From positions 1 through 60,077 of the forward strand of contig JAFQOP010000019.1 of the NCBI GenBank assembly GCA_017403155.1: a stretch of 60,077 bases of DNA, given 5' to 3'. The stretch comes from Clostridia bacterium (lineage in GTDB: Bacteria > Bacillota > Clostridia > Oscillospirales > CAG-272). The translations under genes and the position numbers were made by a program. Position 1 is the first letter of the stretch; each line of letters starts with the position of its first letter. The notes under the pieces are model-generated. The model was not told the origin of the DNA and made no database searches. It saw nothing but the letters and a program-made list of their open reading frames with translations. Shown piece by piece: positions 1 to 60,077 of the stretch.

Positions 1-366
1 GACGGCGGTGCTATGCACCCTGCACCGCTTGGCGGTGCACTCGCGGAGCAATCTGCGCGCGCCTCTCTGATAAGCGAGCTTATCGACTCGGCTTCGCTTG
101 ATTATATTTCCGTAGCTCTTACAGGCTGAGCTAATGGTCCGTATTAAATTGTAAGTTAGGTAGGGAAGGACCGACCGGTTATGCTCCTTGTGAGTCTGCC
201 GTCCGTGACGGCGGTGCTATGCATCCTGCACCGCTTGGCGGTGCACTCGCGGAGCAATCTGCGCGCGCCTCTCTGATAAGCGAGCTTATCGACTCGGCTT
301 CGCTTGATTATATTTCCGTAGCTCTAACAGGCTGAGCTAATGGTCCATATTAAATTGTAAGTTGGG
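1..366. repeat. Two-copy direct repeat, period 206 bases
   Basis: A block of about 160 bases at 1-160 returns almost unchanged at 207-366, with only a few substitutions (for example gcaccc/gcatcc and gctctt/gctcta). Each copy carries small inverted repeats such as ACCGC-tt-GGCGGT and TAAGC-ga-GCTTA. The spacer at 161-206 is unrelated to the repeat. No ORF with a ribosome binding site is visible. The first copy is cut by the window edge, so more copies may lie upstream. Confidence 0.85.
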
Positions 367-637
367 GGAGGCGGCTGATTACGTTGCGACTGTGTTGCGT
401 CCCTGCTATCTAACTACTGTATTATAGCAGACTAATATGAACAAATCATAAACAAACAGTGAACATTCATTTAAAAAGAGGAGTTGATATAATAGAGCCT
501 GCGCGTATCCTACGATTTGTTCTGGACTACGTTGTTGCGCAGTAATGGGAGGAGAGGGCAAAATGCTTGGAGAATTGAATTTTAGTTCTTTTTTGCCCTA
601 AAGGGGCAAAAAAATACAAAATATTTTATATATTTTA
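367..637. other. Gene-free stretch upstream of the YdbC gene
   Basis: No coding region is supported here. The only clear element is the palindrome at 589-614. A TATAAT lies at 488-493 but has no convincing -35 box 16-18 bases upstream. Confidence 0.5.
589..614. terminator. Bidirectional terminator-like hairpin
   Basis: TTTTTTGCCC, a four-base loop and GGGGCAAAAAAA form a stem flanked by T and A runs, so it could terminate on either strand. It insulates the YdbC promoter just downstream. Confidence 0.6.
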
Positions 638-666
638 TTGACAAGTGTGGAAATGTATGTTAAAAT
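638..666 (+). promoter_or_regulatory. Promoter of the YdbC/PC4 gene
   Basis: TTGACA at 638-643, a 17-base spacer and TAAAAT at 661-666. The gene starts 60 bases further on behind an AAGGAG ribosome binding site. Confidence 0.8.
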
Positions 667-725
667 GGATTTGTAAAATATTTTAAATATTTAAATATAT
701 TATTATATTAAGGAGAAAAAAAGAC

Positions 726-950
726 ATGCCTGAGATTAAATATGAGGTAGTTGAGACAATCGGCATTGTCAGCGAGGGCAAGAATGGCTGGAACAAGGAG
801 CTTAATCTCATCAGCTGGAACGAGAGAGAGCCCGTGTACGATATCCGCACCTGGTCTCCCGACCATGAGAAGATGGGCAAGGGTATCACCATTTCGGTCG
901 AAGAGGCAAGAGCGCTTCGCGATATGCTCAACGGTCTGAAGCTCGATTGA
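726..950 (+). CDS. YdbC/PC4-family single-stranded DNA-binding protein
   Basis: This 74-residue protein matches the compact YdbC branch of the PC4/p15 transcriptional-coactivator family. These are small homodimeric proteins that bind single-stranded nucleic acid in the cytoplasm. Visible family features are the central beta-sheet segment with NGWNKELNLISWN, the DIRTWSP stretch, and a C-terminal amphipathic helix (ISVEEARALRDMLNGL). The length is typical of the bacterial form. The ATG is set by AAGGAG about ten bases upstream, and the gene has its own promoter and terminator, so it is monocistronic. The physiological role of these proteins in Firmicutes is poorly defined. Family assignment is fairly sure; function beyond ssDNA binding is not. 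Confidence 0.85.
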   Translation: MPEIKYEVVETIGIVSEGKNGWNKELNLISWNEREPVYDIRTWSPDHEKMGKGITISVEEARALRDMLNGLKLD

Positions 951-970
951 TTTTTTGCGTATTACAGGCA

Positions 971-1003
971 AAGGGGAGTGCAATGCTGCGCTCCCCTTTT
1001 ATT
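971..1003 (+). terminator. Intrinsic terminator of the YdbC gene
   Basis: AGGGGAG, a short loop region and CTCCCCTTTTATTTT form a GC stem followed by a T tract, 20 bases after the stop codon. Confidence 0.85.
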
Positions 1004-1271
1004 TTACACGGCATACGGCATATCCTTGAAATATGACAATAAATGTTTGCATATAATCCGCTTGGCGGCAATGCTTTGATACGCGCTCCTGCCGTGACGA
1101 TTGAGGAGCTGCTGCAGCCCTTTCTTCTCTCTTTGCTATCGTGGCGTGAGGGTGTATGTGCACCCAAATTGATAAAACAGTGGCTTGTTTAGGCGCGGGC
1201 GCAACGTGCACAAAAAAAAGAGTTATTTTTGTATAAAATGTAGAAGTTACGCGCACGTAACTTTTATCACC
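1004..1271. other. Gene-free stretch between YdbC and the lipoprotein promoter
   Basis: No ORF with a plausible start is present. TATAAT at 1052-1057 has only a badly spaced TTGAAA (20 bases) upstream, so no promoter is claimed. Nothing else is recognised. Confidence 0.4.
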
Positions 1272-1300
1272 TTGACTTAATACCATTTTTGTGGTATATT
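1272..1300 (+). promoter_or_regulatory. Promoter with embedded palindrome, solute-binding lipoprotein
   Basis: TTGACT at 1272-1277, a 17-base spacer and TATATT at 1295-1300. The spacer and -10 box contain the inverted repeat ATACCA-tttttg-TGGTAT, a possible repressor site. About 200 bases of untranslated leader follow before the gene at 1505. Confidence 0.7.
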
Positions 1301-1504
1301 ACATTTGACAAAGTGGCGTAATAACTGATGCCAGATTGTGCATCCTGTTGCGGAGGCACATGGGCAGTAGCTGCGTCGAGGGCACTAGCCAACGGTTATT
1401 GCCGTGTTCGGTCGTATCAGGGTGTTACAATACTTTTCCTCCGTTCGTGAGCCGTTACGGATGGGGAAAAATTTTTACGGCAAATTCAGAAAAGGAGAAA
1501 AAAC

Positions 1505-3550
1505 ATGAAAAAGAAGATTCTTTGCTTGCTTCTTGCTCTCGTGATGGTTGTGGGCATGGTTGGCATTCTTGCTTCTTGCGGTGGCGAAGAAGAGCCCTGC
1601 ACCGAGCACGTTGACACCAATCCCGCTGACGGTAAGTGCGACGTATGTGGCGAAACCGTTAAGACCGATGAGGGCGGAAACAACAACACTCCTTGCACGC
1701 AGCATGTAGACACCAATCCTGCTGACGGTAAGTGCGACGTATGTGGCACAACCGTACAGGTTGAGGGCGGCGGCGAGGAAGACGTGTGTGATCACATCGA
1801 CGACAACTTCGACGAGAAGTGCGACCTATGCGGCGAGTCCATGGGCACGGGTTCGGGTGCTGACTGCATCCATGAGGACCTCGACCTTGATGACGCTTGC
1901 GACCTGTGCGGCGCAGATATGTCTGTTAAGGTAGTTATGAAACCCCTCTGGAACAGCGCTACCATTATTATGCAGCTCAACCGCAGTGATAACCAGGCAG
2001 AGCTTTCGTCCGAGCTTGAGAGATACATAGCCGGCACGACTGACGATGCTAAGGACGTTGACTCCAAGGTTGACGTAAGAAACTATGCGGCTACTCAGGA
2101 AACGAAGGTTACTCCCGACTACAGATACTGGTCCAACCTCTCTAACTATGACTGGGGTAAATCTATCGACAGAATCGGTGAGATCGTAACCTCTACCACC
2201 ATCAAGGAAGCTCCCGACGTATATTCTACGTTCATCTACGATATCGTAGGTGCATCCGTTAAGGGCTACCTTGCAAACCTCAAGGGAACCTCCCGCGGTG
2301 AGGGCGAGCTCAGAGGCAAGAACTACTTCGAGTTTGTTTATGACAGAGCAAACTATGAGAGCACCTACAAGCAGACCGGTGAGGACCGCGGCTTCATGTA
2401 CGAGTGGATGGAGTCCGTTACCCTTTCCCAGTCCAAGATGTATGCTCTTGCATCCGACTATTTCATCGACATGGTTCGTGCATTCTTCATGATCCCTGTA
2501 AACGTTGAGATGCTCGAGGGTGTTGGCGAGGACATCACCGGCGACCTTGACGATAGCGGCGAGTTTACCATCGACGACTTCTACCTCCAGGTTAAGAACG
2601 GCGAGTGGACATATGACCTTCTTATGGAGTATGCGCTCGAGGTTTACCAGAACGACGGTAACCCCAACACCGTAGATCCCTGGCTTGGCGATACACGCAT
2701 TGGCTTTGCAATGGCTGACGGAGGTGTTGCAAACTCCGGTATCATCTACACCTCCTCCGTAACCGTTATCCACAAGGAGTGGAACGAGACGAGAAACGAC
2801 TACGATTACTACTACCCCGAGACCAACGATGCTCTTGCAGACCTTGCTGACGCTATCACCGGTCTGTTCGAGGCAGAGGGCGTAATTCTCGTTCACGACA
2901 CCACCGCTACCAAGGGTGTTTATGACATCTCCTCCTTCGGCGAGTCTCACCTCAAGGCTATCCGTGACAGATTTACCAAGGGCTCTATTCTCTTCGGTGA
3001 TATCATGATGGTTGGCGCACTTGAGTTCAATGAGTACCAGGAGATGGGCGAGGGCGCATTCGGTGTTGTTCCCGTTCCGATTTACCATGATAACATTGAT
3101 GACGAGGGCAACGCTATCGACAGATACCTTACCCAGATCCACAACGTTGGACGTCCCGGCGGTATCGCATACAACACCAAGAAGTTCGTAGAGTGCACTG
3201 CATTCCTTAACTATCAGTCCACCCACTCTACCGAGATTCTTAACACCTACTACACCTACGAGCTTTGCTTCGGCGCAGCAGGCGGTGCAGCAGGTACTGT
3301 TGACATGCTTAACTACCTTCGTGCTAACGTACGTACCTCCTTTGATAAGGCAATGGAGGACGCTATGGGTATATTCGATGCAACCTCTACTCCCTACAAG
3401 GTAACCGTTATGATGAACGGCGGTTCTGAGGCTCTTTACAGCGATGACTTCAAGATCACCAACTTCGCTAACGACTATGCATCTGCACTTCCCGAGAAGA
3501 AGGGCTTCCTTGAGGACCTTATCGGCTACTTCCAGTCTGCTAAGGACTAA
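1505..3550 (+). CDS. Extracellular solute-binding lipoprotein with Cys-rich repeats
   Basis: A 681-residue exported lipoprotein. Residues 1-24 are a signal peptide ending in a lipobox (LASC), so Cys25 should carry the lipid and anchor the protein outside the membrane. Residues 32-49, 64-81, 95-110 and 121-136 are four copies of a C-x(1-2)-H-x-D...C-D-x-C-G motif that could bind a metal; the first two are nearly identical in DNA as well. From about residue 141 onward the sequence resembles family 1 extracellular solute-binding proteins of ABC sugar importers, but no permease or ATPase gene is adjacent, so partner and ligand are unknown. Codon choice resembles nifJ and rpoB, suggesting high expression. 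The AAGGAG site sets the ATG start. The binding-protein call is moderate; the lipoprotein call is firm. Confidence 0.7.
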   Translation: MKKKILCLLLALVMVVGMVGILASCGGEEEPCTEHVDTNPADGKCDVCGETVKTDEGGNNNTPCTQHVDTNPADGKCDVCGTTVQVEGGGEEDVCDHIDDNFDEKCDLCGESMGTGSGADCIHEDLDLDDACDLCGADMSVKVVMKPLWNSATIIMQLNRSDNQAELSSELERYIAGTTDDAKDVDSKVDVRNYAATQETKVTPDYRYWSNLSNYDWGKSIDRIGEIVTSTTIKEAPDVYSTFIYDIVGASVKGYLANLKGTSRGEGELRGKNYFEFVYDRANYESTYKQTGEDRGFMYEWMESVTLSQSKMYALASDYFIDMVRAFFMIPVNVEMLEGVGEDITGDLDDSGEFTIDDFYLQVKNGEWTYDLLMEYALEVYQNDGNPNTVDPWLGDTRIGFAMADGGVANSGIIYTSSVTVIHKEWNETRNDYDYYYPETNDALADLADAITGLFEAEGVILVHDTTATKGVYDISSFGESHLKAIRDRFTKGSILFGDIMMVGALEFNEYQEMGEGAFGVVPVPIYHDNIDDEGNAIDRYLTQIHNVGRPGGIAYNTKKFVECTAFLNYQSTHSTEILNTYYTYELCFGAAGGAAGTVDMLNYLRANVRTSFDKAMEDAMGIFDATSTPYKVTVMMNGGSEALYSDDFKITNFANDYASALPEKKGFLEDLIGYFQSAKD

Positions 3551-3573
3551 TTAAAAGGAAAAACGAATATTTG

Positions 3574-3611
3574 CGGCGAGGCTCCACGGAGCCTCGCCCT
3601 TTCTTTTCTTC
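3574..3611 (+). terminator. Intrinsic terminator of the solute-binding lipoprotein
   Basis: GCGAGGCTC-cacg-GAGCCTCGC is followed directly by a long T-rich tract (ctttcttttctt). Confidence 0.9.
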
Positions 3612-3618
3612 TTTGTAC

Positions 3619-3647
3619 TTGAAAGATATAAAATTATATGATAAAAT
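3619..3647 (+). promoter_or_regulatory. Promoter of the maf-nth-rnmV operon
   Basis: TTGAAA at 3619-3624, a 17-base spacer and TAAAAT at 3642-3647, 50 bases ahead of the maf start. Confidence 0.75.
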
Positions 3648-3696
3648 AAAGAAGAATAAAGACGCGGCATCTGTCGCAGAGCAAAGGAAGAGAAAA

Positions 3697-4287
3697 ATGA
3701 GAATAATTCTGGCATCAAAGTCCCCGAGGCGAAGGGAGCTGCTCGGCACCCTTGCGAGGGAGTGGGGCTTTGAGTTTGAAATAATAACGGCACCGACCGA
3801 CGAGTGCCTGTATGCAGAGGCGCCCGAGACGGGCGTCGGCACACTCGCGGTGCGCAAGGGGGCAGCTGTTGCGGCGTTTCACCCCGATGCGTTGATAATA
3901 TCCTCTGATACTCTCGTCGATCTCGACGGCAAACCGCTCGGCAAGCCCGAGGACGCGAGCGAGGCCACCGAGATGCTAAATAAGCTGTCCGGAAGGTCGC
4001 ATTTTGTTCACACGGGTATTGCTGTACACTATCGCGGCTCGGTTTTCTCGGGCGTTGCCACCACGGCGGTTGAGTTCCGTGCACTTGAGGAGGGCGAGAT
4101 ACGCGAGTACGTCCTGTCGGGCGAGCCGATGGACAAGGCGGGTGCCTACGGGATACAGGGCGCTGCAGGCGCCTTTGTGAAGGGGATTGACGGAGAATTC
4201 GATACCGTCGTTGGCTTTAACCTGACCCTGCTGAGACGCCTTATGAAGGAGGCGGCACCCGTGGAATTTGGAGGCAAGGATGACTAA
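3697..4287 (+). CDS. maf: Maf-family nucleoside triphosphate pyrophosphatase
   Basis: This 196-residue cytoplasmic protein is a Maf/YhdE house-cleaning enzyme that hydrolyses noncanonical or modified nucleoside triphosphates to monophosphate and pyrophosphate. The signature ILASKSPRRRELL sits at the very N-terminus, followed by SSDTLV around residue 70 (the catalytic Asp), LGKP, and the C-terminal DKAGAYGIQG segment. I chose the ATG at 3697 because it gives the standard MRIILASKSPRR start and has an AGGAAGAG site in front. The reading frame is open further upstream but that part overlaps the promoter. Its end overlaps nth by eight bases, so the two are probably translationally coupled. Confidence 0.95.
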   Translation: MRIILASKSPRRRELLGTLAREWGFEFEIITAPTDECLYAEAPETGVGTLAVRKGAAVAAFHPDALIISSDTLVDLDGKPLGKPEDASEATEMLNKLSGRSHFVHTGIAVHYRGSVFSGVATTAVEFRALEEGEIREYVLSGEPMDKAGAYGIQGAAGAFVKGIDGEFDTVVGFNLTLLRRLMKEAAPVEFGGKDD

Positions 4288-4933
4288 AAAGGAGAAGAAA
4301 ACACTTGCGGTGAGCATTGTCGCAAGACTGCGCGAGGTGTATCCTACAGCCGAGTGCGCGCTGGAATACGGCGGTGACCCCTGGCGCCTGCTCGTTATGG
4401 GGAGGCTGTCGGCGCAGTGCACCGACGAGAGGGTGAACATTGTGTGCCGCGAGCTCTTTCGCCGCTTTCCCGACGCGCGTGCGATGGCGGAAGGTCCTCT
4501 GTCGGAGATTGAGAGCATTGTAAAGCCCTGCGGACTCTATAAAATGAAAGCTAAAAATATAATGGACTCCTCCCGTATCCTGATTGACGAATACGGGGGA
4601 GAGCTGCCGCGGGATATGGACGAGCTCCTTCGCTTCCCCGGAGTGGGGCGCAAGATTGCAAACCTTCTTATTGGAGATATATTCGGAATGCCCGCCATTG
4701 TGGCGGATACCCATTGCATCAGAATCTCTGCCAGACTCGGTCTGTATCCCGAGAGCGAGAAACGGCCCGAGCAGGTAGAGCGCATACTGCGTGAGCTTAT
4801 CCCGCCCGAGGAGGGGGCAGACTACTGCCACAGAATAGTATTCTTTGGGAGAGAATGGTGCACAGCGCGCTCCCCGAGGTGCGAGTGCTGTCCGCTTTCA
4901 GACCTCTGTACCAAGAGAAAAAGGGAGGGGTAG
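4280..4933 (+). CDS. nth: Endonuclease III
   Basis: A 217-residue base-excision repair enzyme, a DNA glycosylase/AP lyase for oxidised pyrimidines. The helix-hairpin-helix with the catalytic lysine is visible as LLRFPGVGRKIA, and the catalytic aspartate as VADTHCIR shortly after. The C-terminus holds the iron-sulfur cluster pattern C-x6-C-x2-C-x5-C (CTARSPRCECCPLSDLC) plus one extra cysteine. The ATG at 4280 follows GGAGG at 4270-4274 with good spacing; a TTG twelve bases upstream is open but overlaps that site. It overlaps maf by eight bases and ends one base before the RNase M5 gene. Confidence 0.96.
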   Translation: MTKKEKKTLAVSIVARLREVYPTAECALEYGGDPWRLLVMGRLSAQCTDERVNIVCRELFRRFPDARAMAEGPLSEIESIVKPCGLYKMKAKNIMDSSRILIDEYGGELPRDMDELLRFPGVGRKIANLLIGDIFGMPAIVADTHCIRISARLGLYPESEKRPEQVERILRELIPPEEGADYCHRIVFFGREWCTARSPRCECCPLSDLCTKRKREG

Positions 4934-4934
4934 T

Positions 4935-5534
4935 GTGGAAAAGAAGAAAATAAAATACCCCGTAATCGTCGAGGGTAAGTATGACAAAAATACACTTATG
5001 CAGATATTCGACGCCCACGTTATCACCCTCTCGGGCTTCGGCATCTTCAACTCGAGGGAGAAGCAGGCGCTGCTCCGCAGGCTCGCCGCCGACGGTATTA
5101 TCATCCTCACCGACTCGGACGGAGGGGGCAGGCAGATCCGTTCCTTCCTGCTCGGCATTCTACCGCCAGAAAGGGTACACAACGCCTATATCCCGAGGGT
5201 GGAGGGCAAGGAAAAAAGGAAGACAAGGGCGTCCCGCTCCGGCCTTCTCGGCGTCGAGGGAATGAGCCGCGAGGTGCTCGAAAGGGTGCTCGCTCCATTT
5301 GTGATAGATGGGGGGCGTGGCGAATTATCGGCAAAAAATGAGCAAAGGGAAATAACCAAGCTCGACTTCTTTCAGGATGGATTCTCGGGGGGCGAGGACT
5401 CGTCCCTGCGCCGCCGCGCGCTTGCCGAACGCTTTGAGCTGCCACCCGATATGACGGCAAAGGCGCTGCTCGAGGCACTCAACCTGCTCGTAGGCTATTC
5501 CGAGTACAAAGCAGCGGCTTTGTCCTTGAAATGA
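4935..5534 (+). CDS. rnmV: Ribonuclease M5 (toprim domain)
   Basis: A 199-residue Toprim-domain protein matching RNase M5, which trims the 5S rRNA precursor in Firmicutes. The N-terminus carries the Toprim acidic motifs: VIVEGKYDK near residue 10 and ILTDSDGGGRQIR near residue 55. The middle contains LGVEGMSREVLERVL and the C-terminal half (LDFFQDGFSGGEDSSLRR) matches the family-specific domain. The start is a GTG one base after the nth stop, with a purine-rich AGGGAGGGG site lying inside the end of nth. Third gene of the maf-nth-rnmV operon. Divergence from the Bacillus protein is moderate, so identity rests mainly on the two-domain layout. Confidence 0.85.
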   Translation: MEKKKIKYPVIVEGKYDKNTLMQIFDAHVITLSGFGIFNSREKQALLRRLAADGIIILTDSDGGGRQIRSFLLGILPPERVHNAYIPRVEGKEKRKTRASRSGLLGVEGMSREVLERVLAPFVIDGGRGELSAKNEQREITKLDFFQDGFSGGEDSSLRRRALAERFELPPDMTAKALLEALNLLVGYSEYKAAALSLK

Positions 5535-5573
5535 GGATTCATTTAAAATATATATATTTTATTTGCAAAACTA

Positions 5574-5602
5574 TTTACTTTTTCGCCCTTTTGTGATATA
5601 AT
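5574..5602 (+). promoter_or_regulatory. Promoter of nifJ, extended -10
   Basis: TTTACT at 5574-5579, a 17-base spacer ending in TGA, and TATAAT at 5597-5602. The transcript would carry a leader of about 230 bases. Confidence 0.75.
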
Positions 5603-5615
5603 GACTCTATGGGTT

Positions 5616-5765
5616 TGCTCTTGTAAGGAGCGAGCGTGTAGGCTGCGCCTACCGAAATCGAAGATTTTCCATAAGAGCATTGTCATAACACAGGTCGTGT
5701 TGTGACACGACACGAAGGGCGGAGCCCTTCTGCAAGCCGAAAACGGCTTGTGTATCTGTGTTATG
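5616..5765 (+). promoter_or_regulatory. Branched hairpin-rich leader of nifJ
   Basis: Two consecutive branched structures can be drawn. The first is closed by TGCTCTT (5616-5622) with AAGAGCA (5673-5679) and contains GTAGGC-tgc-GCCTAC and AAATC-gaa-GATTT. The second is closed by ten pairs, CATAACACAG (5684-5693) with CTGTGTTATG (5756-5765), and encloses three hairpins: GTCGTGT/ACACGAC, AAGGGC-gga-GCCCTT and CAAGCCG-aaaa-CGGCTTG. It fills most of the 302-base gap before nifJ. No known riboswitch class was recognised. It could be a regulatory leader or inserted repeat DNA. Confidence 0.6.
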
Positions 5766-5837
5766 ATATATCCTTATTTGAGGCAAAACTCACTTTAGGT
5801 AAAAGAAAATAAAAAATATTATATGGAGGAAAAACCA

Positions 5838-8800
5838 ATGATAGAAAGAAAGAAAATTTCTATGGACGGTAACACAGCGGCTGCACACGTATCGTATGCA
5901 TTCACTGAGGTTGCCGGAATCTATCCCATCACTCCCTCGAGCCCCATGGCAGAGGTAACAGACACATGGTCTGCTTCCAACAAGAACATCTTTGGCGAGC
6001 CCGCGAAGAACATCTTCGGCGAGAACGTAAAGGTTGTTGAGATGCAGTCCGAGGCAGGTGCCGCAGGTACCGTACACGGCTCTCTTGCAGCAGGCGCACT
6101 TACCACCACCTACACCGCATCCCAGGGTCTTCTTCTTATGATCCCCAATATGTACAAGATCGCCGGTGAGCTTCTTCCTTGCGTTATTCACGTATCTGCA
6201 AGAGCAGTTGCTTCCCACGCTCTTAACATCTTCGGTGACCACTCCGACGTTTACGCATGCCGCCAGACCGGTTTTGCTATGATGGCAGAGACCAACGCGC
6301 AGGAGATTATGGACCTCGGCGCAGTTGCTCACCTCGCTACCATCAAGGGCAGAGTACCCTTCCTTAACTTCTTCGACGGCTTCCGTACCTCCCACGAGAT
6401 TCAGAAGGTTGCCGCTTGGGACTACAAGGACCTCGCAGAGATGGTTGACTTCGATGCAGTTACCGCATTCCGCAACCGTGCTCTCAACCCCGAGACTCCC
6501 GTAATGCGCGGCTCGGCTGAGAACGGCGATATCTTCTTCCAGCACAGAGAGGCGTGCAACAGCTACTATGATGCACTTCCCGCTGTTGTTGAGGAGTATA
6601 TGGACAAGGTTAACGCAAAGCTCGGCACCGATTACAAGCTCTTCAACTACTACGGTGCTCCCGATGCAGACAGAGTTATAATCGCTATGGGCTCTGTTTG
6701 TGACGTTGCTGAGGAGGTTATCGACTACCTTCTTGCAAAGGGCGAGAAGGTTGGTCTTGTAAAGGTAAGACTTTACCGCCCCTTCGTTGCTGCAAAGCTC
6801 TCCGAGGCTATTCCCGCTACTGCAAAGTGCGTAGCAGTTCTTGATAGAACCAAGGAGCCCGGCTCTCTTGGCGAGCCCCTTTACCTCGACGTTATCGCAT
6901 CCCTTGCCGAGGTTGGCAGAACCGGTCTCACGGTTGTAGGCGGCAGATACGGTCTTGGCTCTAAGGACACCACTCCCGCATCCATCTTTGCGGTTTATGA
7001 GAACCTTGCTAAGGATGCTCCCAAGAACCACTTCACCATTGGTATCGTTGACGACGTAACCAACCTCTCTCTTGAGGAGAAGGCTGCTCCCGATACCGCT
7101 CCTCAGGATATGGTACAGTGCAAGTTCTGGGGTCTTGGCGGCGACGGTACCGTTGGTGCAAACAAGAACTCCATCAAGATTATCGGTGACCACACCGACA
7201 AGTATATTCAGGCGTACTTCCAGTACGACTCCAAGAAGACCGGCGGTATCACCATCTCTCACCTGCGCTTCGGTGATTCCCCCATCAAGTCCTCTTACTA
7301 CATCAACAAGGCAGACTTCGTTGCTTGCCACAACTCCGCATATCTTGCAAAGTATGATATGATCTCCGACGTTAAGCCCGGCGGTACCTTCCTTCTTGAC
7401 TGCCAGTGGACGGATGCTGAGCTCGATGCTCACCTTCCCAACGACGTTAAGAGCTATATCGCTAACAACAACGTTAAGTTCTACACCATCAACGCTACCA
7501 AGCTCGCTATCGACCTCGGTAACGCAAAGGTTAAGAACACCGTTCTTCAGTCCGCATTCTTCACCCTTGCTAACATCCTCCCCGTTGAGGAGGCAAACGG
7601 CTACATGAAGTATATGGCAACCAAGTCCTACCTCAAGAAGGGACAGGCTATCGTTGACCTCAACCATGCAGCTATCGACGCAGGTAAGGATGCTATCCAC
7701 GAGGTAGCAGTTCCCGCAGAGTGGAAGAACGCAGGCAAGACCGCTCCCGCAGCAAAGGTAGAGGGCAAGAGAGCAGAGCTCGTTGACTTCGTTAACGATA
7801 TCGTTGTACCTGTTGGTGCTATGAAGGGCGACAGCCTCTCCGTATCCGCATTTACCAAGTATGCAGACGGTACCTTCCCCCAGGGCTCCGCAGCTTATGA
7901 GAAGCGCGGCGTTGCCGTAAGTGTTCCTCAGTGGAATCCCGAGGCTTGTATCCAGTGTAACAACTGTGCGTTCGTATGTCCTCACGCTTGTATCCGTCCC
8001 TTCGCTATGACCGAGGAGGAGGCTGCAGCAGCACCCGAGGTTACCAAGTTCGCAGCAAAGCCTGTTATCAAGACTAACTACAAGTTCACCATGTCCGTAT
8101 CTCCCCTCGACTGTATGGGTTGTACGCTCTGTGCTAAGGCTTGTCCCGTTAACAACAATCCCAAGATGGGCACCGCAATCGAGATGAAGCCCATCGCTAC
8201 TCAGCTTGAACAGCAGGCTGCATACGACTACGCAGTTGCAAAGGTTTCCGAGAAGCCCGAGCTCATCAGCGTAACCGTTAAGGGCAGCCAGTTCAAGCAG
8301 CCCCTCCTTGAGTACTCCGGCTCCTGCGCAGGCTGTGCCGAGACCTCTTATGCTCGTCTCGTTACTCAGCTCTTCGGTGAGAGAATGTATATCTCCAATG
8401 CAACCGGCTGTTCCTCCATCTGGGGTGGCTCCGCTCCCGCAACTCCCTACACCGTAAACAATGCGACCGGCAGAGGTCCCGCATGGGGCAACTCCCTCTT
8501 CGAGGACAATGCTGAGCACGGTCTCGGTATTCACATCGCTCAGAAGACCATCCGTGAGAAGCTCATAAACAAGGTTGCAGAGATGGCACAGTCTGACAAG
8601 GCATCCGCTGAGTTCAAGGCTGCTGCTGAGGCATACCTTGCATCCAAGGATGACGGCAAGGCAAATGAGGCTGCTACCAAGGCTCTCGTTGTTGAGCTTG
8701 AGCGTGCTGCAGCTGCAGGCTGCCCCACCGCTCCCGCAATCCTTGCTGAGAAGCAGTTCCTCTCCAAGAAGAGCGTATGGATCTTCGGTGGTGACGGTTG

Positions 8801-9425
8801 GGCATACGATATCGGCTTCGGCGGTCTTGACCACGTGCTTGCATCGGGCGAGGACGTAAACGTATTCGTATTCGATACCGAGGTTTACTCCAACACCGGT
8901 GGACAGGCATCCAAGGCATCCAACATCGGTCAGGTTGCTCAGTTCGCAGCAGCAGGTAAGGCAATCGGCAAGAAGAATCTTGCTGAGATCGCTATGTCCT
9001 ACGGCTACGTATACGTTGCACAGATCGCTATGGGCGCTGATATGAACCAGACCCTCAAGGCAATCGCTGAGGCAGAGGCTTATAACGGTCCCTCCCTTAT
9101 CATCGGCTACGCTCCCTGCGAGATGCACTCCATCAAGGGCGGCATGCAGAACTGCCAGGCTGAGATGAAGCGCGCAGTTGAGGCAGGCTACTGGCAGATG
9201 TTCAGATTCAACCCCGCTCTCAAGGCAGAGGGCAAGAATCCCTTCTCCCTCGACTCTAAGGAGCCCACCGCTTCTTATCAGGACTTCATCAACGGCGAAG
9301 CTCGTTACACCAGACTTGCTCAGGCATTCCCCGAGCGTGCTAAGGAGCTCTTCGCAAAGGCAGAGGAGACTGCAAAGGCGAAGTATGAGCGTCTCAAGAA
9401 GCTCGTTGAATTCTACAACGTATAA
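5838..9425 (+). CDS. nifJ: Pyruvate:ferredoxin (flavodoxin) oxidoreductase
   Basis: A 1195-residue single-chain PFOR that oxidatively decarboxylates pyruvate to acetyl-CoA and reduces ferredoxin, the central step of fermentative carbon flow in anaerobes. The N-terminal pyrimidine-binding domain begins with AYAFTEVAGIYPITPSSPM-type sequence. Two ferredoxin-like 4Fe-4S motifs start at Cys704 (CIQCNNCAFVCP) and Cys759 (CMGCTLCAKACP). The proximal-cluster CAGCAETSY segment follows, then the thiamine-diphosphate site GDGW at 985-988 with YSNTGGQAS downstream. Length matches the family. I take the ATG at 5838 because the upstream ATG at 5823 overlaps the GGAGG site. Codon usage is strongly biased, as expected for an abundant enzyme. 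It is monocistronic. Confidence 0.98.
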   Translation: MIERKKISMDGNTAAAHVSYAFTEVAGIYPITPSSPMAEVTDTWSASNKNIFGEPAKNIFGENVKVVEMQSEAGAAGTVHGSLAAGALTTTYTASQGLLLMIPNMYKIAGELLPCVIHVSARAVASHALNIFGDHSDVYACRQTGFAMMAETNAQEIMDLGAVAHLATIKGRVPFLNFFDGFRTSHEIQKVAAWDYKDLAEMVDFDAVTAFRNRALNPETPVMRGSAENGDIFFQHREACNSYYDALPAVVEEYMDKVNAKLGTDYKLFNYYGAPDADRVIIAMGSVCDVAEEVIDYLLAKGEKVGLVKVRLYRPFVAAKLSEAIPATAKCVAVLDRTKEPGSLGEPLYLDVIASLAEVGRTGLTVVGGRYGLGSKDTTPASIFAVYENLAKDAPKNHFTIGIVDDVTNLSLEEKAAPDTAPQDMVQCKFWGLGGDGTVGANKNSIKIIGDHTDKYIQAYFQYDSKKTGGITISHLRFGDSPIKSSYYINKADFVACHNSAYLAKYDMISDVKPGGTFLLDCQWTDAELDAHLPNDVKSYIANNNVKFYTINATKLAIDLGNAKVKNTVLQSAFFTLANILPVEEANGYMKYMATKSYLKKGQAIVDLNHAAIDAGKDAIHEVAVPAEWKNAGKTAPAAKVEGKRAELVDFVNDIVVPVGAMKGDSLSVSAFTKYADGTFPQGSAAYEKRGVAVSVPQWNPEACIQCNNCAFVCPHACIRPFAMTEEEAAAAPEVTKFAAKPVIKTNYKFTMSVSPLDCMGCTLCAKACPVNNNPKMGTAIEMKPIATQLEQQAAYDYAVAKVSEKPELISVTVKGSQFKQPLLEYSGSCAGCAETSYARLVTQLFGERMYISNATGCSSIWGGSAPATPYTVNNATGRGPAWGNSLFEDNAEHGLGIHIAQKTIREKLINKVAEMAQSDKASAEFKAAAEAYLASKDDGKANEAATKALVVELERAAAAGCPTAPAILAEKQFLSKKSVWIFGGDGWAYDIGFGGLDHVLASGEDVNVFVFDTEVYSNTGGQASKASNIGQVAQFAAAGKAIGKKNLAEIAMSYGYVYVAQIAMGADMNQTLKAIAEAEAYNGPSLIIGYAPCEMHSIKGGMQNCQAEMKRAVEAGYWQMFRFNPALKAEGKNPFSLDSKEPTASYQDFINGEARYTRLAQAFPERAKELFAKAEETAKAKYERLKKLVEFYNV

Positions 9426-9427
9426 TT

Positions 9428-9602
9428 TTGGTGATATTTCCCGTTTTCCGACAAGCTCGCAATAGCTTTCTATTGCTTCGGTCGGAAGAACGAAAAATCT
9501 CCCTCAAAATTCCATGAAGGTGATATTTCCCGTTTTCCGACAAGCTCGCAATAGCTTTCTATTGCTTCGGTCGGAAGAACGAAAAATCTCCCTCAAAATT
9601 CT
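9428..9602. repeat. Two tandem 89-base palindromic units
   Basis: A unit starting GGTGATATTTCCCG at 9430 recurs at 9519, a period of 89 bases. Each is a long imperfect inverted repeat: TTCCGAC (9446-9452) pairs with GTCGGAA (9481-9487), the inner CAATAG pairs with CTATTG, and outer arms (AATTTTG/CAAAATT) extend the stem. The two copies are almost identical. Confidence 0.85.
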
Positions 9603-9635
9603 TCCGTTGTGGAAGGATTAGCAAAAATATAAAAA

Positions 9636-9667
9636 GCCACCGAGGTGAAAATCTCGGTGGCTTTCCT
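9636..9667 (+). terminator. Intrinsic terminator downstream of nifJ
   Basis: GCCACCGAG-gtgaaaat-CTCGGTGGC followed by tttcctt. It lies after the two palindromic repeats, so these would be part of the nifJ 3' UTR. Confidence 0.85.
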
Positions 9668-9680
9668 TATGATTATATAA

Positions 9681-9794
9681 CGCTTGCGTAGCAAGCATAT
9701 CACGAGCCGAAGGCTCTATATCACGAATCCGCCGTGCGGATTCCATATCACGGAGCGAGTGCTCCAAACGTCGGAATCACGGAGCGAGTGCTCC
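9681..9794. repeat. Array of five short hairpins separated by atatcac
   Basis: Five perfect inverted repeats follow each other: GCTTGC-gta-GCAAGC, GAGCC-gaa-GGCTC, GAATCCGC-cgt-GCGGATTC and two copies of GGAGC-gagt-GCTCC. Most are separated by the spacer (c)atatcac. Stem sequences differ while spacer and loop style stay constant. The array abuts the stop codon of the leftward nuclease gene. Confidence 0.85.
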
Positions 9795-9798
9795 ATAT

Positions 9799-10740
9799 TC
9801 AGGGCTTGCACGTGCCGCAGGGGACGTAGCCCTCTGCCTCGAGGTCCTCTCGTGTGCCCGTGTATTCCTGCTTGTTTTCCTCCTTCATTGTGCTGACACC
9901 GGAGCAGGTGGGCTTGTGGTATCTTTTTGTGGAGGTGTTGAGAATAAAGGTCTCGGACTCCTCGGGCAGCTCGCCGCCACCGGGGGTAATTGTGCCCTCG
10001 CCGTCTTCTACTCCGTCCTCGGTGCTGCTGTCGGGGGGCACCGTTGTTTCTCCGAGTGCGCTCGTGCCGTCGGCATAGTTGATGACGATACCCGGCTGGT
10101 AGTTGAACACGTAGACGCAGAAACAGATACCTGCACCGCCGTCCTCAACGCTGTATGCCTCCATAAGCACACCGCTGGCGACGAGGTTGTTTCCCTTGAA
10201 CTCGGGGGTAACGCGATACATTACGTGATTCGACCTGTGTCCCTTCAGGTAGTCGGCAACCATATTCTCAAAGGGCAGCATGCCCTCGTTGTTCATATAT
10301 TTTGTGCCTGTGATGAGGTTCTGCCTATTGGCATTTTCTGCCGTGAGCTGCCAGCCGATGAGGTGCGCGCGGTTGTATAGATAGCCGCCGTCAACGAGCT
10401 CGGGGTCGTATTCCTCCTGCTCCCAGCCCGAGGGCTTAACGTCCGAGATTGAGCCGCGCTTTTCTCCCTCCTTTGGCATGAGGTCGGTGCCGATGCACGC
10501 CATGGCGACGCCGCATCTGCCGAGTGAGTCGAGGGGTGAGTAGTGCTCATATGATTCGGAGACTATCTCGTCGGGTGTGAAGTAGGGAATATTGTCGTTT
10601 CGCACCTCGAAGGCTGCGAGGGGAGTCGGCTCATAGCTGCCGCCACCGTCGTTTCCCGGGAAGGGCAGACAGCCCGTAAGTGTGGCAAGAAGCAACAGAA
10701 GCGCGAGCAGCGAGGTGCCGAGCCTGAGTAAGCTTTTCAT
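9799..10740 (-). CDS. Secreted DNA/RNA non-specific endonuclease lipoprotein
   Basis: A 313-residue exported lipoprotein. The signal peptide ends in LTGC, with Cys24 as lipid site. Residues 50-215 form a nuclease domain of the EndA/NucA DNA/RNA non-specific endonuclease type: YNRAHLIGW at 122-130 corresponds to the DRGH active site (His126), and the following NRQNLITGT segment supplies the metal-binding Asn. After a Pro/Gly/Glu-rich linker, residues 264-313 hold a small H-x3-C...C-x2-C module (His275, Cys279, Cys308, Cys311), probably a zinc site, often found at the end of secreted nucleases. It likely degrades extracellular DNA for nutrients or uptake. It overlaps the upstream gene by four bases (ATGA). 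Confidence 0.85.
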   Translation of the reverse strand: MKSLLRLGTSLLALLLLLATLTGCLPFPGNDGGGSYEPTPLAAFEVRNDNIPYFTPDEIVSESYEHYSPLDSLGRCGVAMACIGTDLMPKEGEKRGSISDVKPSGWEQEEYDPELVDGGYLYNRAHLIGWQLTAENANRQNLITGTKYMNNEGMLPFENMVADYLKGHRSNHVMYRVTPEFKGNNLVASGVLMEAYSVEDGGAGICFCVYVFNYQPGIVINYADGTSALGETTVPPDSSTEDGVEDGEGTITPGGGELPEESETFILNTSTKRYHKPTCSGVSTMKEENKQEYTGTREDLEAEGYVPCGTCKP

Positions 10741-11147
10741 CGTTTATAGTCCTCCCGTGTAATTTTTTCGTGGCAGTCACCCTTGAATTCGCGCCTGCTG
10801 ACAAGGCGCAGACCTGCCGCACCGACGTCAAGGTCACACCTCAGGTCGGAGGGGTAGTGTCTGTTCCACTTATATATGATAAGTCGGTCGATTTTGTCCG
10901 CATGAGCCCTCAGCGAGCCGCGCTCAACAAAGACAAAGGCGTCCCCGTCCTGCGTCTGCATAGGGTCGGGCAGGGAAATCACGCTTGCCGAGCTGCTCTC
11001 AAACAGCTCCTCCGAGTAGTCGGATATATACAGAATGCCATCGTCCACCACTCGCTCGATGTCCGCGATAACGCGCACGTCTGAGCTCTGGCGGCGATTG
11101 TTAAAAGCCATGCCGCCTCTGTCGTCGAGGCAAATAATAACGGTCAT
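10737..11147 (-). CDS. Conserved protein coupled to the secreted nuclease
   Basis: A 136-residue protein without signal peptide, membrane segment or recognised catalytic motif. The N-terminus reads MTVIICLDDRGGMAFNNRRQS; I recall similar small Clostridia proteins next to endonuclease genes, sometimes mislabelled ribonuclease Z, but cannot verify that here. The start follows a GGAGAG site. Its last bases overlap the nuclease start (ATGA), so the two are translationally coupled and share the promoter at 11179-11207. A cytoplasmic regulator or inhibitor of the nuclease is one possibility, but this is inference; the function is unknown. Confidence 0.7.
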   Translation of the reverse strand: MTVIICLDDRGGMAFNNRRQSSDVRVIADIERVVDDGILYISDYSEELFESSSASVISLPDPMQTQDGDAFVFVERGSLRAHADKIDRLIIYKWNRHYPSDLRCDLDVGAAGLRLVSRREFKGDCHEKITREDYKR

Positions 11148-11178
11148 ATTTTCTCTCCTCTCTATTTCTCTTGAAACT

Positions 11179-11207
11179 ATTTTACCAACAAATCGAAAAC
11201 ATTTCAA
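11179..11207 (-). promoter_or_regulatory. Promoter of the leftward nuclease operon
   Basis: On the minus strand, TTGAAA (11207-11202), a 17-base spacer and TAAAAT (11184-11179). Confidence 0.75.
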
Positions 11208-11281
11208 TAGTCTTTTTGCCATCACAGAAAAATATTTATATTATGTTTAAATTTATTTAAAGTGAAATTGACACCTCACTA

Positions 11282-11310
11282 TTGCAAAAGGCATAAAAGT
11301 ATGATAAAAT
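11282..11310 (+). promoter_or_regulatory. Promoter of the lipoprotein/DUF1538 operon
   Basis: TTGCAA at 11282-11287, a 17-base spacer ending in TGA and TAAAAT at 11305-11310. A TTGACA at 11268-11273 lies nearby but without a good -10 box. Confidence 0.7.
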
Positions 11311-11345
11311 AAACTGAATTAGTATGTAAAAGGGAGGGCTTGGCT

Positions 11346-12317
11346 TTGAAAAAAATATTATTTGTGCTGCTTTTTGCAGCAACAGCCATATCGACACTCC
11401 TCCTCGCCTCCTGCTCCGAGGATCCGAAGGAGCCTGAGGTTACCGTATCCCTCTCGCGTGTTAACGTGGAGATGAGCGTGGGGGACGTCTACGTCCTTGA
11501 GGCATCGATATCTCCGCAGGATTACGAATCAGATATAAGCTGGTCCAGCTCTAACCCCACCGTTGCCACCTGTGAGGGTGGCGTTATCACTGCGCTCTCG
11601 CCCGGCAGATGCCACGTTACGGCAACGCTGGACAACGGAAAATACTTTGTATCCTACGTTACCGTAAGTGAAAAAACCGAGGTATATATGTATATGACGG
11701 TCGGAGAGACCGTGGAGCTCGACCGCAGAATGGCACCCTCCTTGGTGGGCGGTGTGTTTGGATGCACAGACACCACTGTGGCAAGCTGCACCGTGGACGG
11801 TGAGCGCGTTTTTATCAGTGCTTTGAAGGGCGGCAGAAGTAACGTTGTGATAACCGACGGGCGCAGCACCGTTACGGTATGCGAGATTGTTGTCCTCGCT
11901 GAGGAGAACAGCTACAACGTAACCGTCGACCTGCCCGATGCACCCATCTTTGTTCCGTATATTAAGAACAGCTACTCGACGGGGGTAACGGTAAGGGATA
12001 TTGAGCTCAGCTATGACCTCTCTCGCGAGTATCTTGATAGCGGTCTTGTCAGAGTCAAGCTGACCTTCAGCTTTGAGAAGACCTATGACTCGGAGGGGGA
12101 GGACGCAGAGAATGCGACGGGCTTCACCTTTGAGATATACAGCGGCGAGAAGGAGGGCATCCTACGCAGCTATAACGTAACAGAGAGCGGCATTTCTGTG
12201 AATGAAGGGCTGCCCCTAACGTATGAATATGAATTTGATGCGGTGCTGGATGACGGCGACGGTGAGCGAAGCTTCACCTTTGTTATCGTCGGTGCCGAAA
12301 AGGAGGAAAATAAGTGA
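11346..12317 (+). CDS. Lipoprotein with Ig-like (Big2) domain
   Basis: A 323-residue predicted lipoprotein. The signal peptide ends LLASC, with Cys23 as lipid anchor. Residues about 33-106 match a bacterial Ig-like group 2 domain: VTVSLSRVNVEMSVGD, then the WSSSNPTVATCEGGVITAL and GRCHVTAT strands. The rest (107-323) is beta-rich without a family I recognise. I start at the TTG at 11346, eight bases after GGGAGG; a TTG six bases upstream is too close to that site. The gene overlaps the next by four bases (GTGA), so it is probably co-translated with the DUF1538 membrane protein. A direct functional link between them is not established. Confidence 0.75.
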   Translation: MKKILFVLLFAATAISTLLLASCSEDPKEPEVTVSLSRVNVEMSVGDVYVLEASISPQDYESDISWSSSNPTVATCEGGVITALSPGRCHVTATLDNGKYFVSYVTVSEKTEVYMYMTVGETVELDRRMAPSLVGGVFGCTDTTVASCTVDGERVFISALKGGRSNVVITDGRSTVTVCEIVVLAEENSYNVTVDLPDAPIFVPYIKNSYSTGVTVRDIELSYDLSREYLDSGLVRVKLTFSFEKTYDSEGEDAENATGFTFEIYSGEKEGILRSYNVTESGISVNEGLPLTYEYEFDAVLDDGDGERSFTFVIVGAEKEENK

Positions 12318-13894
12318 ATTTAATAAGATCAAAGCTGTCAGAATCATTTATGTCGGTATTCCCGATAGCGATGATTGTGTTGGTGCTTTCGATGACACTT
12401 ATACCCGAGTTTTCCTCCAACTTTATGATACTCTTCCTCTTCGGTGCGACGTTCCTCATAATAGGCATGAGCCTATTTACGATGGGTGCGGAGATGTCGA
12501 TGCAGCCACTCGGCACCAAGATAGGTGCATCGATGGCAAAATCGGCAAAGGTATGGCTCATAGCCTTCGTATCCTTTATCATAGGTATCGCCATAACGGT
12601 ATCCGAGCCTGACCTTACCATTCTTGCAGGGCAGATATACGGCGGCGACGCAGAGCTGCAGAAGTGGATACTCATATTTACAGTAGGTGTGGGCGTGGGT
12701 ATATTTCTCATTATAGCGGTGCTTCGTATCGTATTCGGTATAAATCTCAACGTGATTCTCGTTGCGTTCTACGTTGTGGCGCTTGTGCTGTCCTTCTTCC
12801 TCCCCGATGAGTTCAAGCCTCTGGCGTTCGACTCGGGCGGAGTAACGACAGGACCGATGACCGTACCCTTCATTATGTCGCTCGGTGCAGGTGTATCTGC
12901 AGGACGGCGAAACAAGGAGGGCGGAGCCGACTCCTTCGGCATCACAGCCCTTTGCAGCATAGGACCGATAATCGCCGTTATAGTGCTCGGCATTGTTACC
13001 GCGTCTATGGGCGGTGCGGCTATTCCGCCCTACGATATCGGTGCTGACAAGGCTGAGATAACCGAGGCGCTCATCGGTGCTGAAAGCGTTCGGGGCGCAG
13101 TTGCGCTCTATGGCCCCGGAATTCTGCACAATCTTCGTAAGGTGGGAATAGCTCTGCTTCCCATGATAGTATTTACCGTGCTTTATCAGCTCTTCACCCG
13201 TACCTTTACAAAGCGCCAGATAATCAGGGTCTTCGTCGGTATCGTATACACCTTCTTCGGACTCGTTATCTTCCTCTCGGGTGCGGAGATTGGCTTTCTT
13301 CCCACGGGCTTCACGATAGGTATAGAGCTTGCCGAGTATCTTGACGGTGCGCTTCTTATCCCCGTGGCTATGCTGCTCGGCTTCTTTATTGTAAAGGTAG
13401 AGCCTGCGGTCTACGTGCTCAATCACCTGGTCGAGGAGATGAGCGCCGGTGCCATCTCTGCCAAAATGACGGGCAGGGGACTGTCGATAGGTGTTGCCGC
13501 TGCGCTCGGACTTGCAGCCCTTCGCATCATGACGGGAATTGATATAATGTGGTTCCTCATCCCCGGCTATATTATAGCCCTTGTGCTTTGCTTCTTCGTT
13601 CCGAAGATGTTCGTCGGTATCGCGTTTGACTCGGGTGGAGTTGCCAGCGGTACGATGATGAGCGCCTTCGTGCTCCCCCTCTGCATCGGCGCGTGCTCGG
13701 TATTCAGCTCGGGAGACGGCGTTGGCATGGCTATCCTCACAAACGCCTTCGGCTGTGTTGCATTTGTTGCAATGGCGCCGATAATTACAATACAAATGAC
13801 GGGTCTTGTCTACTCCATCAAGTCGAAGCGCAGAAAGAAGAGCTTTATCGAGAGCAACGAGAGCTTCGTTGAATATTCGAGAAGGGAGAGATAA
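12314..13894 (+). CDS. DUF1538 integral membrane protein
   Basis: A 526-residue polytopic membrane protein made of two homologous halves, each a DUF1538 unit. The duplication is visible in the paired segments LAFDSGGVTTGPMTVPF (first half) and IAFDSGGVASGTMMSAF (second half), which probably line a substrate path. About a dozen hydrophobic segments are present. The family is uncharacterised and generally assumed to be a transporter. The GTG start overlaps the lipoprotein stop and follows GGAGG by seven bases. The gene is followed three bases later by a PII-like protein, which fits post-translational gating of a transporter, in the way GlnK gates AmtB; this is inference. Confidence 0.85.
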   Translation: MNLIRSKLSESFMSVFPIAMIVLVLSMTLIPEFSSNFMILFLFGATFLIIGMSLFTMGAEMSMQPLGTKIGASMAKSAKVWLIAFVSFIIGIAITVSEPDLTILAGQIYGGDAELQKWILIFTVGVGVGIFLIIAVLRIVFGINLNVILVAFYVVALVLSFFLPDEFKPLAFDSGGVTTGPMTVPFIMSLGAGVSAGRRNKEGGADSFGITALCSIGPIIAVIVLGIVTASMGGAAIPPYDIGADKAEITEALIGAESVRGAVALYGPGILHNLRKVGIALLPMIVFTVLYQLFTRTFTKRQIIRVFVGIVYTFFGLVIFLSGAEIGFLPTGFTIGIELAEYLDGALLIPVAMLLGFFIVKVEPAVYVLNHLVEEMSAGAISAKMTGRGLSIGVAAALGLAALRIMTGIDIMWFLIPGYIIALVLCFFVPKMFVGIAFDSGGVASGTMMSAFVLPLCIGACSVFSSGDGVGMAILTNAFGCVAFVAMAPIITIQMTGLVYSIKSKRRKKSFIESNESFVEYSRRER

Positions 13895-13897
13895 GCT

Positions 13898-14608
13898 ATG
13901 AAAAAGAAAACAGACAACAGAGCAAAGCTCCTTATCGGAATTGTAAACAAGCAGGATGAGCTTAATTATACCTCCGCGGTAAACAAGTGCTGCACTGCCG
14001 TCCACTTTTCGGGCGTCGGTCACGGCACGGCGCGCTCGAGCTACCTTTCCTACTTCGGTATTAACGATATTGAGAAGAGAGTCGTCTTTTCGATAATACC
14101 CGAGGCGCTCGAGAAAACCGTGCTTCGCACCGTGGGCCAGGAGCTGAAGCTTTATCTGCTCGGCAGGGGTATCGCCTTTACAGCGCCTCTGTCAGGCATA
14201 TCAAATATAGTTGAGGATGCCGTCCTCTCGGGAACCGAGGACGTCAAGACGGCACCGCAGAAGAAGGAGAACAAAACGATGCATGAGCTTGTAATAGCAG
14301 TAGTTGACCAGCGCTTTACCGATATGGCTATCGATGCCGCGCGCGCGGCAGGTGCTACGGGCGCCACCGTCTTCCATACCAAGAGCCTTGACAATGCAAA
14401 GATAGAGGAGAAGATGGGAACTATTCTCCCCGAGCAGAGCGACAGCGTGTTCTTCCTCACGACCGAGGAGTATAAGCTCCATATAATGGAGGCGATAAGG
14501 GACGTTGCGGGGCTGAAGACCGAGGGCAGTGCCGTTATCTTCTCGCTTCCCGTTGACGACCTCGTCGGCATCGGAAAGTTCGACGGAGAGGTGCCCGACG
14601 GGCAATAA
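13898..14608 (+). CDS. Tandem PII-like signalling protein
   Basis: A 236-residue cytoplasmic protein that looks like two ferredoxin-fold PII-like units in one chain: about 10-110 and 125-236, joined by a Lys-rich linker (APQKKENKTM). The second unit carries the PII-style pattern ELVIAVVDQ...AARAAGATGATVFH, resembling the strand-helix-T-loop region of GlnB. The first unit starts LLIGIVNKQDEL and is more diverged, with Cys-Cys near residue 31. The usual T-loop uridylylation tyrosine is not evident. It lies directly behind the DUF1538 gene, so I infer a sensory partner of that membrane protein. The nucleotide or small-molecule ligand is unknown. Confidence 0.75.
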   Translation: MKKKTDNRAKLLIGIVNKQDELNYTSAVNKCCTAVHFSGVGHGTARSSYLSYFGINDIEKRVVFSIIPEALEKTVLRTVGQELKLYLLGRGIAFTAPLSGISNIVEDAVLSGTEDVKTAPQKKENKTMHELVIAVVDQRFTDMAIDAARAAGATGATVFHTKSLDNAKIEEKMGTILPEQSDSVFFLTTEEYKLHIMEAIRDVAGLKTEGSAVIFSLPVDDLVGIGKFDGEVPDGQ

Positions 14609-14662
14609 TCCCCATCCCCGTGTAAAAAAACATAGGAACAATAAAATGATAGGAGGTAAAAA

Positions 14663-16216
14663 ATGAGAAGGCTCTGGCGTTTTTTGTTTTCCAGATATAC
14701 CATCTCTGCGGCGACAATTATTGTATCCTTAGCGCTTATATTTTCTCTTATATACCTAATATCAAGCTATTCGATTCTTATATACCTCGCCCTTGTTATT
14801 ATCGAGATTTTTGTGGTTATAAGCATAATCAACAGAGAGACCCACCCCGAGTATAAGATACCCTGGCTGGTTATCAGCCTTATTATACCCGTGTTCGGCA
14901 TGGTTGTGTATATCATCTTCTATTCGAGAAAGCTGAGCAAAAAGGAGGCGAGGCTCCTCGGAAAAATAAATGAGGAGGCAGAACGCGCCTCCCACGCAAT
15001 GAACGAGAGGGTAGAGTCCGAGCATATGGACGTGCTCACCAAGATACATTCTCCTGCAGCAGGCAAGGTGCGCTCGATACTGAATGACGACCCCTGTGCC
15101 GACCTGTATATGGGCTCGACCTCAAGGTATTATCCCCTGGGCGAGGATATGTTCGCAGATATGCTGAAGGATATCAGAAATGCAAAGAGGTATATTTTCC
15201 TTGAGTTCTTTATTATCCATGAGGGCGAGATGTGGGACGAGATACATTCACTCCTCCGTCTGAAGGCGAGCGAGGGTGTTGACGTCCGACTGCTCTATGA
15301 CGATATAGGGTGCATGAAGACATTAAACGCGCATTTTCCCGATATGCTGAGGGCGGAGGGAATAAGCTGTCACCGCTTTGCCAAGGTGACCCCGCGCGTG
15401 TCCGCAATTCACAACAACCGGGACCATAGAAAAATTCTTTGCGTGGACGGTCACGTTGCATATACGGGAGGCATAAATATTGCCGACGAGTATATAAACC
15501 GCATCGAGCGCTTCGGTCACTGGAAGGACGGCGGCGTCAGGGTGGAGGGAAATGCAGCCCTCGGATTTGTCAAGCTATTCCTCTCTATGTGGGACCTCAC
15601 GGTGGGGGTCGTGTCAAATTATTCCGACTATTTTACAAGCGCCGAGGTGACCGACCTTGGCGACGGAGGCTTCTACATCCCCTTTGGCTCAGGCCCCGCC
15701 CCGATATATAAGCGTCCCGTCGGCAAGGACGTATTTATCAACATCATCAACCAGGCGCAGCACTACGTCTATATAACCACCCCCTATCTGATAATTGACT
15801 ATGCGCTTACCGACGCTCTTAAGTGTGCGGCGCTGAGGGGTGTCGACGTGAGGATAATTACCCCGTCGAAAGCGGATAAGAAAAAGGTAAAGGTAATGAC
15901 CAAGAGCTCATATCCCGGCCTCATGTCCGCAGGTGTAAAGATATACGAATATCAGCCGGGCTTTATTCATGAGAAGGTCATCGTGTCCGACGACCATTAC
16001 GCCACTGTCAGCACTATAAACTTCGACTTCCGCAGCCTCGTCCACCACTTTGAGGACGGACTCTGGATGTACAATACTCCGACCGTCGTCGAAATACGCA
16101 AGGAATTTCTGAAGACGATTTCCGTCAGCGAGGAAATCGGTGAGGATGAGGCGAAGCTTACCTTTGTTGAGTGGCTTGTGCGTAATATGATACGTTTGTT
16201 CGCCCCACTTCTGTAA
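14663..16216 (+). CDS. cls: Cardiolipin synthase (phospholipase D family)
   Basis: A 517-residue membrane enzyme that joins two phosphatidylglycerol molecules to form cardiolipin. The N-terminus has two or three transmembrane segments (residues about 10-90, the PLDc_N region). Two catalytic HKD motifs are visible: HRKILCVDG starting at His255 and HEKVIVSDD starting at His436. Length and layout are standard for bacterial cardiolipin synthases. The ATG follows AGGAGGT with ideal spacing. It begins 54 bases after the PII-like gene with no clear promoter or terminator between, so it may be the last gene of that operon. Confidence 0.95.
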   Translation: MRRLWRFLFSRYTISAATIIVSLALIFSLIYLISSYSILIYLALVIIEIFVVISIINRETHPEYKIPWLVISLIIPVFGMVVYIIFYSRKLSKKEARLLGKINEEAERASHAMNERVESEHMDVLTKIHSPAAGKVRSILNDDPCADLYMGSTSRYYPLGEDMFADMLKDIRNAKRYIFLEFFIIHEGEMWDEIHSLLRLKASEGVDVRLLYDDIGCMKTLNAHFPDMLRAEGISCHRFAKVTPRVSAIHNNRDHRKILCVDGHVAYTGGINIADEYINRIERFGHWKDGGVRVEGNAALGFVKLFLSMWDLTVGVVSNYSDYFTSAEVTDLGDGGFYIPFGSGPAPIYKRPVGKDVFINIINQAQHYVYITTPYLIIDYALTDALKCAALRGVDVRIITPSKADKKKVKVMTKSSYPGLMSAGVKIYEYQPGFIHEKVIVSDDHYATVSTINFDFRSLVHHFEDGLWMYNTPTVVEIRKEFLKTISVSEEIGEDEAKLTFVEWLVRNMIRLFAPLL

Positions 16217-16256
16217 GATAAAGAGGCTGACTTATTCCTGCAAAGGCGCAAACAAA

Positions 16257-16300
16257 AAGGGTAGAGGTACTTTCTAATATACCTCTACCTTATTTTTTAT
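16257..16300. terminator. Terminator between convergent cls and MgtC genes
   Basis: GGTAGAGGTA-ctttctaata-TACCTCTACC followed by ttattttttatttt on the plus strand. The minus-strand side is less T-rich. Confidence 0.85.
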
Positions 16301-16324
16301 TTTGATTATATCCGTTTATATCCG

Positions 16325-17029
16325 TCAAAGTGATTCGAGAGAGAAGGCAACGTAGTCGAGTCGCTCGAGCTCCCGCGCGACCTCATCAGGGGTGATGCGC
16401 GTCTTTCCCGTGATGTGCACGTTTGCCTCAATGCCCACGTTTGTTGTCTTGCCGCTGCGCGGAGGTGTGACCTGGATGTCGCTGACGTGGTACAGAGACG
16501 AGAGCGTGTCGACGGCCTCCCTGACGTATCCGTCGGAGATTATCTCCATATAGATGCCAAAGCGGTTGTATCTTTTTGTGATTCTGTACTCGAGGCGGTG
16601 GAGGATTGTGACAGTCACCACAATGAATACGAAGGTGATCAGCGCCCCCTCATAGAAGCCCGCACCCAGCGCCAGTCCTATCGCCGCCGTTGCCCACAAA
16701 CCTGCTGCCGTCGTCAGTCCCGTAATCTGGAAGCGTCCCTTGATAAGTATTGTGCCAACGCCGAGGAAGCCTATGCCCGATATGACCTGCGCGGCAATGC
16801 GCATCGGGTCGGTGGCGGTGATGCCGAGATAATCGCGGGCGTAGAAGCCTATCATGGCGGTGAGCGCGGAGCCGATAGACACGAGGATATGCGTGCGCAT
16901 GCCTGCCGCGCGCCCCTGCTTTCCTCGCTCGAGTCCGATAATACCGCCTATAATCAGCGCGAGTGCAAGCCTTGCTGCCGCGGTCACGGTATTCAGCTCT
17001 CGCATATATTCGACAAATTCATAAAACAT
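16325..17029 (-). CDS. MgtC/SapB family membrane protein
   Basis: A 234-residue protein with the MgtC/SapB layout: four to five N-terminal transmembrane helices (about 10-150) and a C-terminal ACT-like cytoplasmic domain (about 160-234). Family signatures are IIGLERGKQGRAAGMRTHI near residue 30, VISGIGFLGVGTIL near 85, and GLTTAAGLWATAAIG near 105. In pathogens MgtC inhibits the F1Fo ATPase and helps growth at low magnesium; in free-living or commensal bacteria the role is unclear. The start follows GGAGG, and the promoter is at 17056-17084. Confidence 0.92.
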   Translation of the reverse strand: MFYEFVEYMRELNTVTAAARLALALIIGGIIGLERGKQGRAAGMRTHILVSIGSALTAMIGFYARDYLGITATDPMRIAAQVISGIGFLGVGTILIKGRFQITGLTTAAGLWATAAIGLALGAGFYEGALITFVFIVVTVTILHRLEYRITKRYNRFGIYMEIISDGYVREAVDTLSSLYHVSDIQVTPPRSGKTTNVGIEANVHITGKTRITPDEVARELERLDYVAFSLESL

Positions 17030-17055
17030 AGGCTCTATCCTCCATCCGATATACT

Positions 17056-17084
17056 ATTTTACCATAAAGGATATAAAAAATCAA
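17056..17084 (-). promoter_or_regulatory. Promoter of the MgtC gene
   Basis: Minus strand: TTGATT (17084-17079), a 17-base spacer and TAAAAT (17061-17056). Confidence 0.7.
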
Positions 17085-17157
17085 TAAAAATCATTCGCGA
17101 TTTTTAACAAAATAAGGTATATGTTAACGAGAGTGGATGTTTTTAAGAAAATAACTA

Positions 17158-17186
17158 TTGCATAAAATGCGAAAATTATATATAAT
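17158..17186 (+). promoter_or_regulatory. Promoter of the HD-hydrolase/two-component operon
   Basis: TTGCAT at 17158-17163, a 17-base spacer and TATAAT at 17181-17186. Confidence 0.8.
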
Positions 17187-17220
17187 AAAATAAAATGCGA
17201 AGAAAGTGACGGAGGGAGCC

Positions 17221-17877
17221 ATGATAAGCTACGAAGAGATAAGAAACGATAAAAGCGTTATAGCATATATAAAGGCGGCGGACGCCTCGCTCGCCTCTCT
17301 CGGCTATACCGAGCATAGCTTTGCCCACGTTGTCAAGGTTGCCGAGGATGCCGCGTCGCTCCTCTCCTCTCTCGGCTACGATGAGCACACGGTAGAGCTC
17401 GCGAGGATTGCGGGCATCCTCCACGATATCGGCAACGTTGTAAACCGTCAGGGTCACTCGCAGAGCGGTGCGCTCATGGCGTTCCGTATTCTTGAAAAAA
17501 TGGGTATGCAGCCGGAGGATGTTGCCGCCGTAGTTACCGCCATAGGCAACCACGACGAGGGTGACGGAGTTCCCGTCAGCGATATCGCCGCTGCCCTCAT
17601 TATTGCCGACAAGTCGGATGTTCGCCGCAGCCGCGTAAGGGAAAAGCAGGCGGATTTTGATATACATGACAGGGTAAACTATTCGGTAACCTCCTCCCGG
17701 CTTGCATTCAGCGAGGACGGTCGACGCCTTGAGCTTATCCTTGAAATAGATACCGCCATCAGCCCCGTTATGGAATACTTCGAGATATTCCTCGGACGTA
17801 TGCTTCTGTGCCGCAAGGCGGCAGACAGGCTCGGTGTTGAGTTCGGACTGGTAATTAATTCACAGAAGATAATATAA
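17221..17877 (+). CDS. HD-domain phosphohydrolase
   Basis: A 218-residue cytoplasmic protein with a metal-dependent HD fold. The motif residues are visible in order: HSFAHV near residue 33, GILHDIGNV near 83 (the HD pair), HSQSG near 97, NHDEGDG near 122 and IIADKSDVRRSR near 138. This pattern is like small HD hydrolases that act on nucleotides or related phosphoesters; the substrate cannot be told. I chose the ATG at 17221, six bases after GGAGGG. A GTG at 17206 is in frame but overlaps that site. The response regulator follows 18 bases downstream, so the gene is probably the first of a four-gene operon. Confidence 0.85.
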   Translation: MISYEEIRNDKSVIAYIKAADASLASLGYTEHSFAHVVKVAEDAASLLSSLGYDEHTVELARIAGILHDIGNVVNRQGHSQSGALMAFRILEKMGMQPEDVAAVVTAIGNHDEGDGVPVSDIAAALIIADKSDVRRSRVREKQADFDIHDRVNYSVTSSRLAFSEDGRRLELILEIDTAISPVMEYFEIFLGRMLLCRKAADRLGVEFGLVINSQKII

Positions 17878-17895
17878 CCCGAGAGAGGTAAACTA

Positions 17896-18573
17896 ATGAT
17901 TTATCTGCTTGAGGACGACGGAGCGATACGTGAGCTCGTCGCATATTCCTTAACAAAAATGGGCAGCGTAGCCGAGGGCTTTGCCAAGCCGAGCGAGCTG
18001 TATGCCGCAATAGACAGAGAGCTCCCCGAGCTCGTTATACTTGACGTTATGCTTCCCGAGGAGGACGGCTTCTCGGTGCTGAGAAGATTGCGCGCGGACA
18101 GACGCACCGCAGATATCCCGATAATAATGCTGACCGCACGCGACAGCGAGTTTGACAAGGTCGTTGCCCTCGATGCGGGTGCTGACGATTACGTAACCAA
18201 GCCATTCGGTGTTATGGAGCTTGTCGCAAGAGTAAAGGCGTGCCTCAGGCGCACCTCGCGCGCCACAAGCGGTGAGCGCACCTACACACACGGCGCGCTC
18301 TTTGTGTCCGGCTCTCGCCACGAGGTAACTGTGGGAGGTGTCGAGCTCCCCCTCACGGTCAAGGAGTTTGAGCTCCTCTGCCTGCTCCTTGAGCACAGAG
18401 GCGCAGTTCTGACGCGCGACAGAATACTCTCGGAGGTCTGGGGCTATGAGTTTGACGGTGAGAACCGAACCGTCGACGTCCACGTGCGCACCCTGCGCAA
18501 GAAGCTCGGTGAGTGCGGTGACATTATCGAGACCGTGCGCGGAGTAGGGTACAAGATACCCTCGGTAAAGTAA
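17896..18573 (+). CDS. OmpR/PhoB-family response regulator
   Basis: A 225-residue DNA-binding response regulator. The receiver domain (1-115) has the acidic pair EDD near the start, the phosphoacceptor Asp50 in ILDVMLP, the Thr in MLTAR and the Lys in VTKPFG. The C-terminal winged helix (about 128-225) has the PhoB-type motifs LPLTVKEFELL, RDRILSEVWGY and TVDVHVRTLRKK. It abuts the histidine kinase with no gap. With a Na/phosphate cotransporter two genes downstream, a PhoP/PhoB-like role in phosphate control is a reasonable inference, but no Pho-box search was possible. Confidence 0.95.
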   Translation: MIYLLEDDGAIRELVAYSLTKMGSVAEGFAKPSELYAAIDRELPELVILDVMLPEEDGFSVLRRLRADRRTADIPIIMLTARDSEFDKVVALDAGADDYVTKPFGVMELVARVKACLRRTSRATSGERTYTHGALFVSGSRHEVTVGGVELPLTVKEFELLCLLLEHRGAVLTRDRILSEVWGYEFDGENRTVDVHVRTLRKKLGECGDIIETVRGVGYKIPSVK

Positions 18574-19923
18574 ATGAAAAACAAGATATTCAAGAGTATA
18601 TTCATAGCGATAATAATCGCGTTTCTTCTTTCCAGCGCGGTGGTGTTCGTTTGCCTTTATAACACCGTGTCGAAGATATCCGGAGTGGAGTACAATGCCT
18701 GGCAGATGCTCGGCGAGATACTTGCGCCGATGATAGTCGTCTTCTGCGCCCTTGCCCTGATAGCATATTTCGTTGCATCGATGGCGGCGCGCAGCGTTGT
18801 AAAGCCGATAAACGAGATAGACCCCGAGCACCCCGAGAGGAGCAGGAGCTATGACGAGCTTCGCCCGATTATGGACAAGCTCATATCACAGAATTACAGA
18901 ATTTCGCGCCAGATGGATACCCTCAGAATGAGGGAAAACGAGTTTAACTCAATAACCTTCAACATGAGTGAGGGACTCGTCGTTATCAACTCCCGTGCCG
19001 CCATCCTCTCCTGCAACAGAAGTGCCAAGGAGATATTTGGCATCAAGGACGTGCCGAGGAGCGTGCTCGCGCTTGACTCGTCCGAGGGCTTCAGGTCGGC
19101 AATCGGCGCCGCTCTGTCGGGAAATAACGGCTACCACGCCTTTGCCTCGGGAGAGAGGTATTACAGCCTCTTTGCCACCCCCGTCCTCCACGAAAAGCAC
19201 GTTGAGGGCGCGGTCGTCGTGATAGTTGACGTTACCGAAAAGGAGGAGAGGGAGGCGCTCCGACGCGAATTTACCTCCAACGTTTCTCACGAGCTGAAGA
19301 CGCCGCTGACAGCGATTTCGGGCTTTGCCGAGCTTATAAAATCCGGTCTGGCGAGTCCTGAGGATACGGTGCATTTTGCCGAAAATATTCATAAGGAGGC
19401 ATCTCGCCTCATATCCCTTGTCGGTGATATTATCCGTCTTTCCCGTCTTGACGGCGGCGAGATACCCTACGATGAGGAGCCCGTCGACCTATACGCGGTT
19501 GCGTCCGACGTTGCAGGGCGCCTCGAGGCAGTTGCCTCCCGTGCCGAGGTTACCGTCTCGGTTGAGGGTACCCCTTCCCCCGTGTCGGGAAATAGTACCA
19601 TTGTCGAGGAGATTATATACAACCTTTGTGACAATGCGATAAAATATAACCGCGTGGGCGGCTACGTTCGCATCAAGGTAGGGAAGCTCTCGCGCGGTGC
19701 ATACGTCGAGGTGAAGGACAACGGCATAGGAATTCCTGCCGACAAGCGCGACCGTGTGTTCGAGCGCTTCTACCGCGTTGACAAGAGCCATTCGCGCGAA
19801 ATTGGCGGCACGGGCCTCGGTCTCTCGATAGTTAAGCATGCTGCCCTCTACCACAAGGCGACGGTAGCGCTCGAGAGCGAGGAGGGAGTCGGCACGACCG
19901 TCACGGTTACCTTCCCCGAATAA
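18574..19923 (+). CDS. Sensor histidine kinase, PhoR-like
   Basis: A 449-residue membrane histidine kinase. Two transmembrane helices (about 6-26 and 50-72) flank a very short external loop, so the protein probably senses an intramembrane or intracellular cue rather than an external ligand. A PAS domain follows (about 125-215). The HisKA box is SHELKTPLT with phosphoacceptor His239. The ATPase motifs are [10 protein letters not shown] (N box), DNGIGIP (G1), FERFYRV (F box) and [12 protein letters not shown] (G2). The layout matches PhoR of Gram-positive bacteria. It starts directly after the regulator stop codon. Confidence 0.95.
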
Positions 19924-19936
19924 TATGCCGTCTCCC

Positions 19937-19957
19937 CCGAGCCGCAGTTCGGCTCGC
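19937..19957 (+). other. Small intercistronic hairpin
   Basis: CGAGCCG-cagtt-CGGCTCG lies between the kinase and the phosphate cotransporter. It has no T tract, so it may be a processing or stabilising hairpin rather than a terminator. Confidence 0.4.
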
Positions 19958-20004
19958 AAAATTCGACAAACAAAAACTAATATATAATGTGAGGAAAAAA
20001 CACT

Positions 20005-21780
20005 ATGAACACCATTGACATCATACTTATGATATTGCAGCTGTTCTGCGGTCTTGCAATATTCCTTTTTGGTATGGACGTAATGGGCGACGCCCTCAAA
20101 AAAGCGGCAGGCTCGCGCCTGAAGGACCTGCTCGGTAAGCTCACGTCAAATCCGATAAAGGGATTTCTCCTCGGACTTATCGTAACAGCCGTTATCCAGT
20201 CCTCCTCCGCAACCACGGTTATGGTTGTCGGCTTTGTTAACTCGGGAGCGATGACTCTTTTGCAGTCGGTCGGAGTTATTCTCGGTGCCAACCTCGGTAC
20301 CGCGGTAACCGCCTGGTTGACAGCACCTGCGGCGATGGGCGGTGCGGTGAAGGAGGGTGCTACCTTCATGGACCTTCTCAAAACCGACGGCTGGATGCCC
20401 ATACTTGCAGTTATCGGCATAGTTCTCGTTATGTTCTTCAACAAGGGCAAGAAGAAGGATATCGGTACGGTGCTTCTCGGCTTTGCAGTGCTTATGACGG
20501 GTATGGAGCTTATGTCGGGCTCTGTATCGGGCATACGCGATGATATCGGTGGCATACTCAAGGTGTTTGAGAATCCCATTCTCGGTCTTTTTGCAGGTCT
20601 TATCCTCACTGTGATAGTGCAGTCCTCCTCTGCCTCTGTCGGTATTCTCCAGAGTATCGTCGGTGCGGGCGGAGCTATGACCTTCGGTGCGGCTCTCCCG
20701 ATTGTATTAGGACAGAACATCGGTACATGCGTCACTGCCATGATATCCTCGGTCGGTGCAAATAAGAACGGTAAGCGCGCGGCTGTAATACACCTGTCGT
20801 TCAACGTTATTGCGGCAGTCATAGTGCTCGCCCTCTTCTACGCGTCGAACGCAATCTTCTCCTACATCGATACGGCATTCTATATCGATGCATGGTGGGT
20901 CGCAATTATCCACACGGTATATAAGATAATCGCTATTGCAATTATCTTCCCCTTTTATAAGCAGCTAGAGAAGCTCTCCCACGTCCTCGTTAAGGATAAG
21001 AAGGGCAGCGAGGAGTCTATCGCGAGTGCACTCGACGAGCGCCTTCTTCCTACCCCTGCTGTTGCTGCGGGCATTGCTACCGACGTTGCATATACCATGG
21101 CAGGCGTTTCCTTCGATGCATTTTATAAGTCGCTCGCTGTCTATAACGGTCCCTTCGACCCGAAGCTCGCCGAGGAGGTGCGCGAGCTCGAGAGCAAAGC
21201 AGACGTTTATGAGGACGCGCTCGGCTCTTATCTCGTTAAGCTCTCTGCTGTTGATATGGACATCAAGACCTCCGAGCAGATTACAAAGCTGCTTCACATA
21301 ATCGGTGACCTCGAGCGTATTTCCGACCATGCGGTCAACGTAGTAGAGTCCGCAGAGGAAATAAAGGATAAGAAGATATCCTTCTCGAGCGAAGCAAAGC
21401 GCGAGCTTGCCGTCCTCGAGAGCGCGGTGCGCGAGGTGCTTGAGATGACTCACAAGGCACTCACCACGGGTGACATCGCCCTCGCTACCGAGGTCGAGCC
21501 CCTTGAGGAGGTTGTCGATGATCTTCGCGACCAGATAAAGCTCAACCACATTCTCCGCCTTCAGAAGAGCGAATGCACGATAGAGCTCGGCTTCGTTCTC
21601 TCCGACGTGCTCAACAACTTTGAGCGCGTTGCCGACCATTGCTCCAACATTGCCGCCTGCGTTATCGAGATTGCCAACGAGGATGCTCTCGATATGCACA
21701 AGTACACCGCAAAGACGAAGCATGGCTCGGAGGAGTTCAAGGAGAGGTATGCGGCATATACCGCAAAATACACCTTATAA
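20005..21780 (+). CDS. Na/Pi cotransporter family protein with PhoU-like tail
   Basis: A 591-residue protein: two Na/Pi-cotransporter repeats in a membrane domain of about 330 residues, and then a cytoplasmic PhoU-like helical domain. The duplicated signature QSSSATT (from residue 65) and QSSSASVG (from residue 206) marks the inverted transport repeats. The C-terminal half is rich in Glu/Lys helices typical of PhoU (ISDHAVNVVESAEEI and FERVADHCSNIAACV). It should import phosphate with sodium, with the PhoU domain as internal regulator. The position behind a PhoBR-like pair supports phosphate. The start ATG follows GTGAGGA. Confidence 0.93.
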   Translation: MNTIDIILMILQLFCGLAIFLFGMDVMGDALKKAAGSRLKDLLGKLTSNPIKGFLLGLIVTAVIQSSSATTVMVVGFVNSGAMTLLQSVGVILGANLGTAVTAWLTAPAAMGGAVKEGATFMDLLKTDGWMPILAVIGIVLVMFFNKGKKKDIGTVLLGFAVLMTGMELMSGSVSGIRDDIGGILKVFENPILGLFAGLILTVIVQSSSASVGILQSIVGAGGAMTFGAALPIVLGQNIGTCVTAMISSVGANKNGKRAAVIHLSFNVIAAVIVLALFYASNAIFSYIDTAFYIDAWWVAIIHTVYKIIAIAIIFPFYKQLEKLSHVLVKDKKGSEESIASALDERLLPTPAVAAGIATDVAYTMAGVSFDAFYKSLAVYNGPFDPKLAEEVRELESKADVYEDALGSYLVKLSAVDMDIKTSEQITKLLHIIGDLERISDHAVNVVESAEEIKDKKISFSSEAKRELAVLESAVREVLEMTHKALTTGDIALATEVEPLEEVVDDLRDQIKLNHILRLQKSECTIELGFVLSDVLNNFERVADHCSNIAACVIEIANEDALDMHKYTAKTKHGSEEFKERYAAYTAKYTL

Positions 21781-21819
21781 AGACTGCCTATTTTGGGCAT
21801 AACCGAATAAAAACGTAAT

Positions 21820-21850
21820 GAGGCATTGTGCTTACACAGTGCCTCATTTT
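21820..21850 (+). terminator. Terminator of the phosphate operon
   Basis: GAGGCATTGTG-ctta-CACAGTGCCTC followed by atttt. Confidence 0.85.
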
Positions 21851-22046
21851 CTACTTACCCGACATAGCTCAAATAAGGTTGAAAACCCACGGTTTTCTCC
21901 TTTTAAATTTTGTTTTTATTCTATCGACGTTTTCTCCCTCTCGCTGTATGATAATACAGCTTCGGGAAGAATAACGACGATTTCTGCACCAAACTAGGCA
22001 GTCTTGGGGGCTTTGTGCTATGGGCATAACCGAATAAAAAAGTAAT

Positions 22047-22078
22047 GGGGCATTGTGTTTACACAGTGCCTCATTTTT
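22047..22078 (+). terminator. Second, near-identical terminator
   Basis: GGGGCATTGTG-ttt-ACACAGTGCCTC followed by attttt. Together with its upstream flank it duplicates the terminator at 21820. Confidence 0.8.
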
Positions 22079-22144
22079 CTTTGGCTTCACCCTTTTTGAG
22101 GAAACGAATAACCTAGTAGGGAAGGATTGCCATACGGTGAAGGA

Positions 22145-22378
22145 ATGGAAAAGAAAAAGACACTGGCACAGCTTGAGGTCGGGGAGACAGGGCTCGTCAT
22201 CGGGCTCGGGGGACGGGGCGGCGTGCGCCGCCGTATGCTCGACCTCGGGCTGACGGAGGGGACGCGCGTTAGCTGCATCGGCAGGAGCCCCCTCGGTGAC
22301 CCGAGCGCATATCTCGTGCGGGATAAGATGATAGCGATAAGAAAAGAGGATGCTGAAGATATTATACTGAAGATATAA
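22145..22378 (+). CDS. feoA: FeoA family protein
   Basis: A 77-residue SH3-like protein of the FeoA family, the small cytoplasmic partner of the ferrous-iron transporter FeoB. The core reads LAQLEVGETGLVIGL, then RRRMLDLGLTEGTRV and DPSAYLVRDKMIAIRKEDAEDI, which is the standard FeoA pattern. The start is uncertain: the ATG at 22145 gives the usual N-terminus but has its purine-rich site very close, whereas a TTG at 22127 sits directly on another GGAAGGA. FeoB follows 19 bases later. Confidence 0.88.
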   Translation: MEKKKTLAQLEVGETGLVIGLGGRGGVRRRMLDLGLTEGTRVSCIGRSPLGDPSAYLVRDKMIAIRKEDAEDIILKI

Positions 22379-22397
22379 TCTGAAGGAGGCATGGCAG

Positions 22398-24464
22398 GTG
22401 GCGGAAGACGTGCGTCGGGTGGTGTGCGCCCTTGCGGGCAATCCCAACGTAGGCAAGAGCACCCTCTTCAATTCGTTGACGGGAATGCATGCGCATACAG
22501 GAAATTGGGCAGGTAAAACGGTGGAGTGCCAGACGGGAGAGGTTTCGCTCGGGGTGGGAAAAATTACTCTTGTCGATATTCCCGGCACATACTCGCTTCT
22601 GTATAGGTCGGAGGAGGAGAGAATTGCAGGGGAGTATATAGTGAGAGGAGGGGCAGACGTATGTGCTGTGGTGTGTGACGCCTCCGCCCTGCGTCAGAAT
22701 CTCAACCTTGTTCTCCAGATAATAGAGACGGGTATCCCGACTGTGGTTGCGGTTAATCTCGTCGACGAGGCGCGCAGAAGGGGCGTGCGGCTTGACCTGA
22801 AGGAGCTATCGTCGCTTTTGGGGGTGCCCGTGGTAGCTACCGTCGGATATAAAAAGCGCACCCTGCCTCCCCTTGCTCGGGCAATATCGGAGGGAGGAGC
22901 TGTGGCAAAAAGCACCGTCATATATCCCGAGCCGATAGAGCGCGCGATAGTCTCCCTTTCCCACCGACTTGGCTTCGTCTGCGAGGGGCGGCGCCGCTAT
23001 CTTGCCCTATCTCTCCTCCTCTCGGGGGAGGCTGATGACGGGGCGGCGGAGGAGGAGATTTCTCGCCTCGGTGGGGATGCGTGCAGCATTATCGAGTGCC
23101 GCGACGGACTTTTGGGCGAGCTTTTTGCGCTCGGATATGATGAAGAGAGGCTCAACGATGCCGTCGCAAGCGCGCTCGTCGGGCAGGCGGATAGAATTGC
23201 CGACGCGGTTGTCCTCTCCGACTTTGACAGAGGAATAGAGCGCACGCGGAAGATAGACAAATTTCTAACGGGGAGGGTGGGTGCTTATCCCGTTATGCTC
23301 CTCCTTCTTGCGCTGGTATTTTTCCTCACTCTTGTGCTCGCGAGCTATCCGAGCGAGCTTTTGTCCCGCCTTTTCTCCTATATGGAAGGGGCGCTTGCCT
23401 CCTTCCTTGGTTGGGTGGGGGCGCCCGAGTGGCTGCGAGGGGCGCTGGTTGAGGGCGCGGTGCGCACCCTCGGGCAGGTGGTGGCGGTGATGCTGCCGCC
23501 GATGGTGATTTTCTTTCCCCTTTTTGCCCTCCTTGAGGACTCGGGGTATCTGCCGAGAATTGCCTACAACCTCGACCGCCCCTTTGCGTGCGCGGGGTGC
23601 TGTGGAAAGCAGGCGCTTACGATGTGCATGGGATTCGGCTGTAATGCGGTCGGCATAGTCGGCTGCCGCATAATCGAAACCCGTCGGGAGCGTATACTCG
23701 CCGCCGTGACGAATTCTCTCGTCCCATGCAACGGTCGACTGCCGATGCTGATAAGTCTGATAAGCCTGTTTTATATTTTTCTTACGGGCTCTTATTCGAC
23801 GCTTTCCGTCGCACTGACTCTCACTCTTTTTATCCTTGTCGGTGTGGGAGCAACCCTTCTGTCAACCTACGTCCTCTCGCGCACCTTATACAGAGGTGGC
23901 GGCTCCTCGTTTACAGTAGAGCTGCCGCCATACCGACGTCCGCGCTTTTTGAGCGTTACCTTGAGAGCCCTGCGTGACAAGTGCGGTGCGGTGCTCGCGC
24001 GTGCTGTGGCGGTTGCCGCACCCGTCGGTCTTGCCGTTTGGGTGCTCGGTGCCGTCAGGGTAGGACAGAGCAGTCTCTTGGTGCATATTTCCTCCATCCT
24101 CGACCCCGTGGGAAATTTCTTCGGCATGGATGGAGCAATCTTGCTTGCCTTTTTGCTAGCTATTCCCGCTAATGAGATTGTGTTGCCAACGCTGTTCGTG
24201 ATATATTCCTCGTCGGGGGGCATAGCAATGGACGTGGGGCTGGATGCAATGCGCGCCCTCTTTTCGGCAAACGGCTGGACGCCGACTGTTGCCCTGTGCG
24301 CAGGAATATTCGCCCTCTTTCACTGGCCCTGCTCAACCTCGCTGCTGACAGTCTGGCGCGAGACGCGCTCGCGCCGTGCGACACTCGTCGCCTTCCTTTT
24401 GCCGACGGTGATAGGGCTTATGCTGTGTGCTCTCATCAACGGTATCTCTTTTCTTATATATTGA
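22398..24464 (+). CDS. feoB: Ferrous iron transport protein B
   Basis: A 688-residue membrane GTPase importing Fe(II). The N-terminal G domain has GNPNVGKST (from residue 14), DIPGTYSL and NLVDEA. The helical insertion follows, then the membrane domain from about residue 290 with two Gate motifs, including CAGCCGKQALTMCMGFGCNAVGI near residue 400 with its conserved cysteines. The start is GTG at 22398, about ten bases after GGAGG. An ATG seven bases earlier is out of frame. It forms an operon with feoA. Iron acquisition fits the iron-sulfur-heavy metabolism (PFOR, rubrerythrin) seen nearby. Confidence 0.96.
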   Translation: MAEDVRRVVCALAGNPNVGKSTLFNSLTGMHAHTGNWAGKTVECQTGEVSLGVGKITLVDIPGTYSLLYRSEEERIAGEYIVRGGADVCAVVCDASALRQNLNLVLQIIETGIPTVVAVNLVDEARRRGVRLDLKELSSLLGVPVVATVGYKKRTLPPLARAISEGGAVAKSTVIYPEPIERAIVSLSHRLGFVCEGRRRYLALSLLLSGEADDGAAEEEISRLGGDACSIIECRDGLLGELFALGYDEERLNDAVASALVGQADRIADAVVLSDFDRGIERTRKIDKFLTGRVGAYPVMLLLLALVFFLTLVLASYPSELLSRLFSYMEGALASFLGWVGAPEWLRGALVEGAVRTLGQVVAVMLPPMVIFFPLFALLEDSGYLPRIAYNLDRPFACAGCCGKQALTMCMGFGCNAVGIVGCRIIETRRERILAAVTNSLVPCNGRLPMLISLISLFYIFLTGSYSTLSVALTLTLFILVGVGATLLSTYVLSRTLYRGGGSSFTVELPPYRRPRFLSVTLRALRDKCGAVLARAVAVAAPVGLAVWVLGAVRVGQSSLLVHISSILDPVGNFFGMDGAILLAFLLAIPANEIVLPTLFVIYSSSGGIAMDVGLDAMRALFSANGWTPTVALCAGIFALFHWPCSTSLLTVWRETRSRRATLVAFLLPTVIGLMLCALINGISFLIY

Positions 24465-24468
24465 TTTA

Positions 24469-24500
24469 GATAAAAACGCAACTCTGGTTGCGTTTTTATC
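24469..24500. terminator. Terminator of feoAB
   Basis: GATAAAAACGCAAC-tctg-GTTGCGTTTTTATC is a perfect palindrome with A and T runs on both sides. Confidence 0.9.
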
Positions 24501-24511
24501 TGTGCCGGATG

Positions 24512-24540
24512 TTGACAAGTCAATTTGTTTGTGCTATACT
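24512..24540 (+). promoter_or_regulatory. Promoter with possible MarR operator
   Basis: TTGACA at 24512-24517, a 17-base spacer and TATACT at 24535-24540. The -35 box is part of the inverted repeat TTGAC-aa-GTCAA (24512-24523), where a dimeric repressor encoded by the next gene could bind. Confidence 0.75.
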
Positions 24541-24563
24541 GACGGTAAGGGCAATATGCCAAA

Positions 24564-25058
24564 ATGAAAAAGGAGGACGAGGCAATAAAGGACTTTTTTA
24601 ATGGGCCCGAGAGATTTGAGTCGTTTGTTTTGCTTGTCGATTCGGCACATAAGCATATAAGCAAGATAAAGCAAATGATAAGCGCCGACAGCTCGATAAA
24701 GAGCGTGCACACCCTCTGGCTCTACATTCTTTCGAAGTACAATGACGGACTTACTCCTACCGAGCTTGCGGAGAAGACGAATATTGACCGCTCGCTCGTC
24801 TCGCGCGAGATACGTGAGCTTGTGTCCGAGGGCTACGTCGACCACAGCTATCCTAAGGGAAAGCGTGGCTATAACACCAAAATAACTCTAACCGATAAGG
24901 GGCGCGATTTGGCGCGGCAGATTGCCGCCTCGGCGTTTGCGGTGCAGTCGGCGGTGAGCCAAAGCATAAGCACGGAGGAGCTGAAGGTGTTTTACACCAT
25001 ACTTTATAAAATTTGCAAGAACCTCGAGGGTATAACCGAGGGGCAGGGTCAAGAATAA
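24564..25058 (+). CDS. MarR-family transcriptional regulator
   Basis: A 164-residue winged-helix regulator. The DNA-binding region reads LTPTELAEKTNIDRSLVSREIRELVSEGYVD (residues about 58-90), followed by the wing (KGKRGYNTKITLTDKGRD). Flanking N- and C-terminal helices would form the dimer interface. It is the first gene of an operon with an acyl-CoA ligase (13 bases downstream) and an MFS transporter, and probably represses it through the palindrome in its own promoter. An acyl or acid-type ligand is a guess from the neighbours. Confidence 0.9.
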   Translation: MKKEDEAIKDFFNGPERFESFVLLVDSAHKHISKIKQMISADSSIKSVHTLWLYILSKYNDGLTPTELAEKTNIDRSLVSREIRELVSEGYVDHSYPKGKRGYNTKITLTDKGRDLARQIAASAFAVQSAVSQSISTEELKVFYTILYKICKNLEGITEGQGQE

Positions 25059-25071
25059 AAAGGAGAAAAAA

Positions 25072-26763
25072 ATGGAAACTAAAGTAAGAACACAGGATCT
25101 TTTGCACGAAAAGCATACCTACACCGATATGCGTGACCTCATTGAGAGGAGCGCACAGATGTATCAGGACAGAGTTGCATACTCGTTTAAGGTAAAGCCC
25201 ACGGACAAGGAAAAGGTAAGAATTACCTTCCCCGAGATGCGTGACGACGTGAGGGGCTACGCCACCGAGCTTATCAGACTCGGCATAGCGGGCAAGCACG
25301 TTGCCGTTATCGGCAAGAACTCCTATGAGTGGGTTCTCACCTACTTTTCTCTTCTCTCCTCGGGCTCGACGGTCGTGCCTCTTGACAGAGAGTGGGGGGG
25401 TGCCGAGCTTGCAGAGACGGTTGCAAGAGCAGATTGCGAGGCACTTATAATAGATACCGAGCTCAAGGAAAAGGCGGAGGCGATAATTGAGAAGACGGGA
25501 ATACGCGACGTATTTTATCTCGGCGGTGAGGGCGAGTGTGCCATTGCGAGCCTTATCGCGCGCGGAAGAAGTGCCTATGCCGAAAGCTCCGAGCCATATT
25601 TTACCGCGCCCATCGACCCCGACAAGCTCTCCATACTTGTATTTACCTCGGGCACCACGGGCAAGGGCAAGGGAGTTATGATCTCGCAGACTAACGTTCT
25701 CTCGGATATGTCGGACGTTATACCCTTCATAGACTTCAGCAACAAGAGCATAAGCGTGCTTCCCCCTCACCATACCTTCGGCTCCTCGGTTATGATAGTC
25801 GGACACTGCATGATAGGAGCAGAGGTCTACATCTCCGCAGGACTTCGCTATATTGCAAAGGAGATAAAGGATGAAAAGCCCGGACACCTTGTGCTCGTTC
25901 CCCTTTACCTCGAGACCTTCTACCGCAAGATACTCACTAATATAAAGAACCAGGGCAAGGAGAAGAAGTTTGCCATCGGTGTAAAGCTGTGCAAGGTTTT
26001 CCCCTTCCTTCGCAAGAAGCTGCTGAAGGACGTGCTTGCCGTATTCGGCGGCAACCTAAAGATGATTATCTCGGGCGGTGCGCCTCTCAATAAGGATATG
26101 GTAAAGTTCTACGAGAATCTCGGCATTACCACCCTCAACGGCTACGGCATCACCGAGTGTGCTCCCATAATTTCCGTAAACCACAGCAAGAAGAACGTAA
26201 AGGGCAGCGTAGGCTTCCCTCTCGGAATCGACGAGATCAAAATCGACGAGCCAAACGAGGATGGAGAGGGCGAGATCTGCGTCCGCGGCTCCAACGTAAT
26301 GCTGGGCTACTTCAAGGATGAGGAGGCTACCGCCGAGGCTATCGGTGAGGACGGTTTCTTCAGAACGGGTGACTACGGAAAAATAGAGGGCGGAGCAATC
26401 TTTATTACGGGCAGGAAAAAGAACCTCATAATCCTTTCCAACGGAAAGAACGTATATCCCGAGGAGATTGAGACAGAGCTCAACGCAACCCCCGGTGTGC
26501 TTGACATTATCGTCTATGAGGGCAAGTCCCGTCGCGGCGTTGAGCACAATGCGATAGTTGCCGAGGTTTTCACCGATGCCGAGTTTATGGAAAAGAACGG
26601 CATCACCGACGTCAAGGCATACCTTCAGCCCTATATCGACGAGTATAACCGTACTGCCGTTCCCTACAAGAAGATAGGCGTGCTCAAGGTCCGCGACGAG
26701 GACTTCCCCAAGAACACCCTTCGTAAGATAATGCGCTTTAAGCTCGATATGACAATCGACTGA
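25072..26763 (+). CDS. AMP-dependent acyl-CoA synthetase/ligase
   Basis: A 563-residue member of the ANL superfamily, most like long-chain fatty-acid CoA ligases. It activates a carboxylic acid with ATP to an acyl-adenylate and then forms the CoA thioester. The phosphate-binding loop is TSGTTGKGKG (192-201). Motif II is NGYGITECAPI near residue 358, and FRTGDYG followed by GRKKNLIILSNGKNVYPEEIE marks the hinge. The C-terminal catalytic lysine lies in NTLRKIMRF. The chain specificity is not visible. The AAAGGAGAA site fixes the ATG. The MFS gene follows one base after the stop. Confidence 0.9.
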   Translation: METKVRTQDLLHEKHTYTDMRDLIERSAQMYQDRVAYSFKVKPTDKEKVRITFPEMRDDVRGYATELIRLGIAGKHVAVIGKNSYEWVLTYFSLLSSGSTVVPLDREWGGAELAETVARADCEALIIDTELKEKAEAIIEKTGIRDVFYLGGEGECAIASLIARGRSAYAESSEPYFTAPIDPDKLSILVFTSGTTGKGKGVMISQTNVLSDMSDVIPFIDFSNKSISVLPPHHTFGSSVMIVGHCMIGAEVYISAGLRYIAKEIKDEKPGHLVLVPLYLETFYRKILTNIKNQGKEKKFAIGVKLCKVFPFLRKKLLKDVLAVFGGNLKMIISGGAPLNKDMVKFYENLGITTLNGYGITECAPIISVNHSKKNVKGSVGFPLGIDEIKIDEPNEDGEGEICVRGSNVMLGYFKDEEATAEAIGEDGFFRTGDYGKIEGGAIFITGRKKNLIILSNGKNVYPEEIETELNATPGVLDIIVYEGKSRRGVEHNAIVAEVFTDAEFMEKNGITDVKAYLQPYIDEYNRTAVPYKKIGVLKVRDEDFPKNTLRKIMRFKLDMTID

Positions 26764-26764
26764 T

Positions 26765-28096
26765 ATGAGTACGGAAAGGAACTTTACAAGGAATCACTGG
26801 CTGGTGCTGATTCTGTTCGGGGCTCTCGGGCAGATTGCCTGGTCTGTGGAGAATATGTATTTTAATCTGTTCGTATTCGATACGATAGATAAAAATCTTG
26901 ATGCAATAACCCTGATGGTGCAATTGAGCGGTGTGACCGCCACCGTCGTTACCCTTATCGCGGGCACCCTCTCGGACAAGCTCGGCAACCGCCGCCGCTT
27001 TATCTCCATCGGATATATCATTTGGGGTGCCACAGTTGCGCTCTTCGGCTTTATCTCGGTAGAGGGGATAGCCGCCCTCTTCGCTATGGAGCATGCGCGT
27101 GCTGTTGCCGTTGCGCTCACCCTCGTAATAGTTGGCGACTGTGTGATGACTCTCTTCGGCTCATGTGCCAACGATGCCGCCTTCAACGCGTGGGTCACCG
27201 ACAACACGGACGAGAAAAATCGCGGCAGGATAGAGGGAGTGCTCTCTATTCTCCCTCTCGTTGCCATGCTCATCGTGGCGGGCGGCTTCGGTATCCTTGC
27301 GGAGCTGCTCGGATACAGAATGCTCTTCCTTCTGCTCGGCGTGCTCATCGTTATTTCGGGAGTTGTCGGAATCTTTAAGGTGAGGGACAGCGAGCAGCTT
27401 CGCCCCACAGGCAGATTCAGGGATATCCTTTATGGCTTCTCACCCTCGGTTATAGCCGGGAACAAGCCCTTCTACGCGACGCTCCTCATTATGCTCGTCT
27501 ACGGCGTAGCCTGCCAGATATTCATGCCATATATGATAATATATATGAAGGAATACCTCGGCTTCTCCGTTATGGAGTACAGTGTGGTGTTCGGTCTTGC
27601 CATATCGCTCGGTGCTGTGATAAATCTCTTCCTCACCCGCATGTCCGACAGACTCGACAAGGTAAGGCTGCTTTATATAGCGGCGGCGGTGATGTCGGCG
27701 GGGCTTATCGCGATGTACCTCTCGCGCACATCCTCACACATCGCCAACCTCATCCTCTTCGGCATTTCGGGCTTCGTTATGATAACGGGATATATATTCG
27801 TTTCGGCTCTGTCGGGCTCGACGCTGCGCGACCTTACACCCGAGGGCGCGGTAGGCAAGCTGCAGGGTGTGCGTATGGTATTTATGGTGCTCATACCCAT
27901 GCTCGTCGGGCCTGCCATCGGCAACGCGATAAATAAGGCGATGAATATAACCATATCCGACACGTCGAGTGCAGACACGATGACCACAATGTACGTCCCC
28001 GCACCCGAGATTTTCCTCGCGGCAGGGCTTACCTCGATACTGATATTTGCACTTATACCGCTGCTTTCGTATTTTATCCGCAAAAAGAGTAAATAA
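26765..28096 (+). CDS. MFS transporter
   Basis: A 443-residue membrane protein with about twelve hydrophobic segments. The major-facilitator loop 2-3 motif appears as GTLSDKLGNRRRF near residue 70, with a related copy (LTRMSDRLDKVRL) in the second half. The substrate is not identifiable. It resembles MFS exporters that lack a clear sugar or drug signature. It starts one base after the acyl-CoA ligase stop, so it is co-transcribed and presumably moves a substrate or product of that ligase, under MarR control. Confidence 0.88.
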   Translation: MSTERNFTRNHWLVLILFGALGQIAWSVENMYFNLFVFDTIDKNLDAITLMVQLSGVTATVVTLIAGTLSDKLGNRRRFISIGYIIWGATVALFGFISVEGIAALFAMEHARAVAVALTLVIVGDCVMTLFGSCANDAAFNAWVTDNTDEKNRGRIEGVLSILPLVAMLIVAGGFGILAELLGYRMLFLLLGVLIVISGVVGIFKVRDSEQLRPTGRFRDILYGFSPSVIAGNKPFYATLLIMLVYGVACQIFMPYMIIYMKEYLGFSVMEYSVVFGLAISLGAVINLFLTRMSDRLDKVRLLYIAAAVMSAGLIAMYLSRTSSHIANLILFGISGFVMITGYIFVSALSGSTLRDLTPEGAVGKLQGVRMVFMVLIPMLVGPAIGNAINKAMNITISDTSSADTMTTMYVPAPEIFLAAGLTSILIFALIPLLSYFIRKKSK

Positions 28097-28132
28097 TAGT
28101 GAAAGAAAATCTCGGAAATTTGTAAAAACCTA

Positions 28133-28180
28133 TTGACAACACTATTTAGAATGTGTATAATAAATCTAGAAACATTCTAA
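28133..28180 (+). promoter_or_regulatory. perR promoter with palindromic operator candidates
   Basis: TTGACA at 28133-28138, a 17-base spacer and TATAAT at 28156-28161. The inverted repeat TTAGAATGT (28146-28154) / ACATTCTAA (28172-28180) brackets the -10 box, and TAGAA-aca-TTCTA (28167-28179) forms a second, tight palindrome over the start site. This placement fits autorepression by a Fur-family protein. Confidence 0.8.
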
Positions 28181-28197
28181 AATGTGAGGAGAACAGT

Positions 28198-28563
28198 ATG
28201 ACAAGGCAAAGAGCTGCAATACTTCAGGTTTTGCGCTCGGACAAGTGCCATCATACGGCAGAGGAGATCTTCGATTTGGCAAAAGAGATACTTCCCACCA
28301 TCTCGCGCGCCACGGTCTACAACAACCTGAAGGCGCTCGAGGACGAGATGCTCATTCGGAGGATAGTCACGGAGGAGGGAGGCGCGCGGTACGACTCGTC
28401 GTACATACCGCACGGGCATCTGTTTTGCTCTGAGTGCGGCGGCATCTTTGATTTCACCATACCCGAATTCCACAAGGCTATTGAGGGTGCGGCAGACTGT
28501 GTGGTGGACTCCTACGAGCTCAAAATACGCGGCGTATGCTCCGCGTGCAGAAAAAACGCATAA
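28198..28563 (+). CDS. perR: PerR-type Fur-family peroxide regulator
   Basis: A 121-residue Fur-family repressor. The winged helix has HHTAEEIFDLAKE and ISRATVYNNLKAL. Regulatory metal ligands of PerR seem retained: the His in CHHTAEE, the Asp in ARYDS, HGH, and the Asp in IFDF. The structural zinc site is CSECG with CSAC at the C-terminus. It is about 15-20 residues shorter at the N-terminus than Bacillus PerR. A longer start at 28153 would lie over the -10 box, so the ATG at 28198 behind GAGGAG is preferred. Rubrerythrin follows 45 bases downstream, making an oxidative-stress operon. PerR over Fur is inferred from these ligands and the neighbour. Confidence 0.85.
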   Translation: MTRQRAAILQVLRSDKCHHTAEEIFDLAKEILPTISRATVYNNLKALEDEMLIRRIVTEEGGARYDSSYIPHGHLFCSECGGIFDFTIPEFHKAIEGAADCVVDSYELKIRGVCSACRKNA

Positions 28564-28608
28564 ATTTCAGGTCAATAATTTTTTATGATAATAAAGGAGA
28601 ATTTAAAA

Positions 28609-29142
28609 ATGGAACTCAAAGGCACAAAGACCGAACAGAATCTTATGACTGCATTCGCAGGCGAATCCCAGGCGAGAAATAAGTACACCTACTTTGCATC
28701 CGTTGCAAAGAAGGAGGGCTACGAGCAGATCGCGGCTATCTTCCAGCAGACCGCAGACAACGAGAAGGAGCACGCAAAGCTCTGGTTCAAGGCTCTCGGC
28801 GGACTTTCTGACACTGCGGCAAACCTTCTTGCAGCAGCAGAGGGTGAGAACTATGAGTGGACCGATATGTACGACACCTTTGCAAAAGAGGCAGAGGAGG
28901 AGGGCTTTAAGGCTCTTGCATTCCAGTTCAGAGCAGTAGCTGCTATCGAGAAGACTCACGAGGAGAGATATCGCAAGCTCCTTGCCAACGTAGAGATGCA
29001 GAAGGTATTTGAGAAGGCAGAGATGACTATGTGGGAGTGCCGCAACTGCGGTCACCTCGTAATGGGCAACAAGGCTCCCGCTGTTTGTCCTGTATGTGCG
29101 CATCCCCAGTCCTTCTTTGAGGTTCGTAAAGAGAACTATTAA
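28609..29142 (+). CDS. rbr: Rubrerythrin
   Basis: A 177-residue non-haem iron peroxidase of anaerobes that reduces hydrogen peroxide. The ferritin-like four-helix domain (1-140) carries the di-iron ligands in [18 protein letters not shown] and [11 protein letters not shown]. The C-terminal rubredoxin-like domain has CRNCGH near residue 145 and CPVCAH near 163, which bind a single Fe. The ATG at 28609 follows AAAGGAGAA. It is co-transcribed with perR and ends in its own terminator. Confidence 0.96.
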
Positions 29143-29148
29143 TAAGGG

Positions 29149-29216
29149 CTGCCGTATTTGGGCATAACCGAACGAAAAGAGGTATTATGGCATTTCATCC
29201 ATAGTACCTCTTTTAC
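29149..29216 (+). terminator. Rubrerythrin 3' UTR module and terminator
   Basis: The module GGCTGCCGTATTTGGGCATAACCGAA (29149 on; two segments of one motif, TGCC and GGGCATAACCGAA) precedes AAAGAGGTAtTATGG / CCATAgTACCTCTTT, a long stem with a T tract. The same GGGCATAACCGAA element precedes both terminators near 21800 and 22030. Confidence 0.8.
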
Positions 29217-29228
29217 TATTTTAGAATT

Positions 29229-31796
29229 TTATTTTATGGATTTTATCAGCTTGCTTATATCGTCCTCAAGTCGGGAGAGCTCCTCGGAGAATTCTCGTGC
29301 GCTGACGCGCAGACCTCCCGAGCCGAGGATGATGAGCTGCTCGTCGTAGTCGTTTGTGACGACTCTGACGCTGTGTCCCTCGGCAAGTGCGTGGGTTGTT
29401 CTTTCGATATAGGAGTCGGCGGTCTCGGCATGCTTTGTGTATACCACGCTTACCCCTCCCGTTATCTCCTCGCTGCCCTCGTTGTCGGCTCTCTTGTATG
29501 CGTCGAACACGATTATTGAGCGGCATTTGTAAAAGGCGGTGTAGCTGCACATTATCCGCACAAGCATATCTCTGGCGAGGGAGAGGTCACGCTCGGCATA
29601 TCCGCGCAGGAGCTCGGAGGCGAAGATAAAGTTGTATCCGTCGATTATGACGTAGCTGTCTTTCTTTGGCTTTGTGGGGCGTTTGCGCTCCCTCTTTTCG
29701 CTCGGGGCAGAGTTTTCCACGCGCTCGGGGGCGCGACGCGGCTTGATTTTGCCGTATGTGGACTCAAATATGCGCATCAGCTCCTTGTCCTCCTCGGCTG
29801 TGCCTCGGTAGCTGACAGCGGTGGGGCGATATGCCTTGTCCTCGAGGATAGTCTCCTCCTCGCCTCCGTCGCACGCGACGTGCATGAGCGCGTCTGCCTC
29901 GTCCCAGGGCACAACGTAGCCCGAGCCGTTTTTGCAGAATACCGAGTTTGGGGTATTTCGCTCATCAAGCATTGGGTCGTAGCCTCGCTGTGCGATAACC
30001 TCCTCGGCATTGTGGCAGGGCTTGTAGGGACCCTGCGAAAAGCTGATTCTTCCTTCACCGCGAGTGTAGGCGCGCAGACGTGTCGCGTAGGAGCGGATGG
30101 TGCTGACGGGGCAGTTGCCAACGACGGTCGCGCCCGTCTCGGTCATATTCGGAGCCTCCGACGTGCCGCCCATCTGCTCAATATCTGTCATTGCTCTGCC
30201 GAGATACTCCGTCGGCAAATCTATCACAAAGTCGAAGGTGGGCTCGAGCAGGACGCACCCCGCCTTCATAAGTCCCTGCCGCACTGCGCGGTAGGTCGCC
30301 TGGCGAAAGTCGCCGCCCTCTGTGTGCTTCAGGTGTGCTCGCCCTGCGGTGAGCGTAATTTTCACGTCGGTGAGGGGAGAGCCCGTTAGTGTGCCGCGGT
30401 GCACCCTCTCCTCGATATGGGTTATGATGAGCCTTTGCCAGTTTGTTGCGAGCAGGTCTGTCGAGCAGTCGGTATCGGTGACGATACCCGTGCCCTCGGG
30501 CATAGGCTCGATAAAGAGATGAACCTCGGCATAGTGGCGCAGCGGCTCAAAGTGCCCGGCGCCGTATACCCCCTCGGCAACAGTTTCCTTATACAAAATG
30601 CTGCCCTCTCCAAAGGAGACCTCATAGCCGAATCTTTCGGAGATGATTCTCCTCAGCACCTCGGTCTGTATCTCTCCCATCAGGCGCACGCGTATTTCCT
30701 TCGCGCGCTCGTCGTAATAAAGAGAGAGGCTCGGGTCCTCCTCGGTGAGGATGGAAAGTCGGTTATATGCCTCGACAGCACTCTCACCGTCGGGCAGAAT
30801 CATTCTGTAATCAAGGACGGGGGAGAGGGAGGGCTCTGTGCTTTCCTCAAAGCCAAGACCCATGTGCGCCTCCGTGCGCGCAGGTCCGAGCACAGCGCAC
30901 ACCATGCCTGCGCGCACCCTTTGCACCTGCTTGTATTTATCGCCCGAGTAGATGCGAAGCTCCTCAATCTTTTCCTCGTACTCACCGCCGTTTTTATCTC
31001 TGACGGTTACAGTGTCCTTGGCGGCAAGACTGCCGCCCGTTATTTTCATATAAGTCAGTCTCTTGCCGAGCTTGTCTCTGCCTATTTTATATACCCTTGC
31101 GCCGAAGAGCCCCTCGGGGTATCTTTTGGAGCGGGTGTATTTGCATATCCCCTCGAGGAATGCACTGACGCCATCCATTTTGAGAGCCGAGCCGAAGAAG
31201 GTGGGGAAGATCCTCTCCCGAGCTATTGCATCGACAAGAGAGGAGTCCGAGATAGCACCCGTGTCAAAATATTCAGCCATAAGAGTCTCGTCCGCACCTG
31301 CGCATTCCTCGTCGGTTATCCCCTCTGAGGAGAAGTCGGCACACCCGACAGAGAGCGTGGAGCGCAGCTCCGTCATTATTTCAAGCCTCGTCCTTTGGCA
31401 CAGGTCCATCTTGTTGACAAAGATGAAGGTGGGGATTCTCTCGCGGCGCAGAAGGCGCCAGAGCGTTTTGGTGTGGGACTGTACTCCGTCCTGCGCACTT
31501 ATAACGAGTATTGCATAGTCCTGCACGGAGAGGGCTCGCTCCGCCTCGCAGGAGAAGTCGACGTGCCCCGGGGTGTCTATAAGAGTGATTGCCACGTCTC
31601 CTACGGAAATCTCTGCCTGCTTTGAGAAGATGGTGATGCCTCTCTCCCGCTCGAGGGAGTAGGAGTCGAGAAAGGAGGTGCGCTTGTCCACGCGGCCTCT
31701 ATGCTCTATTGCCCCCGAGGCAAAGAGAAGACCCTCGGAGAGCGTTGTCTTGCCTGCGTCGACGTGTGCCAGAATTCCTACAACAAGGTTTCTCAC
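29229..31796 (-). CDS. EF-G/TetM-like GTPase fused to Rae1/YacP-type NYN ribonuclease
   Basis: An 855-residue fusion. Residues 1 to about 660 are a translational GTPase of the EF-G/TetM group. AHVDAGKTT (from residue 10), RERGIT, DTPGH and NKMD give the G motifs, followed by domains II-V. The TetM tip sequence that contacts the tetracycline site is absent, so resistance is not predicted. A basic linker (about 680-712) leads to a complete NYN domain (about 713-855): IIDGYNF with Asp719, IVFDAYK, YTKHAETADSYIE and TNDYDEQ, closely matching Bacillus Rae1 (YacP), the A-site mRNA endonuclease. I infer a ribosome-directed nuclease. The GTG start follows AAAGGAG. The methyltransferase gene lies upstream. 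Confidence 0.88.
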   Translation of the reverse strand: MRNLVVGILAHVDAGKTTLSEGLLFASGAIEHRGRVDKRTSFLDSYSLERERGITIFSKQAEISVGDVAITLIDTPGHVDFSCEAERALSVQDYAILVISAQDGVQSHTKTLWRLLRRERIPTFIFVNKMDLCQRTRLEIMTELRSTLSVGCADFSSEGITDEECAGADETLMAEYFDTGAISDSSLVDAIARERIFPTFFGSALKMDGVSAFLEGICKYTRSKRYPEGLFGARVYKIGRDKLGKRLTYMKITGGSLAAKDTVTVRDKNGGEYEEKIEELRIYSGDKYKQVQRVRAGMVCAVLGPARTEAHMGLGFEESTEPSLSPVLDYRMILPDGESAVEAYNRLSILTEEDPSLSLYYDERAKEIRVRLMGEIQTEVLRRIISERFGYEVSFGEGSILYKETVAEGVYGAGHFEPLRHYAEVHLFIEPMPEGTGIVTDTDCSTDLLATNWQRLIITHIEERVHRGTLTGSPLTDVKITLTAGRAHLKHTEGGDFRQATYRAVRQGLMKAGCVLLEPTFDFVIDLPTEYLGRAMTDIEQMGGTSEAPNMTETGATVVGNCPVSTIRSYATRLRAYTRGEGRISFSQGPYKPCHNAEEVIAQRGYDPMLDERNTPNSVFCKNGSGYVVPWDEADALMHVACDGGEEETILEDKAYRPTAVSYRGTAEEDKELMRIFESTYGKIKPRRAPERVENSAPSEKRERKRPTKPKKDSYVIIDGYNFIFASELLRGYAERDLSLARDMLVRIMCSYTAFYKCRSIIVFDAYKRADNEGSEEITGGVSVVYTKHAETADSYIERTTHALAEGHSVRVVTNDYDEQLIILGSGGLRVSAREFSEELSRLEDDISKLIKSIK

Positions 31797-31824
31797 TTCC
31801 GTACTCCTTTCTTGAATAAAGTGG

Positions 31825-31851
31825 TACCCCGTGTCGAGAAAACACGGGGTA
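31825..31851 (-). terminator. Hairpin between methyltransferase and GTPase-NYN genes
   Basis: TACCCCGTGT-tttctcg-ACACGGGGTA is a ten-pair stem in the 64-base gap. The following minus-strand bases (ccactttatt) are only weakly T-rich, so termination may be partial and the GTPase may be read through from the methyltransferase promoter. Confidence 0.5.
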
Positions 31852-31860
31852 GTGTTTTAC

Positions 31861-33372
31861 TTATCTTTCGATAATATGTAAAGTTGGATTTACAATCGCG
31901 TCACAGATTTCGACACTTGTCTGCCTCGACGACATAAGGCGCATACCCATATTTTCTATGAGGTAGAGGGGAGGAAGGGGAAGATCTCTCATCTCCTTGG
32001 AGTTTATCTGCTTCGACTTCGACACGATTGAAATGTATCTGTCGTATATTGTCGAGTTGAGAAGGGCAAACAGACCGTAGGCGAGCTTTGCGGGCATCTC
32101 GATATTCTTGTCCTTCATATCAATGAAGTTCAGCTTGTTGTGCGTGGAGATGTACTTTGCCTCGGGCAGACGGGATGCAAGGTGCACTCCCGCGTTTACA
32201 AAGCGCGCGTCGCTCTTGGCCGGTACGCGCTTTATGAGTATCATATTCTTGTTTCTCTGCACAAGAGAGGGGTTGACGGGTGCGATATACTGCCGCTTGG
32301 TCGGCTGGGGAAACTCGACCTGTCCGCGCTTTATTGTAGCGGGACGCAGCAGGGGCACGGTGCCCTTTATCGGCTCGGAGAAGAGCAGTCCCTCGCACTT
32401 TGAGTCAACGATGAGACCTGTTGACATCTTAAGCCCGAGGGTGGTGAGTGTCTCGGGGAAGGAGGAGATATACTGGACTATCTTTGTATCCTCCACACTC
32501 TTGGGCAGGGTGAGGGTGCCGTCCTTTTTTGAAACTATAAAGTCGTATTTGAGGGCAGGGAGGGGCACGACCGTCTTGCCGCTGTCGGTTGAGGTCGTGA
32601 TATGGATAAGCTCAGGCTTGTCCGCCCTTTTCCAAGAGATGAGCATATTCTTCTTGAGGGGAACGGCGCGCTTTTCGTTTTTCTGCTTGCCGACAAAGAG
32701 GTGCATGCCCGTGATGGCAAGCTCCTCACTGATCTCGCTCCTGATTGGGGCGAGTGATGATGCGCTTGCGTAGGTGGTAGGAAGTGTAATGACGAGCTGA
32801 CCGCCAAGCTCGGTGTGGGTGGCGGCGAGCTTGAGAAAGAGGAAGGCAAGGCTCAGCTTGAGCTGAGATATTCCGCCGACGCCCTCCGCCTCGGGCGAGC
32901 CCTTTTCGCACAGCTCCGTCGGGGGATTGCAAATGATTATGTCATACTTGTCCGGCACAACGTCGAAGAAGGTGACCGTGTAGTGCTTCTTTGCATCGGT
33001 GAGATAATTCTCGGGATAAATTGTTACAAACAGGCGCACGTCGTAGTCGTGGCGGCACTTCTTTCTTATGCGCTCGAGGTTGTCCTCCAGCATAGGGATA
33101 TAGGTCGGGTCGCTCTCGTAGCAGGTGAGGAATATCTGCTTGCACGCGGATGCGTCGCGGCAGATGCGCTCCACCGCCGCTGCGGCGAGGATTCCCGTGC
33201 CCGCTCCCGGGTCGAGCACCGTATATACCGCCTTCTTTTTGTCTATCTCGAGCATATCCGCCATAATGCGCGCAGTGTCCTTCTTTGTGAAAAGTCTGCC
33301 GAGACGGACGTTGTCGCTCTTGGACTTCGCTCTGATGAGCTTGCTTGTGTTTCTTACCACAAGGTTAAGCAT
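31861..33372 (-). CDS. Orphan N6-adenine DNA methyltransferase-like protein
   Basis: A 503-residue protein with the layout of Eco57I/PaeR7I-type N6-adenine methyltransferases. The N-terminal GRLFTKKDTARIMADML segment is typical. The SAM motif I is DPGAGTG (54-60), acidic motif II is YESD (85-88), and motif IV is NPPT (149-152). Most active enzymes have NPPY or NPPF, so the Thr is unusual and could mean altered activity or a nucleic-acid target other than DNA. The C-terminal 250 residues resemble a TaqI-like target recognition domain (ending SKQINSKEMRDLPLPP). No restriction endonuclease is adjacent, so it is a solitary enzyme. GGAGG precedes the ATG. Confidence 0.8.
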   Translation of the reverse strand: MLNLVVRNTSKLIRAKSKSDNVRLGRLFTKKDTARIMADMLEIDKKKAVYTVLDPGAGTGILAAAAVERICRDASACKQIFLTCYESDPTYIPMLEDNLERIRKKCRHDYDVRLFVTIYPENYLTDAKKHYTVTFFDVVPDKYDIIICNPPTELCEKGSPEAEGVGGISQLKLSLAFLFLKLAATHTELGGQLVITLPTTYASASSLAPIRSEISEELAITGMHLFVGKQKNEKRAVPLKKNMLISWKRADKPELIHITTSTDSGKTVVPLPALKYDFIVSKKDGTLTLPKSVEDTKIVQYISSFPETLTTLGLKMSTGLIVDSKCEGLLFSEPIKGTVPLLRPATIKRGQVEFPQPTKRQYIAPVNPSLVQRNKNMILIKRVPAKSDARFVNAGVHLASRLPEAKYISTHNKLNFIDMKDKNIEMPAKLAYGLFALLNSTIYDRYISIVSKSKQINSKEMRDLPLPPLYLIENMGMRLMSSRQTSVEICDAIVNPTLHIIER

Positions 33373-33405
33373 ATTTATATCCTCCGAGGGTGTTGTTCTA
33401 AATTC

Positions 33406-33424
33406 GGGCAGAATTTTTCTGCCG
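33406..33424 (-). other. Leader hairpin of the methyltransferase gene
   Basis: GGCAGAA-aaa-TTCTGCC lies in the 5' UTR between promoter and ribosome binding site. No T tract follows. Confidence 0.45.
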
Positions 33425-33440
33425 TGATTTTTCTAGCTTT

Positions 33441-33469
33441 ATTTTATCACAAGTCCCGAGGGTGCGCAA
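33441..33469 (-). promoter_or_regulatory. Promoter of the methyltransferase gene
   Basis: Minus strand: TTGCGC (33469-33464), a 17-base spacer ending in TGA and TAAAAT (33446-33441). Confidence 0.65.
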
Positions 33470-33563
33470 GGTGTTTTTTAAAAAAACGTTCTGGCAATCC
33501 TCCAAAATTTGAGACAAAAATTAGTACATTAGTGCCAAAGGTTTATTTAAAGTCCCCATCATC

Positions 33564-33592
33564 TTGACTTTTTTTGCTAAATATATTATTAT
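33564..33592 (+). promoter_or_regulatory. Promoter of the giant Hint protein
   Basis: TTGACT at 33564-33569, a 17-base spacer and TATTAT at 33587-33592, in a very AT-rich stretch 40 bases ahead of the start. Confidence 0.75.
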
Positions 33593-33631
33593 ATTTATGC
33601 TAAAATAAAACTCCAACGGAGGATATGAAAA

Positions 33632-36600
33632 ATGAAAAGAGCAAACAGGCTTCTCGTTCTTCTGCTTGCGGCGGCGCTGCTTCTTACGGGCGCTGTGCTA
33701 TTTGCGTTCGCGGCAGAGGAGGACGTAAGTGCTACCTCGCTTGATGCACCGTGGCAGTACGTTACCTCGTCGGGCACGACGGGCACGGCAGCAACGCTGT
33801 CCGAGGCGGTGACGGGCGCAGGCTCGGGCACCACTGTCACACTTCTCTGTGACACAACAGAGGTGACGAGTGCGAATATCGCCGACGTCAACAAGGCGCT
33901 GACAATCGACCTCGGCGGCTTTACTTACAGGGTGTCCCAGTCGGGTCAGCACGTTATATCCGTCAAGACCACGGGGGCGTTCACCCTCCAGAACGGCACG
34001 GTAGTCGTTAGCGGAAACTCCGCGTACGGAGCGGCAAACACGAGCTATACCCTTCTTCGTGCGGACACGTCTAACACCAACGTCACCGTCAAGAACGTCA
34101 CAAGCTACGTCGGTGCTCTTTTTGTAGACGGCTGGCAGGGCAGTGCCACCGTCAATATCGTTGGCGGTAAGCATCACATAGTATTCCAGGCGACCAATCT
34201 CTTCGGCGGCGGACTTGTCGAAACGCGCAAGAACACGACGGTAAACGTTACCGACACTATGGTATACGTCGGCCCCAGGAGCAACCTCATAAGCTCCACG
34301 ATGTATAACGAGGGCGGCACCACGAAATCCTCAAGCTATACCTTTACCAACACCACCGTTGTAACCTCGGGCGGCGAGGGGAGCCTTTTTGTCTATGCAA
34401 ACGAGTATACCACCGCTAAGTTTGACGGCTGTATGCTTTACGGCACGATAAATCCCACGCATAATTCTTACGACGCGAATAAATCGATAGGCGCGATAAA
34501 GGATGGCGCCATCACGATGACGGGCGGCACAACTATCGGCACAACGGTAGGTCAGCCCTTCCGCGACGGACTCGTTTCGGGTGAGAGCTACCGTCAGATA
34601 ATAGAAAACAAGACGAGCTTCACTCTCTCAAGCGGAAGCATGTATTTTGATACCGCGTCGGGAACGGTAGCCGATGCGAGCTTTGCAATCGATTCCTCCG
34701 CGACCGCGCTTTCATTTATCACAACCACCTGCTACGGTGATGCGGCGGACTTCGGCTTCAGCTATGATATTGGCGGTGTGAGCTATTACACAAGCTCTCT
34801 CAACCACGCGCTTACCTACGCGGAGAGCACCGTCGGGGTTCTCAAGAGCACGAATATCGATATTTCCGCAGAGGATTACGGAGTTATAAGAAGCAGAGTT
34901 ACCATCGATCTCGGTGGCGGCTCAATGAAGCTAAAGGACACCTCAGCGTCCTCCCTTCGTCTCGGTGACGGCGCGAGCATAACGATAAAGAACGGCACCG
35001 TCGTCAAGCGCGGCACTAAGCTCTCTGACCCCACTGCGGCACTCTTTGCGATAGAGGGAGACGGAGTTTCGGTTACCTTCGAGAACGTCAACGTCTTCTC
35101 GGGCGGGCTTGTTAAAAACAACGGCGGCGAGGGCTTCGTTCTCACCGCTACGGGCAGCTCCTTCAACGGCATCAACGGCTCCACGGGCGAGTGGAATTCG
35201 CTTATTGAGTCGGACACCGCCTTCACTCTCAAGGCAGAGAACTCGAGCTTCGTCAGCGATGCCGACACCGCAATTCTTTCGGTCGTTGCCTCCGAGGTGA
35301 GCTCGCTCAGCTTCAAGAGCTCCAAGCTCGTATCCCTCGACTCGGCAGCTCTCATCAGATACGCAAACGATAACCTGAAAATTACGGTCAACGGCGGCTT
35401 CGTGAGCGGAATTCTCGCTCCCGCGCTTGCAGAGGGGGATACTGCTCCCGCAATGGGTCGCGGCTGCGTGACGGTAAAGGCGGGCACGTACTTCGGAGAC
35501 GTTGCCTCGAATACTGCGGGAATCGTTTCTATATCGGCAAAGCACGTATTCAACACCGTTACCAAGAATGATAGCGTCGCATACGTCAGCAACACAGGCG
35601 CGGCGCGCACTACCATCATCAGCTATGTCTGGCAGATAGGCACCCCTGCCGAGGGCTCTGCGGTTTCCTATACCTATGGCGGTGCCACCGTTGTCGGCAC
35701 CGACCTCAAGTCGGCTCTTTCCCTCGTTGACGAGGGCGGAACGGTAACTCTTCTCAAGAGCATGATTCTCACCGAGAGTGCAAAGGGCTTTGCAGCCTTT
35801 AACAAGCCCATGACTCTCGACCTTGGCGGATATACCCTCGCCGTTATTCAGGAGGGCGAGGCGTGCTTCTACGCAAACGCAGACGTCACTATCCGCAACG
35901 GCAGCATGCGTGCGGTTATGAACGTCAACGCGCCCTATCCCGGCAGAAGCTATCCCTTGCTTTGCTACGGTATAAGCAAGAGCAACGTAACGATAAATCT
36001 TGAAAACGTAAATACCTACGGCGGCTCGTTCATTTACACCTATAACGGCACGGACCACGCGCTTAACGTGGTGGGCGGTGCGCACTATGCGTTTAACCGC
36101 GGCACAGGCTGTGACAACGGCTGGCTTGACGTCAGATGTAACTTCAGCTTCAGTGCGACCGACGCACTCTTTGTTACGAGCTCCGAGAGCTGGCTCGTTT
36201 CCTCCCTTTCCTTTAAGGATACCGATACGGCAGACCTTGCGGCAGAGTTCGTGTTCGAGGGCTGCAGCATACTTTCTGACGGCGGAGTCTCTAACGTGAT
36301 AGGACATGCTAACGAGAATTCCACCTTCGTATTCAACGGATGCGATATATACGGTGCGCTCAACCCGAGCGTAAACTCCAACGATAAAAATGCAGGCTAC
36401 GGTGCGATAGGCGCAGGCGGCATCACCCTCGGAGAGGGAACGCGTATAAACGGTGCGGCGAGACTCATCGGTGGCGGCGTTATTGTTGCTGCCGACGGCT
36501 TCATTCTTGCTGACAGAGCCTACACCGACACCGTTGCTGTAAAGGAGGCGTCCTACGATTCCGAAACGGGCAACTTCAAGCTGTCCGGCACGACCGTCGT

Positions 36601-39600
36601 GGCAAGCTACACCAAGCGCGTAGTGGACGAGAATGACACCCTCATTACCGTCAGCTTCTATGCCGCCGACGGCAAGACTCTTGTAGAGAGCTTCGAGGTC
36701 GCAGCAGGCACGGTCATAACTCCTCCCGAGTATACTCTCAGCATGTCCAACGGATGGTATTCGTCGCAGTTCGCAGGCTGGAGCACCTCTGTCACGGGCG
36801 GCACCGCAGCTACCGATTTCACCGCTGTGGAGGACGTCAGCTACTATCCTCTTCATTCCGAGGAGCTCTATGCAGACTTTACTGCGGCGCGCTACAACCT
36901 CGCCTTCGTCGGTAAGGTAAGAAACTTCCTCTACATTCCCGAGCCCCCCGAGGGCGTCGAGCTCATCTCGGTGGATGACGGCAACGGCACCGAATTCACT
37001 GGCTACAAGGTAAAGCTCTCCGACGGTATCACCTACCGCATGTATATGATAGGAGAGGTTGGCGCTGCCGAGCTCTCGGAGGAAATTACGGTCAGCATCG
37101 TTTACTCCTTCTCAGGTGAGGTGCATACCCAGGCTTTGTATCTCTCTCCTCTCAAGTATGCCACGGCAGTTCTCAAGGATGCTGTCTCGGACGCTCCCGC
37201 ATTCCCCGAGAGCGCGCATATCCTTGTTGCTGACCTTGTCAGATACTCGAACAGCCTCAATAGGATTGTAACCGGCTCTGACGACTCGGCTCTTGTCGCG
37301 CTCCTCGAGCAGTACGGCGCACTTAATTCGACACTCCCCTCTGAGAACGACTTCACCGAGTACCGTGCCAACACGACCCCCCTCGCGGGCACCATTGCCT
37401 CGGTACAGCTCGAGGTATCCTCTACCGAGCCGAGATGGATAATCAATATAGCCTCGGGTGTTGACGTTGAGTCGATATCCGTGAGCATGGATGGCTATCT
37501 TCCTACTGTAACGAACGGTGTGAGCTTCGGTTCTCTCACCTACGAGGCATATGCCAACGCAGCAGGCACCACGTTCTATACCGAGAACATTCCTATGTAT
37601 AACCTCGACCGTCTTATGACGATAACCGTCAGACTCGCAGACGGCACCGAAAGGGTTGGTACATACAACCTCGATGCATATTACAACGGCTTTTCCACCA
37701 CGGGCGAGAGTGTGGAGGCAATCCGCACCTTCCTCAAGGCATTCCGCGCATTTGCGTCAAGCTCCTCGGGCTATAAGTACGGCAACGAGATAGTCAGAGA
37801 GGGAGGATATCTCGACTTCTTTGACTGTGAGCACACCGACCTGCGCGCATATTCGGCAGGCAGCGGCAGATTCTGCTACGGCTGCGGAACCTACCTCTTC
37901 TTCTATTCCGATTACGGAGCTGTCGCAGACGGTGTGTCCGACAGGGCAGGCACCGCAAGCGGCACCAATGACTTCGATGCAATCTATGAGTGTCACGTCT
38001 CCGCCAACAACTGGAGCGCGCTCGGCAACAGAAGTGCCGTTGTGGCAGTGGGCGGCAGCCATAACCGCACAACCTATTACATAGGTGCATCCACCAATCT
38101 CAAAACTATTCCCATCCGCACGGACGTGCTCTGGAGCGGCGCAAACCTCATTGTTGACGACCGTGCTGTAAAGCAGACCGTAGGTGACTACTACATCCCC
38201 GTATTCACCGTCGCCCGCGGCTCCGAGTCGGCAATGATAGATTATTCCGCCTCCGTTACGACGGGCATATCCAAGGGCGCGACCGACATCGGCTTTGCTC
38301 CCGGTGTCCCGGCGATAGTTCATCTTATGGACAGAAGCATCAAGAGATACATCCGTGAGGGTGCCAATGCCGACGGCGGCTCCTATCAGGCCGAGGTCGT
38401 CATCGTTGACGAGTACGGCAACGTAAGCCCCTCGACTCCCATTCAGTGGGATTATCCCAACGGCGCCTACTGCAAGAGCGATTGCGCGACTGTTGATGCC
38501 GATGCAAACAACACCTGCGATACCTGCGGCACTGCTATCGGCAAAGCGATGCTCGTCAAGGCATATCCCATCAATGACGCTCCTATCACCATCTCGGGTC
38601 TTGACCGCGAGGGTAATATCAACTTCACCTGGGAGAACGTGACCGACAGTACCGTAAACGTTCTCAAGTACGACCAGTGCCAGAGAACGATACAGGTAGA
38701 GCGCTCCAACGTAACGATTCGTGGCATCGACCGCTACTTCACCGAGGACGACGATAACACCACGCCCAGGCAGGCGTATGCAGGCATCGTGGACATCGGA
38801 ATCAGCAACAACGTAGTTATCAGCGATATGCTGCTTTGGCAGAGCCTCGGTCACTATGTCCAGAACGCCGACGGCACCAATACCACGACCTCTCTCGGCT
38901 CGTATGAGTTCTCCGCAGGCAACTGCACCAACGTCTCCTGGATAAACTGTCGGATGAAAAACTTCTTCTGGTCGGACGGAAGCATTACATACAGAGGTAT
39001 GTTCGGTACCAACGGACTCCGTAACGCCTACCTCAAGAACTGCTTCCTCAACTCCTTCGACTCTCACTCGGGTCTTTACAACGCAATTATCGAGGACTCG
39101 ACCTTCGACCACATCAACTTTATAGGCGGCGGCGACGTTTACCTCAAGGACGTAACGATTTATACCGCGCAGTCGTACAAGATGGCGATACATCTGCGTC
39201 AGGACTACGGCGCAACCTGGAACGGTAATTTCTATATCGACGGGCTTGATATCAGATATTCCTCCAAGTTTACGGGCATGTCGTATATAGACCTCATAAG
39301 GGGCTATTACACCAACTGGTACTTCGGCTACGATACCTACCTTCCGAGGAGGGTTGAGGCAAGCAACGTGGTAATCAGCAAGTACACCCGTACCAGTCCC
39401 GAGTGCGAGTTTGTGGGCGGCACTCTCGTCGAGAATATAGTCAGCACCAACGAGATACCGCTGGCTATCTACGGCTCGCTTAACACCGCGCTGAAGAACG
39501 ACTACGACTATTCCACGGTGAACGCGAATAACGAGGACCCCAAGCACTGCACGGAAGAGATTTACTTCTCCGACAACGGCACTCTTACCTATAAGTATCC

Positions 39601-40501
39601 CGACCATCCCTTCTTCAAGGATATGAAGATATACATCGACGGCACGGAGAAGACAGATTGGTATACCAAGCGCTCGTCTCTCAAGTGCACGGACACGGAC
39701 GGAGACAAGGTGTGCAACACCTGCTTTGCAGCTATCAGCTGCTCGGCAGAGCACCCCACCACAGGTGATACCACTGCCAGCTGCTCCACCTGCGGCGCAA
39801 CGGTAAGCGCAACGAGCTCCGGCAGCGACTCGGGTGAATGCGTAACGGGCGATACTCTCATCACCCTTGCCGACGGCACGGTAAAGCGCATCGACGAGCT
39901 GACGGGCGAGGAGCTTCTGCTTGTATTTGACCACTACACGGGTGAGTACACCGCCTCCCCCATCGTCTTTATAGAGAACGACGGTGTAAGTGATTACACG
40001 GTAGTGACGCTCACCTTCTCCGACGGTGGCGCGACGAGGCTTATATATGAGCACGGATACTTCGACCTCACCCTTGGTGAGTACGTTTACGTTACTCCCG
40101 ATAATTGCCTTGACTTCGTCGGTCACGAGTTTGCCAAGAGCACGGGGGAGGGCTTCGAGGCGGTAAGCCTTGTAAGCGCGGAGGTCGAAACCGTAGAGGT
40201 CGGCTGCTACTCTCTTGTAACCGCATATCACTATAACTTCATCGTCGACGGCATTCTTTCGATGCCGGGCGGAATTGACGGAATCTTCAACATCTTCGAG
40301 TACGGAGATGACCTCAAATACGATGAGGAAAGGATGGCGGCGGATATTGCCGAATACGGTCTTTACACCTACTCCGACTTTGCCGACTACGTAACCGAGG
40401 AGGTTTATGAAATCTTCCTTGCAACGTACTATAAGGTCGCGGTAGGAAAGGGTATGATAACCCTCGACGAAATCTACGCTTATATAGCAAAATATCTCTA
40501 A
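33632..40501 (+). CDS. Giant secreted beta-helix protein with C-terminal Hint domain
   Basis: A 2289-residue exported protein. Residues 1-28 are a Sec signal peptide. Three diverged repeats of a TvtLl...tiDLGG type start near 45, 385 and 690, and look like right-handed beta-helix adhesin or polysaccharide-binding modules. Residues about 1005-1060 resemble an InlB/Flg_new repeat (SFEVAAGTVITPP...FAGW). From YGAVADGVSD (1428) to about 1930 the sequence looks like a pectate-lyase-type beta-helix. Cys-rich C...C-x2-C-G motifs follow the beta-helix, with one embedded near 1610. Cys2070 starts a Hint (Hedgehog/intein) domain, CVTGDTLITLADGT, ending near HYNFIVDG (about 2200); a helical tail of 85 residues remains. 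There is no LPXTG. GGAGG precedes the ATG. The substrate is unknown. Confidence 0.85.
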   Translation: MKRANRLLVLLLAAALLLTGAVLFAFAAEEDVSATSLDAPWQYVTSSGTTGTAATLSEAVTGAGSGTTVTLLCDTTEVTSANIADVNKALTIDLGGFTYRVSQSGQHVISVKTTGAFTLQNGTVVVSGNSAYGAANTSYTLLRADTSNTNVTVKNVTSYVGALFVDGWQGSATVNIVGGKHHIVFQATNLFGGGLVETRKNTTVNVTDTMVYVGPRSNLISSTMYNEGGTTKSSSYTFTNTTVVTSGGEGSLFVYANEYTTAKFDGCMLYGTINPTHNSYDANKSIGAIKDGAITMTGGTTIGTTVGQPFRDGLVSGESYRQIIENKTSFTLSSGSMYFDTASGTVADASFAIDSSATALSFITTTCYGDAADFGFSYDIGGVSYYTSSLNHALTYAESTVGVLKSTNIDISAEDYGVIRSRVTIDLGGGSMKLKDTSASSLRLGDGASITIKNGTVVKRGTKLSDPTAALFAIEGDGVSVTFENVNVFSGGLVKNNGGEGFVLTATGSSFNGINGSTGEWNSLIESDTAFTLKAENSSFVSDADTAILSVVASEVSSLSFKSSKLVSLDSAALIRYANDNLKITVNGGFVSGILAPALAEGDTAPAMGRGCVTVKAGTYFGDVASNTAGIVSISAKHVFNTVTKNDSVAYVSNTGAARTTIISYVWQIGTPAEGSAVSYTYGGATVVGTDLKSALSLVDEGGTVTLLKSMILTESAKGFAAFNKPMTLDLGGYTLAVIQEGEACFYANADVTIRNGSMRAVMNVNAPYPGRSYPLLCYGISKSNVTINLENVNTYGGSFIYTYNGTDHALNVVGGAHYAFNRGTGCDNGWLDVRCNFSFSATDALFVTSSESWLVSSLSFKDTDTADLAAEFVFEGCSILSDGGVSNVIGHANENSTFVFNGCDIYGALNPSVNSNDKNAGYGAIGAGGITLGEGTRINGAARLIGGGVIVAADGFILADRAYTDTVAVKEASYDSETGNFKLSGTTVVASYTKRVVDENDTLITVSFYAADGKTLVESFEVAAGTVITPPEYTLSMSNGWYSSQFAGWSTSVTGGTAATDFTAVEDVSYYPLHSEELYADFTAARYNLAFVGKVRNFLYIPEPPEGVELISVDDGNGTEFTGYKVKLSDGITYRMYMIGEVGAAELSEEITVSIVYSFSGEVHTQALYLSPLKYATAVLKDAVSDAPAFPESAHILVADLVRYSNSLNRIVTGSDDSALVALLEQYGALNSTLPSENDFTEYRANTTPLAGTIASVQLEVSSTEPRWIINIASGVDVESISVSMDGYLPTVTNGVSFGSLTYEAYANAAGTTFYTENIPMYNLDRLMTITVRLADGTERVGTYNLDAYYNGFSTTGESVEAIRTFLKAFRAFASSSSGYKYGNEIVREGGYLDFFDCEHTDLRAYSAGSGRFCYGCGTYLFFYSDYGAVADGVSDRAGTASGTNDFDAIYECHVSANNWSALGNRSAVVAVGGSHNRTTYYIGASTNLKTIPIRTDVLWSGANLIVDDRAVKQTVGDYYIPVFTVARGSESAMIDYSASVTTGISKGATDIGFAPGVPAIVHLMDRSIKRYIREGANADGGSYQAEVVIVDEYGNVSPSTPIQWDYPNGAYCKSDCATVDADANNTCDTCGTAIGKAMLVKAYPINDAPITISGLDREGNINFTWENVTDSTVNVLKYDQCQRTIQVERSNVTIRGIDRYFTEDDDNTTPRQAYAGIVDIGISNNVVISDMLLWQSLGHYVQNADGTNTTTSLGSYEFSAGNCTNVSWINCRMKNFFWSDGSITYRGMFGTNGLRNAYLKNCFLNSFDSHSGLYNAIIEDSTFDHINFIGGGDVYLKDVTIYTAQSYKMAIHLRQDYGATWNGNFYIDGLDIRYSSKFTGMSYIDLIRGYYTNWYFGYDTYLPRRVEASNVVISKYTRTSPECEFVGGTLVENIVSTNEIPLAIYGSLNTALKNDYDYSTVNANNEDPKHCTEEIYFSDNGTLTYKYPDHPFFKDMKIYIDGTEKTDWYTKRSSLKCTDTDGDKVCNTCFAAISCSAEHPTTGDTTASCSTCGATVSATSSGSDSGECVTGDTLITLADGTVKRIDELTGEELLLVFDHYTGEYTASPIVFIENDGVSDYTVVTLTFSDGGATRLIYEHGYFDLTLGEYVYVTPDNCLDFVGHEFAKSTGEGFEAVSLVSAEVETVEVGCYSLVTAYHYNFIVDGILSMPGGIDGIFNIFEYGDDLKYDEERMAADIAEYGLYTYSDFADYVTEEVYEIFLATYYKVAVGKGMITLDEIYAYIAKYL

Positions 40502-40506
40502 AAAAG

Positions 40507-40538
40507 AGGGCAAGCACCCGAGGTGCTTGCCCTTTATG
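40507..40538. terminator. Bidirectional terminator between Hint protein and DtxR gene
   Basis: GGGCAAGCACC-cgag-GTGCTTGCCC has a ttt tract on the plus side and a strong T run (TCTTTTT) on the minus side. Confidence 0.9.
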
Positions 40539-40895
40539 TTACATTTTACAGAATTTTTTGATTGCCTCGACGGTTTCTTCGCTCACCGTGTGCTCTATCT
40601 TGCACGCGTCACTCTCCGCAACCTCCTCGCTGACACCGAGGGAGAGCAGAAGAGTTTTCAGAACGTTGTGCCTCTCATAGATTCTCTCGGCAACCTCCTT
40701 GCCGAGTGCGGTGAGGGTGATATATCCGTCCGTGTCCACCTCGATGTAGCCTCCGTTCTTCAAAAGACCGACAGCTCGGCTGACGCTCGGCTTCGAGAAG
40801 CCCATATGCTCGCATATATCTATTGAGCGCACGTGCGCGCTTTTCTTTGACAAAATCAGTATCGTTTCAAGATACATCTCTCCAGATTCCTGCAT
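40539..40895 (-). CDS. DtxR/MntR-family metal-dependent repressor
   Basis: A 118-residue cytoplasmic regulator. The winged helix spans about 1-60 (ESGEMYLETILIL, then VRSIDICEHMGFSKPSVSRAVGLLKNGGYIEV). The dimerisation and metal-binding helices follow, including GKEVAERIYERHNVLKTLL and ESDACKIEHTVSEE with the usual Glu/Cys/Glu/His ligands. The SH3-like third domain of classical DtxR is absent, as in MntR. Metal specificity (Mn or Fe) cannot be read. The ATG at 40895 is chosen; GTG codons 9 and 12 bases upstream are also open. It diverges from a PAP2-like operon across a shared intergenic region. Confidence 0.87.
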   Translation of the reverse strand: MQESGEMYLETILILSKKSAHVRSIDICEHMGFSKPSVSRAVGLLKNGGYIEVDTDGYITLTALGKEVAERIYERHNVLKTLLLSLGVSEEVAESDACKIEHTVSEETVEAIKKFCKM

Positions 40896-40927
40896 TCGTA
40901 TCACCACCGTGAAATATATTTAAGTAT

Positions 40928-40956
40928 AGCATAGCACAAAAAATGTGAAAAATCAA
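40928..40956 (-). promoter_or_regulatory. Promoter of the DtxR-family gene
   Basis: Minus strand: TTGATT (40956-40951), a 17-base spacer containing CACA-tttttt-TGTG, and TATGCT (40933-40928). Confidence 0.65.
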
Positions 40957-41044
40957 GTGCCCTCTTTACCAAACGGGGTGTTTTTTGACAAAGGTTACTC
41001 TAAAAGAGGTCGGTTATAAAAAATGAAATATTAAAAAATTTCTA

Positions 41045-41073
41045 TTGAAAAACACTGATAAAAATGGTAAAAT
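41045..41073 (+). promoter_or_regulatory. Promoter of the PAP2-like/GreA operon
   Basis: TTGAAA at 41045-41050, a 17-base spacer and TAAAAT at 41068-41073. Confidence 0.75.
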
Positions 41074-41128
41074 ATAGAGGATGGATGCCGTGACGGGCTG
41101 TCTCGGCGGAAATGCTACGGAGGTAAAA

Positions 41129-41629
41129 ATGAACTTTTTTGAGCAGCTGTTTTCAAACACCGTGCTGTGGTGCACCGTGATAGCATGGGGCATAGCGCAG
41201 CTTATTAAGATAATAATTACCCTTGTCGTTGAGAAGAGGTTTAAATTTGAGAGAATATTCGGAGACGGAGGTATGCCGAGCGGTCACTCCGCCACGGTTA
41301 TCTGCCTCGGTATTCTCATAGGATGGACGCAGGGCTTCGGCTCTCCCATGTTCGCACTTGCGACGATGCTTGCTATAATAGTTATGAACGATGCCGCAGG
41401 CGTGCGCCAGGAGGCAGGCAAGCATGCCGCAATGCTGAAGGTGATAGGTGATGCGTTCAACGCGATGTTCGCCGAGAAGGATGAGCAGGTGAGGACGGAA
41501 AAGATTAAGCTCCTCGTCGGTCACACCCCTCTGCAGGTCGTTGCAGGAGCGCTACTCGGACTCTTGGTTGCGATATTCGGCATATGGATTTTCGGTATAG
41601 AGCCTGCTGTGGCTCTGGTGATGTGGTGA
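41129..41629 (+). CDS. Divergent PAP2 family membrane protein (DUF212)
   Basis: A 166-residue membrane protein of the divergent PAP2/acid-phosphatase group. Signatures are GDGGMPSGHSATV near residue 50, NDAAGVRQEAGKHA near 90 and GHTPLQVVAGALLG near 130, with three to four transmembrane segments. Related enzymes act on lipid phosphates, but activity of this subgroup is not well established. The ATG at 41129 follows CGGAGGT; an earlier ATG at 41081 lies almost on the transcription start. The GreA-family gene begins one base after its stop. Confidence 0.88.
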   Translation: MNFFEQLFSNTVLWCTVIAWGIAQLIKIIITLVVEKRFKFERIFGDGGMPSGHSATVICLGILIGWTQGFGSPMFALATMLAIIVMNDAAGVRQEAGKHAAMLKVIGDAFNAMFAEKDEQVRTEKIKLLVGHTPLQVVAGALLGLLVAIFGIWIFGIEPAVALVMW

Positions 41630-41630
41630 T

Positions 41631-42134
41631 ATGTACGACGAGCTTACCGAGGTCGATATAAAGAAAATGGAGGAGGAGATAGAGTACAGAGAATGTGTGC
41701 TCGGCCCCAAGCTCCTCGCCGAAATGTCGAGAACAAGAGAATACGGTGACCTCTCCGAGAATGCCGAATATAAGGAGGCAAAGCGAGAGAAGCGCCGCAA
41801 CGAGGGGAGAATACGCTATCTCAAGGCGATGATACGCACAGCGCACGTCATAGAGGTAAAGCAGCAGGAGGGTAGGGTAGCCCTCTTCGATATCGTAACA
41901 ATATTCAATGAAAAGATGGGTAAGGAGAAGAAAATCCAGCTTGTCACCACACTGCGCCAGAATGCCCTCGTTGGTCTGGTCAGCAAGGAGTCGCCCCTCG
42001 GAGAGGCTCTTATGGGGCGCGCTGTGGGAGAGAGGGTGCTTGTCCGAGTCAGTGAGGATATGTCCTATTACGTCAGGATTCTCTCGGTGGAGCACGGCTC
42101 CGACGACCCCAATATCCCGATAAGCGGATATTGA
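41631..42134 (+). CDS. greA: GreA/GreB-family transcript cleavage factor
   Basis: A 167-residue Gre factor that helps paused RNA polymerase by stimulating cleavage of backtracked RNA. The N-terminal coiled coil carries the acidic tip EYGDLSENAEY (residues about 37-47) whose Asp and Glu hold catalytic Mg, followed by basic helix residues (KREKRRNEGR). The C-terminal FKBP-like domain contains SPLGEALMGRAVGERVLV. The first 20 residues differ from classical GreA (no GG or LT motifs), so a Gre paralogue is possible. It is cotranscribed with the PAP2-like gene. Confidence 0.85.
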   Translation: MYDELTEVDIKKMEEEIEYRECVLGPKLLAEMSRTREYGDLSENAEYKEAKREKRRNEGRIRYLKAMIRTAHVIEVKQQEGRVALFDIVTIFNEKMGKEKKIQLVTTLRQNALVGLVSKESPLGEALMGRAVGERVLVRVSEDMSYYVRILSVEHGSDDPNIPISGY

Positions 42135-42227
42135 TTTTTTGCCAGTCTCCCGTACCCGTGTGACAAAAACAGTGCATCTCGATGATTTAAAAAGTAAACA
42201 ATTAATTGCAAAAAGGAAAAGGATACT

Positions 42228-43163
42228 ATGCCGGACGTTCGTATAGAGGATATAAACGCGTCGCTCGCCAGCTCCCCCTTGTCCTTCGTTATGGAGGTGG
42301 AGAGAGAATATGCCGAGAGGATTGAGAGCATCTCTCGCCTTGTCGCGGAAAACAGAGCGATAAAGGTCATATTCATATCGGGTCCATCCTCCTCGGGTAA
42401 GACCACGACCTCAAACCTGCTGGCTGACAGTATAATCAGGCGCGGCAGACATTGTATGGTTGTTTCGCTCGACGATTTTTACCGCTCTCCGACAGAGGCG
42501 GATTATCCCACCCTCCCCGACGGCAGGCCCGACTTTGAGGTGGTGGAGGCGCTCGACCTACCCCTTCTCACAAGGACTCTTTCGTGCATTGCATCGGAGG
42601 AAGAATTTCTGCTGCCCAAGTTTGATTTCAAGAGCTCGTCGCGCGTTTCTTTGCGCCCGACGGAGCCGCCCGACGGCTCGGTCGTTATAATCGAGGGGCT
42701 TCACGCGCTGAATCCCAAGATTTTTTCCGCAGTTCCGAAGGAGGCATCGCTGAAGATATTCATCAGCGTTTCCACCAACGTCACAAAGGGCAGAGAGAGA
42801 ATTATCTCGGGCAGAAAGCTGCGCTATCTGCGCCGCACGGTGAGAGACTCGATATACCGCGCCACTCCTCCCGAGCGCACCCTTGCCCTCTGGAGCTCGG
42901 TTATAGGCGGAGAGGATAAATATCTGTATCCGACGAGAATATACGCAGATATGGAGTTCAATACCTTCCACGCATACGAGCTGTCGCTGATGCGTCCGTT
43001 TGCCGAGTCACTGCTTACTGACGCGGTTGTTGCATCGAGCGAGCTGGCGCGTGTTGCGCGAGAGGCTGTGAGCGCTGCAGTTCCTATGGATATTACCCTT
43101 GTGCCCGAGACCTCGCTTATGCGTGAGTTTGTTCCCGGCGGCATATACGAGGACCTGTACTAA
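42228..43163 (+). CDS. Uridine kinase-like nucleoside kinase
   Basis: A 311-residue P-loop kinase of the uridine kinase/phosphoribulokinase family. The Walker A motif is SGPSSSGKTT (residues about 50-59), then SLDDFY near 82, and IIEGLHALNP near 155 as the Walker B region. It closely resembles the C-terminal kinase half of the long (about 550-residue) Firmicutes nucleoside kinases. Those carry an N-terminal ThrRS-like/TGS part, which is absent here apart from a short helical lead-in (1-45). It probably phosphorylates uridine or another nucleoside. The ATG follows AAAAGGA. No strong promoter is seen in the 93-base gap. Confidence 0.85.
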   Translation: MPDVRIEDINASLASSPLSFVMEVEREYAERIESISRLVAENRAIKVIFISGPSSSGKTTTSNLLADSIIRRGRHCMVVSLDDFYRSPTEADYPTLPDGRPDFEVVEALDLPLLTRTLSCIASEEEFLLPKFDFKSSSRVSLRPTEPPDGSVVIIEGLHALNPKIFSAVPKEASLKIFISVSTNVTKGRERIISGRKLRYLRRTVRDSIYRATPPERTLALWSSVIGGEDKYLYPTRIYADMEFNTFHAYELSLMRPFAESLLTDAVVASSELARVAREAVSAAVPMDITLVPETSLMREFVPGGIYEDLY

Positions 43164-43169
43164 AAATTA

Positions 43170-43198
43170 TTGACAAATATAAATATTTGTGCTACAAT
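43170..43198 (+). promoter_or_regulatory. Promoter of prfC
   Basis: TTGACA at 43170-43175, a 17-base spacer and TACAAT at 43193-43198. Confidence 0.8.
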
Positions 43199-43229
43199 TA
43201 TTTTCAATTCTTAATTGTGGGCAGAACGA

Positions 43230-43264
43230 GCGCCTTCGATACCGAGCATATCGAAGGCGTTTTG
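43230..43264 (+). promoter_or_regulatory. Terminator-like hairpin in the prfC leader
   Basis: CGCCTTCGATA (43231-43241), loop ccgagca and TATCGAAGGCG (43249-43259) form an eleven-pair stem followed by TTTT. It stands between promoter and gene, so it is either an attenuator or the end of a short independent RNA of about 55 bases. Confidence 0.65.
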
Positions 43265-43302
43265 CTCGAAAGACAGGAAACAGAAAAAGGAAAGAGTAGA
43301 AA

Positions 43303-44904
43303 ATGGCTGATTTATCAACAGAGATAAAAAGACGCAGAACCTTTGCGATAATATCCCACCCCGACGCAGGTAAAACCACACTGACCGAGAAATTCCTCCT
43401 CTACGGAGGAGCTATTCAGTCCGCAGGCTCGGTAAAGGGAAAGCAGTCTGACAAGCACGCTGTGTCCGACTGGATGGACCTCGAGAAGCAGAGAGGTATC
43501 TCTATTACCTCCTCCGTATTGCAGTTTGAATATGACGGATATTGCATCAACATTCTGGATACACCCGGTCACCAGGACTTCTCCGAGGACACCTACCGCA
43601 CCCTTATGGCGGCGGACAGTGCCGTGATGGTTATAGATGCGGCAAAGGGTATCGAGCCCCAGACAAGAAAGCTGTTCAAGGTGTGCGCAATGCGCGACAT
43701 TCCCATCTTCACCTTCATCAACAAGATGGACCGAGAGGCACGCGACCCCTTCGACCTTCTCGACGAGCTTGAGCGTGAGTTTGGCATCGGAACCTATCCT
43801 ATGAACTGGCCGATAGGCTGCGGTCAGAAGTTCAAGGGCGTGTATGACCGCGAGGCGCGCGCCATACTTTCCTTCGACGACTCCCACCGCGGCAGAGAGA
43901 GGATAAAGGGCATCGACTGCGATATAACCGACACCGAAAAGCTCGACTCCCTTATCGGGCAGTCAATGCGCGAGGAGCTATGTGAGCAGGTTGAGCTGCT
44001 TGACGGTGCTTCCTTCGACTTTGACCTCGAGGCGGTAAGACACGGCAAGCTCTCTCCCGTATTCTTCGGCTCGGCACTCAACAACTTCGGTATAGAGCCC
44101 TTTCTTGTTCATTTTCTCAGGATGACCACCTCGCCGCTCCCGAGAGAGGCAGAGGGGGAGACCGTTGACCCATTCGACGAGCGCTTCTCCGCCTTTGTGT
44201 TCAAGATTCAGGCGAATATGAACAAGGCGCACCGCGACAGAATCGCCTTTATGCGTATCTGCTCGGGTAAGTTTGAGAGAGCTCGCGATTATTTCCACGT
44301 CCAGGGAGGCAAGGCGTTCAGACTCTCCCAGCCGCAGCAGATGATGGCGGCAGAGCGCGAGGTTGTCGACGAGGCGTATGCCGGAGATATTATCGGTGTG
44401 TTTGACCCGGGTATCTTCTCAATAGGAGACACGATTTGCGAGAAGGGAATGAAGATACGCTTTGAGGGTATTCCTACCTTTGCCCCCGAGCACTTTGCTC
44501 TTGTCGAGCAGGTGGACTCGATGAAGCGCAAGCAGTTTGCCAAGGGAATGAATCAGATTGCTCAAGAGGGTGCTATACAGATATTCTTCGAGCCCAACTC
44601 GGGTCTTGAGAGGGTTATCGTCGGCGTTGTCGGCGTGCTCCAGTTCGAGGTTCTCGAGTACAGACTCAAGAATGAGTACGGCTGCGACCTGCGCCGCACG
44701 GCACTCCCTTATCAGCAGATAAGATGGATTAAGAACAAGGACCCCGACCCCAAAACGCTGAAGCTCTCCCACGATACGAAGTGGGTGCAGGACTTCAGGG
44801 GCAACAACCTGCTCGTTTTTACCAGCGAGTGGAGCATCCGCTGGGTGCTTGAGGACAATCCGACACTTGAGCTCGCCGAGTTTAATCGCAATGACGAGGA
44901 GTAA
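43303..44904 (+). CDS. prfC: Peptide chain release factor 3
   Basis: A 533-residue GTPase that recycles RF1 and RF2 from the ribosome after peptide release. G motifs are SHPDAGKTT (from about residue 18), QRGISIT, DTPGHQDFSED and NKMDREARDP. The SHPDAGKTTLTEK and DTPGHQDFSEDTYRTL sequences separate RF3 from EF-G. Length is typical. The ATG follows AAAGGAAAGAG. It is the third translational GTPase-family gene in this window besides fusA and the GTPase-NYN fusion, and trmB follows eight bases downstream. Confidence 0.97.
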   Translation: MADLSTEIKRRRTFAIISHPDAGKTTLTEKFLLYGGAIQSAGSVKGKQSDKHAVSDWMDLEKQRGISITSSVLQFEYDGYCINILDTPGHQDFSEDTYRTLMAADSAVMVIDAAKGIEPQTRKLFKVCAMRDIPIFTFINKMDREARDPFDLLDELEREFGIGTYPMNWPIGCGQKFKGVYDREARAILSFDDSHRGRERIKGIDCDITDTEKLDSLIGQSMREELCEQVELLDGASFDFDLEAVRHGKLSPVFFGSALNNFGIEPFLVHFLRMTTSPLPREAEGETVDPFDERFSAFVFKIQANMNKAHRDRIAFMRICSGKFERARDYFHVQGGKAFRLSQPQQMMAAEREVVDEAYAGDIIGVFDPGIFSIGDTICEKGMKIRFEGIPTFAPEHFALVEQVDSMKRKQFAKGMNQIAQEGAIQIFFEPNSGLERVIVGVVGVLQFEVLEYRLKNEYGCDLRRTALPYQQIRWIKNKDPDPKTLKLSHDTKWVQDFRGNNLLVFTSEWSIRWVLEDNPTLELAEFNRNDEE

Positions 44905-44912
44905 AAAGCTGT

Positions 44913-45629
44913 ATGAGAATGAGAAAAAAGAAGAGGGGTAAGGAGCGCCTTTTGGCTTGCTCCGAATACCTTTTGACCTCACCCGTGTCACCTTATTCCG
45001 ACCCGTCTGAGGTGTTTTCAAGAAAGGGTGCGCCCGTATTTCTTGAGATTGGTGCAGGAAAGGGCGGCTTTGCCTGCGGCATGGCAACAAAGCATCCCGA
45101 GGCATGCTATATTGCTATGGAGAGGGTGAGCGACTGTGTGGTGCTGGCAGCCGAGCTCGCAAAGAGCACTGCCGATACCCGACCCGATAATCTTCGCTTT
45201 ATTGTAGAAAACGCCGACAACCTTGCCTTCATATTCGGCAAGGGTACCGTGGACAGAATATTCCTCAACTTCTCCGACCCGTGGAGTAAAAAGGGCTATG
45301 CGAAGCGCAGACTTACGCACAGACGCTATCTTGCGCTCTACACATACCTCCTGAAGGACGGAGGCAGAATAACCTTCAAGACTGACAACGACGGACTTTT
45401 TGACTTCTCGCTTGAGGAGATAGAGGCGGTCGGACTCACGCTTGATAAATGCACGAGAGACCTCCACTCATCCGAGTGGGCGGAGGGAAACGTTATGACC
45501 GAGTATGAGGCGGCTTTTTCCTCTCAGGGAGTGAAGATAAATATGCTCGAGCTTACGAAGCCCGAGGGCTTCTCCCTTCCTCTTCCGGAGGAGTTTTCCC
45601 TCGACCGAAAAATATACGGAGATAAGTAA
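44913..45629 (+). CDS. trmB: tRNA (guanine-N7-)-methyltransferase
   Basis: A 238-residue SAM-dependent enzyme that makes m7G46 in tRNA. The SAM motif is FLEIGAGKGGF (about 43-53). NFSDPWSKKGYAKRRLT (about 118-134) is the TrmB active-site signature, and FKTDNDGLF near 155 follows. The short basic N-terminus (MRMRKKKRGKER) is common. The ribosome binding site lies inside the end of prfC, so it is co-transcribed, and the first RadC-like gene starts one base after its stop. Confidence 0.95.
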   Translation: MRMRKKKRGKERLLACSEYLLTSPVSPYSDPSEVFSRKGAPVFLEIGAGKGGFACGMATKHPEACYIAMERVSDCVVLAAELAKSTADTRPDNLRFIVENADNLAFIFGKGTVDRIFLNFSDPWSKKGYAKRRLTHRRYLALYTYLLKDGGRITFKTDNDGLFDFSLEEIEAVGLTLDKCTRDLHSSEWAEGNVMTEYEAAFSSQGVKINMLELTKPEGFSLPLPEEFSLDRKIYGDK

Positions 45630-45630
45630 A

Positions 45631-46386
45631 ATGGCAATTCCCGAGGCAGATATACACAAGGGGCACAGGCAGAGAATGCGGAGAAAATTCCGCGAGCACA
45701 AGGCTCGCGCATTCGACACCTATGAGCTGCTTGAGATGCTCTTATATCACGTCATTCCGTACAAGGACACCAACCCCGTGTCAAAAAATCTGCTGTTTGA
45801 GTGCGGCTCGCTCGATGCTGTTTTCACAGCAGAAACAGCAGAGCTTGTTGAAATTGACGGCGTCGGCGCCGGTGTAGCGGAGTTCATCGCAAGATGCGAG
45901 GCGCTTATGCGTCTTGCCGAGAGCAGTGACGTGGAATGCGGCAGGGAGTGCTTCGACGACTTTGAGAGGACGGGGAAGTATTTATGCTCCTTTGCCTCCT
46001 CTCTTGAGCGCGGTATCACCGCAATGATGCTCCTCGACAACAGAATGAACCTCATCGATACAGCAGTAATATACAGCGGCAAGCCCTTTTCCTCAGGCGG
46101 AGTGCGTGCGGACGCATTTCTCGACTACGCAATCAAGAACCGTGCCTCGGTCGCCATCACCGCCTACTCGCGTGAGGGCGGCGCGCTTTTCCCCTCCGTC
46201 GGGGACAGAGAGACGAGCAAGCTCATCGGTGATGCACTCTCGGGTGCGGGAATAACCTACCTCGAGCACTACATCGTATCCCGCGACGATTTTATCGGTA
46301 CAGTTCATTACGAAAGATTCAGAGTGCGCCAGTCCGCAGAGATAGAGCGCTTCCTCTCGAGTAAGGAGGCATACAGAAATGGCTGA
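45631..46386 (+). CDS. RadC-like protein with degenerate JAMM site
   Basis: A 251-residue protein with full RadC layout. The helix-hairpin-helix region (about 30-95) reads YELLEMLLYHVIPYKDTNPV, then LVEIDGVGAGVAEFI. An MPN/JAB-like domain follows (about 115-235). The place of the zinc-binding HNHP is occupied by AYSREGG (178-184): both histidines are missing, while the downstream Ser189 and Asp192 remain. It should therefore be a pseudo-protease. It is followed by a second RadC with an intact site, overlapping it by eight bases, which suggests a catalytic/non-catalytic pair. The biological role of RadC proteins is still unclear. Confidence 0.85.
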   Translation: MAIPEADIHKGHRQRMRRKFREHKARAFDTYELLEMLLYHVIPYKDTNPVSKNLLFECGSLDAVFTAETAELVEIDGVGAGVAEFIARCEALMRLAESSDVECGRECFDDFERTGKYLCSFASSLERGITAMMLLDNRMNLIDTAVIYSGKPFSSGGVRADAFLDYAIKNRASVAITAYSREGGALFPSVGDRETSKLIGDALSGAGITYLEHYIVSRDDFIGTVHYERFRVRQSAEIERFLSSKEAYRNG

Positions 46387-46969
46387 CGAGCTTTACAGTG
46401 CGCTTGTGGGTGTGCTCTCCTACGTATCGGCGGAGCCCGAGAGTGCCGCACAGCAGATAGTCTCTCGGTTTGGAAACTACCCGAGCCTTGCCGCAGCGGA
46501 TTATGACGAGCTTTCCCGCATGCCTGCCGTAGGTGATAGCGGTGCCACGCTGATACGGCTGCTTATGGCTATCACGTCAAGACGCCGCACGGATAAATTC
46601 AAGTTCGGAAGAGTGCATACGGAGGAGGAAACGGTTGATTATCTGAAGGCTCTTTTCTACACGCTTGAGAACGAAAATGTGTATGTTTTGCTCCTCGACG
46701 AGGGGAGGCGTGTCACATTTTGCGAGTTTTTGGGTGAGGGAACGGTGAACGCCTCGAGCATTATGCCGCGACGGGTGCTCGAGCTGGCGGTGAAGCGGGA
46801 TGCACGCTACGTTATCCTCGCACACAATCACCCGATGGGAGTGGCAAAGCCCTCCGTAGAGGATATCGAGACAACCCTCACCGTGAAGCAGCTGCTCGCC
46901 AGCTCCTCGCGTGAGCTTCTCGCCCACTACGTAATAGCGCCGAACGAATATTTCAAAATTGAGCCCTGA
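46379..46969 (+). CDS. radC: RadC family protein, intact JAMM motif
   Basis: A 196-residue RadC/JAB-domain protein, a predicted zinc metalloprotease. The N-terminal helix-hairpin-helix is short (YDELSRMPAVGDSGATLI, about 42-59). The MPN domain carries AHNHPMGVAKPSVEDIE with His149, His151, Ser159 and Asp162, the complete JAMM set. The start ATG overlaps the end of the upstream paralogue by eight bases and has GGAGG ten bases before it, giving translational coupling. Annotation as a DNA repair protein is historical and not supported. The next element is a terminator, so it ends the prfC-trmB-radC operon. Confidence 0.9.
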   Translation: MADELYSALVGVLSYVSAEPESAAQQIVSRFGNYPSLAAADYDELSRMPAVGDSGATLIRLLMAITSRRRTDKFKFGRVHTEEETVDYLKALFYTLENENVYVLLLDEGRRVTFCEFLGEGTVNASSIMPRRVLELAVKRDARYVILAHNHPMGVAKPSVEDIETTLTVKQLLASSSRELLAHYVIAPNEYFKIEP

Positions 46970-46985
46970 CAGACAATAAAAATAC

Positions 46986-47028
46986 AGAGCAGCAGCGAAT
47001 GATCGAGTTATTTGCTGCTGCTCTTTTG
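46986..47028 (+). terminator. Terminator after the RadC pair
   Basis: AGAGCAGCAGC, an 17-base loop and GCTGCTGCTCT followed by ttt. Confidence 0.8.
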
Positions 47029-47326
47029 CGCTTATGCACCCTCTTGCACGGCATACATGCGTATAAGGCGCGATGTGCATGTATAAAAAATTATTTAAAA
47101 AAATTTCAAAAAAGTATTGACAACGTGGATTTTTGTGTTATAATGTTAAATTGCATTACAATTGCTTTTAAACTATGGGGGATTTTTGCCCTTTTTTAAG
47201 GGAGAATTAGCCAAATCTAACAAAAATTTCTACATAATTTGAGCGTTTTTGCCACCTTGTCTATTATATAATTAGGTAAAAAGGCGGCACGGTATTTGAA
47301 ATTTAAGGAATGGAGTGATTCTATTT
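47029..47326 (+). promoter_or_regulatory. rpoB: rpoBC upstream region with two promoters
   Basis: P1 is TTGACA (47117-47122), a 16-base spacer ending in TGT and TATAAT (47139-47144). P2 is TTGAGC (47239-47244), a 17-base spacer and TATTAT (47262-47267). The leader between them holds GGGG...CCC and CCC/GGG hairpin possibilities near 47177-47204. rplJ and rplL are not upstream here, so rpoBC is transcribed independently of them. Confidence 0.7.
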
Positions 47327-50300
47327 ATGATGCTTAAACCCAAGAAGCTTGGCACGAATGTCAGACAGAGCTTTTCGAAGATTGAAGCAGCAACCGAAAT
47401 GCCGAATCTTATCGAGGTCCAGAAGGAATCGTACAAGTGGTTTCTGAGAGAGGGACTCGACGAGGTGCTCCGCAGTGTGTCTCCTATCATAGACCACACG
47501 GGCAACCTGTCCATCGAGTTCACCGACTATACCATTGACCCGAATCCCAGATACTCGGTAGAGGAGTGCAAGGATAGAACCGTCACGTACGACGCACACA
47601 TGAAGGTTGGCGTACGTTTGGTTAACAAGGCTACGGGAGAGCTCAAGACCGCCCAGGTCTATATGTGCGATTTCCCGCTTATGACCGAGAACGGAACCTT
47701 CGTTATCAACGGTGCGGAGCGAGTTATCGTTTCCCAGCTCGTTCGTTCTCCCGGCATCTATTACAAGACCTCGGTTGATGCGCAGGGCAAGCATAACTAC
47801 GATGCGACCGTCATCCCCTACAGAGGTGCGTGGCTCGAGTATGAGACCGACGCGGCGGGCGTGTTCTACGTAAAAATCGATAAAACCCGTAAAATTCCGA
47901 TAACCGTCCTTGTCCGTGCTCTTTGTCCCGAGGGACAGGACTCCAACGATGCTCTCGTTGAGATGTTCGGTGAGGAGGAGCTTATCCTTCCTACCCTCGC
48001 AAAGGACGAGTGCAAGGCTCTGGCTGAGGAGAACGGAACCTCCTTCCGCGCAGAGGCACTCAAGGAGATATACAAGAAGCTCCGTCCCGGTGAGCCCCCG
48101 CTTGTAGAGAGCGCGGAGACCCTTGTAAACAACCTCTTCTTCGACCCGAAGAGATACGACCTTGCTCCCGTCGGAAGATATAAGTACAACAAGAAGCTCG
48201 CTCTGGCAAGACGTATCGAGGGCTTCACTCTCGCTTCGGCTGTTGTCAACCCCTTCACGGGTGAGATGGTTGCCGAGGAGGGACAGCAGATTACCCGCGA
48301 GATTGCAAACGCAATCGAGGACAGCCTTGTCAACGAGGTAGTCATCAGAACCGAGGATGGCAGAGACGTTAAGGTGTTCTCCAACGGCACCGCGCGCCCC
48401 GAGCTCGTTCTTGGCTACGACCTTTCCGACTGCGGCATCAAGACAGGCGAGAAGGTAAGACTCTCCGTGCTTATGGAGATCATCGAGGAGGCAGAGCTCG
48501 CGAAGCTCGCAGGCGATGCGAAGGTTGAGTTCATCAAGACCCTCGTTAAGGACAGAATTGCCAAGCTCTCCCCCCAGCACATTACCAAAGAGGATATTTT
48601 TGCATCGGTTAACTACCTGTTTAACCTTGTTCGCGGCGTCGGCTCCACCGACGATATCGACCACCTTGGCAACAGACGTCTGCGCTGCGTAGGTGAGCTG
48701 CTCCAGAACCAGATGAGAATCGGTATGTCCAAGATGGACAAGATCATCAAGGAGAGACTCTCCGTCCACGACGTTGACGACCTCCGTCCCGAGGCAATCA
48801 TCAATACCAGACCCGTTGCAACCGCTATCCGCGAGTTCTTCGGCTCCTCGCCTCTGTCCCAGTTCATGGACCAGTCCAACCCCCTTGCCGAGCTGACGCA
48901 CAAGCGCCGTCTTTCGGCTCTCGGTCCCGGCGGTCTTTCCAGAGACAGAGCATCCTTTGAGGTTCGTGACGTTCACTATACTCACTACGGCAGAATATGC
49001 CCCGTCGAGACTCCCGAGGGTCCCAACATCGGTCTTATCTCCTACCTTGCTTCCTATGCAAGAATCAGCGAGTACGGCTTCCTCAAGGCTCCTTACAGAG
49101 TTGTTGACAAGACGACCGGTCGCGTAACCGACGAGGTTCTTTACCTCACCGCAGACGAAGAGGACAACAACGTAGTAGCTCAGGCTAACGAGCGCCTCGA
49201 CGAAAACGGATACTTCCTCAACAAGAAGGTTATAGCAAGATATAACACAGAGTTCATAGAGGTTGAGCCTACCGACGTTGACCTCATGGACGCATGCCCC
49301 CAGATGGCGGTTTCCGTCGCTGCAGGCTGTATCCCCTTCCTTGAGAACGATGACAACACCCGTGCACTCATGGGCTCGAACATGCAGAAGCAGGCAGTTC
49401 CGCTTATGATGACCGACTCTCCTATCGTCGCAACCGGTATGGAGTACAAGGCGGCAGTAGACTCGGGCGCGGTAGTCGTTGCGAAGGAGAGCGGTACGGT
49501 AGAGTATGCAGCAGACTCCCGTATCGTTATTCTTACCGACTCGGGCAGAAAGGATACCTACCACCTCATCAAGTTCAAGAGAAGCAACCAGGGCACCTGC
49601 GTAAACCAGCGCCCCGTGGTAAATCCCGGTGACAGAGTTGAGGCGGGTCAGGTAATTGCCGACGGCCCTGCGACCTCCAACGGTGAGGTCTCCCTCGGCA
49701 AGAACGCCCTCATCGGCTTCATGACCTGGGAGGGCTACAACTACGAGGACGCAGTTCTTCTCAACGAGAAGCTCGTCCGCGAGGACATGTACACCTCTAT
49801 CCATATCGACAACTACACCATAGAGTCCCGTGACACCAAGCTCGGTGCACAGGAGATCACCCGTGAGATTCCCAACGTATCCGAGGATGCTCTCAAGGAT
49901 CTGGACCAGGACGGTATCATCAGAATCGGTACCGAGGTGCGTGCGGGCGACATTCTCGTAGGTAGAGTAACGCCCAAGGGCGAGACCGAGCTCACCCCCG
50001 AGGAGAGGCTTCTGCGCGCAATCTTCGGTGAGAAGGCAAGAGAGGTAAAGGACTCCTCCCTCAGAATGCCTCACGGCGGCTACGGCGTGGTAGTTGACAT
50101 CAAGATTTACGACAGAAACAATTCCGACGATCTCGCTCCCGGTGTAAACAAGGTTGTACACGTTTACATCGCCCAGAAGCGTAAGATCTCCGTCGGAGAC
50201 AAGATGGCGGGCCGCCACGGTAACAAGGGTGTCGTTTCGAGGATTCTTCCTCCCGAGGATATGCCCTTCCTTGCCGACGGTACTCCTCTTGATATAGTTC

Positions 50301-51265
50301 TTAACCCCCTTGGCGTTCCTTCCCGAATGAACATCGGTCAGGTGCTTGAGGTTCACCTTGGTATCGCTTGCCGCAAGCTCGGTATCAAGATTATGACCCC
50401 CGTATTTGACGGTGCGAAGGAAACCGATATCCTTGAGCTTCTCCGCGAGGCGCGTTACACCCGTGACATCCGCCCCGACGAGAGCGTAAGAGGTAAGGCG
50501 GTATTTATGGAGGTTCTCCGCGAGGACGGCAAGCCCGACCTTCAGAGAGTTGACCAGAGCATCGTCGACGACGATGAGAAGCTCCACGCTCTTATGAAGA
50601 AGGAGACCCTTAAGGTGATTGACGGTAAGGTAACTCTTTACGACGGACGCACGGGCGATGCCTTCGATAACCCCGTAACCGTTGGTATAATGTATTACCT
50701 CAAGCTTCACCACCTTGTTGACGATAAGATCCACGCGCGTTCTATCGGTCCGTACTCTCTCGTTACCCAGCAGCCTCTGGGCGGTAAGGCACAGTTTGGT
50801 GGCCAGCGCTTCGGAGAGATGGAGGTCTGGGCACTCGAGGCATACGGTGCTGCATATACGCTTCAGGAAATCCTTACTGTTAAGTCAGACGATATCACGG
50901 GCCGCTTCAAGACCTACGAGGCAATCGTTAAGGGTCAGAACAGCCCCACACCCGGTATTCCCGAGTCCTTCAAGGTTCTCGTTAAGGAGCTTCAGGCTCT
51001 TTGCCTTGATATCAAGGTTCTTGACGAAAACGGAGAAGAGATAGAGCTCTCCGAGGTATATGACGATCAGACCCCCGTATTCTCGTCCATCGCTGAGGTT
51101 GACGCATCTGCGGATAAGGAAGCCGCAGGCGAGACCGATGAGGAGGATATTGAGGATGACGACGATCTTCTCGAAGAGGACGGCGAATATGAGGATGAAG
51201 GCTACGACGATGGCTTTGACGGCTATGGCGACGGAGCTGACGACGATTTCGGAGACGAGGAATAA
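47327..51265 (+). CDS. rpoB: RNA polymerase beta subunit
   Basis: A 1312-residue core subunit of RNA polymerase. The N-terminus reads [13 protein letters not shown], then [15 protein letters not shown]. The rifampicin-pocket cluster (about 511-535) reads [20 protein letters not shown], so none of the common resistance substitutions is present. [13 protein letters not shown] near residue 955 and the C-terminal [16 protein letters not shown] are standard. The last 50 residues form a strongly acidic, glycine-rich tail ([16 protein letters not shown]...). I start at the ATG at 47327, eight bases after GGAGTGA; a GTG at 47315 is also open. rpoC follows after 58 bases. Confidence 0.99.
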
Positions 51266-51282
51266 TTTTACGGAAGGGAAGG

Positions 51283-51305
51283 GTATCCCCCGAGCAAGGG
51301 GGAGC
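51283..51305 (+). other. Intercistronic hairpin between rpoB and rpoC
   Basis: TCCCCC-gagcaa-GGGGGA sits in the 58-base gap with no T tract behind it. The rpoC start has no strong ribosome binding site within 15 bases, so the hairpin may bring the upstream purine-rich stretch closer, or act as a processing site. Confidence 0.5.
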
Positions 51306-51323
51306 CTTGTATAAATAAAATTT

Positions 51324-54300
51324 ATGGAAAGAAATGCGTTTGAATCGATAAAGATCGGCCTCGCGTCCCCCGAGATGATACGCTCGTGGTCGCACGGTGA
51401 GGTAACCAAGGCCGAAACAATCAATTACCGCACACTTAAAGCCGAGCGCGACGGTCTTTTCTGCGAGAGGATTTTTGGCCCGTCCAAGGACTGGGAATGC
51501 TTCTGCGGCAGATATAAGAGAGTTCGCTTTAAGGGCAAGGTGTGTGAAAAATGCGGTGTTGAGGTAACCACCAAAAAGGTTCGTCGCGAGCGTATGGGTA
51601 ACATCGAGCTCGCCGCACCCGTGTCGCATATTTGGTACTTCAGAGCTATTCCCTCGAGAATGGGTCTGATGCTTGATATGTCCCCCAGACTTATAGAGAG
51701 AGTTCTCTATTTCTCCAGATATATAGTAATTGATCCCGGTGAAAACACCTCCCTCGAGAAGAAGCAGCTTCTCACCGAGGACGAGTACAGAAGCGCAAGA
51801 GAAAAGTATGAGGACGACTTCAAGGCAGGCATGGGAGCTGAGGCTATCCGTGAGCTGCTCCGCGAGATAGACCTCGAGGCTCTTTCTGCCGAGCTGCGCG
51901 ACAAGCTCGCTGAGGCGTCGGGACAGAAGAAGGTCAAGATCATCAAGAGACTCGAGGTGGTAGAGGCGTTCAGAAAGTCGGGCAACCGTCCCGAGTGGAT
52001 GATACTCGACACCATCCCCGTGCTTCCTCCCGAGATCAGACCCATGGTACAGCTTGACGGCGGTAGATTCGCTACCTCCGACCTTAACGAGCTTTACAGA
52101 CGTGTAATTACAAGAAACGACCGTCTCAAGCGCTTCATTCAGATGAGAGCGCCCGAGATGATTATAAACAACGAGAAGAGAATGCTCCAGGAATTCGTCG
52201 ACGCCCTTATTGACAACGGCCGTCGCGGAAAGGCTGTTACGGGCGCGTCCAACCGTCCTCTCAAGTCCCTCTCCGAGATGCTCCGCGGTAAGCAGGGTCG
52301 CTTCCGTCAGAACCTTCTCGGTAAGCGAGTTGACTACTCGGGCCGTTCGGTTATCGTCGTCGGTCCCGACCTCAAGATCTTCCAGTGCGGTCTTCCCAAG
52401 GAGATGGCTCTCGAGCTCTTCCGTCCCTTCGTTATGAAGAGACTTATGGAGACCCAGAAGGCAAACTCCATTAAGGACGCAAAGAAGAAGGTCGACAGAA
52501 TCGCTCCCGAGGTATGGGACGCTCTTGAGTACGTAATCAAGGAGCACCCCGTGCTTCTTAACCGTGCACCCACGCTTCACCGTCTGTCTATCCAGGCGTT
52601 TGAGCCCATCCTCGTAGAGGGTAGAGCAATCAAGCTTCACCCCCTCGTATGTCCCGCCTTCAACGCGGACTTCGACGGTGACCAGATGCCCGTACACGTG
52701 CCCCTTTCCAACGAGGCACAGGCAGAGGCGAGATTCCTTATGCTCTCCGCCAACAACCTCCTCAAGCCCGTTTCGGGTAAGGCTGTAACCGTTCCCTCTC
52801 AGGATATGGTCCTCGGCTCTTACTATCTTACCATCGACCACCCCGGTGAAAAGGGTGAGGGTAAGGTATTCCGCAACGTTGACGAGGTGGAGATGGCGTA
52901 TGAGAACAAGGAGCTCGGCATCCACGCCGCAATCAAGGTGCGCGTAACCAAGGTTATCGACGGTGTAGAGCAGTCTGCTCTTATCGATGCTACCTACGGT
53001 AGACTTATCTTTAACGCGAGAATTCCCCAGGACCTCGGCTACATCGACAGATCCAAGGATCCCTTCTCGCTTGAGATCGGCTTCGCCACAACGAGCAAAA
53101 AGCTCAAGGAGATAGTTGACCTTACCATTAAGTATCACGGCTTTGCGGAGGCTGCCGCAGTTCTTGATAACATCAAGTCCATGGGATATAAGTACTCCAC
53201 CAAGTCCTCTCTCTCCATCTCGGTTTACGATATGACGATCCCCCCGAAGAAGAAGGAGCTGCTTGCTGAGGCAACCGCCAAGGTAGATGAGATCACCGAG
53301 CTCTTCCAGTGGGGTGAGCTTTCCGACGAGGAAAGATACAAGCAGGTTATCGACGTCTGGGACAAGACGACCAACGCCGTTACCGACGCCCTTATCGAGA
53401 ACCTTGATAAGTATAACTCTCTTAACATGATTTGTACCTCGGGAGCCCGCGGCTCTATGAAGCAGATGCGTCAGCTCGCAGGTATGCGCGGACTTATGTT
53501 CGCAACAAACGGTAAGACCATCGAGATCCCCATCAAGTCCAACTTCCGTGAGGGTCTTACGATGCTCGAGTATTTCATGGGTGCAAAGGGCTCGCGTAAG
53601 TCCCTTTCGGATACCGCTCTTCGTACCGCTGACTCGGGTTACCTTACCAGACGACTCGTTGACGTATCGCAGGACGTTATCGTCCGCGAGCAGGATTGCG
53701 GTGCTACCTCGGGTATCATCGTATCCGATATCGTCTCGGGCTCCAACGTTGTAGAGAAGCTCTACGACCGACTTGTCGGCAGATACACCGTAGGTGACGT
53801 TATCAACGACGAGACGGGTGAGCTTATTGTTCCCGCTAACACGATGATTAGTGAGGATATGGCAAACGAGATAATCGCAGCAGGCATCAAGCAGGTTGAG
53901 GTTCGTACCATTCTTCGCTGTCTTGCCAAGCGCGGTGTCTGTGTGCACTGCTACGGCGCAGACCTTGCTCACGGCACTCCCGTAAGCATAGGTGAGGCGG
54001 TTGGTGTCATCGCTGCGCAGTCTATCGGTGAGCCCGGTACACAGCTTACGATGAGAACCTTCCACACGGGTGGTGTCGCAGGCTCGGATATTACTCAGGG
54101 TCTTCCCAGAGTCGAGGAGCTCTTTGAGGCTCGCCGTCCCAAGAAGACTGCTATTATCACCGAGTTCACCGGTACCGCACGCATCCAGTCCGACAGAAAG
54201 CTCTCCAAGGTTATTATTCAGAACCCCGTTGAGCCCACCGACGACGAGATAGTTTACGAGATTCCCTTCGGCATGCGTCTTTGCATAGAGGACGGTCAGC

Positions 54301-54917
54301 AGGTAAAGCGCGGTCAGCAGCTTACCGAGGGCTTCCTTAACCCCGCAGACGTTCTTCACATGAGCGGTATTGATGCGGTTTACGACTACATCATCCGTGA
54401 GGTACAGAAGGTGTACCGCGGTGAGGACGTTGAGATCAACGACAAGCACGTTGAGTGTATTGCACGTCAGATGACCAGAAAGGTAAAGATTGAGGATCCC
54501 GGAGATACCGATCTGCTCGTCGGCACCACCGTTGATATTCTCGAGCTCCGCGAGGAGAATGAAAAGATCGAGGCAAGACAGGCAAACGGTGAGGCTGTCC
54601 GCAAGGCAGAGGGCGCGCCGATGCTTCTCGGTATTACCAAGGCATCCCTTATGACCGAGTCCTTCCTTTCTGCGGCGTCCTTCCAGGAGACCACGAAGAT
54701 ACTCACCGAGTCCGCAATCAAGGGCAAGCGCGATAACCTTCTCGGTCTGAAGGAGAACGTTATCATCGGTAAGCTCATTCCCGCAGGTACGGGTCTTGGC
54801 GTATACCGCGACGTTGAGGTCGAGGATACCGCTAAGGTTGAGGAGACTGACTTGACTGACGGCTATCTTGCCGACAGCGACGAGCTCCCCGAGGATACCG
54901 ATCCCATCGAGGAATAA
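51324..54917 (+). CDS. rpoC: RNA polymerase beta' subunit
   Basis: A 1197-residue catalytic subunit of RNA polymerase. The N-terminal zinc finger has Cys59, Cys61, Cys74 and Cys77 ([17 protein letters not shown]). The active-site Mg loop NADFDGDQM covers residues 447-455. The bridge-helix/trigger-loop region includes [20 protein letters not shown] and [19 protein letters not shown] segments. The C-terminus ends with an acidic stretch ([12 protein letters not shown]). The start is the ATG at 51324; the nearest purine-rich site (GGGGGAG) is over 20 bases upstream, which is unusual. Confidence 0.99.
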
Positions 54918-54929
54918 TTTTCCCAAACA

Positions 54930-54967
54930 AAAGGGGCATTACGGCGCTCACCGTAATGCCCCTTTCT
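54930..54967 (+). terminator. Terminator of rpoBC
   Basis: AAAGGGGCATTACGG-cgctca-CCGTAATGCCCCTTT with a T-rich end. Confidence 0.92.
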
Positions 54968-55032
54968 ATTTGCTTCGTGATCTCAGGCAGGACCGATAGA
55001 ACGGGTGCGGAGCGCGCCGCGCGCACCTGCTC

Positions 55033-55061
55033 TTGACAAAAGACTTTTTTGATGCTACAAT
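55033..55061 (+). promoter_or_regulatory. Promoter of the glycosyltransferase gene
   Basis: TTGACA at 55033-55038, a 17-base spacer and TACAAT at 55056-55061. Confidence 0.8.
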
Positions 55062-55129
55062 ATAGTCGGTGCGGTGCGTCCGCACGTAAACTGAATTATA
55101 TTCCCCAAAGCGGGAAGAGAGATATATTT

Positions 55130-56239
55130 ATGGAAAACTGTGGTATTAAGATTTCGGTCGTTATACCGATTTACAACGCGGGCGAGTATCTTCGCCCCGC
55201 CCTCGACAGCGTAATTGACCAGACCCTAAAGGAAATTGAGATAATCTGCGTGGACGATGGCTCGACGGACGATTCTCTTGAGATAATCAAGGAATATCAG
55301 AAAATGGACGAGCGCATCAGAATCGTTACAGAGACGAACGCGGGGCCTGCGCTTGCGCGCAACAACGGTATCCGCCGTGCCAGAGGAGAGTATATTGCCT
55401 TCCTCGATGCAGACGATTTCTTTGAGCTCGATATGCTCGAGCTTATGTATAATGAGGCTGTGGCACACGACCTTGATATAGTTCTGGCGGACTACGATAC
55501 ATATAATAATCACAAGGCAGCGTTTGAGAAGGCGGTGCCCGCAGAGCATGAACATATTTACAGGAAGGGCGAGGTAACCTCCAAGAACGAGAACCCGAAT
55601 GAGATATTCTCATCCACCAACGGCTCCGCGTGGAACAAGCTGTTCAAGACGCAGTTTGTAATAGAGAAAAACCTGCTTTTCCTCACTGAGGTAAAGATGT
55701 ATGAGGACGTGTATTTTATCACCACCGCGCTCTCTCTTGCCGAGAGGGTCGGAAAGGTGCATAAGACCCTCATTCATCACCGTATATATTCGGAGCAGGC
55801 AAGAGCAAGACTCTTCAAGAAATATTACACCCAGATCCCCGAGATATATGCAAAAATCAAGGAGTTCCTTATGAGCACGGGTATGTACGCCCCCCTCTCC
55901 TACTCCTTCCTCAATATGTCGGCAAGCCGCTGCTTCAAGATATATAACATACTCGGTCACGACGTCAAGGCAGATTTCTGGAACATGCTCCACGATGGCT
56001 ACGCCGCAAGACTCGGCTGGCATGGCAGGTGCCGCGAGGACTTTGACGAGGGGGAGGTATGCGAGTTTGTGGCAAGCGTTGAGATGTACGACCACAAGCA
56101 GTACAAGCGCCGCCTCACCAAGGGCCGCACCCTCGAGGTCGAGAAGATACCGCGCAAGCTCCGTCGGGCAAAGCGACGCAAAAAGCTCAAGTCCTTCTTC
56201 TCTCACCTTATCCCGAGAAGACGCAAGAGGGCAGATTGA
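55130..56239 (+). CDS. Family 2 glycosyltransferase
   Basis: A 369-residue GT-A enzyme. The nucleotide-sugar site reads ISVVIPIYNAGEYL, then ICVDDGSTDDSLEI. The metal-binding DXD is in AFLDADDFFE near residue 98. The C-terminal 60 residues are very basic (KRRLTKGR, KLRRAKRRKKLKS), suggesting membrane or polyanion contact. It probably adds sugars to a surface polysaccharide or teichoic acid; donor and acceptor are unknown. The ATG at 55130 has only a weak GGGAAGAGAG site. With its own promoter and terminator it sits alone between rpoC and rpsL, where Firmicutes usually have an L7Ae-like gene. Confidence 0.88.
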   Translation: MENCGIKISVVIPIYNAGEYLRPALDSVIDQTLKEIEIICVDDGSTDDSLEIIKEYQKMDERIRIVTETNAGPALARNNGIRRARGEYIAFLDADDFFELDMLELMYNEAVAHDLDIVLADYDTYNNHKAAFEKAVPAEHEHIYRKGEVTSKNENPNEIFSSTNGSAWNKLFKTQFVIEKNLLFLTEVKMYEDVYFITTALSLAERVGKVHKTLIHHRIYSEQARARLFKKYYTQIPEIYAKIKEFLMSTGMYAPLSYSFLNMSASRCFKIYNILGHDVKADFWNMLHDGYAARLGWHGRCREDFDEGEVCEFVASVEMYDHKQYKRRLTKGRTLEVEKIPRKLRRAKRRKKLKSFFSHLIPRRRKRAD

Positions 56240-56249
56240 TATAAGATAA

Positions 56250-56287
56250 AAGCAGCAGAGCGAGGAGTCTCGCTCTGCTGCTTTTTC
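56250..56287 (+). terminator. Terminator of the glycosyltransferase gene
   Basis: AGCAGCAGAGCGAG-gagt-CTCGCTCTGCTGCT followed by tttt. Confidence 0.93.
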
Positions 56288-56371
56288 TCTATTTTTTTAA
56301 TTATTTATACAATTTTTATATAGTTAGTTGAAATATAGCACAAAAATAAGTAAAAATATTTAGTAAAACTA

Positions 56372-56400
56372 TTGACAAAGAAATATTTAAATGTTAAAAT
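56372..56400 (+). promoter_or_regulatory. Promoter of the str operon (rpsL-rpsG-fusA-tuf)
   Basis: TTGACA at 56372-56377, a 17-base spacer and TAAAAT at 56395-56400. A leader of about 130 bases follows, with GC-rich inverted segments (ATGCGTGCGC / GGCGCGTG). Confidence 0.8.
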
Positions 56401-56537
56401 AGATTGGAATTTTGCGAGGTAGGGTGAGCTATGCCCATTTTGCAAAAGGAATAGAATGTATATACCCGATGCGTGCGCTACCATGAGGCGCGTGTGTCAC
56501 GTATAGATAAACACTATACTAGGAAAGGAGAAAACTA

Positions 56538-56951
56538 ATGCCAACCTTTAACCAGCTCGTTAAAAACGGTCGTCAGGACAAGGCGTACAAGTCTAAGTCC
56601 CCTGTTCTTCAGAGAGGCTTCAACGCACTCAAGAATAAGGCTATCGACCAGAGCGCACCTCAGAGAAGAGGCGTGTGCACCAAGGTTACTACCGTAACCC
56701 CCAAGAAGCCTAACTCGGCTCTTCGTAAGATCGCCAGAGTAAGACTTACCAACGGAATGGAAGCAACTTCTTACATTCCCGGTATTGGACACAACCTTCA
56801 GGAGCACTCCGTTGTTCTTATCCGTGGTGGACGTGTTCGTGACTTGCCCGGTGTACGTTACCATATAATCCGTGGTACGCTTGATACCCAGGGTGTTGCA
56901 AACCGTAAACAGGGCCGCTCCAAGTACGGAGCAAAGCGTCCGAAGAAGTAA
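56538..56951 (+). CDS. rpsL: 30S ribosomal protein S12
   Basis: A 137-residue decoding-centre protein. Canonical segments are [27 protein letters not shown] and [21 protein letters not shown]. The first streptomycin lysine (PKKPNSA) is present, but the second conserved lysine position reads GGRVRDLPG instead of GGRVKDLPG. That substitution, K88R in Mycobacterium tuberculosis numbering, is a known streptomycin-resistance change. The ATG follows AAAGGAG. First gene of the str operon. Confidence 0.99.
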
Positions 56952-57091
56952 TAAGGTACAGGTTCCGGACGAAAATGTGCTTACGTGCTGTGATGGTATA
57001 GATGTTTATGCTAAAGGTCGCAACCGAGCACTTACGAATTTTAATATTCGAGTACCTATGATATCAAAATTTATTGAAGGAGGGAAGTACA
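56952..57091 (+). promoter_or_regulatory. S12-S7 intercistronic region, possible S7 control site
   Basis: The 140-base gap is longer than others in the operon. GTGCTTACG (56978 on) and GCACTTACGAA further down, plus GTGCT...AGCAC pairing, allow a folded structure ahead of the rpsG ribosome binding site. In Escherichia coli S7 represses translation from this same gap; a similar role here is inference. Confidence 0.4.
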
Positions 57092-57562
57092 GTGCCTAGA
57101 AGAGGTCAAATTTCCAAAAGAGATGTATTGCCTGATCCGCTTTATAACTCCAAGCTCGTAACTAAGCTTGTTAACAACGTTATGTATGACGGTAAGAAGG
57201 GTGTTGCTCAGAAGATCGTTTACGATGCATTCGCAATGATCGAGGCTAAGAGCGGCGAGAACGCACTTGACGTTTTCGTAGCTGCTCTTGAGAACGTAAT
57301 GCCCGTTCTTGAGGTTAAGGCTCGCCGTGTCGGCGGTTCTAACTATCAGGTTCCCATGGAGGTTCGCGCAGAGCGCAGACAGACTCTCGGTCTCCGTTGG
57401 ATAATCAATTATTCCAGAAGCCGTGGTGAAAAGACTATGGCTGAGCGCCTTGCCGGCGAGATCATGGACGCTAAGGCAGGCATGGGTGGCGCATTCAAGA
57501 AGAAGGAAGACACCCACAAGATGGCAGAAGCTAACAAGGCTTTCGCACATTACAGATTCTAA
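57092..57562 (+). CDS. rpsG: 30S ribosomal protein S7
   Basis: A 156-residue primary 16S-rRNA-binding protein that nucleates the 30S head. The N-terminus [16 protein letters not shown] is canonical, as are [16 protein letters not shown] and the C-terminal [20 protein letters not shown]. The GTG at 57092 is chosen because it gives that N-terminus and follows AAGGAGGG by seven bases. A TTG upstream is open but would include the ribosome binding site. fusA follows after 33 bases. Confidence 0.98.
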
Positions 57563-57595
57563 TTTTTATCGATATAATAAAGGAGATACGAAGTT

Positions 57596-59719
57596 ATGGC
57601 AAGAGAGTATTCGCTTGAACATACCAGAAATATCGGTATCATGGCTCACATAGATGCCGGTAAGACCACAACAACCGAAAGAATCCTTTTTTATACCGGT
57701 AAGACTCACCGTATAGGAGAAACTCACGACGGTGCCGCTACGATGGACTGGATGGCACAGGAGCAGGAGCGTGGTATAACTATCACCTCTGCTGCTACTA
57801 CTTGTTACTGGGTTCCCACTGAATTCCAGAACGACCCCGCTAAGGCGAAGGAGAACAAGTACCGTATCAACATCATTGATACCCCCGGTCACGTTGACTT
57901 TACTGTTGAGGTTCAGAGATCGCTTCGCGTGCTTGACGGCTCCGTAACCGTTCTCTGCGCAAAGGGAGGCGTTGAGCCCCAGACCGAGACCGTATGGCAT
58001 CAGGCAAACGAGTACAAGGTACCCAGAATGGCGTACATCAACAAGATGGACATTATGGGTGCGGATTTCTACCGCGTTGTTAAAATGATTAAGGATAGAC
58101 TCCACGCGAACGGTGTTCCCGTGCAGCTTCCTATCGGAGCAGAAAGCTCCTTCCGCGGAATCGTCGACCTCATGGAGATGAAGGCTGACGTTTATTACGA
58201 CGACCTTGGTAAGGACATGAGAGTTGAGGAGATTCCCGAGGATATGAGAGAGCTTGCAGAGGAGTATCATAGAAATATGGTAGAGTCCATCTGCGAGACT
58301 GATGAAGAGCTCATGGAGCGCTACATCATGGAGGAGGAGATCACGATCCCCGAGCTCAAGGCTGCCCTTCGTAAGGCAACCCTTGATAACAAGATCGTTC
58401 CCGTTTGCTGCGGCACCTCCTACAAAAACAAGGGCGTGCAGAAGCTTCTCGATAACATTATCGAGTATATGCCCGCTCCCACCGACATTGAGGCAATAAA
58501 GGGTGTTAACCCCGAAACGGGTGAAGAGGATGCGCGTCACGCAAGTGATGAGGAGCCCTTCTCCGCTCTTGCATTCAAGATTATGACCGACCCCTTCGTT
58601 GGAAAGCTCTGCTTCTTCAGAGTATATTCCGGCTCCGTACAGAAGGGTACTGCGGTTTACAACTCCACGAAGGACTCCGACGAGAGATTCGGAAGAATTC
58701 TTCAGATGCATGCTAACGAGAGAGCAGACATTGACGTTTGCTACGCGGGTGATATCGCCGCAGTAGTTGGTGTAAAGAACACCACCACCGGTGACACCTT
58801 CTGTGATGAGAAGCATCCCATCATCCTTGAGAGCATGGTATTCCCCGAGCCCGTTATCCGTCAGGCTATCGAGCCTAAGACGAAGGCTGGTCAGGAGAAG
58901 ATGGGCATCGCCCTCTCCAAGCTTGCTGAGGAGGACCCCACCTTCAGAACCTACACCGATGACGAGACCGGACAGACCATTATCGCAGGTATGGGTGAAT
59001 TGCACCTCGAGATTATCGTTGACAGACTTCTTCGTGAGTTCAAGGTTGAGGCAAACATCGGTGCGCCTCAGGTTGCTTACAAGGAGACCATTCGCAAGAA
59101 GGCAGACCAGGATACCAAGTATGCTCGTCAGTCGGGTGGTAAGGGTCAGTACGGTCACGTAAAGATCACTATCGAGCCCAACGAGCCCGGTAAGGGCTAT
59201 GAGTTCGTCAACGCTGTAACGGGCGGTGCTATTCCCAAGGAGTACATTCCCGCAGTTGATGCAGGTATTCAGGGCGCTATGCAGGCAGGTATTCTTGCAG
59301 GCTACAACGTAGTTGACGTTAAGGTTACTCTTTACGACGGTTCTTACCACGAGGTCGACTCCTCTGAGATGGCGTTCAAGATTGCCGGCTCTATGGCATT
59401 CAAGGAGGCTATGAGAAAGGCAGATCCCGTTCTTACTGAGCCCATCATGAAGGTTTCCGTAACCACTCCCGATGACTACATGGGCGATATCATCGGTGAT
59501 ATCAACTCTCGCCGCGGACAGATCGACTCTATGGAGCAGATCGGCCCCGGAACTCAGAGAATTTATGCTCACGTTCCGCTCGCACAGATGTTCGGTTACG
59601 CTACCGCTCTTCGTTCCAGATCTCAGGGACGTGCGGTTTACGTAATGGAGCCCGATGGATTCATGGACGTTCCGAAGAACATCCAGGAAGAAATCATCAA
59701 GAATCGCGCTGCGAAGTAA
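57596..59719 (+). CDS. fusA: Elongation factor G
   Basis: A 707-residue translocation GTPase. G motifs are AHIDAGKTT (from about residue 17), [20 protein letters not shown] and NKMD. The domain II-V layout is complete, including [11 protein letters not shown] in domain IV and the [16 protein letters not shown] segment in domain V. It lies in the classic position between rpsG and tuf. AAAGGAGAT precedes the ATG. It is the canonical EF-G, clearly distinct from the GTPase-NYN fusion encoded at 29229-31796. Confidence 0.99.
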
Positions 59720-59742
59720 TTCGCGCCGCAAAATTCGTTCTG

Positions 59743-59766
59743 ATTCAGCCATTGCCAAGGCTGATT
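59743..59766 (+). other. Hairpin in the fusA-tuf gap
   Basis: TCAGCC-attgccaa-GGCTGA followed by ttta. A weak stem-loop, possibly a partial attenuator or processing site before tuf. Confidence 0.4.
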
Positions 59767-59820
59767 TAGATAAACAAAAAACAAAAAATAAAAAATTATA
59801 ATTTTAGGAGGATATTTAAA

Positions 59821-60077
59821 ATGGCAAAGGCAAAATTCGAAAGAACCAAACCCCATGTTAATATCGGTACAATCGGTCACGTTGACCATGGTAAGACCAC
59901 TCTTACCGCTGCAATCACCAAGACCCTTTCTCTTTCAAACGGATCTGAGTTCCTTGATTACAGCCAGATCGACAACTGCCCCGAGGAGAGAGAGCGCGGT
60001 ATCACCATCAACTCCAGACACGTTGAGTACGAGACTGACAAGCGTCACTACGCTCACGTTGACTGCCCCGGCCACGC
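59821..60077 (+). CDS. tuf: Elongation factor Tu, 5' part
   Basis: The first 85 complete codons of EF-Tu; the gene runs off the window. The translation begins [20 protein letters not shown], then [13 protein letters not shown] (the G1 loop), [15 protein letters not shown] (switch I) and DCPGH (G3). EF-Tu delivers aminoacyl-tRNA to the ribosome. AGGAGGA sits ten bases before the ATG. It closes the visible str operon. The stretch [15 protein letters not shown] between G1 and switch I is a lineage variant of the usual sequence. Confidence 0.97.

Follow-up and report, generated by a model that had tools for sequence, protein, structure and literature searches.

One uninterrupted frame in the window (the whole 60,077-nt stretch of DNA that was analyzed) encodes a single protein of 855 residues in which an EF-G/TetM-like GTPase is followed by a nuclease domain of the Rae1 (YacP) type, and, judged from the gene content of related genomes, this fusion stands in for the free rae1 gene. 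The presence of both halves in one protein, as read in the original prediction, was borne out by Pfam profile matches to each of them. Their combination suggests, with a probability that we estimate at roughly 0.55, a GTP-switched, ribosome-tethered Rae1 borne by a translation-factor GTPase in the same chain, which would cut mRNA on stalled ribosomes. With Rae1 welded to a translation-factor GTPase and the free gene given up, GTP, ribosome state and cleavage become accessible to study in one protein. The architecture did not prove to be novel, as had first been supposed, since the fusion has been in print since 2015 (PMC4342817, available excerpts). As far as our searches show, what is added here to the literature searched is the separation of the GTPase from the Tet proteins, the single fusion, the substitution of rae1, whose slot is left empty, and the sister proteins that lack the NYN domain.

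Architecture of the fused protein and its gene

The predicted frame of 855 codons was recovered intact on the minus strand, with a GTG start codon preceded at 7 nt by an AAAGGAG Shine-Dalgarno sequence; its features are listed in Table 1. The joining of two genes by a sequencing error, named in the original prediction as an alternative origin of this frame, or by an assembly error was rejected, since the fusion runs without a break through 48 further loci, from 47 genomes, which excludes a joining by chance or by sequencing error.

Table 1. Features of the fusion gene and of its upstream region (window coordinates).
Feature	Residues	Position	Strand	Evidence or remark
Whole GTPase-NYN fusion gene		29229..31796	-	855 aa; GTG start; stop 29229-29231
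G domain	1-222	31131..31796	-	Pfam GTP_EFTU; all GTPase motifs including DTPGH
Domains II + III	223-398	30603..31130	-	Pfam EF-G_D2 just under cut-off, EFG_III; EF-G fold in model
Domain IV	399-512	30261..30602	-	Pfam EFG_IV; most conserved part of the protein
Domain IV tip loop HFEPLRHYAE	415-424	30525..30554	-	family-specific
Domain IV tip loop KHTEGGDFR	490-498	30303..30329	-	SP[VA]STPADFR at this place in aligned Tet proteins
Domain V	513-597	30006..30260	-	Pfam EFG_C
Family-specific C-terminal extension	598-642	29871..30005	-	NYN-less relatives end about here
Linker	643-712	29661..29870	-	mostly disordered; pLDDT <50 at 645-664 and 685-711
Helix inside linker	667-681	29754..29798	-	motif E-L-x-x-I-F-x-x-T-Y/F; helix in model
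NYN_YacP (Rae1-like) nuclease domain	713-855	29232..29660	-	Pfam, Rae1 structure sequence, conserved residues
11-bp hairpin just upstream of the gene		31825..31851	-	z -3.4 for 104-nt stretch

In the GTPase half, Pfam matches were obtained to GTP_EFTU (residues 4-221, 5e-51), EFG_III, EFG_IV (400-512) and EFG_C (515-596). Residues D13, K16, T17, T55, D74, G77, H78, K129 and D131 were present in all 49 fused proteins that were compared, and N128 in 47 of them. Mean column conservation reached 0.79 in domain IV, as against 0.62-0.69 in the other domains, and both tip loops of this domain were retrieved by pattern in most members of the family, whether fused (HFEPLRHYAE in 49 and KHTxGGDFR in 47 of 52 rows) or NYN-less (28 and 30 of 32 rows, respectively). 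In or next to the C-terminal extension, C594, H595, C621 and H639 (residues 594-642, positions 29871-30017, minus strand) were invariant or nearly so; this set is a possible metal site.

The linker that follows measures 55-110 residues in the 49 fused proteins, about 70 in that of the window, with a conservation of 0.33. The helix lying inside it retains E672 in 47, I676 in 43, T680 in 41 and Y/F681 in 46 of the 49 proteins. The linker had been described beforehand as basic; it is indeed present, but its basic character is confined mainly to its second half.

The profile search that had been proposed for residues 713-855 gave a significant match (6e-39): NYN_YacP aligned with residues 716-852 at E-values of 6e-39 to 1e-40 and 134-140 bits, for a curated cut-off of 24.6. 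When this part was compared by sequence with solved structures, up to an E-value of 1, only YacP/Rae1 of B. subtilis was retrieved (5mq8/5mq9, 1e-19), with an alignment spanning residues 4 to 142 of its chain. D719, N722, D765, T792, D794, E798, D816 and Q820 were found in 49 of 49 fused proteins, and the same eight residues in 50 of 50 free Rae1 proteins, except for T792 (48 of 50). The profile match stops at position 139-140 of 166, leaving the C-terminal part incomplete, so that the NYN domain of the window lacks the last ~26 residues of Rae1, a shortening shared by some of its relatives. The domain had been called full, which holds for its acidic residues and for the motifs then listed but not for these C-terminal residues. 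In the available excerpts of PMC6613710, the substitution R166P, located in the C-terminal part of Rae1, arose among B. subtilis suppressors and was read by the authors as a loss of function.

As for the neighborhood, a type II DNA methyltransferase-like gene (31861-33372, minus strand; PADLOC MTase_II, 1.7e-56) lies directly upstream of the fusion gene on the same strand, and a strong hairpin, putatively the terminator of this preceding gene or a leader attenuator, separates the two. No similar neighbor was found in 50 other clustered loci. A Fur-family regulator and the adjoining rubrerythrin (28153-29142, plus strand) are convergent with the fusion gene. Positions 33632-40501 (plus strand) encode a repeat-rich, secreted-looking protein of 2289 residues that gave no Pfam match at E 0.001; the segment CVTGDTLITLADGTVKRIDELTG at its C-terminus looks to us like the start of an intein/Hedgehog (Hint) domain, an assignment that Pfam did not confirm. 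A conserved operon was rejected, any one neighbor being common to at most 4 of 51 loci by simple ORF clustering, on which a gene finder might improve. The fusion protein was also rejected as a known defence protein, since PADLOC gave no match at E 0.01 or better.

Distribution and origin of the fusion

The only NYN_YacP match in the genome from which the window derives (assembly 87% complete) is that of the fusion, whose acidic residues are intact; the genome thus has no separate full rae1 in this assembly, in keeping with the original prediction. In a sample of the order, NYN_YacP was found in 101 of 295 genomes, in 95 of them within frames of at least 833 aa. Of the six others, three (G150, G193 and G205) share one frame with the GTPase and are truncated at a contig end, one (G275) is split by a frame change, and two (G107 and G215) are fragments or lie at contig ends. 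No clear free rae1 was found among these 101 NYN-positive genomes. The GTPase family was absent from 182 of the 295 genomes, which indicates that the system is dispensable.

At the level of the class, the survey of fused against separate genes proposed with the original prediction gave a near-exclusive distribution: NYN was found in 249 of 391 genomes, which hand-compiled tallies from the tables (frames of at most 220 aa counted as free, of at least 640 aa as fused) divided into 129 with the fused form only, 106 with the free form only, one with both (G611) and 13 undecided. A genome with two fused copies (G424) was counted as fused only, and G427, G489 and G528 gave second NYN matches that were below the cut-off and were left out of the counts. 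A hidden fusion was checked for in 62 short frames, and of another 45 short frames only that of G352 was read. The undecided genomes comprise 12 with cut or odd frames and one below the cut-off; among the former is G511, with a frame of 190 aa, classed here because a GTPase frame of the family runs off the end of another of its contigs. A short NYN frame was found in 63 class genomes, 16 of which encode the GTPase family, as a fusion in G611, cut by a contig end in G511 and as a separate NYN-less protein in 14. The family is absent from the remaining 47, and Rae1 therefore does not need the GTPase. In a sample of the phylum, the family was found above 270 bits in 29 of 398 genomes, with 23 long frames and six NYN-less ones, four of the latter genomes having a separate free NYN and two (G1046 and G998) having none. 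Together with the 14 of 113 family-positive genomes of the order sample that gave no NYN match, and with the NYN-less lineages inside the fused clade described below, these cases argue that the GTPase also functions independently of the nuclease.

The position normally occupied by rae1 was also inspected. In 50 free-rae1 loci that scored best in the samples of class and phylum, the gene lies between what we take to be rlmB and sigH in 45, beside sigH alone in four and beside neither in one, neighboring genes being named after their resemblance to one or two reference loci. Forty fused genomes were searched for SpoU-methylase (rlmB-type) genes and 30 loci, one per genome, were read for ~1.5 kb on each side; rae1 was found in none of these 30 stretches. 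In 14 of them rlmB is directly followed by sigH, as it also is in G509 and G628 (16 genomes), and in the 16 others, some of which may hold rlmB paralogues, sigH was not found within the stretch read. G611, which has both forms, keeps rae1 in the rlmB-sigH slot and carries the fusion elsewhere. Within one genus (g173), rae1 occupies the slot in G352, and six sister species (G427, G489, G528, G319, G577 and G645) combine an empty slot with the fusion. On an RlmB tree, the fused or free state requires five changes, of which well-supported branches force two or three; the exclusivity does not therefore reflect many independent events and stems in part from shared ancestry. These gene-content data indicate that the fusion stands in for free rae1.

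In a 90-row tree of the GTPases, all 52 fused proteins fell into one clade (SH-aLRT 100) with two NYN-less rows inside it, and the other 30 NYN-less rows fell outside. A branch with support of 100/97 in the NYN tree has 51 of the 52 free NYNs on one side. The two trees agree with each other (Mantel r 0.815 for 51 proteins, against a maximum of 0.291 in 2000 permutations). For both halves, the sequences favor a single fusion event, followed by a small number of losses or fissions. Several sequences were set aside: the fused L106 was missed by the start-motif pattern and is absent from alignment A1 and the trees, L233, L234, L161 and L238 (GTPase tree) and L235 (NYN tree) were missed by it or incomplete, and duplicate free NYNs were removed before the NYN tree was built. 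Among the 80 named loci, a frame was found in 78, complete in 69; the DGYN/DGFN pattern is present in 66 of the 69, the others being L243, which has DAYN, and two shorter frames without the pattern (L292 and L310). Alignment A3 contains 61 of 63 usable named proteins.

Three loci depart from the common pattern. A free NYN of 190 aa (L054, in G529) is nested among the fused NYNs and lies away from rlmB and sigH; it is likely a later fission product. On plasmid pMP118 of L. salivarius UCC118, an NYN-less member of the family (L381), annotated as tetracycline resistance and located beside rpsN, nests inside the fused clade. In the single-contig genome G508, one in-frame stop splits the fusion gene (L373) into frames of 288 and 618 aa.

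Possible mode of action

Rae1 docks in the ribosomal A site. As domain IV of an EF-G-like factor would occupy this site too, the two halves of the fusion should clash if present there together and would have to act in turn, a point that the original prediction did not address. In its GTP form, the protein would enter a stalled ribosome at the factor site, as EF-G or TetM does, and domain IV would probe or clear the A site. GTP hydrolysis would then swing domain IV out, and the leashed NYN domain could enter the vacated site and cut the codon lying there, after which the mRNA could decay and the ribosome could be rescued. According to the available excerpts of PMC6613710 and PMC12320835, mRNA is cleaved by B. 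subtilis Rae1 within the A site, which thereby becomes free for tmRNA. How Rae1 gains entry to the A site of a paused ribosome is addressed in the excerpts of PMC6613710 (2019) only by a cited hypothesis, namely that stalling raises this access. In many gut Clostridia, Rae1 is present only as the C-terminal part of a translation-factor-like protein, which suggests a way in which its cutting might be triggered on the ribosome. A more explicit form of this proposal, a clear-and-cut machine clocked by GTP in which an EF-G-like factor empties the stalled A site and drops its own nuclease in, replacing free Rae1 across much of Clostridia, is put forward tentatively, as a possibility that we would not bet on. 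No report on the activity, ribosome binding or structure of any fused protein was found in the literature searched.

Two other readings keep the protein on the ribosome. The two halves may simply be ribosome factors whose fusion ensures their joint production or anchors them, the linker doing no more than raising the local concentration of Rae1, without any gating by GTP. A long, variable and, by prediction, mostly disordered linker would suit such a tether, as would the 14 class genomes in which both halves occur as separate proteins; the persistence of the fused form across a wide range of Clostridia and the conserved helix of the linker argue against it, and we regard it as unlikely. In the other reading, the NYN domain of a ribosome-bound fusion would cut rRNA or tRNA, or serve the maturation or turnover of ribosomes, rather than cut A-site mRNA. 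The free gene travels with genes that we take to be mrnC and rlmB, both of which act on rRNA. In addition, maturation of rRNA and tRNA has been proposed for the NYN domain in the available excerpts of PMC4342817. However, mRNA on ribosomes is what the tested member of the Rae1 family cuts, and the nuclease half is part of this family, which makes the cleavage of rRNA or tRNA quite improbable. The GTP-switched Rae1 is the reading that we prefer to both.

Relation to tetracycline-resistance proteins and other known systems

In the available excerpts of Atkinson 2015 (PMC4342817), "Tet proteins" of ten Clostridiales were described as carrying a YacP-like NYN domain, and RNase-assisted tetracycline resistance was proposed for this Tet-NYN fusion. 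No other description was recognized from titles and abstracts in the literature searched, although Condon 2018, on the distribution of Rae1, may already discuss the fusion. The overall fold is of the Tet type, TetM was the best match by sequence among solved structures for the whole protein (4.5e-66, followed by TetO and EF-G), and tet_protect is the best NCBIfam model. Relatives are labeled as TetM/TetW/TetO/TetS family in public records, and others as "translation factor GTPase family protein".

The score of 414 bits against tet_protect is nevertheless far below its curated cut-off of 775, whereas the Tet(M) control reaches 877. In a 37-row GTPase tree, from which Tet(Q) and Otr(A) were left out, Tet(M), Tet(O), Tet(S), Tet(W) and TetB(P) formed one clade (100/99), 27 members of the fusion family formed their own (100/99), and three EF-Gs formed a third (100/100). 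The tip loop SP[VA]STPADFR of these five Tet proteins is HxVDSxE in EF-G and KHTxGGDFR in the fusion family. By tree and by tip residues, the GTPase is a distinct family and not Tet, and its identity as a tetracycline-resistance protein was rejected on the tree, the tip loops and the NCBIfam cut-off. The original prediction that the tip residues of TetM are absent and that a Tet label would mislead was confirmed by these loops, the separate clades and the public labels. A Tet ribosomal-protection protein that gained an RNase, its GTPase dislodging tetracycline with the help of the RNase, as Atkinson 2015 and the NCBI labels would have it, is very improbable for these reasons and in view of an order-wide occurrence without conserved neighbors in 51 loci. 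Counts of resistomes can be inflated by genes of gut commensals that lie outside the named-Tet clade and are filed as tetracycline resistance.

The fusion protein can thus be set against five known systems. With Tet(M/O/S/W) and TetB(P) it shares the GTPase fold, being about 30% identical in sequence to Tet(M), Tet(O) and Tet(S), but it differs from them in its clade, its domain IV tip loops, its C-terminal extension and the added nuclease. The EF-G loops of domain IV, SGGxGQ and HxVDSxE, are absent from the fusion protein, and the window genome encodes an EF-G of its own besides; the C-terminal extension of the family is lacking in EF-G and is unlike that of TetM. The NYN-less sister GTPases have the same family membership, tip loops and C-terminal extension, but end at about the start of the linker, without linker or nuclease, and some genomes have them beside a free rae1. 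Rae1/YacP of B. subtilis (5mq8, 5mq9) is a homologous NYN nuclease with the eight tested residues in common; free rae1 encodes ~170 aa and usually lies between rlmB and sigH, whereas the fused NYN is a C-terminal domain at another locus and, in the window, shorter by ~26 residues. Finally, the Tet-NYN proteins of Atkinson 2015 (PMC4342817, available excerpts) have the same architecture and come from the same bacterial group, and the window gene is one of their members. They were classed there as Tet and tied to resistance, whereas the present sequences place the GTPase outside the clade of the five Tet proteins and indicate that the NYN domain replaces rae1.
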